Below are positions 1 to 64,000 of a stretch of DNA of 64,000 nucleotides, in pieces (positions within the stretch are counted from its first letter, which is position 1; each line of letters opens with the position of its first letter). The notes beneath the pieces were generated by a model. That model saw only the letters and a list, made by a program, of their open reading frames with translations, did not search any database and was not told the origin of the DNA. A program made the position numbers and the translations under genes. Where the stretch lies: assembly GCF_001975665.1 (NCBI RefSeq), contig NZ_CP019419.1:434001-498000 (forward strand), given 5' to 3'. Source of the stretch: Polaribacter reichenbachii. Lineage in GTDB: Bacteria; Bacteroidota; Bacteroidia; Flavobacteriales; Flavobacteriaceae.

Positions 1-1088
1 AAGATCCAATTACCACCTGTTTTTTGAAAAAACCCTCCAACAGGAATTAACATTGCCTCTTTTTCTGCACTTAAAGCCACTCTAATTTGTAAATTCTGAC
101 CTCTTCTAATTCCTTTTGGCACTTCGTTTTCAAAAACCATATCTACTTGAAAACGACCATTTGTAACTTGTGTAAATATCTTTTTTATGACCAAAGTATA
201 TTGTTTGTTATTTAGATTAAAAGCTCCTGTTTGTCCTGTATAAATTCTAGAAATATAATGTTCATCAATATCTACCCTTACTTTATAGCCTGTTACCACA
301 TCAATTTGCCCTAAACGTTCTCCTTTATTTTTAGATTGACCAATTTCTGCATCTAAAGAAGTTAATTGTCCGTCAATTGGGGCTCTAACAACTAAATCTT
401 CTACTTTTTTTCGCATTAATTTTAAAGCGTTTTGCGTTCTTTGATACGAGTTTTTTGCTTGCTGAATTTCTTGCTTTGTAGCAATAGAATCTTCTTGTAA
501 AATCTCATTTGTCAATTTCATTCTTTGCTTTTGGTAGTTGTAATTGTTTACTGAAGATTCATAATCTTGACGTCCAATTGCACCTTTTTCATATAATTTA
601 GAATTCAAATCGTACAAACGTTTGGCTTCAATTAAATTATTTTCTACATCTGTAAATTGATTTAATCTATTAATTGTATTCTGTCTTGCAGCATTCTGTG
701 AAATTTGCATTTGCGTTAATAAATTATAAACAGATGTTTCTTGGTTTATTAAACTCAATTCTAAATCTGTATTTGCAAGTTTTAAAATAGGCTGTCCTTT
801 TTTCATAATTGCGCCATCTTCTACAAACTTCTCTTCTACTCTACCACCTTCTACAGCATCTAAATAAATAGTTGTTATGGGCAATACAATTCCGCTTACA
901 GGTATATTTTCTTGAAAAACTCCATTTTTTACGGTATTAATTGCAATTCGTTCTTTATTTACAGAAAGTTTTGCGCCACCAGAAGTTGCGTAAATCACAT
1001 AAATTATCAGCAATAATAGAAGTGTAACACCACCAATCATTAGCAGTTTTGAAGTTGAAAGTTTCTTTTTTTCTATTTTGATGTCCAT
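1..1088 (-). CDS. HlyD/MFP-type efflux periplasmic adaptor, C-terminus cut by window edge
   Basis: This is a membrane-fusion (periplasmic adaptor) protein that would link an inner-membrane RND or ABC exporter to an outer-membrane channel. The frame is open from the ATG at 1088 to base 1, about 362 codons. It has a short charged cytoplasmic N-terminus, one membrane anchor at about residues 17-35 and a barrel/lipoyl half with VEEKFVEDGAIMKKGQPILKL. A long Gln/Asn-rich helical hairpin follows (about 105-210), then a second lipoyl half (VRAPIDGQLTSLDAEIGQ) and the beta-barrel region. The order anchor, half-lipoyl, hairpin, half-lipoyl, barrel is typical of the family. It is divergent from a sigma-54 response regulator and kinase, which suggests that pair controls the exporter. 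The transporter genes should lie beyond the left edge, so the substrate cannot be named. Confidence 0.88.
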   Translation of the reverse strand, partial: MDIKIEKKKLSTSKLLMIGGVTLLLLLIIYVIYATSGGAKLSVNKERIAINTVKNGVFQENIPVSGIVLPITTIYLDAVEGGRVEEKFVEDGAIMKKGQPILKLANTDLELSLINQETSVYNLLTQMQISQNAARQNTINRLNQFTDVENNLIEAKRLYDLNSKLYEKGAIGRQDYESSVNNYNYQKQRMKLTNEILQEDSIATKQEIQQAKNSYQRTQNALKLMRKKVEDLVVRAPIDGQLTSLDAEIGQSKNKGERLGQIDVVTGYKVRVDIDEHYISRIYTGQTGAFNLNNKQYTLVIKKIFTQVTNGRFQVDMVFENEVPKGIRRGQNLQIRVALSAEKEAMLIPVGGFFQKTGGNWI

Positions 1089-1130
1089 TTTTACTTATTT
1101 ATTTCTCTTTCTACATAGACAAGATGATGC

Positions 1131-1138
1131 CAAAAATA
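1131..1138 (-). promoter_or_regulatory. candidate -7 box (TATTTTTG) for the adaptor operon
   Basis: On the minus strand this reads TATTTTTG, matching the Bacteroidota TAnnTTTG -7 element, 42 bases before the adaptor start. A second match lies at 1174-1181. No clear -33 TTTG is visible at the usual distance, so this could be a weak or activator-dependent promoter. Confidence 0.4.
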
Positions 1139-1185
1139 AAAACTACTGATTATCAGTATTTTAATATTTACATCAAAAATAAAAG

Positions 1186-1224
1186 TGTTCGGTTTTGATA
1201 CACTTTCTGTTCGGTTTTGATACA
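1186..1224. promoter_or_regulatory. two 17-bp direct repeats, likely activator binding sites
   Basis: TGTTCGGTTTTGATACA occurs at 1186-1202 and again at 1208-1224, identical and offset by 22 bp, about two helical turns. Each unit begins with TGT and ends with ACA. A 15-bp palindrome (TACTGAT-T-ATCAGTA, 1144-1158) lies 27 bp away. They sit in the divergent gap between the sigma-54 response regulator and the efflux adaptor, where an enhancer-type binding site is expected. The binding protein is inferred, not shown. Confidence 0.5.
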
Positions 1225-1293
1225 AAAAAATCATCTTAATAATTTTCTTTCATCAATTTAAAATCTTGAGTATAAAATTGTAATATTGTAAAT

Positions 1294-2631
1294 ATGGTTT
1301 TAAAGAGAGCAAAAATATTGGTAATTGATGACGATTTTGATGTGTTAACAGCAATCAGACTTTTGCTAAAACCATTAGTTGCAGAAATTGTAGTTGAGAA
1401 AAATCCGAATAATATCAATTTTCAAATTGAAAGTAAAAAGTTCGATTTGATAATTTTAGATATGAATTTTAACGGATTAGTAAATACGGGTAATGAAGGT
1501 ATTTATTGGTTAAATAAAATAAAACAATTTAACCCAAATATTGCTGTAGTTTTAATGACTGCTTATGCTGATATTGACTTAGCTGTTAAAGGTTTAAAAG
1601 AAGGTGCATCTGACTTTTTAATAAAACCTTGGAAGAATGAGAAAATTATTCATACAATAAAATCCATTTTAAAATCAGAAAAAAAACCGAAAGATAATTT
1701 TTCTTCAAACAGCATTCCTATAATTGGCGAAAGCGCTGTAATGAAAGATGTTTTTATCAAACTAAAAAAAGTTGGCCCAACAGATGCAAACGTTTTAATT
1801 TTAGGTGAAAACGGAACAGGAAAAGATTTAATTGCAAGAGCTTTACACGAAAACTCTAATAGAAAAAACCAACCTTTTATTAAAGTAGATGTTGGTGCAT
1901 TAACATCAACCTTGTTCGAAAGCGAATTATTTGGTTACAAAAAAGGAGCATTTACAGGAGCAAATGAAGATAGAAAAGGACGTTTTGAAGCTGCAAATGG
2001 AGGAACTTTATTTTTAGATGAAATTGGTAATATTTCTTTGGGTCAGCAAGTGCGTTTATTAACGGTTTTACAAAACAGGCAAGTAACCCCTTTAGGTTCT
2101 AATAATCCTGTTGCTATAGATATTCGTTTAATTTGTGCCACCAACGAAAATCCTAGTGTTTTAGCTGATGAAAAGAAGTTTCGTAAAGATTTAATTTATA
2201 GAATTAATACTTTAGATATTACAATACCTCCACTTAGAGATAGAGGAACTGACATTATTTTACTAGCAAAATATTTTGTGAATTTGTATGAAGAAAAATA
2301 CAATAAAAGCACTTTTGAGTTTGATGCTGATTTTACTAAAAAACTAAAAAAACATAACTTTCCTGGTAATGTTAGGGAACTGCAATACATTTTAGAAAGA
2401 GCTGTAATTATGACTGATGGAAATGTTTTAAATGCAGAAGATTTGGTTTTTTCATCCATAGAAAGAACAGTAGAAAACAATATTCCAGAAACACTAAATT
2501 TAGATGATTTAGAAAAAAATGCAATTCTAACTGTTTTAGAAAAACACAATGGAAACATTTCTAAATCTGCCAAAGAACTAGGTATTACTAGAGCTGCACT
2601 TTATAGAAGATTAGAAAAGTATGAATTATAA
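1294..2631 (+). CDS. sigma-54-dependent response regulator, NtrC family
   Basis: This is an enhancer-binding activator of RNA polymerase-sigma-54, controlled by phosphorylation. The receiver domain (about 7-125) has the acidic cluster D12-D14, acceptor Asp56 in IILD and Lys111 in IKPW. The AAA+ domain (about 142-375) has Walker A GENGTGKD (171-178), the sigma-54 contact loop GAFTGA (218-223) and Walker B LFLDE (239-243). A Fis-type helix-turn-helix ends the protein (about 412-440, NISKSAKELGITRAALYRRL). At 445 residues it has full family length. It overlaps the following kinase gene by 11 bp, so the two are co-transcribed and should be a cognate pair. The divergent efflux adaptor is the likely target. 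Confidence 0.95.
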   Translation: MVLKRAKILVIDDDFDVLTAIRLLLKPLVAEIVVEKNPNNINFQIESKKFDLIILDMNFNGLVNTGNEGIYWLNKIKQFNPNIAVVLMTAYADIDLAVKGLKEGASDFLIKPWKNEKIIHTIKSILKSEKKPKDNFSSNSIPIIGESAVMKDVFIKLKKVGPTDANVLILGENGTGKDLIARALHENSNRKNQPFIKVDVGALTSTLFESELFGYKKGAFTGANEDRKGRFEAANGGTLFLDEIGNISLGQQVRLLTVLQNRQVTPLGSNNPVAIDIRLICATNENPSVLADEKKFRKDLIYRINTLDITIPPLRDRGTDIILLAKYFVNLYEEKYNKSTFEFDADFTKKLKKHNFPGNVRELQYILERAVIMTDGNVLNAEDLVFSSIERTVENNIPETLNLDDLEKNAILTVLEKHNGNISKSAKELGITRAALYRRLEKYEL

Positions 2632-3964
2632 AGGATACATTTTAAAACTATTCTTCAGAATTTTTATACTTATTGCATTAATTCTGGGACTCATTTATTT
2701 TAGCTATAAAGATCAAATTACGTATATAATCTTACTTAGTTTTGGTTTAATAATTGCCATTGTAAACTTATATCAATTTATAAAAAGACGTTTTTCTGCT
2801 ATTGATGATTTTTTTGAATCTGTAAAATACAGAGATTTCTCTAGATGGTTTCCAGAAGATAGAGGCCCTAAAGACATTCGGTTTTTATATAATGGTTTTA
2901 ATGAAGTGAATAGAACTATCAAAGAAATAAACATTAAAAACGAAACACAATACATCTACCTACAAAAGATTTTAGAAATGATTGATGTTGGAATTATCGC
3001 ATACAATTTAGAAAATGGCGATGTTTTATGGCTAAATGATATGTTTAAAGAAATTATCGATTTTCCATCATTTAAAAACATTCGTTTTGTTGAAAGCAGA
3101 AAACCAGAGCTTTTTAATATTATTTTCGAAACGTATAACAGAGAACCAAATTCTATTACAATTGCCTTACAAAATGAACGTTTAAAAGTTTTAATTTCTG
3201 ATACCATATTTCAGATTAAAGATGATTCTTTTAAATTAGTTGTGCTTCAAAATATTGACAATACTTTAAATAAAAACGAATCTGAAGCTTGGAAAAAATT
3301 ATTAAGTGTAATGACACATGAAATAATGAATTCGATTGCGCCTATTTCTTCTTTAGCAGATACTTTACAAAGAAATCTAGAATTAAATATTGAAAATCCT
3401 AATGAAAATTCTTTAGAAGTAGAAGATTTAAATGCTGGTATTAAAACGATAAAAAATAGGAGTCAGGGTTTATTAAAATTTGCAAAAACCTACAGAAGTT
3501 TAAGTAAAGTAACCAACTTAAATCTTCAAAAAACACAAGTTTCTGAGCTTTTTAATAATATTGAATTGTTAATGGCGCCATCAATAAAAGCTAAAAATAT
3601 TGATATTCAATTTTCAGTTTCTTCTAAAAGAATACAATTAGATATCGATGTTCATTTAATAGAACAAGTATTGATTAATTTAATCTTAAACGCCAAAGAT
3701 GCTTGCCAAAAACAACAAAATCCTTTAATTAAAGTTACAGCTTCTCAAACCAAAAACCATAATACAATTATTAAAGTTTTTGATAACGGATCAGGAATAC
3801 CCAAAGAAATTTTGGAAAATATTTTTGTGCCATTTTTTACAAGTAAATCGACAGGTAGTGGAATTGGTTTAAGTCTTTGTAAACAAATAATGCTGTTGCA
3901 TAAAGGTAAAATTTTAGTGAACAGTATAGAAAATGAAGGAACCGTTTTTAGCCTTATATTTTAG
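2621..3964 (+). CDS. membrane sensor histidine kinase, NtrB-like
   Basis: This is the partner kinase of the upstream regulator. Two hydrophobic segments (about 9-28 and 33-52) are separated by only a few residues, so there is almost no periplasmic sensor; the signal is probably read in the membrane or cytoplasm. A HAMP/PAS-like stretch (about 55-215) leads to the H-box MTHEIMNSIAP with phospho-acceptor His233. The HATPase domain shows the N box LILNAKDA (Asn357), G1 DNGSG (388-392) and G2 GSGIG (412-416). The short loop, single PAS-like region and sigma-54 partner fit the NtrY/NtrB type. The start overlaps the regulator by 11 bp. The signal is unknown. Confidence 0.93.
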   Translation: MNYKGYILKLFFRIFILIALILGLIYFSYKDQITYIILLSFGLIIAIVNLYQFIKRRFSAIDDFFESVKYRDFSRWFPEDRGPKDIRFLYNGFNEVNRTIKEINIKNETQYIYLQKILEMIDVGIIAYNLENGDVLWLNDMFKEIIDFPSFKNIRFVESRKPELFNIIFETYNREPNSITIALQNERLKVLISDTIFQIKDDSFKLVVLQNIDNTLNKNESEAWKKLLSVMTHEIMNSIAPISSLADTLQRNLELNIENPNENSLEVEDLNAGIKTIKNRSQGLLKFAKTYRSLSKVTNLNLQKTQVSELFNNIELLMAPSIKAKNIDIQFSVSSKRIQLDIDVHLIEQVLINLILNAKDACQKQQNPLIKVTASQTKNHNTIIKVFDNGSGIPKEILENIFVPFFTSKSTGSGIGLSLCKQIMLLHKGKILVNSIENEGTVFSLIF

Positions 3965-4036
3965 TCAGTATTATTAAAAAAGTGTTAAAATTAATATTGA
4001 TTGTAATTTTTTTAAAAAAGAAACGTCTTAATAAGT

Positions 4037-4062
4037 GATAAGAGTAATCTTATCATTCTTTT
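4037..4062 (+). terminator. weak hairpin after the kinase gene
   Basis: GATAAGA (4037-4043) and TCTTATC (4048-4054) pair around a 4-base loop and are followed by ATTCTTTTTC. It lies 73 bases after the kinase stop and just before a stronger terminator. Confidence 0.45.
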
Positions 4063-4075
4063 TCATAGCAATTTT

Positions 4076-4111
4076 CCCACTCCTCACTGAGGAGTGGGTT
4101 TTTTATTTTTT
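4076..4111 (+). terminator. strong terminator for the regulator-kinase operon
   Basis: Bases 4076-4086 and 4088-4098 are perfect inverted 11-mers (CCCACTCCTCA and its complement), followed on the plus strand by a run of T broken by a single A. The tail overlaps the last codons of the convergent oxygenase gene. Confidence 0.85.
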
Positions 4112-4918
4112 ATATTGGTGTGGATTTTCTCTAATGCCTTTTTTAAAAAACTTTCGAATAGAGCTTCGTAAATTATTATCAATCTTTAAAAACAGATCTT
4201 TAACTGTTTCTTTAGGCCTACCTCTAAAAGTTGTTATATGAAAATTATCTTCATATAATAAGGGTTTCTCCGAGAAATAATAATTAGAAACACAACACCT
4301 AACATCATCAACCAAAACTTTATTTACAGAATGCCAAGAATTTTGATGTGTTGACATAACAACTAACCTGTTAAACCTACTTTCAATTTCTAATGGTTTA
4401 TTTTTTACTCCGTTATTCCACAATTCTAAATTTCCACCATTTTCTAATTTCCAATCTGGGCTTACATAATATAAAAGATTTAAAACTCGCCATAACTCTC
4501 TATCTTTATTATGAGAATTATCTAGATGTGGACTTAAAAAATTATTTTTTGTCATTAAAGATAAACCTCCAGCATATAAATCTTCATCTGGTAGTATATT
4601 TTTAATTTCACATATTTCAGAAATAATTTTTAAAACTGTAGCATCTTGAAATGAATAAATAACTTCTTCTAAAAGCGCATTATATTTGTTCATTTGGTAA
4701 GCAATATACTTATTTTCCCTAAGGTTCTTACGTTGTTTAGTTTCAGATAATTTTGGGAAGTTTCTATAAATTTCTAGAACAATATCCTTAGGCAAGAGAT
4801 CATCAATATAAAAAAAACCAATTTCACATTTTGTCTTTTTAAAATTGCTTTTTAAATATTGCTTCTCTTTGTTTAATCTATCAACTATAAGAGCTGCTAT
4901 TTCTTTTCTTTTAATCAT
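4103..4918 (-). CDS. 2OG-Fe(II) oxygenase-like protein in a glycosyltransferase cluster
   Basis: This is a 271-residue protein with no signal peptide. The second half carries the signature of iron/2-oxoglutarate dioxygenases of the prolyl-4-hydroxylase type: HLD (His131 and Asp133), the distal His196 in SWHSV, and Arg207 in VRCCVSNYYF that would hold 2-oxoglutarate. GGNLELW at about 161-167 fits the strand between the metal ligands. The gene overlaps the upstream GT2 gene by 8 bp, so it belongs to the polysaccharide operon. It may modify a sugar, lipid carrier or small molecule; the substrate cannot be read from sequence. The fold assignment is fairly sure, the reaction is not. Confidence 0.75.
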   Translation of the reverse strand: MIKRKEIAALIVDRLNKEKQYLKSNFKKTKCEIGFFYIDDLLPKDIVLEIYRNFPKLSETKQRKNLRENKYIAYQMNKYNALLEEVIYSFQDATVLKIISEICEIKNILPDEDLYAGGLSLMTKNNFLSPHLDNSHNKDRELWRVLNLLYYVSPDWKLENGGNLELWNNGVKNKPLEIESRFNRLVVMSTHQNSWHSVNKVLVDDVRCCVSNYYFSEKPLLYEDNFHITTFRGRPKETVKDLFLKIDNNLRSSIRKFFKKGIRENPHQYKK

Positions 4919-5657
4919 TTACAATTTTTCTTGATAAAAATTTGGATAGAGCTATAAAATAAAAAAAAGGAACAAAGTACCTTGAGCTTAATTCAGTTTT
5001 CAAATTAATTTCCTCCTTATACAGTTCCCACTTTCCGTTTTTAGAAACCCCATCTGAAGTACACTTTGCAATTGTTTTATGAATAACCTTACACTTCGCT
5101 TTTCTTTTAAATAAATATAAATTAAACCAATAATCTGATAACGTTTTAAATTTTAAAGGGTATTTTTCATCAATAAACAAGATTTTTTTATAGAAAGTTC
5201 CTTGATGATGCAATCCATTTCTCAACCACATTAAAGCAGACCAACTAGGGTTTTTTATTATTTTATTCTTACTGTATACAAAAGGATTTACAACTCCTTG
5301 ATAACTAATTCTACCTGAAACTAAAAGGCAATTTTCTAAATTGATTTTTCTAAAAACTTCATTTAAAGTGTTATCATCAAAAAAAATATCTTCTGCTCCC
5401 ATAAAATAAAGCCATTCACCTTTAGATAAAGAAATTCCTTTATTCATTGCATCATAAATTCCTTTATCTACCTCAGAATGAAAAAAAAATGGAGAATTCA
5501 AACCATTCAAATACTCTTGAGTTTCATCATTAGAATTACCATCAATAACCCAAACTTCAAAATCTTTAAAGCTTTGGTTTTTAATGCTTTTAATTGTTTT
5601 TTTCAACCCATTAAGGTTGTTTAAAACAGGTACAATTATGGATATTTTTGGATTGAT
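4911..5657 (-). CDS. family 2 glycosyltransferase with no canonical start codon
   Basis: This is a GT-A fold glycosyltransferase: WVIDGNSNDET is the nucleotide-sugar loop, KGIYDAMNKGISLSKGEWLYFMGAEDIF spans the acceptor side and the DXD-like region. The expected first strand (KISIIVPVLNNLNGLKKTIKSI) is present in frame upstream of the first permissible start, a TTG at 5606. Between that strand and the preceding in-frame TAA (5667-5669, the stop of the GT4 gene) there is no ATG, GTG or TTG. The best candidate is ATC at 5657, giving I/M-N-P-K-I-S. Starting at TTG 5606 would remove the first Rossmann strand and probably kill the enzyme. It lies between GT4 and oxygenase genes in one operon; function is probably surface polysaccharide synthesis. 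Confidence 0.75.
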   Translation of the reverse strand: MNPKISIIVPVLNNLNGLKKTIKSIKNQSFKDFEVWVIDGNSNDETQEYLNGLNSPFFFHSEVDKGIYDAMNKGISLSKGEWLYFMGAEDIFFDDNTLNEVFRKINLENCLLVSGRISYQGVVNPFVYSKNKIIKNPSWSALMWLRNGLHHQGTFYKKILFIDEKYPLKFKTLSDYWFNLYLFKRKAKCKVIHKTIAKCTSDGVSKNGKWELYKEEINLKTELSSRYFVPFFYFIALSKFLSRKIVND

Positions 5658-5666
5658 AAAATGATA

Positions 5667-6764
5667 TTATTTAAAAAATTTATCTAATTTTTTACTTTCA
5701 ATTTCCCAACATAAAACTTTTTTTGCTTTTAGCTGATTTTCTTTAATTTTAGATAATAACGCTTTATCTTCTAAAAGATTGTGAATTGTTTTAGCTATTG
5801 TTTCTGGCTGATAATCATCAACCAACACACCAACTTTAAAATCACTTATAATTCTTGAAATTTCAGGTAAACGACCAGCAATAATAGGAATTCCTGCATG
5901 TATATAATCGAACAATTTGTTAGGTAAAGAAAACTGAAAACTTAAGCCTACTGGTTCTTCTAAAACCATTCCTAAAGTTGCTTGTTTTGTATAATTGAAT
6001 AATTTATCTCTATCTACTCTCCCTAAAAAATAAACCCTATTATTCAGCTGATGTTTTATCACAAATTTTTTTAATTCTTCTTCTACCTTACCATAACCAA
6101 TAATAATTAAATCTAAATCTTCAATATATTTCAAGGCTTTTATCATTGGTTTTATTCCTCTGCCAGGATTTAAAACTCCTTGATACAAAATGGTTTTATT
6201 TTTAGTAGGGAAACTTACTTCTTCAACTTTTAAAACATCTTTTTTTAATGGAATATTTCTAATTAATCCCATTTTATTTTGATACTTATCATTATAAAAA
6301 TTAACAATAGATTGACTTACTGTATAGGATTTCTTAATTCTTGGCAAAAAAAAATCTTCTAACTTTCGCCAAAACCCTTTTACGAATTTCCTACCTTGTA
6401 ATTCTACACTTTCAGAAAATAATTCGTGACTATCATATACTAACTCTATATTTTTTAACTTACTAACAAAAAAACAAGCTGGCAAAGTATCTAAATCATT
6501 TGCAAGGATATAATCGTACTTTTTAAATAAAAGATAAAAAAACAAACGAATATTAAACTCAGCATAAAACCAAGCTTCATTATTAAAAAAATGCTTTTTT
6601 CTAATAATTTTATAATCTCTATTTACATTAATTGTATTTGGCAAAACTCTTCCATAAACATCTATCTGAAATTTTTTACTGATTAAATAGCTGCAAATTT
6701 TATGCACTCTATAATCTGTGGAAATATCATTAGTAACTGCTACAAAAATTTTTTTCTTATCCAA
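5667..6764 (-). CDS. family 4 (GT-B) glycosyltransferase
   Basis: The N-terminal GT-B half starts with KKIFVAVTNDISTDYRVHK and contains ILANDLDTLPACF and ELVYDSHELFSES. The C-terminal half has KTILYQGVLNPGRGIKPMI, the glycine-rich IIGYGKVEEELK and the sugar-nucleotide region EEPVGLSFQFSLPNKLFDYIHAGIPIIAG. I chose the TTG at 6764 (365 residues), which follows the ftsE stop directly. A TTG at 6806 would extend the frame by 14 residues inside ftsE without homology value. No ATG is available near the N-terminus, as in the next gene. It likely adds a sugar to a lipid-linked surface glycan. The family is clear, the sugar is not. Confidence 0.85.
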   Translation of the reverse strand: MDKKKIFVAVTNDISTDYRVHKICSYLISKKFQIDVYGRVLPNTINVNRDYKIIRKKHFFNNEAWFYAEFNIRLFFYLLFKKYDYILANDLDTLPACFFVSKLKNIELVYDSHELFSESVELQGRKFVKGFWRKLEDFFLPRIKKSYTVSQSIVNFYNDKYQNKMGLIRNIPLKKDVLKVEEVSFPTKNKTILYQGVLNPGRGIKPMIKALKYIEDLDLIIIGYGKVEEELKKFVIKHQLNNRVYFLGRVDRDKLFNYTKQATLGMVLEEPVGLSFQFSLPNKLFDYIHAGIPIIAGRLPEISRIISDFKVGVLVDDYQPETIAKTIHNLLEDKALLSKIKENQLKAKKVLCWEIESKKLDKFFK

Positions 6765-6777
6765 TAAAATAAATATT

Positions 6778-7464
6778 TTAAACTGTTGCTTGTTGCACAA
6801 CTTCAAACAGTTCTCCTGCTTCTACTTTTAAGGTGTTGTGTTTAAACTTTACAATTAATTGATAATCGTGAGTTGCCATTAAAATGGTTTTTCCGCTTTT
6901 ATGAATTTCATTTAAAAGCCCCATAACTTCTAACGATGTTTTTGGATCTAAATTTCCTGTAGGCTCATCTGCTAAAATTAATTCTGGGTCGTTTAACAAA
7001 GCTCTTGCAATGGCTATTCTTTGCTGTTCACCTCCAGAAAGTTCAAAAGTGTTTTTGTAATATTTAGATTGCATACCAACTTTCTCTAAAACTTCATTTA
7101 TTTTGGCTTTAATTTCTTCTTTATTTTTCCAGCCAGTTGCCTTTAAAACAAATTCTAAATTCCCGAAAACAGTTCTATCACTTAATAATTTAAAATCTTG
7201 AAAAACAATTCCTATTTTTCTTCTTAAAAACGGAATTTCTTTATCCTTTAGGTTTCTTAAATCAAAATCTACAATAGAACCAGTTCCTTTTTGCAGTTTT
7301 AAATCTCCATAAAGCGTTTTCATCAAACTACTTTTTCCACTTCCTGTTTTACCAATTAAATAGTAAAAGCCTCCTTTTTGAATCTTTAAATTCACGTTAG
7401 ATAACACCAAATTATCTCTTTGATAGATGTCTGCATTTTCTAATTGTAAAACTGGTTTTTCCAT
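6778..7464 (-). CDS. ftsE: cell-division ABC ATPase FtsE
   Basis: This is the ATPase half of the FtsEX complex, which couples the division ring to peptidoglycan hydrolases at the inner membrane. It has Walker A GKTGSGKSS (38-46), Q-loop Gln89 in VFQDFKLL, the signature LSGGEQQR (142-149), Walker B LILADEP (162-168) and the switch His199. VFQDFKLLSDRTVFGNLEF is very like FtsE and less like LolD. The length of 228 residues is normal. No ftsX is adjacent; on its downstream side it runs into glycosyltransferases, 13 bp before the GT4 start. The gene is divergent from the TPR protein. Confusion with another small exporter ATPase is possible but less likely. Confidence 0.85.
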   Translation of the reverse strand: MEKPVLQLENADIYQRDNLVLSNVNLKIQKGGFYYLIGKTGSGKSSLMKTLYGDLKLQKGTGSIVDFDLRNLKDKEIPFLRRKIGIVFQDFKLLSDRTVFGNLEFVLKATGWKNKEEIKAKINEVLEKVGMQSKYYKNTFELSGGEQQRIAIARALLNDPELILADEPTGNLDPKTSLEVMGLLNEIHKSGKTILMATHDYQLIVKFKHNTLKVEAGELFEVVQQATV

Positions 7465-7481
7465 AAAAATAGTCGTTTTTA

Positions 7482-7489
7482 CAAACTTA
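7482..7489 (-). promoter_or_regulatory. candidate -7 box (TAAGTTTG) for ftsE
   Basis: TAAGTTTG on the minus strand matches TAnnTTTG, 17 bases before the ftsE start. On the other strand TATTTTTG at 7532-7539 could serve the divergent TPR gene (start 7626). Confidence 0.5.
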
Positions 7490-7625
7490 TTAGTTTCTTA
7501 TGATTTTAGCATACTAAAATTCAATAATTCTTATTTTTGTAATAAATTATTTTGAATATTTTTTTAGCTTTCATCCAACAAATTAAAAAAATGTTCGTTA
7601 ATTAGGTTATAACAAAAACAATTGT

Positions 7626-10600
7626 ATGAAATTTAGTTTTAGTATAAAATCTATTTTATCATTTACTTTCTTACTATCAACTTTTGTTGCTTTTTCACAA
7701 CAATCTATTGCAGAGGCAAGTGTAATTACAGACTTTAACAATGCACTTAAACTTTATAATAATAAAGCATATGCTGCTGCTCAAAAAAACTTCGAAAAAG
7801 TACAAACAAATGCCAAAGAAAGTTCTAGTTTAAAAGCAGACGCTTCTTATTATGATGCAATGTGTGCTGTAAAATTAAACCAAACCAATGCAGATGATAA
7901 AGTTTTAACTTTTGTTGATGAAAACCCAACAAGCAATAAAAAGAACAAAGCATTTTTTAATGTAGGTAATTACTACTTTGCCAATAAAAAAGCGGCGCAC
8001 GCTTTAAAATGGTATCAAAAAGTAAATATGGATTTAATTTCTGAGGATAACAGAAAGGAATTAAATTTTAAAATGGGTTATGGTTATTTAGTTGCGAATA
8101 GATTAACTTTAGCTAAAGATCGTTTTTTACCGTTAATAAACGATGCTAAATATGGTAATGATTCTAGATATTATTATGGCTACATTGCATATAAACAAGA
8201 AGATTATGGCATTGCAGAATCTACCTTAAAAGAAATTGCTGATAACAAATCTTATAAATCAGAAATTTCTTATTATTTATTAGACATCAGTTTTAAAGCT
8301 GGGCAATTTGATCGTTGTGTAAAAGTGGGCCCAGAACTTTTAAAAACAGCCAAAAGAAAAGACATTTCTGAAATTTCTAAAATTGTAGGTGAAAGTTATT
8401 TTAATTTACAAAAATACGAAGAAGCAATACCTTATTTAAAAGCGTATAAAGGCAAAGCTCGTAAATGGAATAACACAGATTATTATCAATTAGGTTATGC
8501 GTATTTTAAACAAAATGATTTTGAAAATGCCATTAGTTATTTTAATAAAATCATTACTCAAAAAAATGAAGTATCACAAAATGCTTACTATCATTTAGCT
8601 GAATGTTACTTAAATATTGATAAGAAAAATGAAGCTTTAAATGCATTTAAAACTGCAAGCGAAATGACATTTAGCACTAAAATTCAGCAAGATGCTGCTT
8701 TAAATTATGCTAAATTGAGTTACGAAGAAGGTAATCCTTTTGAAAACGTTTCTGATGTTTTACAGAATTATCTAAAAAAGTACCCAAACTCAACTTCTTA
8801 TAACGAAATTAATGAATTGGTAGTTTCGTCATTTATACATCAACAAGATTATCAAGGTGCTTTAGATTATTTAAAAAAGAAAAAATCGCAAGAAAATTTA
8901 ATTCTAACTTCAGAAGTTTCTTTATACAGAGGTATTCAGTTGTTCAATCAAAAGAAATTACAACAATCTCTACCATATTTTGCAACTGCTAAAAGTGCAA
9001 ATGATGCAGAAATTTCTCAAAAAGCAAATTATTGGGAAGCAGAAACTTTGTATCGTTTAGAAAATTATATAGAAGCTTTAGCCAAATTTAAATCAGCAAA
9101 AAATAATTTAACATCAATAAACAAAGAAGAATTTTCTTTGATAGATTATAATATTGGTTATACATATTTTAAACTGAAAGAATACGAAAATGCAATTAAT
9201 GCTTTTAATCGTTTTTCTAAAACTAAAGTTGATGATGAAGTTTTAATTGATGACGCATTTATACGTTTAGGTGATAGTTATTTTGCCTTAAGTAACTACT
9301 CAAGTGCCATTAGCAATTACAAAACTGTGGTTGATAAAAATGGTGCTGAAGCAGATTATGCACAATATCAAATTGGTATGAGTTATGGTTTTCAAAACCA
9401 AAATGATGCAAAGATTGATGCTTTAACTAAGGTTGTAAATGAGTATAGTAATTCTACTTTAAAAGATGATGCTTTATATCAATTAGCAAATACATACACT
9501 AAAATAAAAGACAACAGAAAAGCGCACCAAGCTTACGATCGTTTGTTGGCAAAACACCCAAAAAGTGCTTTTTTACCAAGAGCTTTAGTGCGTCAAGGTT
9601 TATTGTATTACAATGAAAATCAGAATAGAAAAGCTTTAGAAAAGTTTAAATTGATGGTGAGTAAATTCCCAAATTCTTCGGATGCTTTAGAGGCTGTAAG
9701 AAATGCTAAAAACATTTATGTAGATGAAGATAATTTAGATGGATATGTTGCTTGGACTAAAACTTTACGATTTGTAAATGTTTCTGATAATGAATTAGAA
9801 AACTCAACTTTTGCAATTGCAGAACGTAAATACTTTGAGGGTAAAAATGATGGAAGTATTTTAAGTCTAAAAAAATATTTAAGAAATTTCCCAGATGGTA
9901 AAAACAGTTTAAAAGCGAATTATTACTTAGCAGATATTTTGTTTAAAGAAGGCTTATTTAATCAAGCAGCAGATAAATACAAAGTTGTTTTAGAAGCTGG
10001 CCAAAGTGAATTTAGCGAAGATGTTTTGGCTAAATTATCTCAAATATATTTACAAAAAGAAAATCTTAATGAGGCAATTCCTTTATTAGAAAGATTAGAA
10101 CTTGAGGCTTATGTTTCAGAAAATATTTTGTTTGCTCAAAGTAATTTAATGAAAGTGTATTCAAAAACAGAGTCTTATTTTTTAGCAATAGAATACGCCG
10201 AAAAAATATTGAAAAAAGACAAATTAGATGATAGTTTAGAGTTAGATGCAAAAATTATTATTGCAAGAGCATCTTTCTTAAATCTAGATTTACAAAAAGC
10301 GCAAGAATATTATAGTGTTGTAGAGCAAGAAGCAACAGGAGAATTAAAAGCAGAAACCTTGTATTACAATGCCTACTTTAAAAATTTAGAAAACGAGTTT
10401 GAAGCATCTACCAAAGTTGTGCAAGAATTAATTGCAAATTATTCTGCTTATAAATATTGGGGAGTAAAAAGTTATGTAATAATGGCTAAAAATTATTACA
10501 GCTTAAAAGATGCTTACCAAGCAACATTTATCTTAGAAAACGTAATTAAAAACTTTACGCAGTTTGAGGATATTGTAAAAGAAGCTCAAATAGAACTCGA

Positions 10601-10661
10601 TAAAATAAAAGAAAACGAAGCCAAAACCAATAATTCTATAACTCCACAAAATAAAAATTAA
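7626..10661 (+). CDS. large exported TPR protein
   Basis: This 1011-residue protein begins with a signal peptide (hydrophobic about 9-23, ending VAFSQQ). The rest is almost wholly tetratricopeptide repeats. Repeats such as YYQLGYAYFKQNDFENAISYF, YNIGYTYFKLKEYENAINAF and AYHQLANTYTKIKD-like units recur every 34-37 residues. It resembles periplasmic YbgF/CpoB or BamD-like scaffold proteins but is far longer. Its stop overlaps the start of an outer-membrane barrel gene by one base (TAATG), so the two are translationally coupled, and a role in assembling or serving that barrel is the simple inference. Specific function is not known to me. Confidence 0.85.
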   Translation: MKFSFSIKSILSFTFLLSTFVAFSQQSIAEASVITDFNNALKLYNNKAYAAAQKNFEKVQTNAKESSSLKADASYYDAMCAVKLNQTNADDKVLTFVDENPTSNKKNKAFFNVGNYYFANKKAAHALKWYQKVNMDLISEDNRKELNFKMGYGYLVANRLTLAKDRFLPLINDAKYGNDSRYYYGYIAYKQEDYGIAESTLKEIADNKSYKSEISYYLLDISFKAGQFDRCVKVGPELLKTAKRKDISEISKIVGESYFNLQKYEEAIPYLKAYKGKARKWNNTDYYQLGYAYFKQNDFENAISYFNKIITQKNEVSQNAYYHLAECYLNIDKKNEALNAFKTASEMTFSTKIQQDAALNYAKLSYEEGNPFENVSDVLQNYLKKYPNSTSYNEINELVVSSFIHQQDYQGALDYLKKKKSQENLILTSEVSLYRGIQLFNQKKLQQSLPYFATAKSANDAEISQKANYWEAETLYRLENYIEALAKFKSAKNNLTSINKEEFSLIDYNIGYTYFKLKEYENAINAFNRFSKTKVDDEVLIDDAFIRLGDSYFALSNYSSAISNYKTVVDKNGAEADYAQYQIGMSYGFQNQNDAKIDALTKVVNEYSNSTLKDDALYQLANTYTKIKDNRKAHQAYDRLLAKHPKSAFLPRALVRQGLLYYNENQNRKALEKFKLMVSKFPNSSDALEAVRNAKNIYVDEDNLDGYVAWTKTLRFVNVSDNELENSTFAIAERKYFEGKNDGSILSLKKYLRNFPDGKNSLKANYYLADILFKEGLFNQAADKYKVVLEAGQSEFSEDVLAKLSQIYLQKENLNEAIPLLERLELEAYVSENILFAQSNLMKVYSKTESYFLAIEYAEKILKKDKLDDSLELDAKIIIARASFLNLDLQKAQEYYSVVEQEATGELKAETLYYNAYFKNLENEFEASTKVVQELIANYSAYKYWGVKSYVIMAKNYYSLKDAYQATFILENVIKNFTQFEDIVKEAQIELDKIKENEAKTNNSITPQNKN

Positions 10662-12430
10662 TGAAAAAAGGCTTAATCATATTTTTAATTTTCTTTGCAT
10701 TAATAGGCACAAAAGCGCAACAAACAAAACCTGTTGTTGCAAAAGATACTGTAAAAACTGAGGTTGTAGAAGTAATAACTACTTACAATCCAGAAATTGC
10801 AGATGCTAACAAGATTCATAAAAATCCTGTTATAAAACTATCAGACAAAAGCAAAAAGAAAAAACTAACCTATAATATTTTTTCTGCTCCTGTTGCTTCC
10901 ACTTTTATTCCTAAAAGTGGTGTTGTAAAAGGGATAGATGTAGGTGTAAAAGAACGCATTTACGACAATTATATAGCTGCTGGTTTTGGTAATTTTACAT
11001 CTCCTTATTTTGAAGCGTATTTGCATAACTACACTCGTTTTGAAAGCGAAATTGGTGTTTCTTTAAAATACCAAGCTTCTTTAGCAAACATAGAAAACAC
11101 AGATTTAGACAGTGATTTTTCTAACCTTTTAGCAAGTGTTTCTTACGAACAAGAAGAACGTTATTTCGATTGGAAATTTATTTTAAACACAGAATTAAAT
11201 AATTACAATTGGTATGGTTTACAAGAAAATTCTTTTGCTCCAAGCACCATTCAAAATATAGAAGAAAACCAAGCGTATAAATTTTTTAATGCAACAGGAG
11301 AAATAGATTTCTTAGATTCTTATATTGATAAAAGTGTTTTGTCTTTGTCTTATTTTATGGACGATTATAATAGCAGTGAGTTTTTTATCAACCTAAATAC
11401 AAATTTTGACTTGCCTATCGATTTTATTAGCAGAAGTCTAAATAATTTACAATTAAAAACTTCTTTAGAATTATTAAATGGCGAGTTTAAAAGCAATTAC
11501 ACAAGTGATACAGCTTTAAAATATTCCATTTTTACAGCTAAAGTAAATCCAGAATACAATACCACTTTCAGTGGATTCTCTATAAAATTAGGGGCAAAAC
11601 TTTTTGGCTCATTTGATGCTGAAAATAATGTAAATAATGTTTTAGTTTATCCAGATGTTAAGATTCAAAAATCGATTATATCAGAAACACTGAATGCTTA
11701 TGTAGGTGTTTTTGGTGATTTTAAAACCAACACTTACAAGAAATTTACAGAAGAGAATCCTTATGTTTCACCTACTTTATTTATAACTCAAACAGCAGAA
11801 AAGTACAATGCTTTTTTAGGTTTTAATGGGGTAATTAATAACGATTTGAGTTTTAACATATCAGCAAGTTATAAAGAAGAGCAAGACAAGGCTTTGTTTA
11901 TCAGAAATAATTCAAAATCTGATGGTACCAATAACTTTATAAATGGTGTTGTTTTACAAGGTTTTGAATATGGTAATTCTTTTAATTTGGTTTATGATGA
12001 TGTTAAAACAACATCTTTTTTAGCTGAATTAGAATACGATTTAACCAAAAGAATTACACTTTCTACCAATGTTCAGTTTGATAATTATACAATGACTTCT
12101 CAGTTTGAAGCTTGGAATTTACCAACAATTCAGGCTGCTTTTATTGGTAAATACAATAACAATAAATGGTATGCAACCACAAACATTTTTTATATAGGCG
12201 ATAGAAAAGACGTTATATATGAATCAACTTCTCCATCAGCAGTTAGTGCCATACAAACTTTAGATGCTTTTGTAGATGTAAACCTTAATGGCGGTTATCA
12301 TTTTAACGATAAATTTTCGGCTTTCTTAAGATTTAACAATATTCTAAACTCAGACTATCAACGTTTTGCTAACTTTAACGTACAAGGTTTTCAAGTATTA
12401 GGAGGTGTAACTTACAAGTTCGATTTTTAA
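10661..12430 (+). CDS. outer-membrane beta-barrel protein, TonB-receptor-like, paired with TPR protein
   Basis: This is a 589-residue protein with a signal peptide (MKKGLIIFLIFFALIGTKAQ). The mature start has VEVITTYNPEIADANKIHKNPVI, the style seen at the start of flavobacterial TonB-receptor-like proteins. The body is alternating amphipathic strands rich in Asn, Tyr and Phe, ending with VLGGVTYKFDF, a good BAM-recognised last strand with terminal Phe. I do not see a complete plug domain, and 589 residues is short for a TonB-dependent transporter. It may be a plugless barrel. Coupling with the upstream TPR gene indicates a joint complex. Cargo unknown. Confidence 0.78.
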   Translation: MKKGLIIFLIFFALIGTKAQQTKPVVAKDTVKTEVVEVITTYNPEIADANKIHKNPVIKLSDKSKKKKLTYNIFSAPVASTFIPKSGVVKGIDVGVKERIYDNYIAAGFGNFTSPYFEAYLHNYTRFESEIGVSLKYQASLANIENTDLDSDFSNLLASVSYEQEERYFDWKFILNTELNNYNWYGLQENSFAPSTIQNIEENQAYKFFNATGEIDFLDSYIDKSVLSLSYFMDDYNSSEFFINLNTNFDLPIDFISRSLNNLQLKTSLELLNGEFKSNYTSDTALKYSIFTAKVNPEYNTTFSGFSIKLGAKLFGSFDAENNVNNVLVYPDVKIQKSIISETLNAYVGVFGDFKTNTYKKFTEENPYVSPTLFITQTAEKYNAFLGFNGVINNDLSFNISASYKEEQDKALFIRNNSKSDGTNNFINGVVLQGFEYGNSFNLVYDDVKTTSFLAELEYDLTKRITLSTNVQFDNYTMTSQFEAWNLPTIQAAFIGKYNNNKWYATTNIFYIGDRKDVIYESTSPSAVSAIQTLDAFVDVNLNGGYHFNDKFSAFLRFNNILNSDYQRFANFNVQGFQVLGGVTYKFDF

Positions 12431-12494
12431 TTTTACATTTATTAAAGATTAATAAGTATTCTAAAAAAGGTATAAGTTAAAATTACATTTTTCT

Positions 12495-12502
12495 TATATT
12501 TA
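12495..12502 (+). promoter_or_regulatory. candidate -7 box (TATATTTA) close to the start codon
   Basis: TATATTTA differs from TAnnTTTG only in the last base and ends 6 bases before the ATG at 12509. The transcript would begin within a base or two of the start codon. Confidence 0.4.
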
Positions 12503-12508
12503 CGCCCT

Positions 12509-13225
12509 ATGCTTTATTACATTATAATCGCTTTTCAGGCTTTTTGTATTTTTCACGTTTATAAAAGTAGAAACGAGACTTATTGGTATTTTGTTATCTT
12601 TTTTGTACCTGTAATTGGTTCTATAGTTTATCTATTTATGCACATTTTAAATGGATCTAATTTAAGAAACTTAACAGATGCTGTAGATACCGCCCTAAAT
12701 CCTACAAAAAAGATTAAAGAATTAGAAAAAAGATTAAGTTTTTCTGAAACCTATCAAAATCTAATTGATTTAGGAGATGCTCATAGAGATAATAAAGATT
12801 TTGCATTAGCAATACCTTATTATGAAAAAGCTTTAGAGGGGAATTACAAAAACAATCCTCATACATTAAATAAAGCTGTAAAATGCTATTTTGAATTAAA
12901 GGATTATAACAAAGTAAAAGCTTACGCAAATAAAATAGACTTAGACAAATCGTTTAGAAGTTCTATTTATATTTACGCTATTTCATTAGAAAAATGTGGC
13001 GATTTTGAAGAAGCAGAACATCAATTTAGAAAAATTGACAAAAGGTATTCTAATTACCCAGAAAGATTAGAACTTTCTAAATTTCTAATTAGAAGAGAGA
13101 AAAAAAACGATGCTAAAATTGTTTTAGATGAAATAATTACTGAAATAAACAACATGATAGAAGTAAATCAACGAAAATACAGATACATCTATCAAGAGTC
13201 TAGAAAATTATTAAAGGAAACTTAA
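12509..13225 (+). CDS. membrane-anchored TPR protein with PLDc_N-like N-terminus
   Basis: The first 45 residues form two hydrophobic segments with ETYWYFVIFFVPVIGSIVYLF between them. This pattern is typical of the phospholipase-D N-terminal (PLDc_N) membrane module often found alone in Bacteroidota. A cytoplasmic part with three to four TPR-like repeats follows (about 90-210, e.g. AIPYYEKALEG and YIYAISLEKCGDFEEAEHQF). There is no phospholipase domain. It lies 22 bp before an M28 peptidase gene and may be co-transcribed. The protein looks like a small inner-membrane scaffold; no function can be assigned. Confidence 0.75.
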   Translation: MLYYIIIAFQAFCIFHVYKSRNETYWYFVIFFVPVIGSIVYLFMHILNGSNLRNLTDAVDTALNPTKKIKELEKRLSFSETYQNLIDLGDAHRDNKDFALAIPYYEKALEGNYKNNPHTLNKAVKCYFELKDYNKVKAYANKIDLDKSFRSSIYIYAISLEKCGDFEEAEHQFRKIDKRYSNYPERLELSKFLIRREKKNDAKIVLDEIITEINNMIEVNQRKYRYIYQESRKLLKET

Positions 13226-13247
13226 TTCCTGCTTAAATTCACATCAC

Positions 13248-14681
13248 ATGAAAAAAATTATAATTTTATTATCCCTTTCTTTTTTAATTTTTTCTTGTAA
13301 TCAGAAAACTGATAAAAAAGAGAATCCTAAGTTACTTTCTAAAGCAGAAAAAACAGATTCTACTCATATTAAAACCATATTTAATTCTGCTTTAACAGAA
13401 GGTAAATCTTATGAATGGTTAAGAGATTTAACAACAAATATTGGTGGTAGATTATCAGGCTCTCCAGAAGCCCAAAAAGCTGTTGAATGGGGAGAAAAAT
13501 TAATGAAAGAAGTAGGTTTAGATTCTGTATGGTTGCAACCTGTAATGGTACCTCATTGGGTTCGTGGTGAAAAAGAAGTAGCCACTTACACTACAAACGG
13601 AATTCAGAAAAATGTACCAATTTGCGCTTTAGGTTTTTCTGTTGCAACTCCAAATTCTGGAGTTTTAGCAGAAGTTATTGAGGTAAAAAGTTTAGAAGAA
13701 GCCAAAGCTTTAGGCAGTAAAATGGAAGGCAAAATTGTTTTTTTTAATCGCCCTTTCGATGATACATTAATTAACACTTTTAAAGCTTATGGAGGTTGTG
13801 TAGATCAACGAGTAAGAGGTGCTGCAATTTGTGGTGAGTTTGGTGCAAAAGGTGTAATTGTACGTTCTATGACTAATTCTATTGATGATTATCCGCATAC
13901 AGGGACAATGAGTTATGGAGATTTACCAACAGAAAAACACATACCAACAGCTGCTATTAGTAGTAAAGCTGCCAATATTTTAAGTGACGATTTACAAAAA
14001 AATCCTAATTTAAAATTCTACTTTAAACAAAGTTGTAAAACGTTACCAGATGCACCTTCTTTTAATGTAGTTGGTGAAATTAAAGGTGCAGAAACACCAG
14101 AAAATATTTTTGTTGTTGGTGGTCATCTAGATTCTTGGGATTTAGGTGAAGGTGCTCATGATGATGGTACAGGTATTGTACAATCTTTAGAAGTTGCCTA
14201 TTTGTTTAAAAAGAACAACATTAAACCAAAAAACACCATTAGAATTGTATTTTTTATGAACGAAGAAAATGGTACAAGAGGTGCTAAAAAATATGCTGAA
14301 TTAGCTACTTTACATAAAGAAAATCATATTGGAGGATTAGAATCTGATGCTGGTGGACATACACCTAGAGGTTTTTCTATAGATGCGAATAGTGTAAATA
14401 CAAAGTTATTACAAAGTTGGAAAAAATTACTATCTCCTTATGGTTTACACGATTTAGACAAAGGTGGTTCTGGTGCAGATATTAGCCCATTAAAAGGCGA
14501 AAATGTAACTTTAGTAGGTTACAGACCAGATTCGCAACGTTATTTCGATTATCATCATACAAGCAGAGATACTTTTGATAAAGTTAATAAACGTGAACTA
14601 GTTTTAGGTAGTGCATCTATGGCTAGTATTGTTTATCTAATGGATAAATATTTATATTCAAATTCACCCCTAAAACCCTAA
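13248..14681 (+). CDS. M28 family metallopeptidase lipoprotein (carboxypeptidase Q-like)
   Basis: The N-terminus MKKIIILLSLSFLIFSC is a lipoprotein signal with Cys17. A PA-like insert (about 125-250) precedes the catalytic zinc core. Visible ligands are His293 in GGHLDSWD, the bridging Asp305 in GAHDDGTG, the catalytic Glu339-Glu340 pair in FMNEENG, Asp367 in ESDAGG and a distal His in DYHHTSRDTFD. The order and spacing are those of co-catalytic di-zinc M28 aminopeptidases/PGCP-like carboxypeptidases. It probably degrades peptides at the periplasmic face of a membrane. It leads a tight group with DoxX, an amidohydrolase and an FKBP isomerase (gaps of 6-9 bp). Confidence 0.92.
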   Translation: MKKIIILLSLSFLIFSCNQKTDKKENPKLLSKAEKTDSTHIKTIFNSALTEGKSYEWLRDLTTNIGGRLSGSPEAQKAVEWGEKLMKEVGLDSVWLQPVMVPHWVRGEKEVATYTTNGIQKNVPICALGFSVATPNSGVLAEVIEVKSLEEAKALGSKMEGKIVFFNRPFDDTLINTFKAYGGCVDQRVRGAAICGEFGAKGVIVRSMTNSIDDYPHTGTMSYGDLPTEKHIPTAAISSKAANILSDDLQKNPNLKFYFKQSCKTLPDAPSFNVVGEIKGAETPENIFVVGGHLDSWDLGEGAHDDGTGIVQSLEVAYLFKKNNIKPKNTIRIVFFMNEENGTRGAKKYAELATLHKENHIGGLESDAGGHTPRGFSIDANSVNTKLLQSWKKLLSPYGLHDLDKGGSGADISPLKGENVTLVGYRPDSQRYFDYHHTSRDTFDKVNKRELVLGSASMASIVYLMDKYLYSNSPLKP

Positions 14682-14687
14682 AACTTA

Positions 14688-15047
14688 TTGAAAACTATTG
14701 TTCTAATATTAAAAATATTTTATAGCATCCTTTTCTGCTTTGCAGGAATTATGCACATCATAAAACCCAACATCTTCAAGCACTTTATTCCGGAATTATT
14801 TCCTAAAAATTTAGTGAATTATATTGTTGGGTTCGTTGAGTTTATTTTAGGATTAGGACTCTACTTTACATCAACAGTAAAATATGCATCATTAGGTATT
14901 TTTATTTTACTCGTTTTATTATTACCCATTCATATTTGGGATGCAAACAAAAAAAGACCTGCCATAGGTTCAAAGAAATTAGCAATCATAAGAATTCCCC
15001 TTCAATTTCTATTGATGTATGGAATATATTTTGTGTATATTCACTAA
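14688..15047 (+). CDS. DoxX-family small membrane protein
   Basis: This 119-residue protein has four predicted membrane helices. The first contains the family pattern FCFAGIMHIIKP, the second FVEFILGLGLYF, followed by a short basic loop (WDANKKRPAIG) and a last helix. It fits the DoxX-like/YphA type, linked in other bacteria to redox or sulfur stress, but the biochemistry here is unknown. The start is a TTG at 14688, 6 bases after the M28 stop; the only codons between that stop and this TTG are AAC and TTA, so no ATG is possible. Confidence 0.78.
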   Translation: MKTIVLILKIFYSILFCFAGIMHIIKPNIFKHFIPELFPKNLVNYIVGFVEFILGLGLYFTSTVKYASLGIFILLVLLLPIHIWDANKKRPAIGSKKLAIIRIPLQFLLMYGIYFVYIH

Positions 15048-15053
15048 TTATTT

Positions 15054-16736
15054 ATGAAAAGAAGTATCCTTATTTTTATAATATCTCTCTTTTTATTTTC
15101 TTGTGGTAAAGAAAAAGTAGATCTAATTGTCTATAATTCTACCACCTATACTATTAATGACTTTTTTCAAAAAAAAGAAGCCTTCGCTGTTAAAGACGGT
15201 AAATTCGTTGCAATTGGCACAGATGAAGAAATTCTAGACAACTATATTGCATTAGATACTGTTAATGCTAATGAAAAGGCAATTATACCAGGTATAATTG
15301 ATGCTCATTGCCATTTTTATAGAATGGGCTTGCAAAAGCAAAAAGCAAATTTAGAAGGTACTAAAAGTTACGATGCTATTTTAGATACACTGGTAGCGTA
15401 TCAAAAAGAAAAAAATGCAAGTTTCATCACTGGTCGTGGTTGGGATCAAAATGATTGGGAAGTAAAAGAGTTCCCTACAAAGGAAAAATTAGATGCTTTA
15501 TTCCCATCTACACCTGTTGCAATTACAAGAATAGATGGCCATGCGTTATTAATAAATCAAGCAGCAATTAATTTGGCTGGTATAAATAAAAATACGCCTG
15601 TAACTGGAGGAGAAATCATAACCAAAAACGGAGAAATGACAGGTGTTTTGATTGATGCTGCTATGGATTTTATAAAAATACCTGAACCAACAAGACAAGA
15701 ATCTATTGATGCACTTTTAGATGCTCAAAAAATCTGTTTTTCTTACGGTTTAACTACAGTAGACGATGCTGGTTTAGATAAAAACATAATCGATTTAATT
15801 GATGATTTACAAAAGAAAAATCAATTAAAAATGCGAATTTACGCGATGGTTTCTGGTGATAAACAAACACAAATCGATTACTATATTAAACAAGGAATTT
15901 ACAAAACAGACAGATTAAATGTACGCTCTTTTAAAGTTTATGGTGATGGTGCTTTAGGCTCTAGAGGTGCTGCTTTGCGTGAACCTTATTCTGATAGAGA
16001 AAATCATTTTGGAGCATTAATTTATCCGCCAGAAAGATATAGAGAAATTGCCAAACAAATTGCTGCTTCAGAGTTTCAAATGAACACACACGCTATTGGC
16101 GATTCTGCAAATACCTGGATGTTAAAGACCTATAAAGAAGCTTTAAAAGATCAAGAAGACAGACGGTGGCGAATTGAACACGCACAAATAGTATCTAGTA
16201 AAGATTTTAGAAGTTTTAATAACATTATACCTTCTGTACAACCAACTCATGCAACATCAGATATGTATTGGGCAGAAGAAAGATTGGGTAAAGAAAGAAT
16301 GATTGGAGCTTATGCTTATAGAAATTTATTAAACCGGTATGGTAAAATAGCTTTGGGTACAGATTTTCCTGTAGAAAAAGTAAATCCATTTTTAACCTTT
16401 TATGCTGCCAGACATCGTAAAGATTTAGAAGGTTTTCCAGAAGAAGGATTCCAAATGGGTAATGCTTTAACAAGAAGTCAAACTTTAAAAGGGATGACAA
16501 TTTGGGCTGCACATGCCAATTTTGAAGAGCAAGAAAAAGGAACTATTGAAGTGGGTAAATTTGCAGATTTTGTAATACTAAATCAAGATCTCATGAGTAT
16601 TGATGGCAATGAAATACCAAAGACAAAAGCTGTTGCTACCTATTTAAACGGAGAAAATGTTTATACTTTGAAAGAAACTGAAAAAGAAACGGAAGTAAAA
16701 GCGGAAACTCTAACAGAAACAGAAAAAACAGAGTAA
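15054..16736 (+). CDS. YtcJ-like amidohydrolase lipoprotein
   Basis: The N-terminus MKRSILIFIISLFLFSC is a lipobox with Cys17. The TIM-barrel amidohydrolase (family 3) shows the metal HxH motif IDAHCHF (His85, His87), the loop FKVYGDGALGSRGAA, the His pair in MNTHAIGDSAN and RIEHAQI, and the metal Asp in ALGTDFPVE. The small beta-sandwich is formed from both ends (VYNSTTYTI..., GKFADFVILNQD). The last 20 or so residues are a Glu/Lys/Thr-rich tail that looks disordered. Members hydrolyse amide or ester bonds of unknown substrates. It lies 6 bp after doxX and 9 bp before the FKBP gene. Confidence 0.9.
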   Translation: MKRSILIFIISLFLFSCGKEKVDLIVYNSTTYTINDFFQKKEAFAVKDGKFVAIGTDEEILDNYIALDTVNANEKAIIPGIIDAHCHFYRMGLQKQKANLEGTKSYDAILDTLVAYQKEKNASFITGRGWDQNDWEVKEFPTKEKLDALFPSTPVAITRIDGHALLINQAAINLAGINKNTPVTGGEIITKNGEMTGVLIDAAMDFIKIPEPTRQESIDALLDAQKICFSYGLTTVDDAGLDKNIIDLIDDLQKKNQLKMRIYAMVSGDKQTQIDYYIKQGIYKTDRLNVRSFKVYGDGALGSRGAALREPYSDRENHFGALIYPPERYREIAKQIAASEFQMNTHAIGDSANTWMLKTYKEALKDQEDRRWRIEHAQIVSSKDFRSFNNIIPSVQPTHATSDMYWAEERLGKERMIGAYAYRNLLNRYGKIALGTDFPVEKVNPFLTFYAARHRKDLEGFPEEGFQMGNALTRSQTLKGMTIWAAHANFEEQEKGTIEVGKFADFVILNQDLMSIDGNEIPKTKAVATYLNGENVYTLKETEKETEVKAETLTETEKTE

Positions 16737-16745
16737 TATTTAATT

Positions 16746-17210
16746 ATGAAATCATATTTATCAACACTTATTATTGTATTAGCATTTAGTTCTTGTTTAA
16801 ATTCTGAAACACCCATAGAAGAACCAATTGATTATGATGCTTTAAACGAAATTGAAATTCAAGATTATATTACTGAAAACAACTTAAATCCTGAAAAAAG
16901 TGATTCTGGGTTATACTACATTCTTAAAGAAGAAGGAGTTGGTGTTTCACCAACAACTACATCAAATGTAACTGTGTATTACAAAGGCTATACTACAGAT
17001 GGTGTTGTTTTTGATGAAAGCACTGCTGATGGAACAAATTTTAATCTAAATGGATTAATTACAGGTTTTTCTGAAGGTATAACTTATTTAAAAGAAGGTG
17101 GTGAAGCTACTTTAATAATACCTTCTAAAATTGGCTACCCATATTATGTTTATTCATCTTTTGCAGGTAAAGTTGTTATATTCGATGTAAAACTTTTAAC
17201 CATTAATTAA
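16746..17210 (+). CDS. FKBP-type peptidyl-prolyl isomerase lipoprotein
   Basis: The lipoprotein signal ends AFSSC (Cys17). An acidic linker leads to one FKBP domain (about 50-154) with VTVYYKGYTTDGVVFDES, the hydrophobic GLITGFSEGITYLKEGGEATLIIPSKIGYP segment and the final FDVKLL strand. It would speed proline isomerisation in proteins folding in the periplasm or at the outer membrane. The conserved active-site Tyr and Phe/Asp (YYKG, FDES) are present, but the usual W of GxGV(I)xGW is replaced by Phe (GLITGF). It is the last gene of the M28 group and is followed by a strong terminator. Confidence 0.88.
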   Translation: MKSYLSTLIIVLAFSSCLNSETPIEEPIDYDALNEIEIQDYITENNLNPEKSDSGLYYILKEEGVGVSPTTTSNVTVYYKGYTTDGVVFDESTADGTNFNLNGLITGFSEGITYLKEGGEATLIIPSKIGYPYYVYSSFAGKVVIFDVKLLTIN

Positions 17211-17224
17211 AAAATATTTAAGTC

Positions 17225-17275
17225 AAAAAAAAAAGAGTTGATATAACAATGTATTATATCAACTCTTTTTTTTTT
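17225..17275. terminator. bidirectional terminator between convergent genes
   Basis: AAAGAGTTGATATAA (17232-17246) pairs perfectly with TTATATCAACTCTTT (17254-17268) around a 7-base loop. The stem is flanked by A-runs on the left and T-runs on the right, so it can stop transcription from both the FKBP and the Tricorn side. Confidence 0.92.
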
Positions 17276-17289
17276 ATAGTTTAGTTAAA

Positions 17290-20200
17290 TTATTTAAGAT
17301 CTTGTAATAAAACCTCAACAGCTTTTTTTAGTTGATCATCTTCATTTCTTGCTTTCCAACCTGGTTTATTTTCTACCAAAACATCTGGTACAGCTGGTCC
17401 ATGTTCCATATTTAATCCAGATTCTTTTACATACCAAGCTCTATATGGCATTCTAATTGAACCGTCTTGCAAACGGTGACTCCCCGTAGAAATTACTGCA
17501 CCGAATGTTGGCTGACCTACTAATTTACCTAATTTTAAGCTCTTAAATGCGTGTGCAAAAATCTCTGCATTAGAATAACTACTTTGGTTAGATAATGCCA
17601 CTAAAGGTTTAGTATTCACAGATAAAACTGCTCTCTCATTAAAAGGATAATTTTCTTTATACTTTAAATTGTTTTTCTGAAGATTATCAGTTGCATCTCT
17701 AGGTACTGTATATGCATGTTGTTGGTAAGTTAAAACAGCTAATAAACGATCAGTGGTCCAACCACCACCATTATTTCTAACATCAATTACAATTCCTTTT
17801 TTACCATAACCACTTGCTTTTAATTCACGTTCAAAACGCTCAAAACTTGGTAAGTTCATTCCTTGAATATGAATGTAACCTAATTGTCCATTAGAATATT
17901 CATCAACCAATTTTTTACGAGAATTTATCCATTCTTCGTAACGTAAACGACTAATAGTTCTTGTAGATTCTGTTCTTACAACTACCTCTTTTTTATCAGC
18001 TAAAGTTAAAAGAATTTCATCACCAGAAGTATTTCTTAAAACACTGTAAAAATTTGTGTTTTTACTAATTTGCTTTCCATTTACAGCAGTAATTACATCA
18101 CCAGTATTTAAGGAAACATTGGTTTTTGTTGCAGCTGAATTTGGTAATATATAATCGATTTTTACACCATTATTTACATTAAAAACTGCTAAACCTAAAA
18201 GACCAACTTTATCACTAGAAACTTCTTCTGGGCTGCTACCTCTATACCCCATATGGCTTGCATTTAACTGACCTAACATATTATTATACATAAAAGTATA
18301 ATCTTGTTTAGTAGCTGCAGATAAAACCCAAGGCGTATATCTTTTTACAATCTTATCCCAATTATAACCATGATATTGAGGATCGTAAAAACCAGCAGTT
18401 ATTGCTCTTACTCCCTCATAAAAAACTTGCTCGTTTAATTTATAATTATCAACTGTATAAGTTGCTGAGTGAGAAAAAGATGAAACTTTATCAGTCTTTA
18501 AGTTTAAAGATTTTAATTTTCCTCTAGAAGAATAATACAAAGTGCCTTTGTTTAAACTATTGCCACCAACATAATTTACACCTTTTACTTCTTTAGGAGT
18601 ACCACCTAATAAATCAACTTTATAATATCCGTTTTTTCTAGTTGCAGGATTAGTTGCAGAAATGTAAATACTTTTACTATCTGCACTAAATAGTGCACCA
18701 TATTCGTTACCAGCCCAACTTGTTAATTGTACTAATCTATCGTAAATTTTATCTTCATCAATTTTTACAACAACCTCTTTTTTATCGTTCTTTTTTTCTT
18801 CTTTTGGTTGATAATAATCGCCTTCTTTATAATCAGCTCTTGTTTTTTCCCAGTCAGATTTTTGTAACCAAACCATCCAAGTATCATAATTGATGCCTCC
18901 TCTATCTCCTGCTCTATTCGAAACAAAAGAAAGTTTTTTACCATCTGGACTCCAAACTGGTCTAGAATCTGATCTTGGATGCATAGAAATATTCATCTTT
19001 TTTGATGGATTTTCTATAGATTGTATATAAATTTCACTATCAAAATCTAAGTCAGATTGCGAGTAAGCAATATATTTACTGTCTGGACTCCAAGAAAGAT
19101 CATTGGCAGATGCCCAAGTATCTGAATAACTTTTTGGCTTGTCTAATTTTGCATCATTTACATCAGCAATAACCAATTGACCTCTACCAATTCTGTAAGC
19201 TAATTTCTTTCTGTTTGGCGATAATAATGGCTCAAAAACATCAATTTTACTATTAGTTAGCTGAGTAACTTTTGTTTTTAAACTTCTGCTTAAAGTCACG
19301 TTTTCATCCGTAGAAACAACTTTATACAATTCGTTTTGCCCACTTCTGTCTGATAAAAACCCTAAAGTATTATCATCAATCCAAAAAGGATTATCATCTC
19401 TAAAAGGATGATTACTTACATTATTTGCTTTTGTTTTGTCTTTGTTGTTTTCTTTTACAAAAATTTCTCCATTAATACTTAAAGCGATTAATTTACCGTT
19501 TGGAGAAACACTTAAATCTCTAATTCCGTCTGAAACGGTTTTAGTTTCTTCTAATTCGAATCTATTATCTGTAGCTAAATCTAAGTTTACTTTACTAGAT
19601 TTTCCATTCTGAATTTTAAAAACTTCAATTCCGCTATTGTAAACAATTGTACCATTGTTACTCACAGAAAAAGATAAAACTCCATTAACTTTTAAATGTG
19701 TTAATTGAGTTTCTGTACCAGATTTAGCACCATTTGTACTTAAAGATGTTTTATAAATATTATACCTACCACTTTCTGAACCTATATAATATAAATTGTT
19801 ATTTGCATCCCAAAGTGGCGTATGATCGTTCTTTTTACTGGTTGTAATTTGATGATATTCTTTTGTTTTTAAATTATAAATCCAAATATCTCTTTGAGCA
19901 GGACCATTATAATCTTCTCTAGAAATTCTACAAGTTCCTTTTACAAAAGCTACAAAATTACCATTTGGCGAAACAGAAGCTTGACTTCCTAAAGCAGTTA
20001 TAAATCGAGTTGGAGTTTCTCCATTTTGATTAATCTTGTATATTGATGACTCTCTTTCTGTACCCTTAAAAATTCGGTTACTAGAAAAAAGAATATCACC
20101 ATTTGCCATCCATTGACTTGGTGTATCTGTAGTAGGGTAATAGGTTAATTGGTTGGGAACACCTCCATTTAAATCAGTTTTAAAAATATTTCTACTTCCT

Positions 20201-20451
20201 TTTCTATTGGACATAAAAATAATTTCGTTGCTTTTAGAATTCCAAATAGGATTACTTTCATAAGCTTGATGAATTGTTAATCTTTTAGGTTGATTAGTGT
20301 TGTTATCTAATACCCAAACATCACCATCAAAACCAAATGCTATTTTTGAAGCATCTGGACTAATTGTGGGCGTTCTTACCCAAGAATTCTGGGCGTTTAA
20401 AAAAGTTAAATTGCAGAGAACTGCAAAGAATAGAATAGTTTTTTTAGTCAT
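17290..20451 (-). CDS. exported Tricorn-like S41 protease with beta-propellers
   Basis: After a signal peptide (MTKKTILFFAVLCNLTFLNAQ) the first 600 residues are PD40/WD-type propeller blades, seen as repeats of SPDGKKLSFVSNR, SPNGKLIALSI and SPDSKYIAYSQ. A Tricorn C1-type linker region (about 640-730), a PDZ domain (about 745-835, LGLAVFNVNNGVKIDYILPNSAA) and the S41 protease domain (about 850-1040) follow. The nucleophile is Ser960 in QSSYSNAEIF and the oxyanion/strand region is IVIDVRNNGGG. The length of 1053 matches Bacteroidota Tricorn homologues. It should degrade peptides in the periplasm. The gene starts 88 bp after trpA ends, both on the minus strand. Confidence 0.92.
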   Translation of the reverse strand: MTKKTILFFAVLCNLTFLNAQNSWVRTPTISPDASKIAFGFDGDVWVLDNNTNQPKRLTIHQAYESNPIWNSKSNEIIFMSNRKGSRNIFKTDLNGGVPNQLTYYPTTDTPSQWMANGDILFSSNRIFKGTERESSIYKINQNGETPTRFITALGSQASVSPNGNFVAFVKGTCRISREDYNGPAQRDIWIYNLKTKEYHQITTSKKNDHTPLWDANNNLYYIGSESGRYNIYKTSLSTNGAKSGTETQLTHLKVNGVLSFSVSNNGTIVYNSGIEVFKIQNGKSSKVNLDLATDNRFELEETKTVSDGIRDLSVSPNGKLIALSINGEIFVKENNKDKTKANNVSNHPFRDDNPFWIDDNTLGFLSDRSGQNELYKVVSTDENVTLSRSLKTKVTQLTNSKIDVFEPLLSPNRKKLAYRIGRGQLVIADVNDAKLDKPKSYSDTWASANDLSWSPDSKYIAYSQSDLDFDSEIYIQSIENPSKKMNISMHPRSDSRPVWSPDGKKLSFVSNRAGDRGGINYDTWMVWLQKSDWEKTRADYKEGDYYQPKEEKKNDKKEVVVKIDEDKIYDRLVQLTSWAGNEYGALFSADSKSIYISATNPATRKNGYYKVDLLGGTPKEVKGVNYVGGNSLNKGTLYYSSRGKLKSLNLKTDKVSSFSHSATYTVDNYKLNEQVFYEGVRAITAGFYDPQYHGYNWDKIVKRYTPWVLSAATKQDYTFMYNNMLGQLNASHMGYRGSSPEEVSSDKVGLLGLAVFNVNNGVKIDYILPNSAATKTNVSLNTGDVITAVNGKQISKNTNFYSVLRNTSGDEILLTLADKKEVVVRTESTRTISRLRYEEWINSRKKLVDEYSNGQLGYIHIQGMNLPSFERFERELKASGYGKKGIVIDVRNNGGGWTTDRLLAVLTYQQHAYTVPRDATDNLQKNNLKYKENYPFNERAVLSVNTKPLVALSNQSSYSNAEIFAHAFKSLKLGKLVGQPTFGAVISTGSHRLQDGSIRMPYRAWYVKESGLNMEHGPAVPDVLVENKPGWKARNEDDQLKKAVEVLLQDLK

Positions 20452-20539
20452 TTTATTTGAATTTAAAACAACTAAGTTAGACTTTATTAAGACTGATTCT
20501 TAAGTTTCGAAAATTGTTTAAGACTGTTTTAAGTTTTAT

Positions 20540-21307
20540 TTAACTAATTATCGGTTTTATAAAATCATTAATAGAAGCAACTCCATTTTTTCCTAAATTT
20601 TTAATAAAAGCAGAACCTATAATTGCACCATTTGCATAATTACAAGCTGTGTTAAATGTCTGTTTATCAGAAATACCAAAACCAACAATTAGTTTACTTT
20701 TTAAATTCATTGCTTTAATTCTTTCGAAATAAGCTATTTGTTGGCTAGAAATTTCTCCTTTAGCACCAGTAATCGAAGCAGAAGCCACAACATAAATAAA
20801 AGCTTTAGTATAGGAGTCTATCTTTTTAATTCTTTCTTCGGATGTATGAGGAGTAATTAAAAACACGTTGGTTAATCCATATTTATCGAATAATTTTTGA
20901 TAATGATTTTCGAATTCTACCATTGGTAAATCTGGTAGAATTAACGTATCTATACCACAATCTACAACTTTTTGACAGAATTTATCTTCGCCATATTTTA
21001 GCATCTGATTTAAATATCCCATTAAAACTAAAGGTGTTTTATTGGTTACTTTAATCGTCATTAATTGCTCAAAAACCAAGTCTAAATTAATTCCGTTTTG
21101 CAATGCTTTTTGACTACTATCTTGTATTGTTGGCCCATCCGCTAAAGGATCTGAATAAGGCAAACCAACTTCTATAAAATCTACACCACTAGTTTCTAAT
21201 GCCGAAATTACCTGTGTAGTATCATTTAAATTTGGGTAACCACAAGTAAAGTATATTGATAATAAATTTTTATCTTTTTGTTGAAATAATTCTTGAATTG
21301 AATTCAT
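20540..21307 (-). CDS. trpA: tryptophan synthase alpha subunit
   Basis: TrpA cleaves indole-3-glycerol phosphate to indole and glyceraldehyde-3-phosphate; indole is channelled to TrpB. Catalytic Glu46 (FIEVGLPYSDPLADGP) and Asp57 are present, as are the phosphate-binding GFGISDKQ and GAIIGSAF. The length of 255 is slightly short but complete. It is the last gene of the trp operon, separated from trpB by 87 bp that carry a dispersed repeat, unlike the usual overlap of trpB and trpA. Confidence 0.97.
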   Translation of the reverse strand: MNSIQELFQQKDKNLLSIYFTCGYPNLNDTTQVISALETSGVDFIEVGLPYSDPLADGPTIQDSSQKALQNGINLDLVFEQLMTIKVTNKTPLVLMGYLNQMLKYGEDKFCQKVVDCGIDTLILPDLPMVEFENHYQKLFDKYGLTNVFLITPHTSEERIKKIDSYTKAFIYVVASASITGAKGEISSQQIAYFERIKAMNLKSKLIVGFGISDKQTFNTACNYANGAIIGSAFIKNLGKNGVASINDFIKPIIS

Positions 21308-21324
21308 AATTTTTGTTTCATTCT

Positions 21325-21392
21325 GTCATTACGAGGTATGAAGCAATCTCATAATTAATTAGCAGATTCCTTCACTTTGTTCGGAAAGACGT
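21325..21392. repeat. dispersed hairpin-type repeat between trpB and trpA
   Basis: GTCATTACGAGGTATGAAGC followed by AATCTC and, after a short AT spacer, GCAGATTCCTTCACTTTG and TTCGGAAAGACG. This is the composition of the GTCATTRCGAGG...CGGAAAGACG repeat common between Bacteroidota genes (recognised from memory). The arms pair only partly. Confidence 0.6.
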
Positions 21393-21394
21393 TG

Positions 21395-22579
21395 CTAATC
21401 TTCTAAATGTTTAATATACGTTTCTAAATCTTTATCTCCTCTACCCGATAAATTTACAACAACCACTTGGTCTTTTTTAAATTTAATTTTAGGTAAAACA
21501 GCCAATGCATGTGCAGTTTCTAAAGCAGGAATAATTCCTTCAATTTTAGTTAACTCATAAGCAGCTGTTAAAGCTTCTTTATCTGTTGCGTTCATAAAAT
21601 TGGCTCTTTTGCTTTCGTATAAATAAGCATGTAAAGGACCAACTCCTGGATAATCTAAACCAGCAGAAATTGAATAAGGCTCTACAATTTGCCCATATTC
21701 ATCTTGCATTAAAATGGTTTTAGAACCGTGTATAATTCCGACTTCACCTAATTGAGAAGTTGCGGCACTTTCACCTGAATTTACACCTAAACCAGCAGCT
21801 TCTACAGCAATTAACTCAACATTTTCATCCTCCATATAATGATAAAAAGCTCCTGCTGCATTAGAACCACCACCAACACATGCAATAATTGTATCTGGAG
21901 TTTCTTTACCCGTTTTTTCTTTTAATTGCCATTTTATTTCTTCGGATATCACAGCTTGTAATCTGGCAACCATATCTGGATGTGGATGTGGACCAACAAC
22001 AGAACCAATTAAATAAAACGTTTCTGGATTCTGAATCCAATAACGAATAGCCTCATTTGTAGCGTCTTTTAAAGTTTTAGAACCAGATGTTGCAGGCACA
22101 ACTTTAGCCCCTAACATTTTCATTCTGGCAACATTTGGTGCTTGACGAACAATATCTTTTTCGCCCATAAAAACGGTACAATCTAAGCCCATTAAAGCAC
22201 AAACTGTTGCAGTTGCAACTCCATGTTGCCCAGCACCTGTTTCTGCAATAATTTTAGTTTTCCCTAATTTCTTAGCAATTAAAACCTGACCTATGGTATT
22301 ATTTACTTTATGCGCCCCTGTATGGCATAAATCTTCACGTTTTAAATAAATATGAGCTCCATATTTTTCTGATAAACGTTTGGCTAAATATAAAGGTGTT
22401 GGCCTACCAACATAATCTTTTAATAAAGCTTTGTATTCTTTTTGAAATTCATCAGATTCGATAATTTGAATATAATTATCTTCTAACTCTTTTACATTTG
22501 GATACAATAATTCTGGAATAAATGCGCCACCAAATTGCCCAAAATATCCGTTTTTGTCTGGCTGAAATTGTGATTTCAT
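21395..22579 (-). CDS. trpB: tryptophan synthase beta subunit
   Basis: This PLP enzyme condenses indole with serine to give tryptophan. The Schiff-base lysine is Lys91 in HTGAHKVNN. The PLP phosphate loop GGGSNAAG (about 236-243) is intact, as are the substrate loop EDLCHTGAH and ETGAGQHG (about 113-120) that binds serine. At 394 residues it has normal length and starts [20 protein letters not shown], the typical N-terminus. It sits between trpF and trpA. Confidence 0.98.
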
Positions 22580-22589
22580 ATCTTAATGT

Positions 22590-22668
22590 TGTGTAATTGT
22601 TTATTCGTTTAATCGTGTAAATGTTGGTTTGTGTTTCTTATACATATCAACATGAACACAATTACACA
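22590..22668. repeat. hairpin repeat between trpF and trpB, overlapping the trpF stop
   Basis: TGTGTAATTGT (22590-22600) and ACAATTACACA (22658-22668) are perfect inverted 11-mers enclosing further partial inversions (GTAAATGTTGG and CAACATGAAC). The right arm supplies the last sense codon and stop of trpF. Confidence 0.65.
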
Positions 22669-23357
22669 TTTAATCTTTTTTTAAACTCTTGTAACTCTTC
22701 TATTTTCTTTCTACCTGGTTCAACTTCAAATTTACTATTTATATCTAAAGCGTAAATTGGCAATTCTGAATTGAATATTTCTTTAACTTGATCAACATCT
22801 TCTAAACCAATTCCTCCACTTAAAAAGAAAGGTTTATCAAAAGGATATTTTTCTAGAACAGACCAATCAAATTTTGTTCCATTTCCTCCTCTTTCTTTTC
22901 CTTTAGTATCAAACAAAAAGAAATCTACTACATCTAAATAAGGTTGTAAAACATCAAAATTAAATTCATCTTTAATTCCGAAAACTTTAATAATTTCTAC
23001 TTCATTCTTAGAAATATAATGTTGATTTTTCTTCTTTTTAATTTGCTTATTTTCTTCAATAAACAAAGCTCTATTATCTGCTAATTGCTTTTTTAAATTA
23101 ACAATATAATCTACAGATTCATCTCCATGCAATTGAATGGCATCTAATCTATATTCTTCTACTAAAGAAATTACAATCTCTATATACTCGTTAACAAAAA
23201 CTCCAGTTTTTTGAATTGAATTTGAAAATTCTGGAATAATGCCTTCAAAATTTCTTTTGGATTTTTCATAGAAAATAAATCCCAGATAATCAGGATTTAA
23301 GTCAGCAACTTGCTGAATATTTTCTACGTATTTCATTCCACAAACCTTCAGTTTCAT
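22662..23357 (-). CDS. trpF: phosphoribosylanthranilate isomerase
   Basis: TrpF performs the Amadori rearrangement of N-(5-phosphoribosyl)anthranilate. The catalytic Cys is in LKVCGMK (Cys6) and the catalytic Asp in LFDTKGKERGGNGTKFDW. The phosphate-binding loops SGGIGLEDV and ALDINSKFEVEPGRK close the barrel. The 231 residues include a Lys-rich insertion (about 98-112, EENKQIKKKKNQHYIS) relative to shorter homologues. The stop is only 1 base away from trpC on the upstream side. The end of the gene runs into a hairpin repeat. Confidence 0.96.
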   Translation of the reverse strand: MKLKVCGMKYVENIQQVADLNPDYLGFIFYEKSKRNFEGIIPEFSNSIQKTGVFVNEYIEIVISLVEEYRLDAIQLHGDESVDYIVNLKKQLADNRALFIEENKQIKKKKNQHYISKNEVEIIKVFGIKDEFNFDVLQPYLDVVDFFLFDTKGKERGGNGTKFDWSVLEKYPFDKPFFLSGGIGLEDVDQVKEIFNSELPIYALDINSKFEVEPGRKKIEELQEFKKRLNV

Positions 23358-23358
23358 A

Positions 23359-24147
23359 TTATCTAATTTGACTGATAAACTCTTGACAAGCTTCTCCAGG
23401 ATTTTCTTCTTTCATAAAATTCTCACCAATTAAAAAACCTTGAAAACCAAACTCTTTTAATCCTGTAATGATTTTTGGATCAGAAATTCCGCTTTCAGAA
23501 ACTTTAATACAAGTATCAGGAATTTGATTTGCCAATTTAATTGAGTGTTCTAAATCCACTTCAAAAGTTTTTAAGTTTCTATTATTGATTCCGATAATCT
23601 TGTTATCTAAATCATTAATTTTATCTAAATCTTCTTGCGTGTGTACTTCATACAAAACACTTAAACCCAAATCTGTAGCCAAATTCCCGTAGTTTTTTAA
23701 CTCTGTAGCTGTTAAACAAGAAGCAATTAATAAAATTACATCTGCACCAATTGCTTTTGCTTCTACTATTTGAAAACCATCTACCACAAAATCTTTTCTT
23801 AGAATTGGTTTTTGTTGATTGATTGTTCTTGCCTCCATTAAATCTGCCATAGTTCCACCAAAAAAAGAAGTATCTGTTAAGATAGATTGTGCAGCTACAT
23901 TTGCATCTAAATATCCATTGGTAACTTCTGCAATAGTTGCTTTATCATTGATGATTCCTTTGGATGGAGATTGACGTTTAAACTCGGCAATTATACCTGT
24001 TGAACCAACTTCTAATAAAGCCTTTTTTAATGAAAAAGGTGTTCTATCAAAATTAGGACTTTCTACTAATTTCTTTACAGGAACTTCTGCTTTAATCTTA
24101 GCAATTTCCTTCTTTTTAAATGCGATTATTTTATCTAGTATAGTCAT
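23359..24147 (-). CDS. trpC: indole-3-glycerol-phosphate synthase
   Basis: TrpC closes the indole ring from CdRP. The catalytic residues are visible: Glu and Lys in AEFKRQSPSKG, Lys in ILRKDFVVDGFQ, Glu in EVHTQED, INNRNLKTFEVD and the terminal ESGI and FLIGENFM phosphate loops. The 262 residues form one TIM barrel; it is not fused with trpF here, though only one base separates the two. It is preceded by a repeat and a small membrane-protein gene in the operon. Confidence 0.97.
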   Translation of the reverse strand: MTILDKIIAFKKKEIAKIKAEVPVKKLVESPNFDRTPFSLKKALLEVGSTGIIAEFKRQSPSKGIINDKATIAEVTNGYLDANVAAQSILTDTSFFGGTMADLMEARTINQQKPILRKDFVVDGFQIVEAKAIGADVILLIASCLTATELKNYGNLATDLGLSVLYEVHTQEDLDKINDLDNKIIGINNRNLKTFEVDLEHSIKLANQIPDTCIKVSESGISDPKIITGLKEFGFQGFLIGENFMKEENPGEACQEFISQIR

Positions 24148-24163
24148 TCAATTTTAAATAACA

Positions 24164-24263
24164 TCTCGATACAAATTTGTTCATTCTTCACAAATTCACT
24201 CGATGTGACAGTCCGTTTGTCAGTTCGAGTGATTTTCGATTTTATGAGAAAATTGTATCGAGA
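24164..24263. repeat. long inverted repeat (copy A of a family also at 51511-51633)
   Basis: TCTCGATAC (24164-24172) and GTATCGAGA (24255-24263) form the outer arms; inside, ATTCACTCGA and TTCGAGTGATTTT form a second pair around a spacer with GACAG/CTGAC. The same half-units occur at 51511-51633 in the opposite order. It fills most of the gap between trpC and the small ORF. Confidence 0.75.
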
Positions 24264-24269
24264 ACATTT

Positions 24270-24443
24270 TTATTTATTTTTAATTTTATTATTTCTGTTT
24301 TTCAAAAAAAAGTAAACAATAACTCCAACAATTAAACCAATAATCATCTGTTTAAAAAGATCTTTGGTTTGAATTCCTACAGCAGTTCCCATCAAAAGAA
24401 ACCCTGGAATAATAAGAATTAAATTGTTTTTCTTTTTTGTCAT
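24270..24443 (-). CDS. small two-helix membrane protein inside the trp operon
   Basis: This 57-codon frame starts MTKKKNNLILIIPGFLLMG and contains two hydrophobic stretches (about 8-22 and 33-48) separated by the short polar loop IQTKDLFKQ, ending in a basic Lys/Asn tail. The positive-inside charge pattern and uninterrupted frame support a real gene. The ATG at 24443 begins one base after the trpD stop. I do not recognise the family; it has no expected role in tryptophan synthesis and may simply ride in the operon. Confidence 0.6.
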   Translation of the reverse strand: MTKKKNNLILIIPGFLLMGTAVGIQTKDLFKQMIIGLIVGVIVYFFLKNRNNKIKNK

Positions 24444-24444
24444 C

Positions 24445-25437
24445 TTAAATACTTACTAATTTTTCTAATGTTTGTTTTGCTTTTAAACCAAAAAGTGATT
24501 CTTTAGCTTCTTCAAACGCGTTTTCAAAAGACTTAGTTTCATCAACAATTGTTAGCGCAAAAGCAGCATTTGTTAAAACAACATTATTTTGTGCTTCAGT
24601 TCCATTTCCTTCTAAAATTGATTTAAAAATCTTTGCTGCATCTGCAACAGAATTTCCTCCAAAAATATCTGATTGTTGCAATCTCTTTTGACCTAAATCT
24701 TCAGGATTTATCAATTGTTCACCTTTTTTAGTAAAGATTTTAAATCCGCTTGTCAACGAAATTTCATCATAACCATCTAAAGCGTGAATAATACCATAAT
24801 TTATGTTTTCTTCTTCTTGTAAAATGTAATTATACAAACGTGCAACTTCTAAATTAAAAGTACCTAACATATGGTTTTTAGGCGAACTTGGGTTTACTAA
24901 AGGTCCTAACATATTAAAGAACGTTTTTAATGCCAATGCTTTTCTAGTTGGTCCAACAGCTTTCATTGCTGGATGAAATTTTGGCGCATGTAAAAAACAA
25001 ATGTTCGCTTTTTCTAAATGTTCTTTTAAAACATTTTCATCATTGGTAAATTGGTAACCAAAACTTTCTAACATATCAGAAGAACCAGACTGAGAAGACA
25101 CAGAATAATTACCGTGTTTAGCAACTTTTTGTCCTGTACCTGCAACAATAAAAGATGTTAATGTTGAGATGTTAAATGTATCTTTTCCATCGCCACCTGT
25201 ACCTACAATATCTATGGTATTATAATCAGAAAAATCTACTTTAATTGCCAATTCTTTTAACGCATCTCTAAATCCTGAAAGTTCTTCCGCAGTAATTGGA
25301 CGCATCATAAAAACGGTCATAAAAGAAGCCAAATGCGCATCATTATATTTCTCAGCAGCAATATCTTTTAAGATTTGTTTTGCTTCAGATTTAGACAATC
25401 TTTCGTGGTTATATAATCTATTTAAAATTGCTTTCAT
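24445..25437 (-). CDS. trpD: anthranilate phosphoribosyltransferase
   Basis: TrpD joins anthranilate to PRPP. The glycine-rich PRPP loop VGTGGDGKDTFNIST (about 78-92), the KHGNYSVSSQSGSSDMLE anthranilate site and the LGPLVNPSSPKNHMLG segment are intact. The length of 330 is normal and the protein is not fused to a glutaminase domain. Its start overlaps the trpG stop by one base, so the two are translationally coupled. Confidence 0.97.
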   Translation of the reverse strand: MKAILNRLYNHERLSKSEAKQILKDIAAEKYNDAHLASFMTVFMMRPITAEELSGFRDALKELAIKVDFSDYNTIDIVGTGGDGKDTFNISTLTSFIVAGTGQKVAKHGNYSVSSQSGSSDMLESFGYQFTNDENVLKEHLEKANICFLHAPKFHPAMKAVGPTRKALALKTFFNMLGPLVNPSSPKNHMLGTFNLEVARLYNYILQEEENINYGIIHALDGYDEISLTSGFKIFTKKGEQLINPEDLGQKRLQQSDIFGGNSVADAAKIFKSILEGNGTEAQNNVVLTNAAFALTIVDETKSFENAFEEAKESLFGLKAKQTLEKLVSI

Positions 25438-26012
25438 TACGAATTTGCATTGATAAAATTAGTAACCAATTGCTCACCAACATCTGTTAAAATAGATTCT
25501 GGATGAAATTGAACCGCAGAAATATTAAAACGTTTATGTTCAATTGCTTGAATTAATCCATCTTCATCTCTAGCTGTTACTACTAATTCTGTTGGAAAAC
25601 CTACATCTGTTGCTGCCCAAGAATGATAACGTGCTGCTAAAAATGTTTCTGGAACATCTTTAAAAATTTCAGCTTCTTTATTTATAACTCTCATTTCTGT
25701 TGCAACTCCGTGAAAAACATCATCTAAATTAATAATTGTTCCACCAAAAACTTCTGTAATGGCTTGTAAACCCAAACAAACTCCAAAAATAGGTTTTATA
25801 CCTGCATAGGTTTTAATTACTTCTTTTAAAATACCTGCTTCATCAGGAATTCCAGGTCCTGGAGATAACATAATGATATCGTAATTTCCAACATCTGCAA
25901 CACTGATTTCATCATTTCTAAAAACCGCTGGAAAATTTCCAGTAATTTTTTCTACCATGTGTACTAAGTTATAGGTAAACGAATCGTAATTATCTAATAT
26001 TAAAATCTTCAT
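25437..26012 (-). CDS. trpG: anthranilate synthase glutamine amidotransferase subunit
   Basis: TrpG supplies ammonia to TrpE. It is a class I glutaminase with nucleophile Cys79 in GVCLGLQAI, His170 and Glu172 in QFHPES, and the oxyanion PGPG loop. I start it at ATG 26012 (MKILILDNYDSFTYN), 191 residues; an upstream extension to 26045 would be translated from a repeat and lacks homology. The same protein often serves folate synthesis (PabA); the operon context favours trpG as the main role. Confidence 0.96.
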   Translation of the reverse strand: MKILILDNYDSFTYNLVHMVEKITGNFPAVFRNDEISVADVGNYDIIMLSPGPGIPDEAGILKEVIKTYAGIKPIFGVCLGLQAITEVFGGTIINLDDVFHGVATEMRVINKEAEIFKDVPETFLAARYHSWAATDVGFPTELVVTARDEDGLIQAIEHKRFNISAVQFHPESILTDVGEQLVTNFINANS

Positions 26013-26020
26013 TTTAAAAA

Positions 26021-26078
26021 GCTTTTGGCTTTTGGCTCTTGGCAATTAGCAAAAAGCTAACTGCAAATAGCCAAAAGC
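26021..26078. repeat. AGCCAAAAGC-type hairpin repeat between trpE and trpG
   Basis: GCTTTTGGCT (26021-26030) and AGCCAAAAGC (26069-26078) pair perfectly; inside are further AGCAAAAAGCT and TTGGC units. A related unit (GAAAAGCC, CTAAAAGCCAACAGCC) lies inside the gatB-aspS coding sequence at about 31266-31320. Confidence 0.7.
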
Positions 26079-26085
26079 ATTTTTT

Positions 26086-27477
26086 TTAAATATTCTCTGC
26101 TAAAATCAACGCTTTTTTTAACGCTGCTAATTTATTATTTACTTCTTGTAATTCTTTTTCTTCATCAGAATGGATAACGATTCCTGCTCCTGCTTGGTAA
26201 TACAAAGTTTTGTTTTTACTTACAAAACTACGAATTGCAATGGCTAAATTTACAGAACCATCTAAACCTATAATTCCTACTGCTCCACCATAAAATCCAC
26301 GAGATTGATTTTCGTATGTATCTATTAACTGCATTGCCTTGTATTTTGGTGCGCCACTTAAAGTACCTGCAGGAAAAGTATCGCCCACAATTTCTATTGG
26401 GTTTCCTTTTAACTGACCAGAAACTGTTGATACCAAATGAATAACGTGGCTAAAATATTGCACTTCTTTAAACACCTCAACTTCTACATTATCTGCGTGT
26501 TTACTTAAATCGTTTCGTGCTAAATCTACTAACATTACGTGTTCTGCAGTTTCCTTTTTATCTGCGGATAATTTTTTACCTAACTGAATATCTTTAGCCA
26601 TATCTCCAGTTCTTCTAAAAGTACCTGCAATTGGATTGATCGTTGCTTTACCTGCAGCAATTTTAATTTGAGCTTCTGGTGATGAACCCATTAATTTAAA
26701 AGAACCGTAATCGAAAAAGAACAAATATGGAGATGGATTTATAGAACGTAATGCTCTATACACATTAAATTCATCTCCTTTAAATTTTTGTTGAAATTGG
26801 CGTGATAAAACGAGTTGAAAAACATCACCTCTTTTACAATGAGATTTTGCTTTTCTTACATAATCAATAAATTCTTCTCCTTTTACATTTGATGTTTCAT
26901 CACCAACAATTTCAAATTTTTGAGTATTAAAGGTTTGTGCATCGATAATAGTTTGAATTTCTTTTATGCGAGATTCAGTACCTTCTTCTATATTTTCTAT
27001 CAATGTCATTTCATCATTAAAATGATTAATGGCGATAATAAACCTGTAAAAACTATATTGTAATAAAGGAATCGCAGAAGGAGCATCTGTTACAGATAAT
27101 TCAATATTTTCGAAATACTGAACAGAATCATAAGTTGTATAACCATACAAACCATTGAATGATTTTAATTCTGCTGGGCAATCTAAAACTATTGATTTGC
27201 TATAATTCTCGAAAATAGTATTAAAGTTTCTGCCAATTTTTTGGTTTTCTAGCTCAATCCCTCTATGAGAAAAACTTAAATGATGATTTTCTGCTTTTAT
27301 AGAAATCACAGGCTCAATAGCGATAAACGTAAAACTTTCGTCTTTACTATGATAATCTGAACTTTCTAGTAAAAGTGTATTTGCATATTTATCTCTAAAA
27401 CGTAAATACAAACCTACAGGAGTTATAGTATCTGCAATTTTAGTTTTGTGAATGGTTTTAAACTGTATTTTTTTCAT
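26086..27477 (-). CDS. trpE: anthranilate synthase component I
   Basis: TrpE converts chorismate and ammonia to anthranilate, the committed step. The feedback tryptophan site LLLESSD (35-41) is intact, so allosteric inhibition by Trp is expected. The catalytic region shows FQLVLSRQF, NPSPYLFFFDYG, the SSPE motif, PIAGTFRRTG, and ending ETFPAGTLSGAPKYKAM-like TFPAGTLSGAPKYKAMQLI with Mg-binding EEKE. At 463 residues it is full length. It is the first structural gene of the operon and lies behind the Trp-codon leader and attenuator. Confidence 0.97.
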   Translation of the reverse strand: MKKIQFKTIHKTKIADTITPVGLYLRFRDKYANTLLLESSDYHSKDESFTFIAIEPVISIKAENHHLSFSHRGIELENQKIGRNFNTIFENYSKSIVLDCPAELKSFNGLYGYTTYDSVQYFENIELSVTDAPSAIPLLQYSFYRFIIAINHFNDEMTLIENIEEGTESRIKEIQTIIDAQTFNTQKFEIVGDETSNVKGEEFIDYVRKAKSHCKRGDVFQLVLSRQFQQKFKGDEFNVYRALRSINPSPYLFFFDYGSFKLMGSSPEAQIKIAAGKATINPIAGTFRRTGDMAKDIQLGKKLSADKKETAEHVMLVDLARNDLSKHADNVEVEVFKEVQYFSHVIHLVSTVSGQLKGNPIEIVGDTFPAGTLSGAPKYKAMQLIDTYENQSRGFYGGAVGIIGLDGSVNLAIAIRSFVSKNKTLYYQAGAGIVIHSDEEKELQEVNNKLAALKKALILAENI

Positions 27478-27536
27478 TTTTAGGCTGAATTAGATTCAGA
27501 GTCTTTTTAATTTATAATGCTGAAATAAATTCAGCA

Positions 27537-27570
27537 ACAAAAAAGGCTTATCGTGAGATAAGCCTTTTTT
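27537..27570 (-). terminator. trp attenuator terminator
   Basis: AAAAGGCTTATC and GATAAGCCTTTT (27541-27552 and 27557-27568) form a perfect 12-bp stem with a 4-base loop; on the minus strand it ends in six T. It lies between the leader peptide and trpE. The alternative pairing is GTGAGA just after the leader stop (27600-27595) with TCTCAC in the terminator's 5' arm and loop, extended by TAA and CC with TTA and GG. Forming one excludes the other. Confidence 0.9.
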
Positions 27571-27603
27571 ATATTTTATTTATATAGGTTTAGTTCTCAC
27601 TTA

Positions 27604-27651
27604 TTAGATAAGAGAGTTCCACCACCAAGTATTGTTTATTATATTCTTCAT
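27604..27651 (-). CDS. trpL: trp leader peptide with three consecutive Trp codons
   Basis: A 15-codon frame reads MKNIINNTWWWNSLI then TAA TAA. Three TGG codons in a row are extremely unlikely by chance in this AT-rich DNA. It lies between a consensus promoter and a terminator ahead of trpE. When Trp-tRNA is scarce the ribosome would stall on the TGG run and leave the GTGAGA segment free to form the antiterminator. A small CTTAT/ATAAG hairpin overlaps the stop codons. Ribosome-mediated attenuation of trp operons is established in other bacteria. Confidence 0.93.
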   Translation of the reverse strand: MKNIINNTWWWNSLI

Positions 27652-27660
27652 ACTGAGTTA

Positions 27661-27692
27661 CAAATGTAAAGCGCTATTTCTTTTTGCACAAA
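27661..27692 (-). promoter_or_regulatory. trp operon promoter, TTTG-N20-TACATTTG
   Basis: On the minus strand TTTG (27692-27689) and TACATTTG (27668-27661) are spaced by 20 bases, matching the Bacteroidota -33/-7 consensus well. The transcript would start only a few bases before the leader ATG at 27651. Confidence 0.8.
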
Positions 27693-27859
27693 TTTTATTT
27701 TATCTTTTTTTCTCTTAATTAGACTTTTTAAAAGAAAATTTTAATAAATCGATTTCGTTCTTACACTTGTATATGTTATTTATAATTTTAACTCCATATT
27801 ATAACAGGTTAATCCAATTCTATTTATAATACCAAACAAAAACCTTTAATTTGTACCTC

Positions 27860-27940
27860 CAAACAACGTGTTTGATTTGAATTTACTGAATTAATGTCTA
27901 CACCAATGATTTATCTTTTAAATTATTGGTGTTTTCTTTT
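27860..27940 (+). ncRNA. possible small RNA ending in a terminator, or an orphan terminator
   Basis: CAAACA-ACG-TGTTTG (27860-27874) forms a small hairpin. ACACCAAT (27900-27907) pairs with ATTGGTGT (27925-27932) and is followed by TTTCTTTT. This terminator-like structure lies upstream of the Asn-leader promoter with no gene before it on this strand. The rest of the 27693-27981 gap shows nothing else I can support. Confidence 0.3.
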
Positions 27941-27981
27941 AAAAACTAATTAATTAACGTGGCAGACAAAACAATTCTGTA

Positions 27982-27989
27982 TATATTTG
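27982..27989 (+). promoter_or_regulatory. -7 box (TATATTTG) of the gat-aspS operon
   Basis: TATATTTG matches the TAnnTTTG consensus exactly and ends 13 bases before the first ATG of the Asn-rich leader. No clean -33 TTTG is present 20 bases upstream, so the promoter may be moderate or assisted. Confidence 0.7.
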
Positions 27990-28002
27990 CCACCAATTAA
28001 TA

Positions 28003-28053
28003 ATGATTATGAATAATAACAACAATACTAATTTTAATAATCCTAATTTTTAG
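28003..28053 (+). CDS. asparagine-rich leader peptide of the gat-aspS operon
   Basis: The frame reads MIMNNNNNTNFNNPNF then TAG; the start may be ATG 28003 or, in frame, ATG 28009. Nine of the last fourteen codons are AAT or AAC. It lies between a consensus -7 box and a terminator, and the downstream genes encode an aspartyl-tRNA synthetase and the Asp-tRNA(Asn) amidotransferase, which together can make Asn-tRNA(Asn). The codon content therefore matches the operon's product, as in classical leader peptides. A perfect 8-bp hairpin (AATCCTAA/TTAGGATT, 28039-28057) spans the end of the frame and the stop. No protein function is expected; the act of translation is the sensor. Confidence 0.85.
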   Translation: MIMNNNNNTNFNNPNF

Positions 28054-28054
28054 G

Positions 28055-28119
28055 ATTGGAAGGTTGTTGTTTAAAAATATATAAATAAAGCCTTCCAATT
28101 TCGGAAGGCTTTACTTTTT
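28055..28119 (+). promoter_or_regulatory. Asn attenuator: mutually exclusive antiterminator and terminator
   Basis: Terminator: AAAGCCTTCC (28087-28096) and GGAAGGCTTT (28103-28112), a perfect 10-bp stem with a 6-base loop and then ACTTTTT. Antiterminator: ATTGGAAGG (28055-28063) is exactly complementary to CCTTCCAAT (28091-28099), which takes away the terminator's 5' arm. A ribosome resting on the leader stop (28051-28053) would cover 28055-28063 and allow termination; one stalled at the early Asn codons would leave it free. The terminator sits 20 bases before the gatC-like start. Confidence 0.85.
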
Positions 28120-28138
28120 AATTAAAAGCAATATTAAG

Positions 28139-28408
28139 ATGAGTAAAATTATGACAGTAGACATATTGTCTAGTATTAAAGGAGCTCAGCCATCTGAAGC
28201 TGTAAATAAATTATTTGAGGTAATTAAAAATGCCAATTCAACGAATAACAATTCTTTTAAGAATAATCATAATAATGCTGTTTCTATAGATGATTTAAGA
28301 GAGGATGTTGTAATTGACAGCCCAAATGAAGAGAAAAAAATTATCATTGAAAATTTCCCTAAAGAAAAAAACGGCTATTTAGTTGTTTCTAAAGTGATTG
28401 AAGAATAA
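28139..28408 (+). CDS. gatC: divergent GatC-like amidotransferase subunit
   Basis: This is an 89-residue protein directly before gatA. The C-terminal half matches the GatC pattern: a DDLREDVV segment, then a short acidic helix and NFPKEKNGYLVVSKVIEE, equivalent to the family's 'LREDxx ... APxxxxGxFxVPKVIE' end that wraps around GatA. The N-terminal half (TVDILSSIKGAQPSEAVNKLFEVIKNANSTNNNSFKNNHNN) does not resemble the usual two-helix start and includes an Asn-rich linker. GatC normally tethers GatA to GatB. It lies 2 bases before gatA. The assignment rests on the C-terminal motif and position. The Asn-rich run may itself make translation sensitive to Asn-tRNA supply. Confidence 0.7.
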   Translation: MSKIMTVDILSSIKGAQPSEAVNKLFEVIKNANSTNNNSFKNNHNNAVSIDDLREDVVIDSPNEEKKIIIENFPKEKNGYLVVSKVIEE

Positions 28409-28410
28409 AT

Positions 28411-29811
28411 ATGAAATCGCAAATACACAAAATCCATCAGCAATTGATGGCCAAAGAATTTACTTGTACAAAACTAGTACAAGACAGGTTAGATTTATTA
28501 AAATCCAACGCTTACAATTCTGTAAATTCCTTGTTAGATAAAATGGCTTTAGAATTGGCAGCAAAAGTTGATGCTAAAATTGAAAGCGGACAAGAAATCG
28601 GACTTTTAGAAGGAATACCTTTCGGAATTAAAGATGTTTATATGGTACAAGGAACTTACACAACTGCAAGTTCTGATTTACTTAAAAATTATAAATCGGC
28701 TTATACAGCTACAGCAATTCAGAAATTATTAGATGCAGGAGCAATTCCTTTAGTAAAAGAAAATTGCGATAGTTTTGGTCACGGATCATCCTCTGAAAAC
28801 ACCATTTTTGGTGCCGTAAAAAATGCCATTAATTCTGATTTAGTTTCAGGAGGTTCAAGTGGTGGTTCTGCTGTAAATGTTGCCAAAGATTACACCGTTT
28901 TTTCTATTGGTGGAGATACAGGTGGTTCTATTCGTCAGCCAGCAGGTTACAATAATGTCTTCGGATTAAAACCAACTTATGGTAGAATTTCGCGTTTTGG
29001 AATTATGGCATATGCATCTTCTACAGATTGTGTTGGGCCAATTGCAAAATCAATTGAAGATATTAGAATCGTTTTAAATGTAATGAGTGGTAAAGATGTT
29101 AAAGATCAAACTACTTATCAATCTTCAAAAATATCCGAAGAAACTATTTTAAGTACTGATGAAATAAAAACCGTTGGTTATTTTAAAAACTTTATAGAAA
29201 GTGATGCTATTGATACCCAAGTAAAAACAGACTTTTTAGCATCCATAGAAAAAATAAAAGCAAAAGGAATTGAAGTTAAAGAATTAGATTTCTTTGAATC
29301 TGATACTTTAGTTTCTACTTATTATACTTTGGCAATGGCTGAAACTGCTTCTAATTTATCAAGATTAGATGGTACAAATTACGGAGCAAGAATTGAAGGA
29401 GATAATTTAAAAGACACTTACGCAATTACACGTTCAGAAAATTTTTCTGAAGAATCTAAAAGAAGAATTGTTGGTGGTAATCAAGTATTATCTCAAGGTT
29501 TTTCTGATGAAATTTACTTAAAAGGTTTAAACTTAAGAGATCAAATTGCTGATAATTTTGAAAAAGACTTTAAAGAAGTAGATATTATTTTATCGCCAGT
29601 AACACCAAATACACCTCCAAAAATCGGAGACAGCTTAAACGACCCTTTAGCAATGTACTTATCTGATGCTTATACAGTTGGTTTTAGTTTAGGGCAATTA
29701 CCAACCTTAACAATACCTAAAGGAACTGCAACAGGTTTGCAAATTTCTGCAGCAAAAAACAATGATGCCTTGGTTTTACAATTCGCTAATTTCTTAAATG
29801 ATTTGATATAA
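28411..29811 (+). CDS. gatA: Asp/Glu-tRNA amidotransferase subunit A
   Basis: GatA is the amidase-signature subunit that releases ammonia from glutamine or asparagine. The Ser-cisSer-Lys triad is visible: Lys74 in IPFGIKDVYM, Ser149 in SGGSSGGSAVN and nucleophile Ser173 in DTGGSIRQPAG; the distances between them equal those in known GatA proteins. The rest follows the family (NVFGLKPTYGRISRFGIMAYASSTDCVGPIAKS). At 466 residues it is slightly shorter than the usual 480-490. Its stop overlaps the gatB-aspS start by one base (TAATG), so subunits are made in a coupled way. Confidence 0.95.
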   Translation: MKSQIHKIHQQLMAKEFTCTKLVQDRLDLLKSNAYNSVNSLLDKMALELAAKVDAKIESGQEIGLLEGIPFGIKDVYMVQGTYTTASSDLLKNYKSAYTATAIQKLLDAGAIPLVKENCDSFGHGSSSENTIFGAVKNAINSDLVSGGSSGGSAVNVAKDYTVFSIGGDTGGSIRQPAGYNNVFGLKPTYGRISRFGIMAYASSTDCVGPIAKSIEDIRIVLNVMSGKDVKDQTTYQSSKISEETILSTDEIKTVGYFKNFIESDAIDTQVKTDFLASIEKIKAKGIEVKELDFFESDTLVSTYYTLAMAETASNLSRLDGTNYGARIEGDNLKDTYAITRSENFSEESKRRIVGGNQVLSQGFSDEIYLKGLNLRDQIADNFEKDFKEVDIILSPVTPNTPPKIGDSLNDPLAMYLSDAYTVGFSLGQLPTLTIPKGTATGLQISAAKNNDALVLQFANFLNDLI

Positions 29812-32800
29812 TGGAGCTAGAGAAATTAAATAATTTACTAAAAAAATACGATTTAGAACTTGTAATTGGTTTAGAAACACACGTACGTTTAAATACAAAA
29901 ACGAAGCTTTTTTGTTCTTGTGCAAATACAGAATCTGCACATCCAAATACAAATATTTGTTCTGTTTGCACAGGGCAAATGGGTGTTTTACCTTCTATTA
30001 ACAAAGAAGCAATTACTAAAGCAATTTATTTTGGTAAAGCTGTAAAATCTACTTTTGAAAATGAAGTGATTTCTTGGGATCGTAAACATTATGAATATCC
30101 AGATAATCCAAAAAACATACAGATTACACAGTTTCATAATCCTGTAATTCCTGATGGACAAGTTTCTTGTTTTAGAAATGATGGTTCTCAATTTACAGTG
30201 AATTTAACACAAGTTCATATTGAGGAAGATGCTGCAAAATTAATGCACGAAAAGAAAGTTTCTCTAGTCGATTTTAACAAAGCTGGAGTGCCATTAATTG
30301 AGATTGTAACTGAACCTTGTATCAGACATATTGAGGATGCTTCAACGTACGCACAATACATTCAAAGAATTGTGCAGAATTTAAAAATATCCGAAGCAAA
30401 TTTGGAGAAAGGTGAATTTAAATCGGATGTTTCTGTATCACTTAGAAAAAAACACAGTTATAATTTAAATCCTAGAACAGAAATCAAAAACTTGAACTCT
30501 TTTAAGTTTATGATAGAAGCTTTAAAAGAAGAAGTTGAAAAACAATTAAATTATTATATTGAGCATAAAGAATTTAGACCAGACCAAACCACTGTATTGT
30601 TTGATGCAGATTTAAAGCAAACCAAAACAATGCGTAAAAAAGAGTTTGAAGCTGATTATAGATTTATTTCTGAGCCAGATTTACCTTTTGTAAGTATTAA
30701 AAATGTTGTTGAAAGTATAGATGTTGATGTTAGTTCTTTGCCTTTTGCAGTTGAATCTATTTTGATAAAAGGTGGAGTTTTACCACAAGATGCTAAGTTT
30801 TTTACTGCGGATTCATTGCGTTCTGAAACTTTTATTGCTATTAATAATGTGATAAAAGACCCGTCTTTTGTTGCTAAAACTTTGGTAAACAATATTGGTG
30901 CAGATGAATATGCAAATATTCATAATGTAAATCAGTTAATTGAAATTTTCCAATTATTTAAAGCAGATAAAATTACGTCTGTTTTAGTACAAAATGGAAT
31001 TACTAGATATTTAAAAGACAGAACTTTCGATTACAATAAGTACTTTGAACAGAACACCATTTCTGAAGATAAAATTAAGGATGCTGTACAAAAAGTAATT
31101 AACGAAAACGAAGCAATTGCCAACGACATCAAAAATGGAAATCAAGGTAAAGCCGGAATTTTAGTTGGAAAAGTGATTAAAATTATTGGTAAAGGAGCTT
31201 CAGGAAAAGTGATTCGTGAAGAGATTCTTAATGCTGTTAGCGAAAATTCAGCCCTTATCAATTCGCCTTTAGCAGTTAGCGAAAAGCCAAGGACTAAAAG
31301 CCAACAGCCAGCTGCTAAAAACGAGGAAGAGTTGCAACAAACTCCCATAATAATCAAGGACAACTACAGAAGCCATAAAATATCAGAATTATCTGATGAC
31401 GCTATCAATACAGAAGTAACATTATCTGGTTGGGTTTCTAGTGTTAGAGATCATGGAGAATTAATTTTTATCGATTTACGTGATTCTAGTTATCAAGTTT
31501 TTCAAGTGCGTTTAAGTAGAGAAACTTTCCCAAATTTAGATGAATTGGTAAAACTAAAACCAGAAACTGTAATTATGGTTACTGGTGTTGTTGTTCAGAG
31601 AAGAGAAGATGATTATAATACTGGTTTAAGAACTGGAAAAATTGAACTAGAAACATCAGAATTAGAAATACTAAATCTTTCAAAAACATTGCCTTTTGAA
31701 ATAAAAAGAGCAATGAAAACGAATGAAAATGTTCGTTTTCAATACAAGTTTTTAGATCACAGAAATGATGAAGTTCGCAAGGCAATTGTAAACAGACATA
31801 AAGTAATTAAATTACTTCGTGATATCTTGGATGAAGAAGAATTCTTAGAAATAGAAACTCCGATTTTAACTGCAGGTACAGACGAAGGTGCAAGAGAATT
31901 TATTGTACCAACAAGAAAACAAGCAGGTTCTTTTTACACTTTACCACAAGCACCTCAACAATTTAAGCAAATGTTGATGGTTGGTGGATTTGAAAAGTAT
32001 TTCCAAATTGCACGTTGTTTTAGAGATGAAGATTCTAGAGGAGACAGACAACCAGAATTTACACAATTAGATATAGAAATGGCATACGCAAGTATGCAAC
32101 AAATTATAGATTTAAACACCAAAATGTTTAATGAAATAGTGAAAAAAATCTATGGTAAAAAATGGATTTTACGTCCTTTTGAAGTGATTACTTACAAAGA
32201 AGCTATGGATAAATATGGTTGTGATAGACCAGATTTACGTTATGGTTTAGAAATGCAAGACATTACAGAAATTGTAAAAGACACTACTTTCCAGGTTTTT
32301 AGTAAACCTATTGATGAAGGTGGAATTGTAAAATGTATTAAAGTTTCTGCGGAAGAGCAAGGCAACAAACGTATGTCTAAAGGTCAGATTGAAAACTTGA
32401 CTGCAATTGCACAACAAAATGGCTTAGGTGGTTTGGCTTACATTATTGTAAATGAAAACGATTTACAATCGCCAATTATTAAGTTTTTAGGAGAAGAAAT
32501 TGCTGCAAATATCATAAAAGCTACAGATGCTCAAATTGGTGATATTGTATTTTTCTCTGCTGCTGATTATGCTACTGCAAACAAAGCTTTAGATGCTGTT
32601 CGTCAAGAAATGGGACGAATTTTAAAGTTGATAAATCCAAAGGAATTAAGACCTGCTTGGGTGGTAGATTTTCCAATGTTCGAAAAAACGGATGAAGGCA
32701 GATGGACGTTTACACACAATCCTTTTTCTATGCCAGCTGTATATGATTTAGAAAAACATATGAATGGTGAAGGTGAAGAAATTGGAACAATTATCGCTCA

Positions 32801-33143
32801 ACAATACGATTTAATCTTAAATGGTTACGAAATTGGTGGTGGTTCTGTACGTGCACACAAAGCAGAAATTTTAGAAGCAACCTATAAAAATATGGGTTAC
32901 AATAAAGAAGAAATGATAAAAAGTGTTGGAACGATGTACAAAGCGTTTCAATATGGAGCACCTCCTCATGGAGGAATTGCTTGGGGTGTAGACAGATTAA
33001 TGATGATTTTAGAAAAGAAAACTTCTATTAGAGAAGTGATGGCTTTCCCTAAAACAGGAACATCTGAAGACTTATTATTTAATGCGCCATCCATTTTATC
33101 AGACAAAAAAGTAGAAGAAATGAATGTGAAAATTATGAGATAA
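29811..33143 (+). CDS. gatB-aspS: GatB-aspartyl-tRNA synthetase fusion
   Basis: One uninterrupted 1110-codon frame. Residues 1-478 are GatB: kinase-like amidation domain with Cys35/Cys37/Cys50/Cys53 zinc site, VHIEEDAAKLMH and DFNKAGVPLIEIVTEP, then the helical/YqeY tail ending NQGKAGILVGKVIK. Residues about 479-517 are a low-complexity linker. Residues 518-1110 are a bacterial-type AspRS: anticodon OB fold (YRSHKISEL, GWVSSVRDHGELIFIDLRD), class II motif 1 (about 675-690), motif 2 FRDEDSRGDRQPEFTQLDIE (737-756), GAD insert (about 825-935) and motif 3 GIAWGVDRLMM (1055-1065). AspRS would charge tRNA(Asn) with Asp and GatB would activate it for amidation by GatA, so the fusion joins consecutive steps. 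His548 in RDHGE resembles non-discriminating AspRS. A strong terminator follows. Confidence 0.93.
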   Translation: MELEKLNNLLKKYDLELVIGLETHVRLNTKTKLFCSCANTESAHPNTNICSVCTGQMGVLPSINKEAITKAIYFGKAVKSTFENEVISWDRKHYEYPDNPKNIQITQFHNPVIPDGQVSCFRNDGSQFTVNLTQVHIEEDAAKLMHEKKVSLVDFNKAGVPLIEIVTEPCIRHIEDASTYAQYIQRIVQNLKISEANLEKGEFKSDVSVSLRKKHSYNLNPRTEIKNLNSFKFMIEALKEEVEKQLNYYIEHKEFRPDQTTVLFDADLKQTKTMRKKEFEADYRFISEPDLPFVSIKNVVESIDVDVSSLPFAVESILIKGGVLPQDAKFFTADSLRSETFIAINNVIKDPSFVAKTLVNNIGADEYANIHNVNQLIEIFQLFKADKITSVLVQNGITRYLKDRTFDYNKYFEQNTISEDKIKDAVQKVINENEAIANDIKNGNQGKAGILVGKVIKIIGKGASGKVIREEILNAVSENSALINSPLAVSEKPRTKSQQPAAKNEEELQQTPIIIKDNYRSHKISELSDDAINTEVTLSGWVSSVRDHGELIFIDLRDSSYQVFQVRLSRETFPNLDELVKLKPETVIMVTGVVVQRREDDYNTGLRTGKIELETSELEILNLSKTLPFEIKRAMKTNENVRFQYKFLDHRNDEVRKAIVNRHKVIKLLRDILDEEEFLEIETPILTAGTDEGAREFIVPTRKQAGSFYTLPQAPQQFKQMLMVGGFEKYFQIARCFRDEDSRGDRQPEFTQLDIEMAYASMQQIIDLNTKMFNEIVKKIYGKKWILRPFEVITYKEAMDKYGCDRPDLRYGLEMQDITEIVKDTTFQVFSKPIDEGGIVKCIKVSAEEQGNKRMSKGQIENLTAIAQQNGLGGLAYIIVNENDLQSPIIKFLGEEIAANIIKATDAQIGDIVFFSAADYATANKALDAVRQEMGRILKLINPKELRPAWVVDFPMFEKTDEGRWTFTHNPFSMPAVYDLEKHMNGEGEEIGTIIAQQYDLILNGYEIGGGSVRAHKAEILEATYKNMGYNKEEMIKSVGTMYKAFQYGAPPHGGIAWGVDRLMMILEKKTSIREVMAFPKTGTSEDLLFNAPSILSDKKVEEMNVKIMR

Positions 33144-33164
33144 AATAATTTATTACTTCATTTT

Positions 33165-33213
33165 AATACATAAAAAAAAATTCTGCGAAAAGCAGGATTT
33201 TTTTTTATGTATT
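33165..33213. terminator. bidirectional terminator after gatB-aspS
   Basis: Bases 33165-33186 and 33192-33213 form a 22-bp stem (core TTCTGC/GCAGGA with one G-T pair) containing an A9 run on one side and T9 on the other. It separates the convergent fusion gene and porin gene. Confidence 0.9.
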
Positions 33214-33229
33214 CTATTTTAAATTATCT

Positions 33230-34486
33230 CTATTTCAAAGAAATTTGATATTGTAAAACAGCCATACCTTTATATTTTTTTTGTTCCATTGTTGCTGCAT
33301 CAAAAATAGGACGATGTTGATATCCTAAACTCAATTTATTTCCGTGAGTTCCGTTCATTAAAAAGTTTACTGTAAAATCATAGACAACCATTCTTTCATT
33401 TAAAGCATCCCAATCAGAACTTTGAATGGCAATATTTGGCTGAATTACCATAGGATAATCAAAGACTTTTGTTTTCTTAAAAGCATAACCAAATTGGGTA
33501 TAAAAAGTTGTACCTGTACCAATCATAGGAAAAGCAACTCCTGCTCCATTATAATCTGTTCCACCACCAGTTGTTGGGTTATTTGCACCCACATTTCTCA
33601 TATAATCTTTACCAAAATCATAATCATAGTAACCTGCATAAGCTGTAATTGCACCTCCATTATTTAAAGGTAAGTTTAAAAATGAATCTACAGCCCAATG
33701 TTTCATATCATATAAATTAGTTTCTGCCAACAAAGCATCTCCATCGCTCATTGCTTTTTCTTGAAACTGAAAACCTGCTCCTATATTAAATACTTTTTTA
33801 GCTTGAACATAGGTACCTGTTTGATAGGCAGATTTATTTGATTCGTGTTCAAAAAATTGATATTTAACGTAAGAAGAAGTTTTTATTCTTGGTCTATTAT
33901 TTGCAAAATCTACTTTACCAGTTGGTATACTTGTTACCAAAATAGGATTTCCAAGAGACAGTCTATAATCTATTTTACCCACTTGCCCTTTAAACCAAAC
34001 TCCTAAAACTCTACCAATATCATCGTTTTTATTTACCGTATTTAAGGCAAAAACAGGAGAATCTAAACCCATTAATGTTTTATTAGAACGTACATTCCAT
34101 CTATTTAAACCTTGCCAACCAGATTTACCAAAACCAACTTCGAATTTTTTACTAAATGCATACTCAGCATACATATCTAATACTCTAAAAGGGAAATTGC
34201 TAGATTTATAATTGTAGTTATTACCACCAAAAATTGAATAGAAATATAATTTCGGAGTAATTTGAGCTGTTAAAGGAATTCTTAAACGTCTTAAAGAAAC
34301 ATCTGTATAGCTACTTGTTGGTTCGCCATTAATTGTAGAACCTTCATTTAAATCAGAATAACGCAACCAGATTTGGGCTCTTACATTCCATTTTATAACT
34401 GGTTTAAATTTTTCTTTTTCTTGTCCGCTTGAAATGATTGAAGAAAAAAGTACGATTATCAACAAACATTTAGTAATTATTTTCAT
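33230..34486 (-). CDS. outer-membrane porin, OprP/OprO-like
   Basis: This 418-residue protein has a signal peptide ending ISSGQ. The rest is aromatic-rich beta-strand sequence typical of a 16-strand barrel: WNVRAQIWLRYSDLN at the start, SLRRLRIPLTAQITPKLYFYSIFGGNNYN, FEVGFGKSGWQGLNRW, and closing MAVLQYQISLK. The RRLRIPL strand and following loop resemble the phosphate-selective porin O/P family, but selectivity cannot be judged. It is a single gene between two terminator/promoter regions and probably imports small anions or solutes. Confidence 0.78.
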   Translation of the reverse strand: MKIITKCLLIIVLFSSIISSGQEKEKFKPVIKWNVRAQIWLRYSDLNEGSTINGEPTSSYTDVSLRRLRIPLTAQITPKLYFYSIFGGNNYNYKSSNFPFRVLDMYAEYAFSKKFEVGFGKSGWQGLNRWNVRSNKTLMGLDSPVFALNTVNKNDDIGRVLGVWFKGQVGKIDYRLSLGNPILVTSIPTGKVDFANNRPRIKTSSYVKYQFFEHESNKSAYQTGTYVQAKKVFNIGAGFQFQEKAMSDGDALLAETNLYDMKHWAVDSFLNLPLNNGGAITAYAGYYDYDFGKDYMRNVGANNPTTGGGTDYNGAGVAFPMIGTGTTFYTQFGYAFKKTKVFDYPMVIQPNIAIQSSDWDALNERMVVYDFTVNFLMNGTHGNKLSLGYQHRPIFDAATMEQKKYKGMAVLQYQISLK

Positions 34487-36797
<2,311 letters not shown>

Positions 36798-36817
36798 TAC
36801 TTTAGATTATAATAAAT

Positions 36818-36857
36818 AAAAAAAAGGTGTAAAAAATTATTTTTATACCTTTTTTTT
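36818..36857. terminator. bidirectional terminator after gyrB
   Basis: AGGTGTAAAAA and TTTTTATACCT form a stem (one G-T pair) flanked by an A-run and a T-run, between gyrB and a convergent gene. Confidence 0.85.
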
Positions 36858-36878
36858 ATATTCTAATTTTATATTTTT

Positions 36879-37880
36879 TTACCTAATACTGAATCCTGCT
36901 CTTACAGAAAACACATCGTATTCTTGTACTGCATATTCTGCTGCAATATTTAAGAATAGTAATTTTATACTTAAACCTAAATTAGCCCTCATAGAACTAC
37001 CGTCATATTTTAAACTAATTGGATCTGTGTATGTAGTATTAGAAGCAGACGTTGTGTACGAACCTAACATATTTACATCTGTTTTATAATTTGTTGTACC
37101 CACACCACCATAAATAGTAAAAATAGAGAGTTTTTTAGATGCCAAAACTTGAAAAATAAAAGTCTTTGTATTAAACTCTAATGCTTGAGATGGTTCATCT
37201 TCTGGGTCTAAAAAGAATTTAGACTTTACATCGTTCCATCCAACCAAAGCAGATACATCAAAAGGTAAACGTTTAACGAAAGGTATCCATTGTTTTAAAT
37301 CGTGTTTAATACCAAAACCAAATGTTGAAAATTGATAATCTGTATCGTTTTGCTCTGGAATATATCTAATTATTAAATCGGTATTTTTAAATAAACCAAT
37401 GCCAGCTTGTAACATTGCAGAAGGAACAACATTGAACCCAATAGATTCTTTTAAACCTGAACCTGGTAAAGATGAAGTAGAAATAGAATTCCCTGTATCA
37501 TCAGTAAATGTTAATAATGGCCTATCATCTAGCTTTTGAGACCCGAATAAAGTTGGTATTTCTGCAGAAGAAATACTTGAATCTTCTAATTTAATGTTAG
37601 AATAATCTGCATTATTAAAAGTAAAAGTTTCTGCTGAAGATGGTACAGAAGCACCATTAGCAATTACAGCAATATCAATACCCAATAACTTATGCGTTTT
37701 TGCAGTAGTATACCAACCTCCATTAATTCCGTTTCCAAAACCTGTAGGAAAAGGCTCTACGTATCCTTGTAATAAAGTTCTTGCATCTGCAACACCACCT
37801 TCTAAAATAGATTCTAATTCAATTTGTGAATATGAAGTTAACGTAAATGCAGTAAATAAAAATAAAAATACTTTTTTCAT
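36879..37880 (-). CDS. exported protein of unknown function, barrel-like (DUF6588-like)
   Basis: This 333-residue protein has a signal peptide (MKKVFLFLFTAFTLTSYSQ). A Gly/Thr-rich middle (GGWYTTAKTHKLLGIDIAVIANGASVPSS) is followed by alternating strands that end FSVRAGFSIR, a plausible outer-membrane last strand. FGFGIKHDLKQWIPFVKRLPFDVSALVGWNDV is very characteristic of a Bacteroidota family I recall as DUF6588; that name is from memory. It lies 41 bp after a small lipoprotein gene on the same strand, and the two probably share a transcript. Function unknown. Confidence 0.7.
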   Translation of the reverse strand: MKKVFLFLFTAFTLTSYSQIELESILEGGVADARTLLQGYVEPFPTGFGNGINGGWYTTAKTHKLLGIDIAVIANGASVPSSAETFTFNNADYSNIKLEDSSISSAEIPTLFGSQKLDDRPLLTFTDDTGNSISTSSLPGSGLKESIGFNVVPSAMLQAGIGLFKNTDLIIRYIPEQNDTDYQFSTFGFGIKHDLKQWIPFVKRLPFDVSALVGWNDVKSKFFLDPEDEPSQALEFNTKTFIFQVLASKKLSIFTIYGGVGTTNYKTDVNMLGSYTTSASNTTYTDPISLKYDGSSMRANLGLSIKLLFLNIAAEYAVQEYDVFSVRAGFSIR

Positions 37881-37921
37881 ATAGTTTATAGTTTAGTTAA
37901 TTATAGAAAAGTTATTGCATT

Positions 37922-38419
37922 TTATTGCACAGTAGCTTTAACTTTAAATTTTAGATTGATAGTGAAGCTATCATCTGCAGGTGTTTGGGTAAAATCAGCC
38001 TTAATTACATAAGGAAAAACACCAGAATTAATTACTGATAAAATACTTGATGCGTTTGTAGGTATAATAACTTCTACGCCTTCTCCCTTTGTTAAAGTTA
38101 GTGATTCATTTATATTAATATTACCTACTGTTAAATCAAAATTTCCTGTTATAGCTTCTCCAGAATAATCATCTGCTAAAGTTAAAGTAACTTTCTCAAT
38201 TTCTGCTTCAACAAATTCGCTTGCATTATCTAATAAATCTTGAATGTTAATAGAGTTAGACGTTTCAAATGAAGTTGCAGTGTTTAAACCTGTAACCAAA
38301 GCATTACTTTCAAATTCATCTATTACAATAAATTGTATTTCTCCATCTTCTTCACAGTTAGTAAATGTAAAAGCTACAAAGAGCACAAGCATTGTTTGAA
38401 TAATTTTAATTTTTTTCAT
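37922..38419 (-). CDS. small lipoprotein of unknown function
   Basis: This 165-residue protein has a lipobox signal (VLFVAFTFTNC, Cys22) followed by an acidic stretch and then mostly beta-strand sequence with repeated hydrophobic/Thr patterns (VTLTLADDYSGEAITGNFDLTV, FTINLKFKVKATV). The C-terminal strand and size suggest one immunoglobulin-like or beta-sandwich domain anchored to a membrane. It has its own -7 box and precedes the barrel-like gene. I do not recognise a named family. Confidence 0.7.
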   Translation of the reverse strand: MKKIKIIQTMLVLFVAFTFTNCEEDGEIQFIVIDEFESNALVTGLNTATSFETSNSINIQDLLDNASEFVEAEIEKVTLTLADDYSGEAITGNFDLTVGNININESLTLTKGEGVEVIIPTNASSILSVINSGVFPYVIKADFTQTPADDSFTINLKFKVKATVQ

Positions 38420-38455
38420 AATTTTTTTATTTATAAGTTATTAAATGTTGTTTCA

Positions 38456-38463
38456 CAAATATA
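38456..38463 (-). promoter_or_regulatory. -7 box (TATATTTG) for the lipoprotein gene
   Basis: Exact TAnnTTTG match on the minus strand, 36 bases before the lipoprotein start. Three ATACAA direct repeats lie just upstream (38494-38520). Confidence 0.6.
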
Positions 38464-38625
38464 GAAAAATAATGAAGTTATTATTTACAATTCATACAAC
38501 ATTCCATACAATCGATACAACTTTTAAACATAAAACCAGATTATTCTTTCCAATTTATAGGATTAACCAATAAATTTGATATCTTTTTTTATGACATAAA
38601 TCACGATAATACATTCAGAATATTG

Positions 38626-38633
38626 TATTTTTG
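38626..38633 (+). promoter_or_regulatory. -7 box (TATTTTTG) for mdh
   Basis: Exact TAnnTTTG match, 36 bases before the mdh ATG at 38670. Its position argues against the longer frame that would begin at 38631, inside the box. Confidence 0.6.
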
Positions 38634-38669
38634 TGTGAGAACTATTTAACAAATTTTAAAAATATTTAT

Positions 38670-39596
38670 ATGAAAGTTACAGTTGTTGGTGCAGGTGCAG
38701 TAGGTGCAAGTTGTGCAGAATATATTGCAATTAAAGATTTCGCTTCTGAAGTTGTAATCTTAGACATTAAAGAAGGTTTTGCAGAAGGTAAAGCAATGGA
38801 TTTAATGCAAACTGCTTCTCTTAACGGTTTTGATACTAAAATTACAGGAAGTACAAGTGATTATTCTAAAACTGCAAATTCTGATGTTTGTGTAATTACT
38901 TCTGGTATTCCTAGAAAACCAGGTATGACTCGTGAAGAATTAATTGGAATTAATGCAGGAATCGTAAAAACTGTTTCTTCTAGTTTAATAGAACACTCTC
39001 CAAACACTATTATTATTGTGGTTTCTAACCCAATGGATACTATGACATATTTAGTGCATAAAACTACAGGATTACCAAAAAACAGAATTATTGGTATGGG
39101 TGGTGCTTTAGATTCTGCTCGTTTTAAATACAGATTAGCAGAAGCATTAGGTGCTCCTATTTCTGATGTTGATGGAATGGTTATTGGTGGACATTCTGAC
39201 AAAGGAATGGTACCTTTAACTAGATTGGCTACTCGTAACTCTGTTCCTGTTTCAGAATTTATTTCAGAAGAAAGATTAGAGCAAGTTTTACAAGACACTA
39301 AAGTTGGTGGTGCTACTCTAACTGGTTTATTAGGCACTTCTGCTTGGTATGCTCCAGGTGCTGCAGTTTCTGGTTTAGTACAAGCAATTGCTTGCGACCA
39401 AAAGAAAATTTACCCTTGTTCTACTTTATTAGATGGCGAATATGGTTTATCTGATTTATGTATTGGAGTTCCTGTTGTTTTAGGTAAAAATGGTATAGAA
39501 AGTATTGTAGAAATTAATTTAAGTGATGCTGAAAAAGCACATTTAGAAGAATCTGCTGCAGGTGTTTCTAAAACAAATGGTTTATTAGAACTATAA
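38670..39596 (+). CDS. mdh: malate dehydrogenase
   Basis: MDH interconverts malate and oxaloacetate with NAD in the TCA cycle. The N-terminal Rossmann loop is KVTVVGAGAVGAS, Asp of LDIKEG selects NAD, and the mobile loop shows RKPGMTREELIG with the substrate arginines. Catalytic His is in VIGGHSDKGMVPL, and NPMDTMTYL carries the substrate Asn. LDSARFKYRLAEALG has the second Arg. I use ATG 38670 (308 residues), since the upstream extension has no homology and covers the promoter. The sequence type is the LDH-like MDH common in Bacteroidota. Confidence 0.97.
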   Translation: MKVTVVGAGAVGASCAEYIAIKDFASEVVILDIKEGFAEGKAMDLMQTASLNGFDTKITGSTSDYSKTANSDVCVITSGIPRKPGMTREELIGINAGIVKTVSSSLIEHSPNTIIIVVSNPMDTMTYLVHKTTGLPKNRIIGMGGALDSARFKYRLAEALGAPISDVDGMVIGGHSDKGMVPLTRLATRNSVPVSEFISEERLEQVLQDTKVGGATLTGLLGTSAWYAPGAAVSGLVQAIACDQKKIYPCSTLLDGEYGLSDLCIGVPVVLGKNGIESIVEINLSDAEKAHLEESAAGVSKTNGLLEL

Positions 39597-39624
39597 TATA
39601 AAGTCTTTTTTTATTGACTTATCT

Positions 39625-39655
39625 AAAATCCAGCTTTTTTGAGCTGGATTTTTTT
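39625..39655 (+). terminator. terminator after mdh
   Basis: AAAATCCAGCT (39625-39635) pairs with AGCTGGATTTT (39642-39652) around a 6-base loop and is followed by more T. Confidence 0.88.
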
Positions 39656-39739
39656 ATTGCTTTTATTTAAAAATTAGATTCTCTTTTTTAGATAAATCAT
39701 TAATATAAATCTATTTTTTATTTAGCTATTTAAACTACG

Positions 39740-39747
39740 TATTTTTG
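39740..39747 (+). promoter_or_regulatory. -7 box (TATTTTTG) for recQ
   Basis: Exact TAnnTTTG match, 19 bases before the recQ ATG. Confidence 0.55.
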
Positions 39748-39766
39748 TAAAATAATTGCTAAAAAA

Positions 39767-41878
39767 ATGACAAACCAAACAAACACTATTTTAAAAAACG
39801 TATTCGGTTATGATAATTTTCGTCCCTTACAAGAAGAAATTATCAACAGAACCTTAGAAGGTAAAGATAGTTTTGTATTGATGCCAACTGGTGGAGGAAA
39901 ATCGATGTGTTTTCAAATTCCTGCTTTAATTTTTAACGGAATAACAATTGTAGTTTCTCCTTTAATTTCTTTAATGAAAGATCAAGTTCAGGCATTAAAA
40001 TCAAACGGAATTAAAGCAGACTTTTTTAACAGTTCTATTTCTGTTGAAGAAGAAAACAATGTTATCAATAAAGCAATTAATGGCGAATTACAGCTTTTAT
40101 ATTTATCTCCAGAAAAACTAATTACAGTAAGTAATTCTTGGCTAAAACAATTAAACATAAAATTAGTTGCTATTGATGAAGCACATTGTGTGAGTATGTG
40201 GGGTCACGATTTTAGACCAGAATACACACAACTAAAAATATTTAGAAACTCTTTACCAAATGTACCTTTTATGGCGTTAACTGCTACTGCAGATAAATCT
40301 GCCAGAAAAGATATAGAAGCGCAATTAGGTCTAAGAAACTCAAAATTATTTATCTCTTCTTTTGATAGAAAAAACTTAAGTATTGAAGTAAGAGGTCAAG
40401 TCACTAAAAAGAAAAAACTACAAGAAATTATCACCTTTATTAAAAGAAGGAAAAATGAAAGTGGCATTATTTATTGTTTAAGCAGAAAAAACACAGAAGA
40501 AGTAGCTAATTACCTGCAAGGTGAAGGCCATAATGTAGCCTTTTATCACGCAGGAATGAGCAATGAAGAAAGAGAAAAAACACAAACAGATTTTATAAAT
40601 GATGAAACAAAAATAATTGTAGCAACGATTGCTTTTGGTATGGGTATAGACAAATCTAACGTTCGCTTTGTAATTCATTACAACTTACCTAAAAATCTCG
40701 AAGGATATTATCAAGAAATAGGAAGAGCAGGAAGAGATGGATTACCATCAGAAACGATGCTTTACTATAATATGAGAGATTTTGTATTGTATAGCCAATT
40801 TGCAGATGATGGCGCAAATACTGCCATGCAAAAAGAAAAGCTGAATAGAATGCTTCAATTTGCAGAAGCCAAATCTTGTAGAAGGAAAATATTATTATCT
40901 TATTTTGGAGAACATCTTACTGAAAATTGTGGCAATTGTGATGTTTGCGAAAATCCACCTAAAGATTTTGACGGTACAATTTTATCACAAAAAGCGCTTT
41001 CTGGAATTGCAAGAATGAAAGAAAAAGATGGAATTACAATGCTAATAAATGTTTTGAGAGGTAGCAATAACGCAGATATTCATTCCAATCAATATTTTAA
41101 TCTAAAAACTTATGGAATAGGAAAAGAAATTTCTTTTTTCGATTGGAGAGATTATGTAATTCAAATGGCAAACCAAGGTTTAATAGAAATTATGTATGCT
41201 GAAAATTCTGCTTTAAAAATTACACCCATTGGTTGGCAAGTTTTAAAAGGCCAAAAAAAGATTCGACTAACAACGCCTATAAGCCCTAATGATAAAAAGA
41301 AGAAACAAAAAATAGTAAAAACTACTGTTTTGGGTGATGTAAATAACGATTTATTTACGGCGCTCAAAAAATTGAGACATTCAATAGCTAAAGAAGAAAA
41401 TATGCCAGCTTACATTGTTTTTAATGATAAAACATTAAAATTAATGGCTAGTGAACAACCTACTACCGAAAATGAATTTTTAGCGATTTCTGGGGTTGGA
41501 ATGAGCAAAATGGAAAAATATGGAGATGATTTTATGAATGTAATACGTGAGTTTAATAATGTAGCTAAACCTCGTAAAACACCTACAACACAAAAAACAT
41601 TCGATCTTTACAAACAAGGTTTAAACCCGAAAGAAATTGCAGAAAAAAGAGAGTTATCTGTAACCACAATTTTTTCGCATTTATCTCAACTTTACTCAGA
41701 AGGAAAAGACATCAATTTAGAAAAATATGTATCCGAAGAAATTATAGATAAAGTTAGAATTGTTTTTAATCAATTAAATCGAAAACAAGAATTAAAACCT
41801 ATTTACGAGAAACTTAACGAAGAAGTTTCTTACAGTCAAATTAGAATTGGCATTACTTTAATTCTTAAAAACGAATAA
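39767..41878 (+). CDS. recQ: ATP-dependent DNA helicase RecQ
   Basis: RecQ is a 3'-5' superfamily 2 helicase for recombination and fork repair. Walker A is MPTGGGKSMCFQIPA, motif II is DEAH (AIDEAHCVSMWGHDFR, with the aromatic-rich loop), and motif VI is QEIGRAGRDGLPSE. The zinc-binding domain has the four Cys in AKSCRRKILLSYFGE and CGNCDVC. A winged-helix RQC, an HRDC domain (about 520-600, LRHSIAKEENMPAYIVFNDKTL) and a C-terminal helix-turn-helix (about 615-700, LYKQGLNPKEIAEKRELSVTTIFSHL) follow. At 703 residues it is the long form typical of Bacteroidota. It is a single-gene unit. Confidence 0.97.
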   Translation: MTNQTNTILKNVFGYDNFRPLQEEIINRTLEGKDSFVLMPTGGGKSMCFQIPALIFNGITIVVSPLISLMKDQVQALKSNGIKADFFNSSISVEEENNVINKAINGELQLLYLSPEKLITVSNSWLKQLNIKLVAIDEAHCVSMWGHDFRPEYTQLKIFRNSLPNVPFMALTATADKSARKDIEAQLGLRNSKLFISSFDRKNLSIEVRGQVTKKKKLQEIITFIKRRKNESGIIYCLSRKNTEEVANYLQGEGHNVAFYHAGMSNEEREKTQTDFINDETKIIVATIAFGMGIDKSNVRFVIHYNLPKNLEGYYQEIGRAGRDGLPSETMLYYNMRDFVLYSQFADDGANTAMQKEKLNRMLQFAEAKSCRRKILLSYFGEHLTENCGNCDVCENPPKDFDGTILSQKALSGIARMKEKDGITMLINVLRGSNNADIHSNQYFNLKTYGIGKEISFFDWRDYVIQMANQGLIEIMYAENSALKITPIGWQVLKGQKKIRLTTPISPNDKKKKQKIVKTTVLGDVNNDLFTALKKLRHSIAKEENMPAYIVFNDKTLKLMASEQPTTENEFLAISGVGMSKMEKYGDDFMNVIREFNNVAKPRKTPTTQKTFDLYKQGLNPKEIAEKRELSVTTIFSHLSQLYSEGKDINLEKYVSEEIIDKVRIVFNQLNRKQELKPIYEKLNEEVSYSQIRIGITLILKNE

Positions 41879-41985
41879 GAGACATCCTTTTCCTTATTAC
41901 TGATTATCAAATCAATAAAGCTTTAGATTATATTGGGTGGTTTTTATCAGAAATAGAATAAATTCAGGGTTTTTTATATTCTTTT

Positions 41986-42020
41986 AGCCTCTTTTTTGTA
42001 ACCTTTTAGCAAAAAAGGCT
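41986..42020 (+). terminator. weak imperfect hairpin after recQ
   Basis: AGCCTCTTTTTTG (41986-41998) and CAAAAAAGGCT (42010-42020) can pair with a bulge. There is no T-run after it, so it is only a possible terminator. The rest of the 205-bp gap shows nothing else. Confidence 0.3.
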
Positions 42021-42071
42021 GTATTCCTAAAATTGAAGTTTTTTACTTCTACAAAAAGCAATCTTTTTTTA

Positions 42072-42079
42072 TATATTTG
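42072..42079 (+). promoter_or_regulatory. -7 box (TATATTTG) four bases before an ATG
   Basis: Exact TAnnTTTG match ending 4 bases before ATG 42084. The mRNA would be leaderless or have one or two leader bases. The box lies inside the longer frame from 42033, which argues for the later start. Confidence 0.6.
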
Positions 42080-42083
42080 GCGC

Positions 42084-42698
42084 ATGAACCCAAAATGGTA
42101 CTTTAGTGCACTTTTAGTTTTATTTACATTTCTTGGCACTTTCCAAGAAAATATTCCTGTACCTAATCAAGAAATTGTTTTAGAGTTTAATAATTCTAAA
42201 ATTGATGCTAAAGAAATAGCATATACCATTGCCGATTTAAAAAATCGACTAACTACAGCTGGTGCTTCAAATATTCAAATTAAAGAATCTACAAATGGCA
42301 CTTTAAAGATTTTTTATTACAGTGCAGATCACGTTTCTCATATTAAAGATGCGCTTTCTAAAAAAGAAAAAATCGCTATAAAAAGTTCATCTAACAATAC
42401 TGATGAAAATAAGGCCCCATCAGAAAAAACATCAAACTTTAATTTTGATGTTTACGAGTTAGAAAAAGACTCAAATACATCAAATTTTGATGGTAATTCT
42501 ATACTAGAAATCAAATACGATTCAGATAGATATACAAATACTCAAAACTATGCTTCATCAATAAAAATATTATCTATTGAAGCCAACACTGTTTTTAAAT
42601 CTAAATCTAGATTTTATAAAAGATTATTTATTGTAAAAAACAGTACATCTCACAACATTCCAGAGGTTAGAGCTGGTCCATTTTATCAGTTCGTATAA
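42084..42698 (+). CDS. uncharacterised exported protein next to secDF, SecD-P1-like start
   Basis: This 204-residue protein has an N-terminal hydrophobic segment (WYFSALLVLFTFLGTF) that is a signal or anchor. Then comes EIVLEFNNSKIDAKEIAYTIADLKNRLTTAGASNIQIKESTNGTLKIFYY, a beta-alpha pattern like the first periplasmic domain of SecD (where R-x-R helix and 'V..P.I' strand occur). The rest is Ser/Asn-rich with ILEIKYDSDRYTN. It lies 158 bp before secDF on the same strand with its own leaderless-type promoter. It might be an accessory of the Sec machinery, but that rests only on resemblance and position. Confidence 0.65.
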   Translation: MNPKWYFSALLVLFTFLGTFQENIPVPNQEIVLEFNNSKIDAKEIAYTIADLKNRLTTAGASNIQIKESTNGTLKIFYYSADHVSHIKDALSKKEKIAIKSSSNNTDENKAPSEKTSNFNFDVYELEKDSNTSNFDGNSILEIKYDSDRYTNTQNYASSIKILSIEANTVFKSKSRFYKRLFIVKNSTSHNIPEVRAGPFYQFV

Positions 42699-42813
42699 AA
42701 TTATTTAGGTAGATATTTTTTTTAATATCTACCCTCAGAATTGAACATCTTCTCAATCATCTGAAAACAAATCAATAAACATAATTAAATGTCAAAAAGT
42801 TCGAGAAGTTATC

Positions 42814-42821
42814 TATATTTG
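42814..42821 (+). promoter_or_regulatory. -7 box (TATATTTG) for secDF
   Basis: Exact TAnnTTTG match, 35 bases before the secDF ATG. A GGTAGATATT/AATATCTACC hairpin (42708-42733) lies between the previous gene and this box. Confidence 0.6.
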
Positions 42822-42856
42822 CTCGTTTTAAAAATTTTTGACTAAAAACATATAAA

Positions 42857-45835
42857 ATGCAAAATAAAGGACTAATTAAAATATTCGCTATTCTTTTCGG
42901 ATTAGTGAGTTTGTATCAATTATCATTCACTTTTTTAGCTAATAAAGTAGAAGATGATGCAGTAACTTATGCTAACAATAAAACTGTAGAAGGTGATGAT
43001 GCAAGACAAAAAGCAGCTTACGAAAGAAAATATCTAGACAGTGTTGCTAACAAAGATATTATCGATTTAGGAATAGCAGAATATTCTTATAACGATGTTA
43101 AAGACAAAGAAATGAATCTTGGTCTTGATTTAAAAGGTGGTATTAATGCAATTTTACAAGTATCTGTAAAAGAAGTATTAAAAAGCTTAGCTAACGATTC
43201 TAAAAATGAAGTATTTAACAATGCATTAGAAGCTGCAGACTTAAGATTAAAGAACAGTAATTCTAATTATTTAGATTTATTTTTCGAAGAATTTGAAAAA
43301 ATTGCAGGTACTACTAAATTAAGTGATCCTTCTATTTTTGGTACAAAAGCTTTAAGCGAAAAGATTTCTTTTGATGAAGATAATGCAACCGTAAAAGAAA
43401 CATTACAAGAAGAAATTAACGGTTCTATAGTTACAACTTTAGAAGTTTTAAGAAGTAGAATTGATAAATTTGGAGTTGCTTCTCCTAAAATTCAAAGAAT
43501 TGGTAACTCTGGTAGAATTCAAATAGAATTACCTGGTGCTAAAGATATAGATCGTGTATCTAAATTAATTACAAGTAAAGCTGAATTACAGTTTTGGGAA
43601 GTACATTCTAATGTAGAAGTACAAAACTTTTTCTTTTCTGCAAATGCAAAAGTTGCAGAATTATTAAAAGATGATTCTGTTTTAGAAGTAGAAAAAGACA
43701 CTACTAAAAAAGATGAAATTGATGATTTATTAGGTGAAGAATCAGATTCTACAAATGTTCAGAAGAATTTATTTACCTACTTAATGCCAAACTTTGCGCA
43801 GTCTCAACAACAAGTAAGTTCTGTAGTAGCTTATGCAAAAGTATTAGATACAGCTACTGTTAACGATTTATTATCTAAAAAAGAAATTAGAGCTTTATTG
43901 CCAAAAGAAGTAAAATATGCTAAATTCTTATGGGATTATAAATCGAACACAAGTAATGATGATACATCAGAAATAATTGCTTTATACGCTATTAAAGGAA
44001 ATAGAAATGATGTTGCAAATATTGAAGGTGATGTAATTTTAGATGCAGGTCAAGTATTTGACCAATTAAACAAACCAGAGGTTTCTATGACAATGAATAC
44101 TTCTGGATCTAAACAATGGGCTAAATTAACTGGTGATAATACTGGTGGTTTTGTAGCTGTTGTTTTAGATGATTATGTGTATACTGCACCATCTGTTCCT
44201 GGAGCAATTACTGGTGGTAGAACATCTATTTCTGGAGGAACAATGACAGTTGCAGAAGCAGAAGATATTGCAACTGTATTAAAAGCTGGTAAATTACCTG
44301 CTGCTGCAAGAATGATTCAAGCACAAGTAGTTGGACCATCTTTAGGACAAGAAGCAATCGATGCAAGTTTTATCTCTTTTGGTTTAGCTATCGTTTTAGT
44401 TTTACTTTGGATGATTTTATATTATGGTAAAGCAGGTTTATATTCTGATATCGCCTTAATTGTAAACATTTTATTTATCTTCGGAATCTTAGCTTCTTTT
44501 GGAGCTGTATTAACTTTACCTGGTATTGCTGGTATTATCTTAACAATAGGTATGTCTGTAGATGCCAACGTAATTATTTTCGAAAGAATTAAAGAAGGTT
44601 TATTTAAAAAGAAAGGTTTAAAACAATCTGTAGAAGAAGGTTTTAGTTTTAAAGGAGCTTTATCTGCAATTATAGATGCTAACATTACTACATTCTTAAC
44701 AGGTATTATCTTATATGTTTTTGGTACAGGACCAATTAAAGGTTTTGCATTAACATTAATGATTGGTATTTTAACATCTTTCTTTACAGCTGTATTTATT
44801 ACACGTATTTTAATTGATGGTGCTGTTAATAAAGGAAGTATATTAACTTTTAATACATCTATTTCTAAAGGATGGTTCCAAAACATAAATGTAGAGTTCT
44901 TAAAGAAACGTAAGATTGCCTATATCATTTCTGGAGCAATTATTCTTGCAGGATTAGTTTCTATTTGGCAAATTGGCTTAAAACAAGGAGTTGACTTTAA
45001 AGGAGGTCGTTCTTATGTTGTTCGTTTCGATCAAGATATGAGTGCTACAGAAGTTGCAAGTACTTTAAAAGATGCTTTTGGTACAGCACCAGAAGTAAAA
45101 ACTTACGGACAAGCAAATCAATTAAAAATAACAACTGTTTATAAAATTGAAGAAGAAGGTCAAGAAATTGATGATGTTGTTCAAAATGCTTTATACACAG
45201 GTTTAAAATCTTATTTAGGCGATACTACTTACGAAAACTTTAAACCAGGTTTTGAAAAAGAAGGTGCAGGTGTAATGAGCTCTATTAAAGTAGAACCAAC
45301 TATTGCAGATGATATTAAAACATCAGCTTTATATGCCGTTTTCGGATCTTTATTAGTAGTTTTCTTATACATTTTATTACGTTTTAGAAAAGTATCTTTC
45401 TCTATTGGTGCTGTATTAGCAGTATTCCATGATGTATTAATTGTATTAGGTGTTTTCTCTATCACTTACAGTTTTATGCCTTTTGATATGGAAATTGGGC
45501 AATCATTTATTGCAGCCATACTAACCGTAGTTGGTTACTCTCTGAATGATACCGTGGTTATTTTCGATAGAATTAGAGAATTTGCTGGTACACATACCAA
45601 CTGGAAATATAGCGAAGTTGTAGACAAAGCCTTAAGTTCTACTTTAGGAAGAACCATAAATACATCTTTAACAACATTATTAGTAATGTTAGCGATCTTC
45701 TTATTTGGTGGTGATTCTATTAAAGGATTTATGTTTGCACTAATTGTAGGTGTAGCAGTAGGTACGTATTCATCATTATTTGTGGCAACACCAATTATGT
45801 ACGACACAACAAAAAAAGAAGAAAAAAACAAATAG
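42857..45835 (+). CDS. secDF: protein translocase SecDF, fused form
   Basis: SecDF uses the proton gradient to pull secreted proteins out of the SecYEG channel on the periplasmic side. The N-terminal half is SecD: anchor helix (about 5-25), P1 domain with LGLDLKGGINAIL, SRIDKFGVASPKIQ and IQIELPGAKD, then helices with GMSVDANVIIFERIKEG. The second half is SecF: GVDFKGGRSYVVRF, a periplasmic domain, and TVVGYSLNDTVVIFDRIRE. Twelve membrane segments are expected. A long insertion (about 255-345) with acidic KDEIDDLLGEESDST is unusual relative to E. coli SecD and probably forms an extra periplasmic lobe. At 992 residues this is the fused form usual in Bacteroidota. Confidence 0.96.
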   Translation: MQNKGLIKIFAILFGLVSLYQLSFTFLANKVEDDAVTYANNKTVEGDDARQKAAYERKYLDSVANKDIIDLGIAEYSYNDVKDKEMNLGLDLKGGINAILQVSVKEVLKSLANDSKNEVFNNALEAADLRLKNSNSNYLDLFFEEFEKIAGTTKLSDPSIFGTKALSEKISFDEDNATVKETLQEEINGSIVTTLEVLRSRIDKFGVASPKIQRIGNSGRIQIELPGAKDIDRVSKLITSKAELQFWEVHSNVEVQNFFFSANAKVAELLKDDSVLEVEKDTTKKDEIDDLLGEESDSTNVQKNLFTYLMPNFAQSQQQVSSVVAYAKVLDTATVNDLLSKKEIRALLPKEVKYAKFLWDYKSNTSNDDTSEIIALYAIKGNRNDVANIEGDVILDAGQVFDQLNKPEVSMTMNTSGSKQWAKLTGDNTGGFVAVVLDDYVYTAPSVPGAITGGRTSISGGTMTVAEAEDIATVLKAGKLPAAARMIQAQVVGPSLGQEAIDASFISFGLAIVLVLLWMILYYGKAGLYSDIALIVNILFIFGILASFGAVLTLPGIAGIILTIGMSVDANVIIFERIKEGLFKKKGLKQSVEEGFSFKGALSAIIDANITTFLTGIILYVFGTGPIKGFALTLMIGILTSFFTAVFITRILIDGAVNKGSILTFNTSISKGWFQNINVEFLKKRKIAYIISGAIILAGLVSIWQIGLKQGVDFKGGRSYVVRFDQDMSATEVASTLKDAFGTAPEVKTYGQANQLKITTVYKIEEEGQEIDDVVQNALYTGLKSYLGDTTYENFKPGFEKEGAGVMSSIKVEPTIADDIKTSALYAVFGSLLVVFLYILLRFRKVSFSIGAVLAVFHDVLIVLGVFSITYSFMPFDMEIGQSFIAAILTVVGYSLNDTVVIFDRIREFAGTHTNWKYSEVVDKALSSTLGRTINTSLTTLLVMLAIFLFGGDSIKGFMFALIVGVAVGTYSSLFVATPIMYDTTKKEEKNK

Positions 45836-45853
45836 TTTTATTTTAAATAAGAG

Positions 45854-45897
45854 AAACCGTTTTTAAACTCTGTAAATCAGATTAAAAACGGTTTTTT
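45854..45897 (+). terminator. terminator after secDF
   Basis: AAACCGTTTTTAA (45854-45866) pairs with TTAAAAACGGTTT (45882-45894) and is followed by TTT. Confidence 0.88.
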
Positions 45898-45914
45898 CTT
45901 TAATATATAGCTAT

Positions 45915-45922
45915 TATATTTG
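45915..45922 (+). promoter_or_regulatory. -7 box (TATATTTG) for the hpt-adk fusion
   Basis: Exact TAnnTTTG match ending 8 bases before ATG 45931, so the 5' leader would be only a few bases. Confidence 0.6.
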
Positions 45923-45930
45923 CATTCCTT

Positions 45931-47049
45931 ATGAGTATTTTACAACTTCAAGATTTATACTTTAAACCTTTCATCAAAAAAGATGAATTAAGTGCTATAG
46001 TAAAACATTTAGCAGAACAAGTAAAAGAAGATTTACCTAAAAACGAAGTACCTATTTTTGTAGGTATTTTAAACGGTTGCTTTTTATTCGCTGCAGATTT
46101 TATTAGAGAGTTTAATGGCAATTGCGAAGTATCTTTTGTAAAATTAGCCTCTTACCAAGGTACATCAACAACAGATACAGTAAAACATTTAGTGGGTATT
46201 AATGAAGATTTAACAGGTAGAACTGTTATTATATTAGAAGATATTATTGATACAGGAAATACCCTTCAAGAAATTTATAATATCTTTAAAAACTTAGATG
46301 TTAAAAAATTAAAAATAGTATCATTATTTTTTAAACCAGATGTGTTTAGAAAAGAATTACCAATAGATTATATAGGTAAAAGTATTGAAGACAAATTTAT
46401 TGTTGGATATGGATTAGATTACAATGGAATAGGAAGAAATTATCCAGAAATATATCAATTAACACCAAAACCCAAAATGAAAAACATCGTATTATTTGGC
46501 CCTCCAGGAGCAGGAAAAGGAACACAAGCAAACTTCTTAAAAGAAATGTACAATTTAGTACACATTTCTACAGGAGATGTTTTTCGTTTCAATATTAAAA
46601 ACGCTACTGAATTAGGTTTACTAGCCAAAAAATATATGGATGAAGGCGATTTAGTACCAGATGAAGTTACCATAAATATGCTAAAAGCAGAAGTAGAAAA
46701 AAATGCAGATGCCAATGGTTTTATTTTTGATGGTTTTCCTAGAACACAATCTCAGGCAGAAGCTTTAGATGCCTTTTTAGGTGATAAAGGAGAACAAATT
46801 AATGCAATGGTTGCTTTAGAAGTACCAGAAGATGTGTTAGTAACGCGCTTGTTAGAAAGAGGAAAAACAAGTGGTAGAACTGATGATACTGATGAATCTA
46901 AAATTAGAAATCGTTTTAACGAATACAACACAAAAACGGCTATTCTAAAAGACTATTTTGATGCCCAAAACAAATACTATGGAATTAATGGTGTTGGTTC
47001 TATAGAAGATATTACCAAAAGAATTGCAGAAGTATTTGATACTTTATAA
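45931..47049 (+). CDS. hpt-adk: hypoxanthine phosphoribosyltransferase-adenylate kinase fusion
   Basis: A single 372-residue frame holds two purine enzymes. Residues 1-180 are HPRT, which makes IMP/GMP from base and PRPP: PPi loop GILNGCFLFAADF, PRPP motif ILEDIIDTGNT (101-111), and KFIVGYGLDYNGIGRNYPEIY. Residues 183-372 are adenylate kinase, which interconverts AMP, ADP and ATP: P-loop GPPGAGKGT (190-198), HISTGDVFR, GFIFDGFPRT and RTDDT. The lid is short, without zinc Cys. The junction has no linker; the natural adk start MKNIVLFG is the ATG at 46477, so an unfused adenylate kinase might also be made. It is followed 44 bp later by obgE. Confidence 0.95.
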   Translation: MSILQLQDLYFKPFIKKDELSAIVKHLAEQVKEDLPKNEVPIFVGILNGCFLFAADFIREFNGNCEVSFVKLASYQGTSTTDTVKHLVGINEDLTGRTVIILEDIIDTGNTLQEIYNIFKNLDVKKLKIVSLFFKPDVFRKELPIDYIGKSIEDKFIVGYGLDYNGIGRNYPEIYQLTPKPKMKNIVLFGPPGAGKGTQANFLKEMYNLVHISTGDVFRFNIKNATELGLLAKKYMDEGDLVPDEVTINMLKAEVEKNADANGFIFDGFPRTQSQAEALDAFLGDKGEQINAMVALEVPEDVLVTRLLERGKTSGRTDDTDESKIRNRFNEYNTKTAILKDYFDAQNKYYGINGVGSIEDITKRIAEVFDTL

Positions 47050-47093
47050 AAAAGTAATCATACATTTACAAAACACACGCTCAAATACTAAAA

Positions 47094-48083
47094 ATGACAG
47101 AAGGAAACTTTGTAGATTACATAAAAATATATGCTTCTTCTGGTAAAGGTGGACAAGGTTCTGCTCATTTACACAGAGAAAAATATATAACCAAAGGTGG
47201 TCCTGATGGTGGTGATGGAGGACGTGGAGGACACATAATTTTACGTGGAGATAAAAATATGTGGACTTTATTTCACCTAAAATTTAAACGTCATTTTAGA
47301 GCAGAAGGTGGTGGAGCAGGAAGTAAAAGTAGAAGTTCTGGTGCAGATGGTGAAGACATTTATGTTGATGTACCTCTAGGAACAATTATTAAAGATGCTG
47401 ATACTGATGAAGTAATTGTAGAAATTACTGAAGACAAAAAAGAAGTTATTTTATTACGTGGTGGAAAAGGCGGACTTGGAAACTGGAATTTTAAATCATC
47501 TACTAATCAAACTCCTAGATATGCACAACCTGGTATGGATGGTGCAGAAGGTTGGTTTAGAATTGAATTAAAATTATTAGCAGATGTTGGATTAGTTGGT
47601 TTCCCAAATGCGGGTAAATCTACTTTATTGTCTGTTATAACTGCTGCAAAACCAAAAATTGCAGATTATGCTTTTACAACCTTAAAACCAAACTTAGGTA
47701 TTGTAGAACATAGAAATCATCAAACTTTTGTAATGGCAGATATTCCTGGTATTATAGAAGGTGCTGCAGAAGGTAAAGGTTTAGGACATCGTTTTTTACG
47801 TCATATAGAGCGTAATTCTGCGTTGTTATTCTTGATTCCTGCAGATTCTGATGATATTAATAAAGAATATGAAATCTTGTTAAATGAGCTTAAAAAACAC
47901 AATCCTGAGTTATTAGACAAAGATAGATTGCTAGCCATTTCTAAAACAGATATGTTAGATGATGAACTAAAAGCAGAAATAAAAGCTGATTTACCAAAAG
48001 GTATAGAAGCTCTGTTTATATCTTCTGTTGCGCAATCTGGGTTACAAGAATTAAAAGACAAACTTTGGAAAATGTTGAATTAA
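47094..48083 (+). CDS. obgE: ribosome-associated GTPase Obg
   Basis: Obg binds the 50S subunit and links GTP/ppGpp levels to ribosome assembly. The Gly-rich Obg fold fills residues 1-157 ([39 protein letters not shown]). The G domain has G1 GFPNAGKST, switch [10 protein letters not shown]3 DIPGIIEGA and a G4 that reads ISKTD instead of NKxD. At 329 residues it lacks the C-terminal OCT domain found in some species. It lies 44 bp after the hpt-adk fusion and could be co-transcribed; a terminator follows. Confidence 0.96.
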
Positions 48084-48106
48084 ACTTTTTTTAAACAGTA
48101 AAATAC

Positions 48107-48139
48107 AAACTCAAACTTTAAAACGTTTGAGTTTTTTTG
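48107..48139. terminator. terminator after obgE
   Basis: AAACTCAAAC (48107-48116) pairs with GTTTGAGTTT (48125-48134), followed by T4. It stands between obgE and a convergent lipoprotein gene. Confidence 0.88.
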
Positions 48140-48142
48140 TGT

Positions 48143-48604
48143 CTATAATTTAATTCTAATTGGCAATTGATATTTTGTAGTAACAGGAATTCCTCTTTTT
48201 ACAGCAGGTAAAACAGTTGGTAAACTATCAATAGAACTACGAATTACATTTTCTAATTCTGGTAATTCTGCATTTACTTGACTTGACTGTAATCCGTCAA
48301 AAACTATTTCTCCTTTTACGTTGATAATTAAATCTACCAAAACAGTAGTATCAATAGAATCTTTAATAGAAAAAGTATGTTTTTGTAACTCCTCTCCTAT
48401 TTTTTGATGTATTGTATTTCTAAAACAATCTTGTTTTTTTATTTTATCAATAAAAGAATCGCAATCTTTAAAAGACGGAAAAGTATCTACAGAAGTAAAA
48501 TCTACAATAGTATCTATAACTTGTACATTCTTGTTTTTAGAGAAAGAGAATTTATCGCACGAAGTGCAAAAAATCATCAAAATTAAAAAAGAAAAAACGC
48601 GCAT
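48143..48604 (-). CDS. lipoprotein with TonB-C-terminal-like domain
   Basis: The N-terminus MRVFSFLILMIFCTSC gives a lipobox with Cys16. DTFPSFKDCDSFIDKIKKQDCFRNTIHQKI, with two Cys, followed by TVLVDLIINVKGEIVFDGLQSS and NVIRSSIDSLPTVLPAVKRGIPVTTKYQLPIRIKL, matches the TonB C-terminal-like module present at the end of the M56 protein encoded at 49909-51462. It is a stand-alone form anchored in a membrane. It may interact with outer-membrane receptors or be a paralogue of the M56 tail. Function unproven. Confidence 0.72.
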   Translation of the reverse strand: MRVFSFLILMIFCTSCDKFSFSKNKNVQVIDTIVDFTSVDTFPSFKDCDSFIDKIKKQDCFRNTIHQKIGEELQKHTFSIKDSIDTTVLVDLIINVKGEIVFDGLQSSQVNAELPELENVIRSSIDSLPTVLPAVKRGIPVTTKYQLPIRIKL

Positions 48605-48650
48605 TTATAGTTTTCTTATAAAGCGTAAAATTACTAAATTTTAATGACTT

Positions 48651-49901
48651 TTAATTTAAAGTTTCTCCTCTTAAAAAATACTCCTTTTTAATCTCTTTTA
48701 TCCTATTTCTAACAAAAGCAGACATCCCTTCATCAGTATCATAAAAAGTTTCTATATATTTTATATAATGCTTGTAAGCTATCTTTTTATCCTTGTAATA
48801 ATCATCAGAAAGTTTGGCTAATTGATACAAAGCTCTGTAATTTCTTGGGTTTTCTTTATAAGCATTTTGATATGCATTTATAGCTTGTTTTGGTTTTTTT
48901 AATTCATAAAACACTCTTGCCATTCCATAATATTCTTCATCTCTTTTTTCTTTTCCAATAAAAGTAGCCATTATATAATTCATTCTTGCTGAATTATATT
49001 TCTCTTGCTTAAAATCGATATGCCCTAAATATGTATGTGCTTTAAAATTTTCTCTGTCTTTAAATTTTAATTTGGTAAAATATTTTTTAGCTTTATCTAA
49101 ACTATCAATATTATAATACGCTTTACCTAAAAGTGATGTGCCATAGGTTTCTTTAGTATAAAGTGAATCTATATTTAATAAAAATGGTATACTTTCTTTG
49201 TACTTTTTATCTCTAAAAAATTGATTTATTTTTAATTTATTTAAGTCTAAATCGTTGGGCGAAATTGCCAAACCTTTATTTACAAATAGCTGAGTAGAGT
49301 CTAAATCTTTTAATTTATGAAAACTTTTAGCCAATCTAGAAATTGCTTTAATGTGTGTAGAATCTTTTTGATATGTATCTATAAAACTATTAATCATAGG
49401 ATCTCTTTGGCCATTTAAAGCATAAGACAACCCTAAATGATAAGAATAATTCGCATTTTCGAAATCGTTTTTAACCAAATATTTAAAAGTAGCTACTGCT
49501 TTTTTCGGCTTTTTGTTAATGAGATAAAGTTTACCCAATTGATATTTTAACACCAAATTCAAAGAGTCTTTGGCTAATATTTCTTCATAAATAGGTATGG
49601 CTTTTTTTGATTGCTTTAAAGCCCTATAATTTTTAGCCAACTTTAATTTTGCTTTTTCATTATCATTAAAAGTTATGGCTTGTTCTAAATAAAAAGCTGC
49701 TTTTTTATAATTATCTATAGACTCATAAATAACCGCTTTTTTATAGTTTGATAAAAAGGAAGCTTCCTTATTATCTAATTCTTTTAACGCCAATTTATAT
49801 CTGCCTTTGGCAAACAAACTATCTGCAACAGAAAAAGTTGAAGTTTGAGCTTCAACTTTTACAATCGCAAATATTAATATAAATAAAATCTTCTTTTTCA
49901 T
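48651..49901 (-). CDS. exported TPR protein downstream of the BlaR1-like gene
   Basis: This 416-residue protein has a signal peptide (MKKKILFILIFAIVKVEAQ). The body is about ten TPR repeats, such as AAFYLEQAITFNDNEKAKLKLAKNYRAL, LVLKYQLGKLYLINKKPKKAVATFKYLV and AINAYQNAYKENPRNYRALYQLAKL. It starts 7 bp after the M56 stop, so it is the third gene of a blaI-blaR1-TPR operon. It may be the periplasmic client or adaptor of the M56 protein. No enzymatic motif is seen. Confidence 0.82.
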   Translation of the reverse strand: MKKKILFILIFAIVKVEAQTSTFSVADSLFAKGRYKLALKELDNKEASFLSNYKKAVIYESIDNYKKAAFYLEQAITFNDNEKAKLKLAKNYRALKQSKKAIPIYEEILAKDSLNLVLKYQLGKLYLINKKPKKAVATFKYLVKNDFENANYSYHLGLSYALNGQRDPMINSFIDTYQKDSTHIKAISRLAKSFHKLKDLDSTQLFVNKGLAISPNDLDLNKLKINQFFRDKKYKESIPFLLNIDSLYTKETYGTSLLGKAYYNIDSLDKAKKYFTKLKFKDRENFKAHTYLGHIDFKQEKYNSARMNYIMATFIGKEKRDEEYYGMARVFYELKKPKQAINAYQNAYKENPRNYRALYQLAKLSDDYYKDKKIAYKHYIKYIETFYDTDEGMSAFVRNRIKEIKKEYFLRGETLN

Positions 49902-49908
49902 AAATCGT

Positions 49909-51462
49909 TTATTCTATAAATATGGTAAAAGGTATTGAATATTTTACTGTTATATTTTTTCCTTGGTGTTCTCCTGGAGTCATTTTAGGTAAAGAATTCA
50001 TCACATTTAAAACTTCATTTTTAATTTCTTCATGTGGTGCTCTTACTTTTACATCAACAACATCTCCTTCTTTATCAATTTTAAAAGCGATAAAAACTCT
50101 TTTTCTACCTGGTGCTAAACCTAATGTTTTTGGCATTTCTGAATCAAAGTTTTTAGTAAAATGTTTTTGAACCATTAAAGAAAAACACTTTCTATCTCCT
50201 TCTTCACAACCAGGAAAAGTAGGTACTTTGTCTATTACCATAAATGAAACTTCTTCTGTTTCAGTTTTAGAATCTGTGGAACCTTTTTTATAATCATCTG
50301 GATTATAAAGGTGAATTAATACCTTTCTACCTGTTTTCGTTTGATAAAGTTGATGATCATCTTGACTTAAATCAGATCCTCTTTCTTTTTCACCTTTAAA
50401 CATTGTATCAAATTCAGTTCTTTCTTCTGTTGACAGCGATTCAAGATTTGTTTTTTTGAAATCTGAAGGAACTGTAACACCAACATAAATATCAAAATAA
50501 GAGTATTTATCTTTAGACTCAGATGTTTTAATTTCACCATCTTTAAATGAAAAATACATTTTTTGAAGTTCCAGTTTATTTTCTATTATTTCAGTTGAAC
50601 TTTCATCAGAACAAGAAGTATAAAAAAGCATACTTGCTAATACAGGAATCAATACTAAATACTTTAATTGGTTCATTTTTTTGGATTGTTTTTTAGTCAT
50701 CATAGTAATTCTTTTTTTAATGAAAGTGGGTTTATAAAATTGATTGATAAACATTATGTTTTCAACCTGAAAAAAGTTGGATAGTAAATTATTAATATAG
50801 CTTTCTTTGTTTTCGGATTTACTAACTTCTGCATCAGAAATATATTCGTGAATTAAAGTGATTCTCTTTTGATAAACATAAATCATAGGATTAAACCACA
50901 TTACAATTTTTAAGAATTCGAACAACAATAAATCTAAAGAATGTTTTTGTTGGCTATGTACAATTTCGTGTTTAATTATCTTATCTCTATTGGTTTCTTT
51001 AATGGCAGCTCCTAAAAAAATATAATTGAAAAATGAAAAGGCTTTGGTTTCATTAGGAATCATTATCAAACTAAAATCAGATAATTTTTGAACTCCGTAT
51101 TTTTTAATAAAGTTGATAATCTTAACGAGTTTTATTAGAAATAAAAAAGTACATAATGTAACTCCAATCCAAAATAAAATATTAATATAATTTATAGATT
51201 CTGTAAAATTATCAGTTGTTATACTTTCTTTAATTACTTTATCTGGATTTAAAACAATTTCTGGTAATTGTATAAAAAATTCTTGTGGAACAGCTTTTCT
51301 AAAGGTTGGTATTTTTATCAACGGAATTAAAAAAGACAATATTGGTGTACTTAATAAATACCATCTATTCTTTGTGAAAAAAGTTTCTTTGCTTAAAAAG
51401 AAGTCATAAATAGCTAAGAACAAAACTTGGAATAAAATAACTTGAAGGATGTAATTAATCAT
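49909..51462 (-). CDS. BlaR1/MecR1-type M56 membrane metallopeptidase with TonB-like tail
   Basis: The N-terminal part has four membrane helices around a cytoplasmic zinc peptidase with KHEIVHSQQKHSLD (HExxH) and a later glutamate in LIHEYISDAEV. A further hydrophobic segment near residue 265 (YLVLIPVLASMLFYTSC) takes the chain back to the periplasm. The last 120 residues (MVIDKVPTFPGCEEGDRKCFSLMVQKHFTKNF ... IKDEI-type strand, ITVKYSIPFTIFIE) form a TonB-C-terminal-like domain in place of the penicillin sensor of BlaR1. The protein probably cleaves the BlaI-type repressor encoded just upstream after an unknown periplasmic signal. Confidence 0.85.
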   Translation of the reverse strand: MINYILQVILFQVLFLAIYDFFLSKETFFTKNRWYLLSTPILSFLIPLIKIPTFRKAVPQEFFIQLPEIVLNPDKVIKESITTDNFTESINYINILFWIGVTLCTFLFLIKLVKIINFIKKYGVQKLSDFSLIMIPNETKAFSFFNYIFLGAAIKETNRDKIIKHEIVHSQQKHSLDLLLFEFLKIVMWFNPMIYVYQKRITLIHEYISDAEVSKSENKESYINNLLSNFFQVENIMFINQFYKPTFIKKRITMMTKKQSKKMNQLKYLVLIPVLASMLFYTSCSDESSTEIIENKLELQKMYFSFKDGEIKTSESKDKYSYFDIYVGVTVPSDFKKTNLESLSTEERTEFDTMFKGEKERGSDLSQDDHQLYQTKTGRKVLIHLYNPDDYKKGSTDSKTETEEVSFMVIDKVPTFPGCEEGDRKCFSLMVQKHFTKNFDSEMPKTLGLAPGRKRVFIAFKIDKEGDVVDVKVRAPHEEIKNEVLNVMNSLPKMTPGEHQGKNITVKYSIPFTIFIE

Positions 51463-51510
51463 TAGGTTTTTATTTTTTATACTTTTTATTTTTTATACTT
51501 TTTATTTTGT

Positions 51511-51633
51511 CACTTCGAGTGATTTTATTGAGATGGTAATCGAAATAAAATTATATCGAGAAGCTATTTATTAGTTCAAAAAAGTTCTCGACACAAATTT
51601 TTCATTCTTCAAAATTCACTCGAACTGAAAGTG
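51511..51633. repeat. long inverted repeat (copy B, half-units in reverse order)
   Basis: CACTTCGAGTGATTTT (51511-51526) pairs with AAAATTCACTCGAACTG (51611-51627); inside, TATATCGAGAAG and GTTCTCGACAC form a second pair. The half-units are those of 24164-24263 but swapped. It lies between the BlaI-type and M56 genes, next to a short TTTTTATTTTTTATAC tandem duplication (51466-51500). Confidence 0.72.
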
Positions 51634-51641
51634 TAGGAAAA

Positions 51642-52001
51642 CTATTTCTTATTTATCTCTTTTAAAATAGATTCTAGCTCAGTAACATCCATATTGTTTT
51701 CTTTTACAAAAAACGATACCAAACTTTTAAAAGAACCATTAAAATAACCATTCATTAATTTGTGTAAACTTTGGTTACTATACGTTTCTTTATCAATTAA
51801 AGGGTAATAAGTATAGCCTCTTCCTTCTGGTTTATGCCCAACAAATTCTTTGGTTTCTAAAATTCTAATAATGGTAGAAACTGTATTGTAAGCTGGTTTG
51901 GGCTCTGGTAATTTTTCTATGATTTCTTTTACAGAAGATGCTTCTAAATTCCATAAAACTTGCATAATCTGTTCTTCTGCTTTTGTTAATTGCTTTTGCA
52001 T
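51642..52001 (-). CDS. BlaI/MecI/CopY-family repressor
   Basis: This 119-residue winged-helix protein begins with KQLTKAEEQIMQVLWNLEASSVKEIIEKLPEPKPAYNTVSTIIRILETKEFVGHKPEGRGYTYYPL, the typical recognition helix (AYNTVSTIIRIL) and wing of the family. The C-terminal helices (KLMNGYFNGSFKSLVSFFV) serve dimerisation and contain the region cut by BlaR1-type proteases. It represses its own operon with the M56 and TPR genes. Matching dyads lie just upstream of its start. The gap to the M56 gene (180 bp) is enlarged by a repeat. Confidence 0.93.
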   Translation of the reverse strand: MQKQLTKAEEQIMQVLWNLEASSVKEIIEKLPEPKPAYNTVSTIIRILETKEFVGHKPEGRGYTYYPLIDKETYSNQSLHKLMNGYFNGSFKSLVSFFVKENNMDVTELESILKEINKK

Positions 52002-52008
52002 ATTTTTT

Positions 52009-52071
52009 AACTAATCTTTTAGTTCAATAAAACAAATATAACTAAAAAACTAGTTTAAACTAATTTTTTAG
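52009..52071 (-). promoter_or_regulatory. BlaI-type operator and -7 promoter box
   Basis: TATATTTG (minus strand, 52040-52033) is an exact -7 box 31 bases before the repressor start. It is bracketed by AACTAA-TCTT-TTAGTT (52009-52024) and a 30-bp near-perfect palindrome (52042-52071; CTAAAAAACTAGTTT and its complement with one mismatch). Binding there would cover both the -33 region and the transcript start, consistent with autorepression. Confidence 0.65.
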
Positions 52072-52120
52072 TTTAAAAATAATACTATTTTAATTCGATT
52101 ACAGATTTTTACCCAAATAA

Positions 52121-52155
52121 AAAAGGCTTGTAATTCAACAAATTACAAGCCTTTT
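52121..52155. terminator. bidirectional terminator after the PhnA-like gene
   Basis: AAAAGGCTTGTAATT (52121-52135) and AATTACAAGCCTTTT (52141-52155) form a perfect 15-bp stem with a 5-base loop, with A-runs and T-runs on either side. Confidence 0.9.
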
Positions 52156-52177
52156 AAAATATTTAATAAGAAATATA

Positions 52178-52768
52178 TTATTCCTTTTCTGCCATCTTTT
52201 TTACATAGTCAGTTACAATAACTATTTGTGTAGCACCTACTTTACCCTCAATATATTTTGCATTTTCGTGGTCTAAAGAAATTCTACGAACAGCTGTACC
52301 TTGTTTTGCAACCATACTAGAACCTTTTACTTTTAAGTCTTTTATCAATACAACAGAATCTCCTGATTGTAAAATTGCACCATTAGCATCTCTATGAATT
52401 ATCTTTTCGCTTTCTGATAAATGATCTCCTGTTTCTTTTGCAAAACGAATTTCATCATCTTCTAAATACATCATTCCTAATAAGTCTTGTGGCCAACCTT
52501 CGTTTTTTAAACGATGTAACATTCGCCAAACTGTAACTTTTACAGGCGTAAATTCACTCCACATAGCATCATTTAAACAACGCCAATGATTTACATCTAC
52601 TTCCTCAGGATTTTCTATTTGAGTTATACAAGTTTCACAAGCCAAAATACTACCATCAAAACCACCAGTAGAAACTGGTTTAACTTCGTAAATAGATAAA
52701 TTATTTGTTGCTGAACACAGTTCGCATTGGTTACCACTTCTCTTTTCTAAATCTTGTTGTAAGCTCAT
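52178..52768 (-). CDS. PhnA/YjdM-like zinc-ribbon protein
   Basis: This 196-residue cytoplasmic protein begins with a zinc ribbon, NQCELCSATNNLSIYEV and ACETCITQI, giving two CxxC pairs. The C-terminal 70 residues are the PhnA domain, a KOW-like barrel with SGDSVVLIKDLKVKGSSMVAKQGTAVRRI and KYIEGKVGATQIVIVTDYVKK. The middle helical part (NHWRCLNDAMWSEFTPVKVTVWRMLHRL) is usual in Bacteroidota members. The family name comes from phosphonate gene clusters, but its role is unknown and no phosphonate genes are near. Confidence 0.88.
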   Translation of the reverse strand: MSLQQDLEKRSGNQCELCSATNNLSIYEVKPVSTGGFDGSILACETCITQIENPEEVDVNHWRCLNDAMWSEFTPVKVTVWRMLHRLKNEGWPQDLLGMMYLEDDEIRFAKETGDHLSESEKIIHRDANGAILQSGDSVVLIKDLKVKGSSMVAKQGTAVRRISLDHENAKYIEGKVGATQIVIVTDYVKKMAEKE

Positions 52769-52891
52769 AAATTCATTTTATTCTAAAAGCAAAAGTAAAC
52801 AAACACTTTTATTTATTGAGTTGAAAAAAAGGAATTAAAAAGTTTTTGTTTTAAATAACTTAAGTAAATAAGTTCTCGCAAAAATACTTCT

Positions 52892-52899
52892 TAAATTTG
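52892..52899 (+). promoter_or_regulatory. -7 box (TAAATTTG) for the FUSC-type gene
   Basis: Exact TAnnTTTG match, 16 bases before ATG 52916. Confidence 0.55.
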
Positions 52900-52915
52900 C
52901 AGTATAAATTTAAGT

Positions 52916-55132
52916 ATGATTAAAGCTTTTATAAGACATATTAAAAGTATCCAATTTATAAAAGGGGTTTTAGTTGCATTGGCAATGGCAATTCCTGTTT
53001 TTATATCTATCTATTTTTTTAATAGTATGGATATTGGTTTTAGTATTGCACTTGGTGCTATATTAAGTGCACCTGCAGATACAAGTGGTAGTTTAAAACA
53101 TAAGTTTTACGGTATTTTAGCCTCTATTTTTTTAGCTTTTACAATTACATTACTTATCGGTTATTTTAGCGATTATTTGCCTATAATAATTCCATTATTA
53201 ATAATTTTAGTTTTTTCTGTTTCCTATATTTCTGTTTTTGGTTTTAGAGCTTCATTAATTTCTTTAGCGGGTTTATTAGCCTTGGTTCTAGCCTTTGCTT
53301 ACGATAGTGTAGAGATTTCTGTTTTTCAGCATTCTTTATTTATTGTATTTGGTGGTCTTTGGTATTTATTTTTAACCATAGCAACACAATTGATTTTTCC
53401 TCAAGTTCAAACCGATTTCTTATTTGTTAACTTATTAGAAAAAACTGCCAATTTTATAAAATTAAGAGGTGAATTATTAGTTGAAAAAAACGATAGAGCT
53501 TTACTCTTAGAAACCAGTTTTAAACTTCAAATAGAAATAAACGAATTACACGAAACAATAAGAGAAGTAATATTAGAAAAAAGATCTAATGCTGGTTTTA
53601 GCAATAGAATTAGACGTCAGCAATTAATATTTTCTAAAATTATAGAAATCTATGAGTTGGCAATTTCTAATCCTATTAATTATGATAAGTTCGATGAATT
53701 GTTTAACAATCATCCAGAGAAAATAGATGAATTTAAAGTTTTAATTTTCGAAATTTCTGAAAGATTACACCATATTTCTAAAGTTATTTTAAAGGAAGAA
53801 AAACTTTCTTTTAACACCAATTTTGATATCCTTCTTAAAAAAATAGAAAATCAGATTGAGTTATTTGAACTTCAGGTTGGTTTACCCGAATCTAGAGAAG
53901 ATGTTATTCTGTTATTAAATTATAAAACTTACCAAGAAAAACAAATTCAGAATCTTGTAGATATTGTTAGAATATTAAGTAATTATTCTAAAAATGATAA
54001 AATTAGAGGCATAAAAAATGCCGAAAAATTTATAACTCCACATGATTATGATTTTAAAAAATTAAAAGGAAATTTTAGTATAAAATCGCCCATTTTTAGA
54101 CATTCTTTACGATTAACACTTACCACATTAATCGGTTTTATAATTGGTAGTTTTATTGAATTACAACAATCTTATTGGATTTTACTGACCATCATCGTAA
54201 TTATGAGACCTAGTTATAGTTTAACAAAAGAACGAACTAAAAACAGGGTTATAGGTACAATTATAGGTGCTTTTGTTGGTGTTGCCATTGTTTTAATTAC
54301 ACAAAACACAATTATTTATGCATTAATTGCTTTAACATCTTTAATAGTTGGTTTTTCTTTGGTAAAACAAAATTATAGAAATGGTGCTGCATTTATAACA
54401 CTTTATGTTATTTTTATGTATGCTTTAATTTATCCTAATATTTTAGAAGTTATTCAGTTTAGAGTTTACGACACTTTAATTGGTGCTTCTTTAGCAATTG
54501 CAGGTAACTACTTATTTTGGCCAGCTTGGGAAGCCAAGAATATAAAAGATTACTTAAAAGATTCTACAAAAAGTTTTTCATCATTTTTAAAAGAAATTAA
54601 TACATATTATCATAAAAAAGGAGAAACCTCAGTTAGTTATCGATTGGCTAGAAAAGATGCTTTTTTAAAAGTTGGTAATTTAAATGCTGCATATCAAAGG
54701 TTAATACAAGAACCAAAATCTAAACAAGAAAATAGCGCAATTATTTACGATTTGGTTTCTATAAGCAATACATTTTTATCTTCTCTTACTTCTTTAGGAA
54801 TGTACATTAGAAGTAATGAAACTGGTATAGCACCAGAACAATTTGAAATTTATGTAAAACATATTTTAACCAATTTAGAAAGTGTTATTGATAAAACGAA
54901 CAACATAGAAACCAACAATTCTCTAGATGCAAAAGGCTTAAAAATTGCCAAAAAAAACTACGAAAATCATTTTAAAAATTTATCATCTACCAGAGACCAA
55001 GAAATAGAAAAAGGGATACCTATTTCTAATGAAATGAAAGTTGCATTACATGAAACGCAGTTGGTTTTTGAGCAAGTGAGATGGCTACTTAATTTATCAG
55101 AAAATTTGGTAAAGAAAATAAATAAGATTTAA
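52916..55132 (+). CDS. FUSC/YccS-type inner-membrane protein
   Basis: This 738-residue protein has two blocks of five to six hydrophobic helices (about 18-165 and 395-545), each followed by a cytoplasmic helical domain (about 170-390 and 550-735). SLRLTLTTLIGFIIGSFIELQQSYWILLTIIVIMRPSYSLTKERTKNRVIGTIIGAFVG is the hallmark of the FUSC/aromatic-acid-exporter-like family, and the first block repeats it more loosely. The arrangement matches YccS/YhfK. Members are proposed exporters of aromatic or other organic acids; the substrate is unknown. It converges with the adenine deaminase gene, only 3 bp apart. Confidence 0.88.
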   Translation: MIKAFIRHIKSIQFIKGVLVALAMAIPVFISIYFFNSMDIGFSIALGAILSAPADTSGSLKHKFYGILASIFLAFTITLLIGYFSDYLPIIIPLLIILVFSVSYISVFGFRASLISLAGLLALVLAFAYDSVEISVFQHSLFIVFGGLWYLFLTIATQLIFPQVQTDFLFVNLLEKTANFIKLRGELLVEKNDRALLLETSFKLQIEINELHETIREVILEKRSNAGFSNRIRRQQLIFSKIIEIYELAISNPINYDKFDELFNNHPEKIDEFKVLIFEISERLHHISKVILKEEKLSFNTNFDILLKKIENQIELFELQVGLPESREDVILLLNYKTYQEKQIQNLVDIVRILSNYSKNDKIRGIKNAEKFITPHDYDFKKLKGNFSIKSPIFRHSLRLTLTTLIGFIIGSFIELQQSYWILLTIIVIMRPSYSLTKERTKNRVIGTIIGAFVGVAIVLITQNTIIYALIALTSLIVGFSLVKQNYRNGAAFITLYVIFMYALIYPNILEVIQFRVYDTLIGASLAIAGNYLFWPAWEAKNIKDYLKDSTKSFSSFLKEINTYYHKKGETSVSYRLARKDAFLKVGNLNAAYQRLIQEPKSKQENSAIIYDLVSISNTFLSSLTSLGMYIRSNETGIAPEQFEIYVKHILTNLESVIDKTNNIETNNSLDAKGLKIAKKNYENHFKNLSSTRDQEIEKGIPISNEMKVALHETQLVFEQVRWLLNLSENLVKKINKI

Positions 55133-55135
55133 GTT

Positions 55136-56758
55136 TTAGTCAATTTCTAATGATGTAAATTGAAAACTTGTTCCATCAAACAAACCTTTATCAGATAGTT
55201 TTAAAGACGGAATAACCAACAGCGCCATAAAAGACAAACTCATATAAGGTGCCCTTAATTGGCTGCCCATTTCTTTAGCCATTTTATCTAATTCTGCATA
55301 GGCTTCACCAATTTCTTTGGCTGGTTTATCAGACATAATTCCTGCAACAGGTAATGAAACTATTTTTTCTTTGGATGATGTTACAGCACAAACTCCACCT
55401 CTATTTTCGATAATTAAATTTACTGCTTTGCAAATCATCTCATCAGAAACTCCTATTGCAATTATATTATGAGAATCGTGCCCAACAGAACTTGCAATTG
55501 CCCCTTCTTTTAATCCAAAATTTTTGATAAATGCTATTGATGGTTCAGCATTTTTATAACGATTTACAACCATCATTTTTAAAATATCAGTCTCAGTATT
55601 CGAAACTAAATTACCATTTTCTATTAAAGATTTTACTTCTATTTTATTGGTTACTAACTCACCATCTAAAGCTTCAATTACTTTAATTTTTGCTGATGAA
55701 GATTCAAATTTAAAATCTTCTACGTTCTTTTTGTCTGTATTAAAATTATTCAAAACTTCAAAGTCAACATCATTTACAAATGAGTTTCCGTTTTTGGCAA
55801 CTAATTCACCACTAATATAGGTTTCTAAAACGTTGAATTTCTCTAGACTATCAACCACAATAAAATCAGCAAAATCATCTTTTTGTAATAAACCAACATC
55901 CAAACTATAATGTTTTACAGGATTGATACAAGCTGCTTGCAACACTTTAAAAACGTCAATTCCTTTAGCTACAGCTCTTTCACACAGTTGATTTATATGG
56001 CCTAACAACAAATCATCAGGATGTTTATCATCTGAGCAAAACATCATATGCTCATAATTATCTGGCAAAAGATTGATTAAAGCTTCAAAGTTTTTAGCAG
56101 CAGAACCTTCTCTAATAATTACTTTCATTCCTTTTTCTAGTTTCTCTTTGGCTTCATCAAAAGAAAAACATTCGTGATCTGTAGAAATGCCTGCAGCAAT
56201 ATATTTTGTAGCATCATCACCTCTTAAACCTGGTGCATGACCATCAATTGGTTTGTTGTTATTTTTTGCATGTTGAATCTTTGCTAAAACTTCCTCATCG
56301 TCAAACAAAACGCCTGGATAGTTCATCATTTCTGCCAAATATTTAATGTCTGAATTTTCCATCATTTTTTTGATGTCATCAGCATTAATAATGGCTCCTG
56401 CACTTTCAAAAGAAGTAGCTGGCACACAACTTGGTGCTCCAAAATTGAATTTTAACGGAACTTTTTTTCCGTTTTCAATCATAAAATCAACACCTTTTAC
56501 TCCTAAAACATTGGCAATTTCATGCGGATCTGAAACTGTAGCTACAGTTCCATGTACAACTGCAATTTTAGCAAACTCAGAAGGTACTAACATTGAGCTT
56601 TCTATGTGAATATGAGCATCAATAAAACCTGGTAAAATGTAGGTTTCTATATCGTGATTAGATTCACGAATAGCAATAATTTTATCATTTTTAACCTCAA
56701 CTTCTCCTTTAAAAATAGTTTTATTCTGAATATCGACAATGTTTCCTTGTACTATCAT
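55136..56758 (-). CDS. ade: adenine deaminase
   Basis: This amidohydrolase converts adenine to hypoxanthine and ammonia, feeding the HPRT salvage route. The metal HxH lies in [15 protein letters not shown], the carboxylate and His loops in GHAPGLRG and [10 protein letters not shown], and the metal Asp in [11 protein letters not shown]. The C-terminal domain shows [18 protein letters not shown] and [25 protein letters not shown], typical of the bacterial enzyme. I start it at ATG 56758 (540 residues); a TTG six codons upstream is less likely. It has its own -7 box, and the hpt-adk gene in the same window completes a short adenine-to-IMP path. Confidence 0.96.
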
Positions 56759-56773
56759 GTATTTGCTTTTACA

Positions 56774-56781
56774 CAAAATTA
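56774..56781 (-). promoter_or_regulatory. -7 box (TAATTTTG) for ade
   Basis: TAnnTTTG match on the minus strand, 15 bases before the ade start, in a 77-bp divergent gap. Confidence 0.5.
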
Positions 56782-56824
56782 CAAATAATAAAAAAGGATT
56801 TTATAAATTGTAATGAGAATATTC

Positions 56825-56832
56825 TATTTTTG
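56825..56832 (+). promoter_or_regulatory. -7 box (TATTTTTG) three bases before an ATG
   Basis: Exact TAnnTTTG match ending 3 bases before ATG 56836. The mRNA of the M23 gene should be leaderless. The in-frame TTG at 56830 lies inside the box and is not a credible start. Confidence 0.6.
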
Positions 56833-56835
56833 ATT

Positions 56836-57546
56836 ATGGATGAAAAACAACGCTATCAAAATTTTATCAATTGGGCTAAAAACCAACAATTTTCTTTAAA
56901 AAAATTATTCCCAACAATTCAAAAAACAGCACTTTACTCTATTGATTTAAGCATTAACAATTCCACAGTAAAAACGGAAGCCGAATTCAATAATCCTACT
57001 TATTTTGAAGCTCAATTATTGGCAATTCAAAATCAAAATCCGAAGAAAATAATTGCTGGTGGTTATTTAGAAAAACGTGCTTTATACACTTCTGATATTT
57101 ACAATGCAGAAAATTCATCAGAAAAAAGAAACATTCATTTGGGTGTTGATTTTTGGTTACCAGAAAAAACTACTGTTCATGCCATTTTAGATGGCAAAAT
57201 TGTATGTGCGGTTCATCAAAAAGATGTAAAAGGTTATGGCGGATTTATCATTCTAAAACATCAGTTTCAAGAAGTTGAATTTTATACTTTATATGGACAT
57301 TTATCCGAAGAAAGTATTCTAAAACTTAATTTGAATGATGAAATAAAAACTGGAGAAAAAATTGGTGATTTAGGAAATTATGACGAAAATGGTGAGTGGG
57401 TTCCTCATTTACATTTTCAAGTAATTCTCTCATTATTAAACTATAAAAATGATTTTCCTGGTGTTGTTTTAGAAAGTGAACTAGAGTATTGGAAAATGAT
57501 TTGTCCTAATCCTAATTTATTATTTATGAGTACTGATTTGCAATAA
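56836..57546 (+). CDS. M23-family peptidase-like protein without signal peptide
   Basis: This 236-residue protein has an N-terminal helical part (about 1-75) and a LytM/M23 barrel with the zinc ligands His101 and Asp105 in HLGVDFWLP and the HLH motif in WVPHLHFQV. The strand GGFIILKHQF and LYGHLSEESIL, with the third conserved His, are also there. All catalytic residues of an M23 peptidase are therefore present. There is no signal peptide or membrane segment, which is odd for a cell-wall hydrolase; it may act in the cytoplasm or on another substrate. Confidence 0.85.
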   Translation: MDEKQRYQNFINWAKNQQFSLKKLFPTIQKTALYSIDLSINNSTVKTEAEFNNPTYFEAQLLAIQNQNPKKIIAGGYLEKRALYTSDIYNAENSSEKRNIHLGVDFWLPEKTTVHAILDGKIVCAVHQKDVKGYGGFIILKHQFQEVEFYTLYGHLSEESILKLNLNDEIKTGEKIGDLGNYDENGEWVPHLHFQVILSLLNYKNDFPGVVLESELEYWKMICPNPNLLFMSTDLQ

Positions 57547-57658
57547 ATTAGTCATTACTAAATGCATATTAAATTTCATTAAAATAATTAATTCTTGAAT
57601 TCGTAGCAAGAATAAAAACCTTACATTTATAAAGTATAATTTTTAATCAAGATCAATT

Positions 57659-60600
57659 ATGTCTAAAAATATATTACTGCTGCTATGCTTGGCGTTTTCG
57701 ATACAAATCAATTCGCAAGAAAAACCTAAAAAATGGGATGTAAATAATCCGCATGAAGATTGGAGATACAATTCTTTTCAACTCAGTACAACAGAAGGAA
57801 CTTGGATGAATCTGGACGTTTCTCCTGATGGAAAAACCATTATTTTCGATTTGTTAGGTGACATTTATAAAATGCCAATTTCTGGAGGTACAACTACTAT
57901 TTTACGTTCTGGTTTGGCTTATGAAGTACAACCTAGATTTAGCCCTAATGGAAAATATATTTCGTTTACAAGCGATGCTGAAGGTGGTAATAATATTTGG
58001 GTGATGAAAGCTAATGGTAGTGATGCAAAATCGATTACCAAAGAAAAATATAGATTGTTAAATAATGCTGTTTGGACACCAGATGGAAAATCTTTAGTGG
58101 CCAGAAAACACTATACTTCGCAACGTTCTGTTGGTGCAGGAGAAATGTGGCAATATCCACTTTCTGGAGCTGCTGGTTTGCAATTAACCAAAAGAAAAAA
58201 CGATCAACAAGATGTAAATGACCCATCAATTTCGCCAGATGGAAAGTATTTATATTATGCAGAAGATATGTATCCTGGAGGATTTTTTCAGTACAATAAA
58301 GATCCTAACAAACAGATTTATGTAATTAAACGTTACAATTTTGAAACTGGAGAAACTGAACAAATTACTGGTGGTCCTGGAGGTGCAGCAAGACCTGTTG
58401 TTTCTAAAGATGGTAAATTATTGGCATTTGTAAAACGTGTAAGAACAAAATCAGTTTTATACATTCACGAATTAGAAACGGGTAAAGAATGGCCTATTTA
58501 CGAGAACTTAAGTAAAGACCAAAGTGAGGCTTGGGCTGTATTTGGTGTATATCCGCATTTTGCTTGGATGCCAGATAGCAAAGACATAATTATTTGGGCA
58601 CAAGGTAAAATTAATCGAATAAATATTGATACAAAGCAGATTCAGAATATTCCATTTCAAGTTGATCAAGAAATTAAATTAGCAAAAACACACAGTGTAA
58701 AAAGAAAGGTTTTTGAAGAAAATTTCATATCAAAAATGATTAAAAATGTGCAAACTTCTCCTGATGAAAAAACGATAGTTTTTACGGCTTTAGGTCATAT
58801 TTACAAAAAGGTGCTACCAGATGGAAAACCAACAAGAATTACAACTTTATCTGATTTTGAAGCTGAACCACATTTTTCTTCGGATGGAAATTCGGTATTA
58901 TTTGTAACTTGGAATGACGAAGAATTAGGAAACATTTACCAAATAAATTTAGATGGAACCAACTTGGTAAAAATCACACAAGAAAAAGGGATTTACAGAA
59001 CACCTGCTTTTAATAGTGATGATTCTAAAATTGTGTACAGAAAAGAATCTGGAAATGGAGACCAAGGTTTTGATTACACCAAAAAAACAGGAATTTACTT
59101 AGCAAATGCAGATGGAACTGACGCAAAATTGATTTCTAAAAGTGGAGAATTCCCAAGTTTTTCTGCAGATGATAAACGTATTTTCTTTCAAACTGGAGGT
59201 TCGTTTTTTGGTGGTTTAACCAAGAATTTAAAAAGTGTCGATTTAAATGGAAAAGAAGAAAGAAGTCATTTTTCATCAAAATTAGCCAACAGATTAGTAC
59301 CAAGTAACGATAATAAATTTATTGCTTTTATTCATTTGCATAAATTGTATGTTGCTCCTTTTGTAAAAAACGGAAGTGAAATCAACTTAGATAACAACAC
59401 CAATTCTTTTAACGTAGAAAGTTTGTCTAAAAATGCAGGAATCAATTTGCATTGGGCAAAAGACAACTCAAAAGTATTTTGGACATTGGGTGATGAATAT
59501 TCATCGAAATCAGTGGTAAATAATACAACAGATCCTTTTGCAAAAACAAATTTAGCAGCAACTGATGTACCTAGTATTATAATAAATCTAACTAAAAAAT
59601 CGGATGTTCCAGAAGGTAGAATCGCTTTTAAAAATGCAAGAATTATTACAATGAATGGCAATCAAGTGATTGAAGATGGAACTATCATCATCCATAAAAA
59701 TAAGATTGAAAAAATTGGTAAAACTAATGATATTGATATTCCTTCTGATGCTAAGGTATACAAAATGTTAGGTAAAACCATTATGCCAGGAATTGTAGAT
59801 GTTCATGCTCACGTTGGTGCTTTTAGAAACGGATTAAGCACACAAAAACACTGGCAATTTTATGCAAATTTAGCTTTCGGAGTTACCACTTCTCACGATC
59901 CTTCTGTACATACTGCAGCTGCATTTACCTTAGAAGAGTTGCAAAGAAGTGGCGATTTAGTTGGTCCTAGAATGTTTTCTACTGGTTTTATTTTATATGG
60001 AGCAGAAGGCGATTTTAAAGCAGTTGTAAACAATTTAGATGATGCACGTTTTGCAGTTGCAAGAACCAAAGCTTTTGGTGCAAAATCGATTAAAAGTTAC
60101 AATCAGCCAAGAAGAGAACAGCGTCAGCAAATTATGCAAGCAGCCAGAGAATTAGGTGTAAATGTGGTACCAGAAGGTGGTTCTAATTTTTACTCAAATA
60201 TGTCTATGATTTTTGATGGGCATACAGGAATTGAACATAATATACCTGTTGCACCAGTATATAAAGATGTTATATCACTCTGGAAAAATAGTGAAACTGG
60301 CTACACACCAACTCTAATTGTAAATTATGGAGGTATGAATGGAGAAATGGAATGGTATCAAAAAACTAATGTTTGGGAAAATAAAACCTTATTAAAATAC
60401 ACACCTAGATATGTAGTTGATTCACGTTCTAGACACAGAATTAAAATACCTGAAGAAGAATATAAAAACGGACATGTTTTAACTTCTGAAACCGTAACTG
60501 CTTTAGCAAAACAAGGTGTAAAAGTTAATTTGGGTGCACATGGACAATTACAAGGTTTAGGTGCTCATTGGGAATTATGGATGCTACAACAAGGTGGTTT

Positions 60601-60925
60601 AAGCAATCACGAAGCTTTAAAAGCAGCCACTATAAATGGTGCAAATTATATTGGTGTTGCAGATGAAATTGGTTCTTTAGAAAAAGGAAAATTAGCAGAT
60701 TTAATTATTCTAGAAAATAATCCTTTAGAAGACATTAAAAACTCGAATTCAGTAATTTACACAATGGTAAATGGACGTTTATATGATGTAGATACCATGA
60801 ACGAAATTGGAAATTACGACAACAAAAGAAGCAAATTCTATTTTGAAATGGACGGATACAATCAAGGAGTTCCTTTAAATATGCATACTAATAGTTTTAT
60901 GACACCTAGTTGTAGTTGTCATTAG
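57659..60925 (+). CDS. exported propeller-amidohydrolase fusion protein
   Basis: This 1088-residue protein has a signal peptide (MSKNILLLLCLAFSIQINSQ). Residues about 30-640 hold TolB/PD40 propeller blades (SPDGKTIIFDLLGDIYKMPI, SPNGKYISFTSDAEGG, SSDGNSVLFVTWNDEELG). Residues about 650-1060 are an amidohydrolase barrel: KNARIITMNGNQVI, the metal HxH of GIVDVHAHVGAF, GVTTSHDPSVH, the Lys-type loop AKSIKSYNQPRREQR, GHTGIEHNIP and GAHGQLQGLGAHWELW. GKLADLIILENNP closes the sandwich. A C-terminal CSCH tail is present. The propeller-plus-amidohydrolase order is known in Bacteroidota and proteobacteria, but substrates are undefined; imidodipeptide-like hydrolysis is often suggested. Confidence 0.9.
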   Translation: MSKNILLLLCLAFSIQINSQEKPKKWDVNNPHEDWRYNSFQLSTTEGTWMNLDVSPDGKTIIFDLLGDIYKMPISGGTTTILRSGLAYEVQPRFSPNGKYISFTSDAEGGNNIWVMKANGSDAKSITKEKYRLLNNAVWTPDGKSLVARKHYTSQRSVGAGEMWQYPLSGAAGLQLTKRKNDQQDVNDPSISPDGKYLYYAEDMYPGGFFQYNKDPNKQIYVIKRYNFETGETEQITGGPGGAARPVVSKDGKLLAFVKRVRTKSVLYIHELETGKEWPIYENLSKDQSEAWAVFGVYPHFAWMPDSKDIIIWAQGKINRINIDTKQIQNIPFQVDQEIKLAKTHSVKRKVFEENFISKMIKNVQTSPDEKTIVFTALGHIYKKVLPDGKPTRITTLSDFEAEPHFSSDGNSVLFVTWNDEELGNIYQINLDGTNLVKITQEKGIYRTPAFNSDDSKIVYRKESGNGDQGFDYTKKTGIYLANADGTDAKLISKSGEFPSFSADDKRIFFQTGGSFFGGLTKNLKSVDLNGKEERSHFSSKLANRLVPSNDNKFIAFIHLHKLYVAPFVKNGSEINLDNNTNSFNVESLSKNAGINLHWAKDNSKVFWTLGDEYSSKSVVNNTTDPFAKTNLAATDVPSIIINLTKKSDVPEGRIAFKNARIITMNGNQVIEDGTIIIHKNKIEKIGKTNDIDIPSDAKVYKMLGKTIMPGIVDVHAHVGAFRNGLSTQKHWQFYANLAFGVTTSHDPSVHTAAAFTLEELQRSGDLVGPRMFSTGFILYGAEGDFKAVVNNLDDARFAVARTKAFGAKSIKSYNQPRREQRQQIMQAARELGVNVVPEGGSNFYSNMSMIFDGHTGIEHNIPVAPVYKDVISLWKNSETGYTPTLIVNYGGMNGEMEWYQKTNVWENKTLLKYTPRYVVDSRSRHRIKIPEEEYKNGHVLTSETVTALAKQGVKVNLGAHGQLQGLGAHWELWMLQQGGLSNHEALKAATINGANYIGVADEIGSLEKGKLADLIILENNPLEDIKNSNSVIYTMVNGRLYDVDTMNEIGNYDNKRSKFYFEMDGYNQGVPLNMHTNSFMTPSCSCH

Positions 60926-60980
60926 AAATCCTAATTAAACTTGTAATATCTGAATACAATTAAAATTTAGAATGTCTTTC

Positions 60981-61021
60981 TGAGCTTGTCAAAGAATAAA
61001 TAATAGTCTTCGACAAGCTCA
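60981..61021. repeat. GAGCTTGTC/GACAAGCTC hairpin repeat
   Basis: TGAGCTTGTCAAAG (60981-60994) and CTTCGACAAGCTCA (61008-61021) pair with one mismatch. It lies between two convergent genes and resembles a repeat widespread in Bacteroidota genomes (from memory). It has no T-run after it. Confidence 0.6.
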
Positions 61022-61042
61022 AACTGACAAACGTTAACTTAA

Positions 61043-61639
61043 TTAGTTTTTAGCAAATGATAATAAAGGCATTATATCTCCATTATCTGCGGTTCTCAAT
61101 GCTATAATATATTTTTTCCTTGTTTCATCTGCTTTCACCATATTCGACTTATGCCAACTAAAAATTTCTTTAGCAAAAATGGATTCCATAATAATATCAG
61201 CCATTAGTCTTGAATGCCTTCCATTTCCATTCGGAAAACAGTGAATAGATACGATTCTATGTTTAAATCTTATTGCAATTTCATCAGGTGAAAAAGTTTT
61301 ATTTTCTATCCAAAATTTAGTGTCGTCAAACAAATTTTTTAATTCAATTGCTATTAATGTCCATTTTATTCCAATATTCTTATCAGTTTTACGAAATTCA
61401 CCTGCCCATTTCCAAACATCAGCATACATCTTTTTATGCAAATTTTTTATAAACTTTTCAGTTAATATATTTTCAGGTTTTGAATTTGTTTTTATAATCC
61501 ATTCTACAGCTTTTTCTATATTTAATTGTTCAAATTCGTTGTGTTCTCTTTGTGTAGTAATCGATTTTATTTTAAGACCCTCTTTTTCTTCTTCATCTAA
61601 AGGAGTTTGTCCTTCATTATAATTTAAATCTAATCCCAT
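61043..61639 (-). CDS. Fic-domain protein, mobile mystery protein B
   Basis: This 198-residue protein contains the Fic motif HCFPNGNGRH (133-142), with the catalytic His133 and the anion-binding GNGR, so it probably transfers AMP or another nucleotide to a target protein. ILTEKFIKNLHKKMYADVWKWAGEFRKTDKNIG is the conserved helix and flap. The whole resembles the family named mobile mystery protein B, always paired with an XRE regulator. It overlaps its partner by 10 bp. I see no obvious S/TxxxEG inhibition motif, so restraint must come from the partner or another residue. Confidence 0.88.
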   Translation of the reverse strand: MGLDLNYNEGQTPLDEEEKEGLKIKSITTQREHNEFEQLNIEKAVEWIIKTNSKPENILTEKFIKNLHKKMYADVWKWAGEFRKTDKNIGIKWTLIAIELKNLFDDTKFWIENKTFSPDEIAIRFKHRIVSIHCFPNGNGRHSRLMADIIMESIFAKEIFSWHKSNMVKADETRKKYIIALRTADNGDIMPLLSFAKN

Positions 61640-62091
61640 AACGATTTGCTCATTTCCCTTTTTAATTCATCTGCCAAATCATTTATAGATTCTTCAATTT
61701 TCTTTTCACTGATCGCTTGATCTTCTAATTTCATATTTTGATTTGTTCTCAAAACAATTTTACGTGCTAACTTTTCTGCCTTTAAATTAATTAAATTTTC
61801 AATGGTACCATCTTCAGGAACAAATCCATAAATAAATTTCATATTTAAGGCCCTACCTGCATCTTTTAATTTATTTAATGTTATTTGACCTGTAGCTTCT
61901 CGTTCTTCAATTTTTTGAATTCCGCCTTTGGTCAAATTTAATTTCATTCCTAATTGTTCTCTTGTCATATTAAGAGAAGTTCTAATAGTATTAATCCAAC
62001 CTTTTGAAGGAACCAAAATCTTTTCTGCTTCTTTAAAAAGGATTAATTTTTCATCCAATTGTGCTATGAGTAGTTTATTTTTGTTTCTCAT
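61630..62091 (-). CDS. XRE-type regulator, mobile mystery protein A (antitoxin-like)
   Basis: This 153-residue protein starts at ATG 62091 (MRNKNKLLIAQLDEKL). The helix-turn-helix covers about 37-75: MTREQLGMKLNLTKGGIQKIEEREATGQITLNKLKDAGRALNMKFIYGFVPE, the characteristic 'mobile mystery A' sequence. The C-terminal third is helical and basic/acidic, probably for binding the Fic partner. It precedes and overlaps the fic gene. Four regularly spaced dyads lie just upstream, most likely its own operators. A longer frame reaching 62160 would run through the operators and is rejected. Confidence 0.9.
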   Translation of the reverse strand: MRNKNKLLIAQLDEKLILFKEAEKILVPSKGWINTIRTSLNMTREQLGMKLNLTKGGIQKIEEREATGQITLNKLKDAGRALNMKFIYGFVPEDGTIENLINLKAEKLARKIVLRTNQNMKLEDQAISEKKIEESINDLADELKREMSKSLWD

Positions 62092-62105
62092 TTTATAAAA
62101 AACTA

Positions 62106-62213
62106 TACATATAAGTATATAAATTTCAATAAAAGTATACATATAAATACAAAAAAACAAATTTATTAATACATATATGTATTAATATATAAAATTAAGA
62201 ATACACATAAGTA
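62106..62213. promoter_or_regulatory. four operator-like dyads at an exact 32-bp period
   Basis: TACATATAAGTA (62106-62117), TACATATAAATA (62138-62149), TACATATATGTA (62170-62181) and TACACATAAGTA (62202-62213) start exactly 32 bp apart, three helical turns, with unrelated AT-rich 20-bp spacers. The third is a perfect palindrome. A -7 box TAAATTTG (minus strand, 62165-62158) lies between the second and third. The array directly precedes the XRE regulator gene, so cooperative autorepression on one DNA face is likely. Confidence 0.75.
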
Positions 62214-62240
62214 TACTTTAATATAAGTTTAAGTTAGTAT

Positions 62241-62798
62241 TTAATTAGATTCTTTTGGATAAAAAACCTGATCCAAAGCAATATCAAAGGCATTAAGATC
62301 TTCGATTTTAGAAATCGGTTTAAAGAAATTTAGACCGATTTTTTTTACATCTTTTCTACAATTGGTTAAAAAACGATCGTAAAAACCTTTTCCATAACCA
62401 ATTCTATAATTTTGTATATCAGAAATTAAAAGCGGTACAAAAACCAAATCTAATGCTGTTTCTGAAACTGGTTTTGCATTTTTAGGTTCTGGAATTCCGT
62501 ATTTGTTGAGTTCTATTTGAGTGTCTTTTTCAAGATAAAAATGAGTTAACGTATTGTTTGTAAAATTACTTTTAGAAACTACTATTTTTTTATTTTGATT
62601 TCTAAAATAATCAATAATAGGTTTTGTATCTATCTCTTGAAACTTTTCTAAAGTTAGAAAAATATGAATCGTATTAATGTTAGTAATATCTAAATCATAA
62701 ATCTGATTGTAGATACTTTCTTGAAGTTGACGAATTTCATCCGAAGATAAATTTTGCCTTTTTTGTTTGTATATTTTTCTAAGTTCGGCTTTTTTCAT
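62241..62798 (-). CDS. 5-formyltetrahydrofolate cyclo-ligase
   Basis: This enzyme (MTHFS, also called YgfA/Fau) makes 5,10-methenyl-THF from 5-formyl-THF with ATP. The N-terminal basic motif KAELRKIYKQKRQNLS supplies the ATP-contacting residues. The substrate/metal loop ends in LVFVPLLISD and the hallmark RIGYGKGFYDRFL (about 132-144) that binds ATP phosphate. At 185 residues it has normal length. It lies one base after the YjbR-family gene and is transcribed with it. Confidence 0.94.
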   Translation of the reverse strand: MKKAELRKIYKQKRQNLSSDEIRQLQESIYNQIYDLDITNINTIHIFLTLEKFQEIDTKPIIDYFRNQNKKIVVSKSNFTNNTLTHFYLEKDTQIELNKYGIPEPKNAKPVSETALDLVFVPLLISDIQNYRIGYGKGFYDRFLTNCRKDVKKIGLNFFKPISKIEDLNAFDIALDQVFYPKESN

Positions 62799-62799
62799 C

Positions 62800-63168
62800 T
62801 TACAAATTCGCTAATTCCGTTTTCGCTTTTTTAGTTAAACCCTGTACAACCAAATCATAAGAATGATTGATTAATTTAAAAACCAAATCATCAGAAACAT
62901 CAGCTGTATTAATTTTTATAGTATTCCAATGTTTTTTGTTCATATGAAAACCTGGGTAAATACCTTCGTAAACCGAACGTAATTCTTCTGATTTATCAGG
63001 ATTACATTTTAAATTGATTTTCTGTTCTCCATTTTCCCAATGGTTTAAACCAACCAATGCAAACATTTTATTCATCACTTTAAAAACAAGCGTAACATCA
63101 TCAAAAGGAAAATGTTCTGTTACGCCTTTTTTGGCCATACAAAAATCTCTTAATTGTACGATATGCAT
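62800..63168 (-). CDS. MmcQ/YjbR-family protein
   Basis: This 122-residue protein fits the YjbR fold: LRDFCMAKKGVTEHFPFDDVTLVFKVMNKMFALVGL, then KINLKCNPDKSEELRSVYEGIYPGFHMNKKHWNTIKIN and a final helix with LINHSYDLVVQGL. The conserved P-F-D and HWNTI motifs are present. The family has a CyaY-like DNA-binding fold but no settled function. It has its own -7 box and leads the folate enzyme gene. Confidence 0.92.
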   Translation of the reverse strand: MHIVQLRDFCMAKKGVTEHFPFDDVTLVFKVMNKMFALVGLNHWENGEQKINLKCNPDKSEELRSVYEGIYPGFHMNKKHWNTIKINTADVSDDLVFKLINHSYDLVVQGLTKKAKTELANL

Positions 63169-63204
63169 TTTAGTTTTGGTTTTAAAAAAGTATCTTTATA
63201 AAAC

Positions 63205-63212
63205 CAAATCTA
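63205..63212 (-). promoter_or_regulatory. -7 box (TAGATTTG) for the YjbR gene
   Basis: TAnnTTTG match on the minus strand, 36 bases before the YjbR start. On the plus strand TATCTTTA (63191-63198) could serve the CorA-type gene. Confidence 0.5.
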
Positions 63213-63226
63213 CAATTAATTTTATA

Positions 63227-64000
63227 ATGGAGAAGGAATTTTTAAAACAGACATCATTGATTAGTTATTCTGAAAATAATTATCAAAAGAATAAATATGA
63301 TGCTATTTCTGATATTATTTTATCAAACAAAATACCTTCTACAGAATGGGTAAATACTTACGGACATAAATTTTCTGAGATTTTTAAGACCATTGTAAAC
63401 AATAATAAATTAGATGATTTTTTGATAAAATTATTTATGGATGAAGAGCATTCTAATAAAGTTATTTTATTAGATGATTTGGTTTTTGTTTCTACACGTG
63501 TTTTAATTACAAAAAGTGAAACTTTAGAATCTGAACAAATGCTTTTTATAGTTTCTTCTAGTTATTTATGGAGTATTCAAGAAAAAGAAGGCGATTATTT
63601 TGATTGGATTCGTGAGCGTTTAGAAGCGAATAAAGGTATTGTTAGAAAGAAAAAAACGGATTATTTATTGTTTTTAATTTTAGAATCTATTGTAGACAAT
63701 TACCAAGAAACGTATCAAAAAAATGCAGCGTTAAGTGCAGACAAATTAAACTCTACTCAAATAAAACCAACTCCAGAATTTACTGCTGCAGTAGAAAAAA
63801 GAAAGCAAGAATTATTTAATTTTAAAAAAGCAACTTTAAGTTTAAGAGATACTATTATTAAACTCGAAAAAATAGAAATTGATAATTTTGATATCAAATA
63901 TTTTAGCGAATTAAAAGAGCAAACGAATAATTTAACTTCGAATATTGATTTTGAATTGCAAGAATTAGAAAGTAAAATAAACTTAATTTTTAGTATTCAA
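63227..64000 (+). CDS. CorA-family divalent cation transporter, C-terminus cut by window edge
   Basis: The frame is open from ATG 63227 to the right edge, 258 codons. It starts MEKEFLKQTSLISYSENNYQ and shows the CorA cytoplasmic funnel: an alpha/beta domain with VILLDDLVFVSTRVLI and MLFIVSSSYLWSIQEKEGDYFDWIRERLEANKGIVRKKKTDYLLFLILESIVDNY, followed by long helices (LFNFKKATLSLRDTIIKLEK). The membrane part with the YGMN/GMN motif should lie beyond the edge, so the assignment rests on the funnel. It would take up Mg or other divalent ions. Confidence 0.82.
   Translation, partial: MEKEFLKQTSLISYSENNYQKNKYDAISDIILSNKIPSTEWVNTYGHKFSEIFKTIVNNNKLDDFLIKLFMDEEHSNKVILLDDLVFVSTRVLITKSETLESEQMLFIVSSSYLWSIQEKEGDYFDWIRERLEANKGIVRKKKTDYLLFLILESIVDNYQETYQKNAALSADKLNSTQIKPTPEFTAAVEKRKQELFNFKKATLSLRDTIIKLEKIEIDNFDIKYFSELKEQTNNLTSNIDFELQELESKINLIFSIQ

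Follow-up and report, generated by a model that had tools for sequence, protein, structure and literature searches.

A predicted asparagine-codon attenuator upstream of gatC-gatA-gatB::aspS in Polaribacter reichenbachii and related Flavobacteriaceae

A short leader upstream of the gatC-gatA-gatB::aspS operon of Polaribacter reichenbachii is, judging from its sequence and from energy-model folding, very probably a ribosome-mediated transcription attenuator that senses, at a stretch of asparagine codons, how much Asn-tRNA(Asn) is available and controls the operon behind it. We found the leader in a window of 64,000 nucleotides (the whole stretch of DNA that was analysed), and followed it through relatives of the same family. 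Below, we set out its anatomy and the genes it precedes, the pairings on which the predicted switch depends, its distribution (including comparable leaders before asnA and asnB), and its relation to known attenuators.

Leader anatomy and the operon behind it

The leader spans positions 27982-28119 of the window, and gatC starts at 28139. The features to which we refer are the following.

27982..27989, + strand: putative -7 promoter box TAnnTTTG (TATATTTG), exact sequence match
28003..28053, + strand: leader peptide ORF, MIMNNNNNTNFNNPNF and a stop, 16 residues with nine Asn codons, read in the sequence
28018..28026, + strand: region 1 (outer part), Asn codons AACAACAAT, the partner of 28063-28071 in protector 1:2 (folding and alignment)
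28042..28054, + strand: apical part of 1:2, in which CCTAA (28042-28046) can pair with TTAGG (28050-28054), stop codon included (RNAalifold and alignment)
28053..28065, + strand: region 2, antiterminator strand GGATTGGAAGGTT, whose partner is 28089-28101 (RNAalifold, folding and alignment)
28063..28071, + strand: 3' part of region 2, GTTGTTGTT, complementary to Asn codons (folding and alignment)
28089..28101, + strand: region 3, AGCCTTCCAATTT, common to antiterminator and terminator (RNAalifold and folding)
28087..28119, + strand: predicted intrinsic terminator 3:4, a 10-bp stem with a U-rich tail (sequence and folding)
28139..28408, + strand: gatC, a divergent GatC of 89 aa with an Asn-rich stretch (TIGR00135, E 3.4e-4, 20.9 bits, below the 47.1-bit cut-off)
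28411..29811, + strand: gatA, amidotransferase subunit A (Amidase, 373.8 bits; best match TIGR00132, 434.9 bits, cut-off 481.1)
29811..33143, + strand: gatB::aspS fusion, GatB at about 14-476 and a complete bacterial-type AspRS at about 518-1108 (domain matches)

The box, which we take to be the -7 promoter box of the Bacteroidota type, lies 13 bases before the ORF, and a TAnnTTTG is found at most 90 nt 5' of the leader ATG in all 36 leaders collected here, vs 254 of 4050 random 90-nt stretches. The ORF reads ATG ATT ATG AAT AAT AAC AAC AAT ACT AAT TTT AAT AAT CCT AAT TTT TAG, with a second in-frame ATG at 28009 and the stop at 28051-28053. It is followed by GATTGGAAGGTTGTTGTTT, an A+T-rich spacer and the terminator, the stem of which joins 28087-28096 to 28103-28112 and is followed by ACTTTTT, an interrupted T-run. 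ATTGGAAGG occupies 28055-28063. A preliminary description of this DNA had listed the box, the 13-base gap, the nine-Asn mini-ORF, the terminator and the complementarity of 28055-28063 to the left arm of the terminator, and all of them stand where it placed them. The complementarity extends even further than described, to 13 contiguous pairs, wobbles counted (28053-28065 with 28089-28101). What had been overlooked is the protector 1:2, i.e., the pairing of the Asn codons with GTTGTTGTT (28063-28071).

The product of gatB::aspS has 1110 residues, and open frames about as long as this fusion (1113-1130 aa) occur in 58 of the 59 family genomes with a GatB over the cut-off. The product of gatC has no Pfam match. 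As separate observations on this gene, an Asn-rich stretch NANSTNNNSFKNNHNNA lies inside GatC (28139-28408) and is shared by many relatives, and a hairpin at the start of gatC (TCGAC-loop-GTCGA, 28154-28174, codons 6-12) is preserved by synonymous-site changes that occur in pairs. The third base of Val7 pairs with that of Ser11 in 84 of 92 distinct gatC starts (C-G in 65, A-T in 12, G-T in 4, T-G in 2 and G-C in 1), and the hairpin is present both with and without the Asn leader.

The genome (4,125,014 bases in one contig, 99.99% complete) encodes an AsnRS (618 bits), a GlnRS (728 bits) and a second, stand-alone AspRS with 41% identity to the fused one. A search for AsnA gave no match in the genome and AsnB was not found either; the sole Asn_synthase domain match reaches 21.6 bits over some 100 positions, and the best match to asn_synth_AEB (E 8.3e-16) lies below its cut-off. 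Since AsnRS and GlnRS are both there, AsnA and AsnB were not found, and the one GatB is fused to a second AspRS, the operon is the predicted sole source of asparagine, and for such an operon in a genome with neither AsnA nor AsnB detected, a shortage of Asn-tRNA would be a sensible signal. The fused AspRS carries RDHG (found in all 87 pattern hits of the loci, some genomes being counted twice) at the position corresponding to His31, presumably the signature position of non-discriminating AspRS of the P. aeruginosa type; the stand-alone enzyme has RDKG. Judging from the enzyme families, the fused AspRS would place Asp on tRNA(Asn) and GatCAB would then amidate it. The fusion would be a built-in link between a likely misacylating synthetase and the amidotransferase. 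For Bdellovibrio, a published study argues that the GatCAB route is the only way to asparagine (PMC4206432).

Three exclusive pairings and the predicted switch

Folding of the 36 aligned leaders predicts a three-state switch, namely protector 1:2, antiterminator 2:3 and terminator 3:4. If Asn-tRNA is ample, the ribosome would reach the TAG stop, where its footprint would cover region 2; with region 2 covered, 3:4 would form and transcription would end before gatC. If Asn-tRNA is scarce, the ribosome would stall on the Asn codons, covering region 1 and freeing region 2, which could then pair with region 3, so that no terminator forms and the operon is transcribed. An untranslated leader would take up both 1:2 and 3:4, leaving the operon off. 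As the product of the operon, Asn-tRNA(Asn), is itself the molecule that would be sensed, product and signal would be one.

We followed these states in the energy model with a ribosome footprint of 10 nt past the A-site codon. The core of region 2 begins, in all 36 leaders, anywhere from the last base of the stop to the sixth base beyond it. The free RNA is predicted to fold to 3:4 in 36/36 leaders. The preliminary description had proposed that a ribosome at the leader stop would cover the antiterminator strand and that one stalled on the Asn codons would not, and the model agrees on both counts: with the ribosome at the stop, 3:4 is predicted to form and 2:3 to be absent in every leader, and with the ribosome held at Asn codons upstream of the Phe codon, 2:3 is predicted with 5-6 of its 6 core pairs, again in 36/36 (the nascent RNA ending after region 3).

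The protector is found by folding in every leader. A GTTRTTGTT after the stop pairs with Asn codons in all 36 minimum-energy folds, at least seven Asn-codon bases being paired in each, and in 30 of them CCT is paired with the AGG of TTAGG; the other six (those of the window, L002, L015, L032, L033 and L044) use another apical register. The stop codon is a TAG at the place of TTAGG in 34 of 36 leaders. In L048 and L075 a one-base insertion puts TTAGG out of the stop register, and the bases of TTAGG are still kept. Three leaders carry a compensatory change in the apical part of 1:2, from CCT/TAGG to TCT/TAGA; two of these, L032 and L033, are near-identical, and the compensatory pair is unused in their minimum-energy folds. 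Where codon -2 is CGT (13 leaders), column 66 of the alignment is always G, and where it is AAT, that column is A in 15 of 19; this is what a shift of the pairing register would lead one to expect, relatedness still being included in the count.

On the alignment, 94.4% of the cells of 1:2 and 3:4 taken together are paired (98.1% for helix 1, the outer part of 1:2), compared with at most 67% when the pairing is slid. Two pairs of 1:2 and 3:4 have changed on both sides, which 75 of 500 shuffles reach as well, and six cells show both sides changed, a number reached by 0/500 shuffles. The apical part of 1:2 contributes one compensatory pair and the Asn-codon part none. For 2:3, 96.5% of the cells are paired and no pair has changed on both sides. 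Given alignment A1 as its only input, RNAalifold chose the apical 1:2 stem and 2:3; the terminator, whose 3' arm is misaligned in some rows, was not among its choices, and just one of its pairs showed changes on both sides. Among the 34 leaders whose energies vary under synonymous shuffling of AAT and AAC, no tuning to the 1:2 stem appeared (mean z -0.34). The preliminary description had proposed that conserved Asn codons, covarying stems and variable spacers in an alignment of relatives would speak for the attenuator. The Asn codons are indeed kept and the spacers vary, but covariation is slight (two pairs in 1:2 and 3:4) and absent from 2:3. Part of the conservation of the leaders may come from recent descent.

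It could also be imagined that the leader senses translation in general, e.g., through a slowed or drugged ribosome, with the Asn run being just a slow stretch of low complexity and the nascent peptide or any stall sufficing. The peptide does end in a conserved FNNPN, a possible arrest motif. However, RNA pairing (TTTC with GGAA, and CCT with AGG) may account for the TAG stop and for the conservation of the F and P codons, in three leaders P has become S along with the partner base, and asparagine is the sole residue enriched before the strict terminators that we scanned (see below), always before gatC, asnA or asnB. We therefore consider general sensing of translation improbable. On the level of the sequence and its predicted folds, the leader shows these features of a ribosome-mediated leader-peptide attenuator: the ORF, terminator, antiterminator, protector, placement of the stop and, judged by family, the product genes.

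Distribution among relatives and a control across all residues

A search of genome contigs for gatA gave 234 matching places, of which 80 loci were kept, two of them too short to judge. The element stands before gatC in 35 of the 78 testable relatives, which come from several genera of Flavobacteriaceae, and is absent in 43. As 43 of the 79 tested gatC loci have no leader, including every locus recorded as Flavobacterium, Lutibacter or Tamlana, the gatC operon can evidently do without it. The usual leader peptide is N4-7 (in some with one other residue) followed by F N N P N x, and it is always Asn-rich: the reading frame and its 6-10 Asn are kept in the 36 leaders, and the lengths of ORF and spacer vary. 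In 27 of the 36, only 42-49 nt separate the start of gatC from the point where the GC-rich left arm of the terminator begins.

These figures bear on two further readings. In the first, the region is a separate unit for a small RNA or small protein, closed off by the terminator, and gatC is transcribed from a promoter of its own. Box, ORF and terminator do make a complete small unit, and the leaderless loci must start gatC from another promoter, yet a gap of 42-49 nt leaves little room for a promoter and region 2 competes exactly with the terminator; we hold this reading to be quite unlikely. In the second, the ORF is incidental and a protein such as GatCAB or AspRS binds the hairpin of the leader and controls termination. 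Synthetase genes are known to be autoregulated through RNA binding, which lends this some precedent, but the frame and the Asn codons are kept while the spacers vary, and asnA and asnB, which do not encode GatCAB or AspRS, also have Asn-rich leaders, making it very unlikely.

A covariance model (R1) recovers 36/36 leaders in the 81 sources; on the gatC strand elsewhere in these sources it gives only one weak match (L075, 10787, E 0.087). This match was set aside, and so were 16 further ones, which lie on the minus strand over the near-palindromic terminator, making 17 beyond the 36 leaders. Of 397 genomes of the same family, some of which also sit in the gatA locus set, 41 match R1 at E 0.001, 37 of them strongly (E 8.9e-12 or lower) and four weakly. 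The strong matches occur once per genome and gatC is the next gene in all 37, though no Asn-rich ATG ORF was recovered at the strong match L118. Among the weak ones, L125 is an Asn leader before asnA, and L123 and L126, which look like plain terminators, were rejected. The fourth, L124 (G288:C8:471799-471911), has a leader rich in Ile and Val, MKRNLINIIAVVIIVIISQ, and a GGAAGG-type terminator; the gene that follows looks, by eye, like ilvD.

GatB over the cut-off was found in 59 of the 397 genomes, 36 of which have the leader; in the 37th leader genome (G162) the leader lies about 380 bases from the contig end and no GatB was seen. An AsnB over the cut-off is missing from 37 of the 59 genomes with GatB vs 30 of the 338 without it (p 7e-19, counted by hand and with relatedness still in the p value). 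An AsnB-type gene is nevertheless present in 12 of the 37 leader genomes, and in a set of 39 genomes PF00733 (AsnB-type) did not split cleanly with the leader, strong matches being found in 6/18 with and 13/21 without it (by hand). Mapped onto a quick 79-row GatA tree, the presence of the leader takes 10 changes (26.3 on average after shuffling), four of them forced by well-supported branches, and one change falls between P. glomeratus and P. filamentus, which are sister rows. This suggests that the leader is gained or lost with some ease.

To see the Asn codons against all other residues, we asked of each strict terminator in loci chosen around gatA, asnA and asnB whether an ATG mini-ORF enriched in one of the 20 residues stands ahead of it. 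On both strands of the window and the 80 loci, 2,147,234 bases together, 33 of 223 strict terminators pass, all of them Asn-rich and all the gatC leader, and not one of the remaining 190 in this 2.15 Mb follows a leader enriched in some residue. The strict filter misses three of the 36 leaders (those of the window, L001 and L031), the window and L001 probably because of an interrupted T-run. One might argue that the leader ORF is a chance stretch of low complexity in an A+T-rich genome, as AAT and AAC are frequent triplets in such DNA. Conservation in 35 of 78 testable relatives refutes this, and with 0/190 other strict terminators preceded by a residue-rich leader, we regard chance as next to impossible.

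With a slightly looser residue threshold, the same control was applied to asnA and asnB. In the 41 asnA loci, 5 of 42 strict terminators pass, all with Asn and all before asnA. In asnB loci L193-L222, 3 of 57 pass, all with Asn and all before asnB, and in the other asnB loci (L163-L192), with two strict terminators, none passes.

AsnA occurs in 29 of the 397 family genomes, and nine of the loci (L141-L149) have, by eye, Asn-rich leaders and terminators upstream. Six of these (L142, L143, L144, L145, L148 and L149) have two such leaders in series, and the coding part of several first leaders, e.g., those of L143, L148 and L149, contains the antiterminator strand (RLRKAxIV). In a phylum sample of 277 genomes AsnA was found in 13, one of them already seen, and two of the 12 others carry leaders (L226 and L229, from another family of the class), whose region 2 (GGAAGGCTGTTGTT and GGAAGGCTATTGTT) resembles that of gatC. 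No Asn leader was seen before asnA in L134-L140, L150-L162 and 10 of the 12 additional phylum loci; this absence is not firm in L134, L135, L152-L160 and L230-L234, because the start of asnA is doubtful there, nor in L161, because no ORF was obtained. For asnB, 38 genomes were picked by an E-value typical of the short form and 30 loci were examined, 29 with products of 555-586 aa and one (L194) of 618 aa. By eye, four (L214, L215, L217 and L218) have Asn leaders, in which the antiterminator starts 1-3 nt after the stop, and 26 have none.

In 16 of the 21 asnA and asnB leaders, the complementarity of the antiterminator is better than in shuffles at 0.05. The five that are not are the second leaders of L143 (0.071), L148 (0.073) and L149 (0.238) and the first leaders of L144 (0.606) and L145 (0.052). 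The case for tandem leaders is thus firmest for L142, where both antiterminators in the series do better than shuffles; the other five tandems have one such antiterminator each.

Relation to known systems and meaning

Leader-peptide attenuators are known for trp, his, ilv, leu, thr, phe and pheST. The Asn leader is like these classical attenuators in its short codon-rich ORF, three exclusive pairings, intrinsic terminator and a predicted switch set by the position of the ribosome. It differs from them in its Asn codons, in an operon predicted to make the amino acid on the tRNA, in a TAG stop that can join the 1:2 stem, and in that comparable leaders precede three unrelated types of Asn-making gene, in some cases as tandem pairs. 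Bacteroid-trp (RF01692) is also a leader-peptide attenuator in Bacteroidetes, but for tryptophan, and the Asn leader does not match its model. A copy of Bacteroid-trp is in fact present in the window (27557-27674, minus strand) before a divergent trp operon, so that two predicted leader-peptide attenuators stand back to back here, Bacteroid-trp on the minus and the Asn leader on the plus strand.

In Clostridium acetobutylicum, a T-box is said to control a gatCAB operon through tRNA(Asn) (Saad 2012), which would make it alike in being a tRNA(Asn)-linked transcription switch before an operon for tRNA-dependent amidation. A T-box binds uncharged tRNA directly and does not need translation of a leader. 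The window has no T-box match at the gathering score, and there is none among 22 weak matches over 27940-28450. The Asn leader has no match in Rfam 15 at the gathering score. Below the threshold (gathering score 55), Thr_leader (RF00506, 27.0 bits, 28013-28118) and Phe_leader (RF01859, 27.2 bits, 28015-28118) match it, probably owing to a shared architecture, the codons being Thr and Phe there and Asn here; as Phe_leader scores 28.6 bits on the minus strand too, these matches count for little.

The preliminary description knew of no described Asn-codon attenuator and of none for an amidotransferase/synthetase operon. The first part holds among the open-licence papers listed by the searches, none of which was seen to describe an Asn-codon attenuator, with Lopatovskaya 2010 as a possible precedent; the second was too wide, given that pheST is a synthetase operon with a leader attenuator. 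Lopatovskaya, Seliverstov and Lyubetsky reportedly dealt in 2010 with attenuation of amino acid and aminoacyl-tRNA operons. In the portions of the literature consulted, Bacteroides leaders with short ORFs are called reminiscent of attenuators and no asn gene is named (PMC7366714), and the asparagine codons discussed elsewhere concern tRNA modification (PMC5009743). With respect to asparagine supply, PMC4206432 describes Deinococcus, Thermus and Bdellovibrio as having AsnRS, GlnRS and GatCAB without AsnA or AsnB, and as forming Asn via a non-discriminating AspRS (ND-AspRS). The present genome resembles them in its AsnRS, GlnRS and GatCAB and in that no AsnA or AsnB was found. That study reports a second AspRS in 5 of 18 genomes, all from Deinococcus-Thermus; unlike in those bacteria, the second AspRS here is of the bacterial type and fused to GatB.

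The leader would thus work like a classical attenuator, and, as far as searched, no earlier description covers its amino acid, the route it regulates or its recurrence ahead of unrelated genes. That low Asn-tRNA(Asn) would switch on the genes that make it, as first proposed for this DNA, gains support from the conserved anatomy, the identity of the operon and the failure to find AsnA and AsnB. We further think it probable, with somewhat less assurance than for the gatC leader itself, that asparagine joins the attenuated amino acids through a switch shared in Bacteroidota before gatCAB (with GatB::AspRS), asnA and asnB, with two in series before some asnA genes.

If true, asparagine would be added to the amino acids that control their own synthesis by leader-peptide attenuation, and the switch would be the first of its kind, as far as searched, for an operon of tRNA-dependent amidation. 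The leader also points, in a way that can be tested, to a role of the GatB::AspRS fusion in supplying asparagine to bacteria that lack AsnA and AsnB. Finally, comparable leaders on three unrelated routes to asparagine would allow us to ask how such switches arise, move and get lost.
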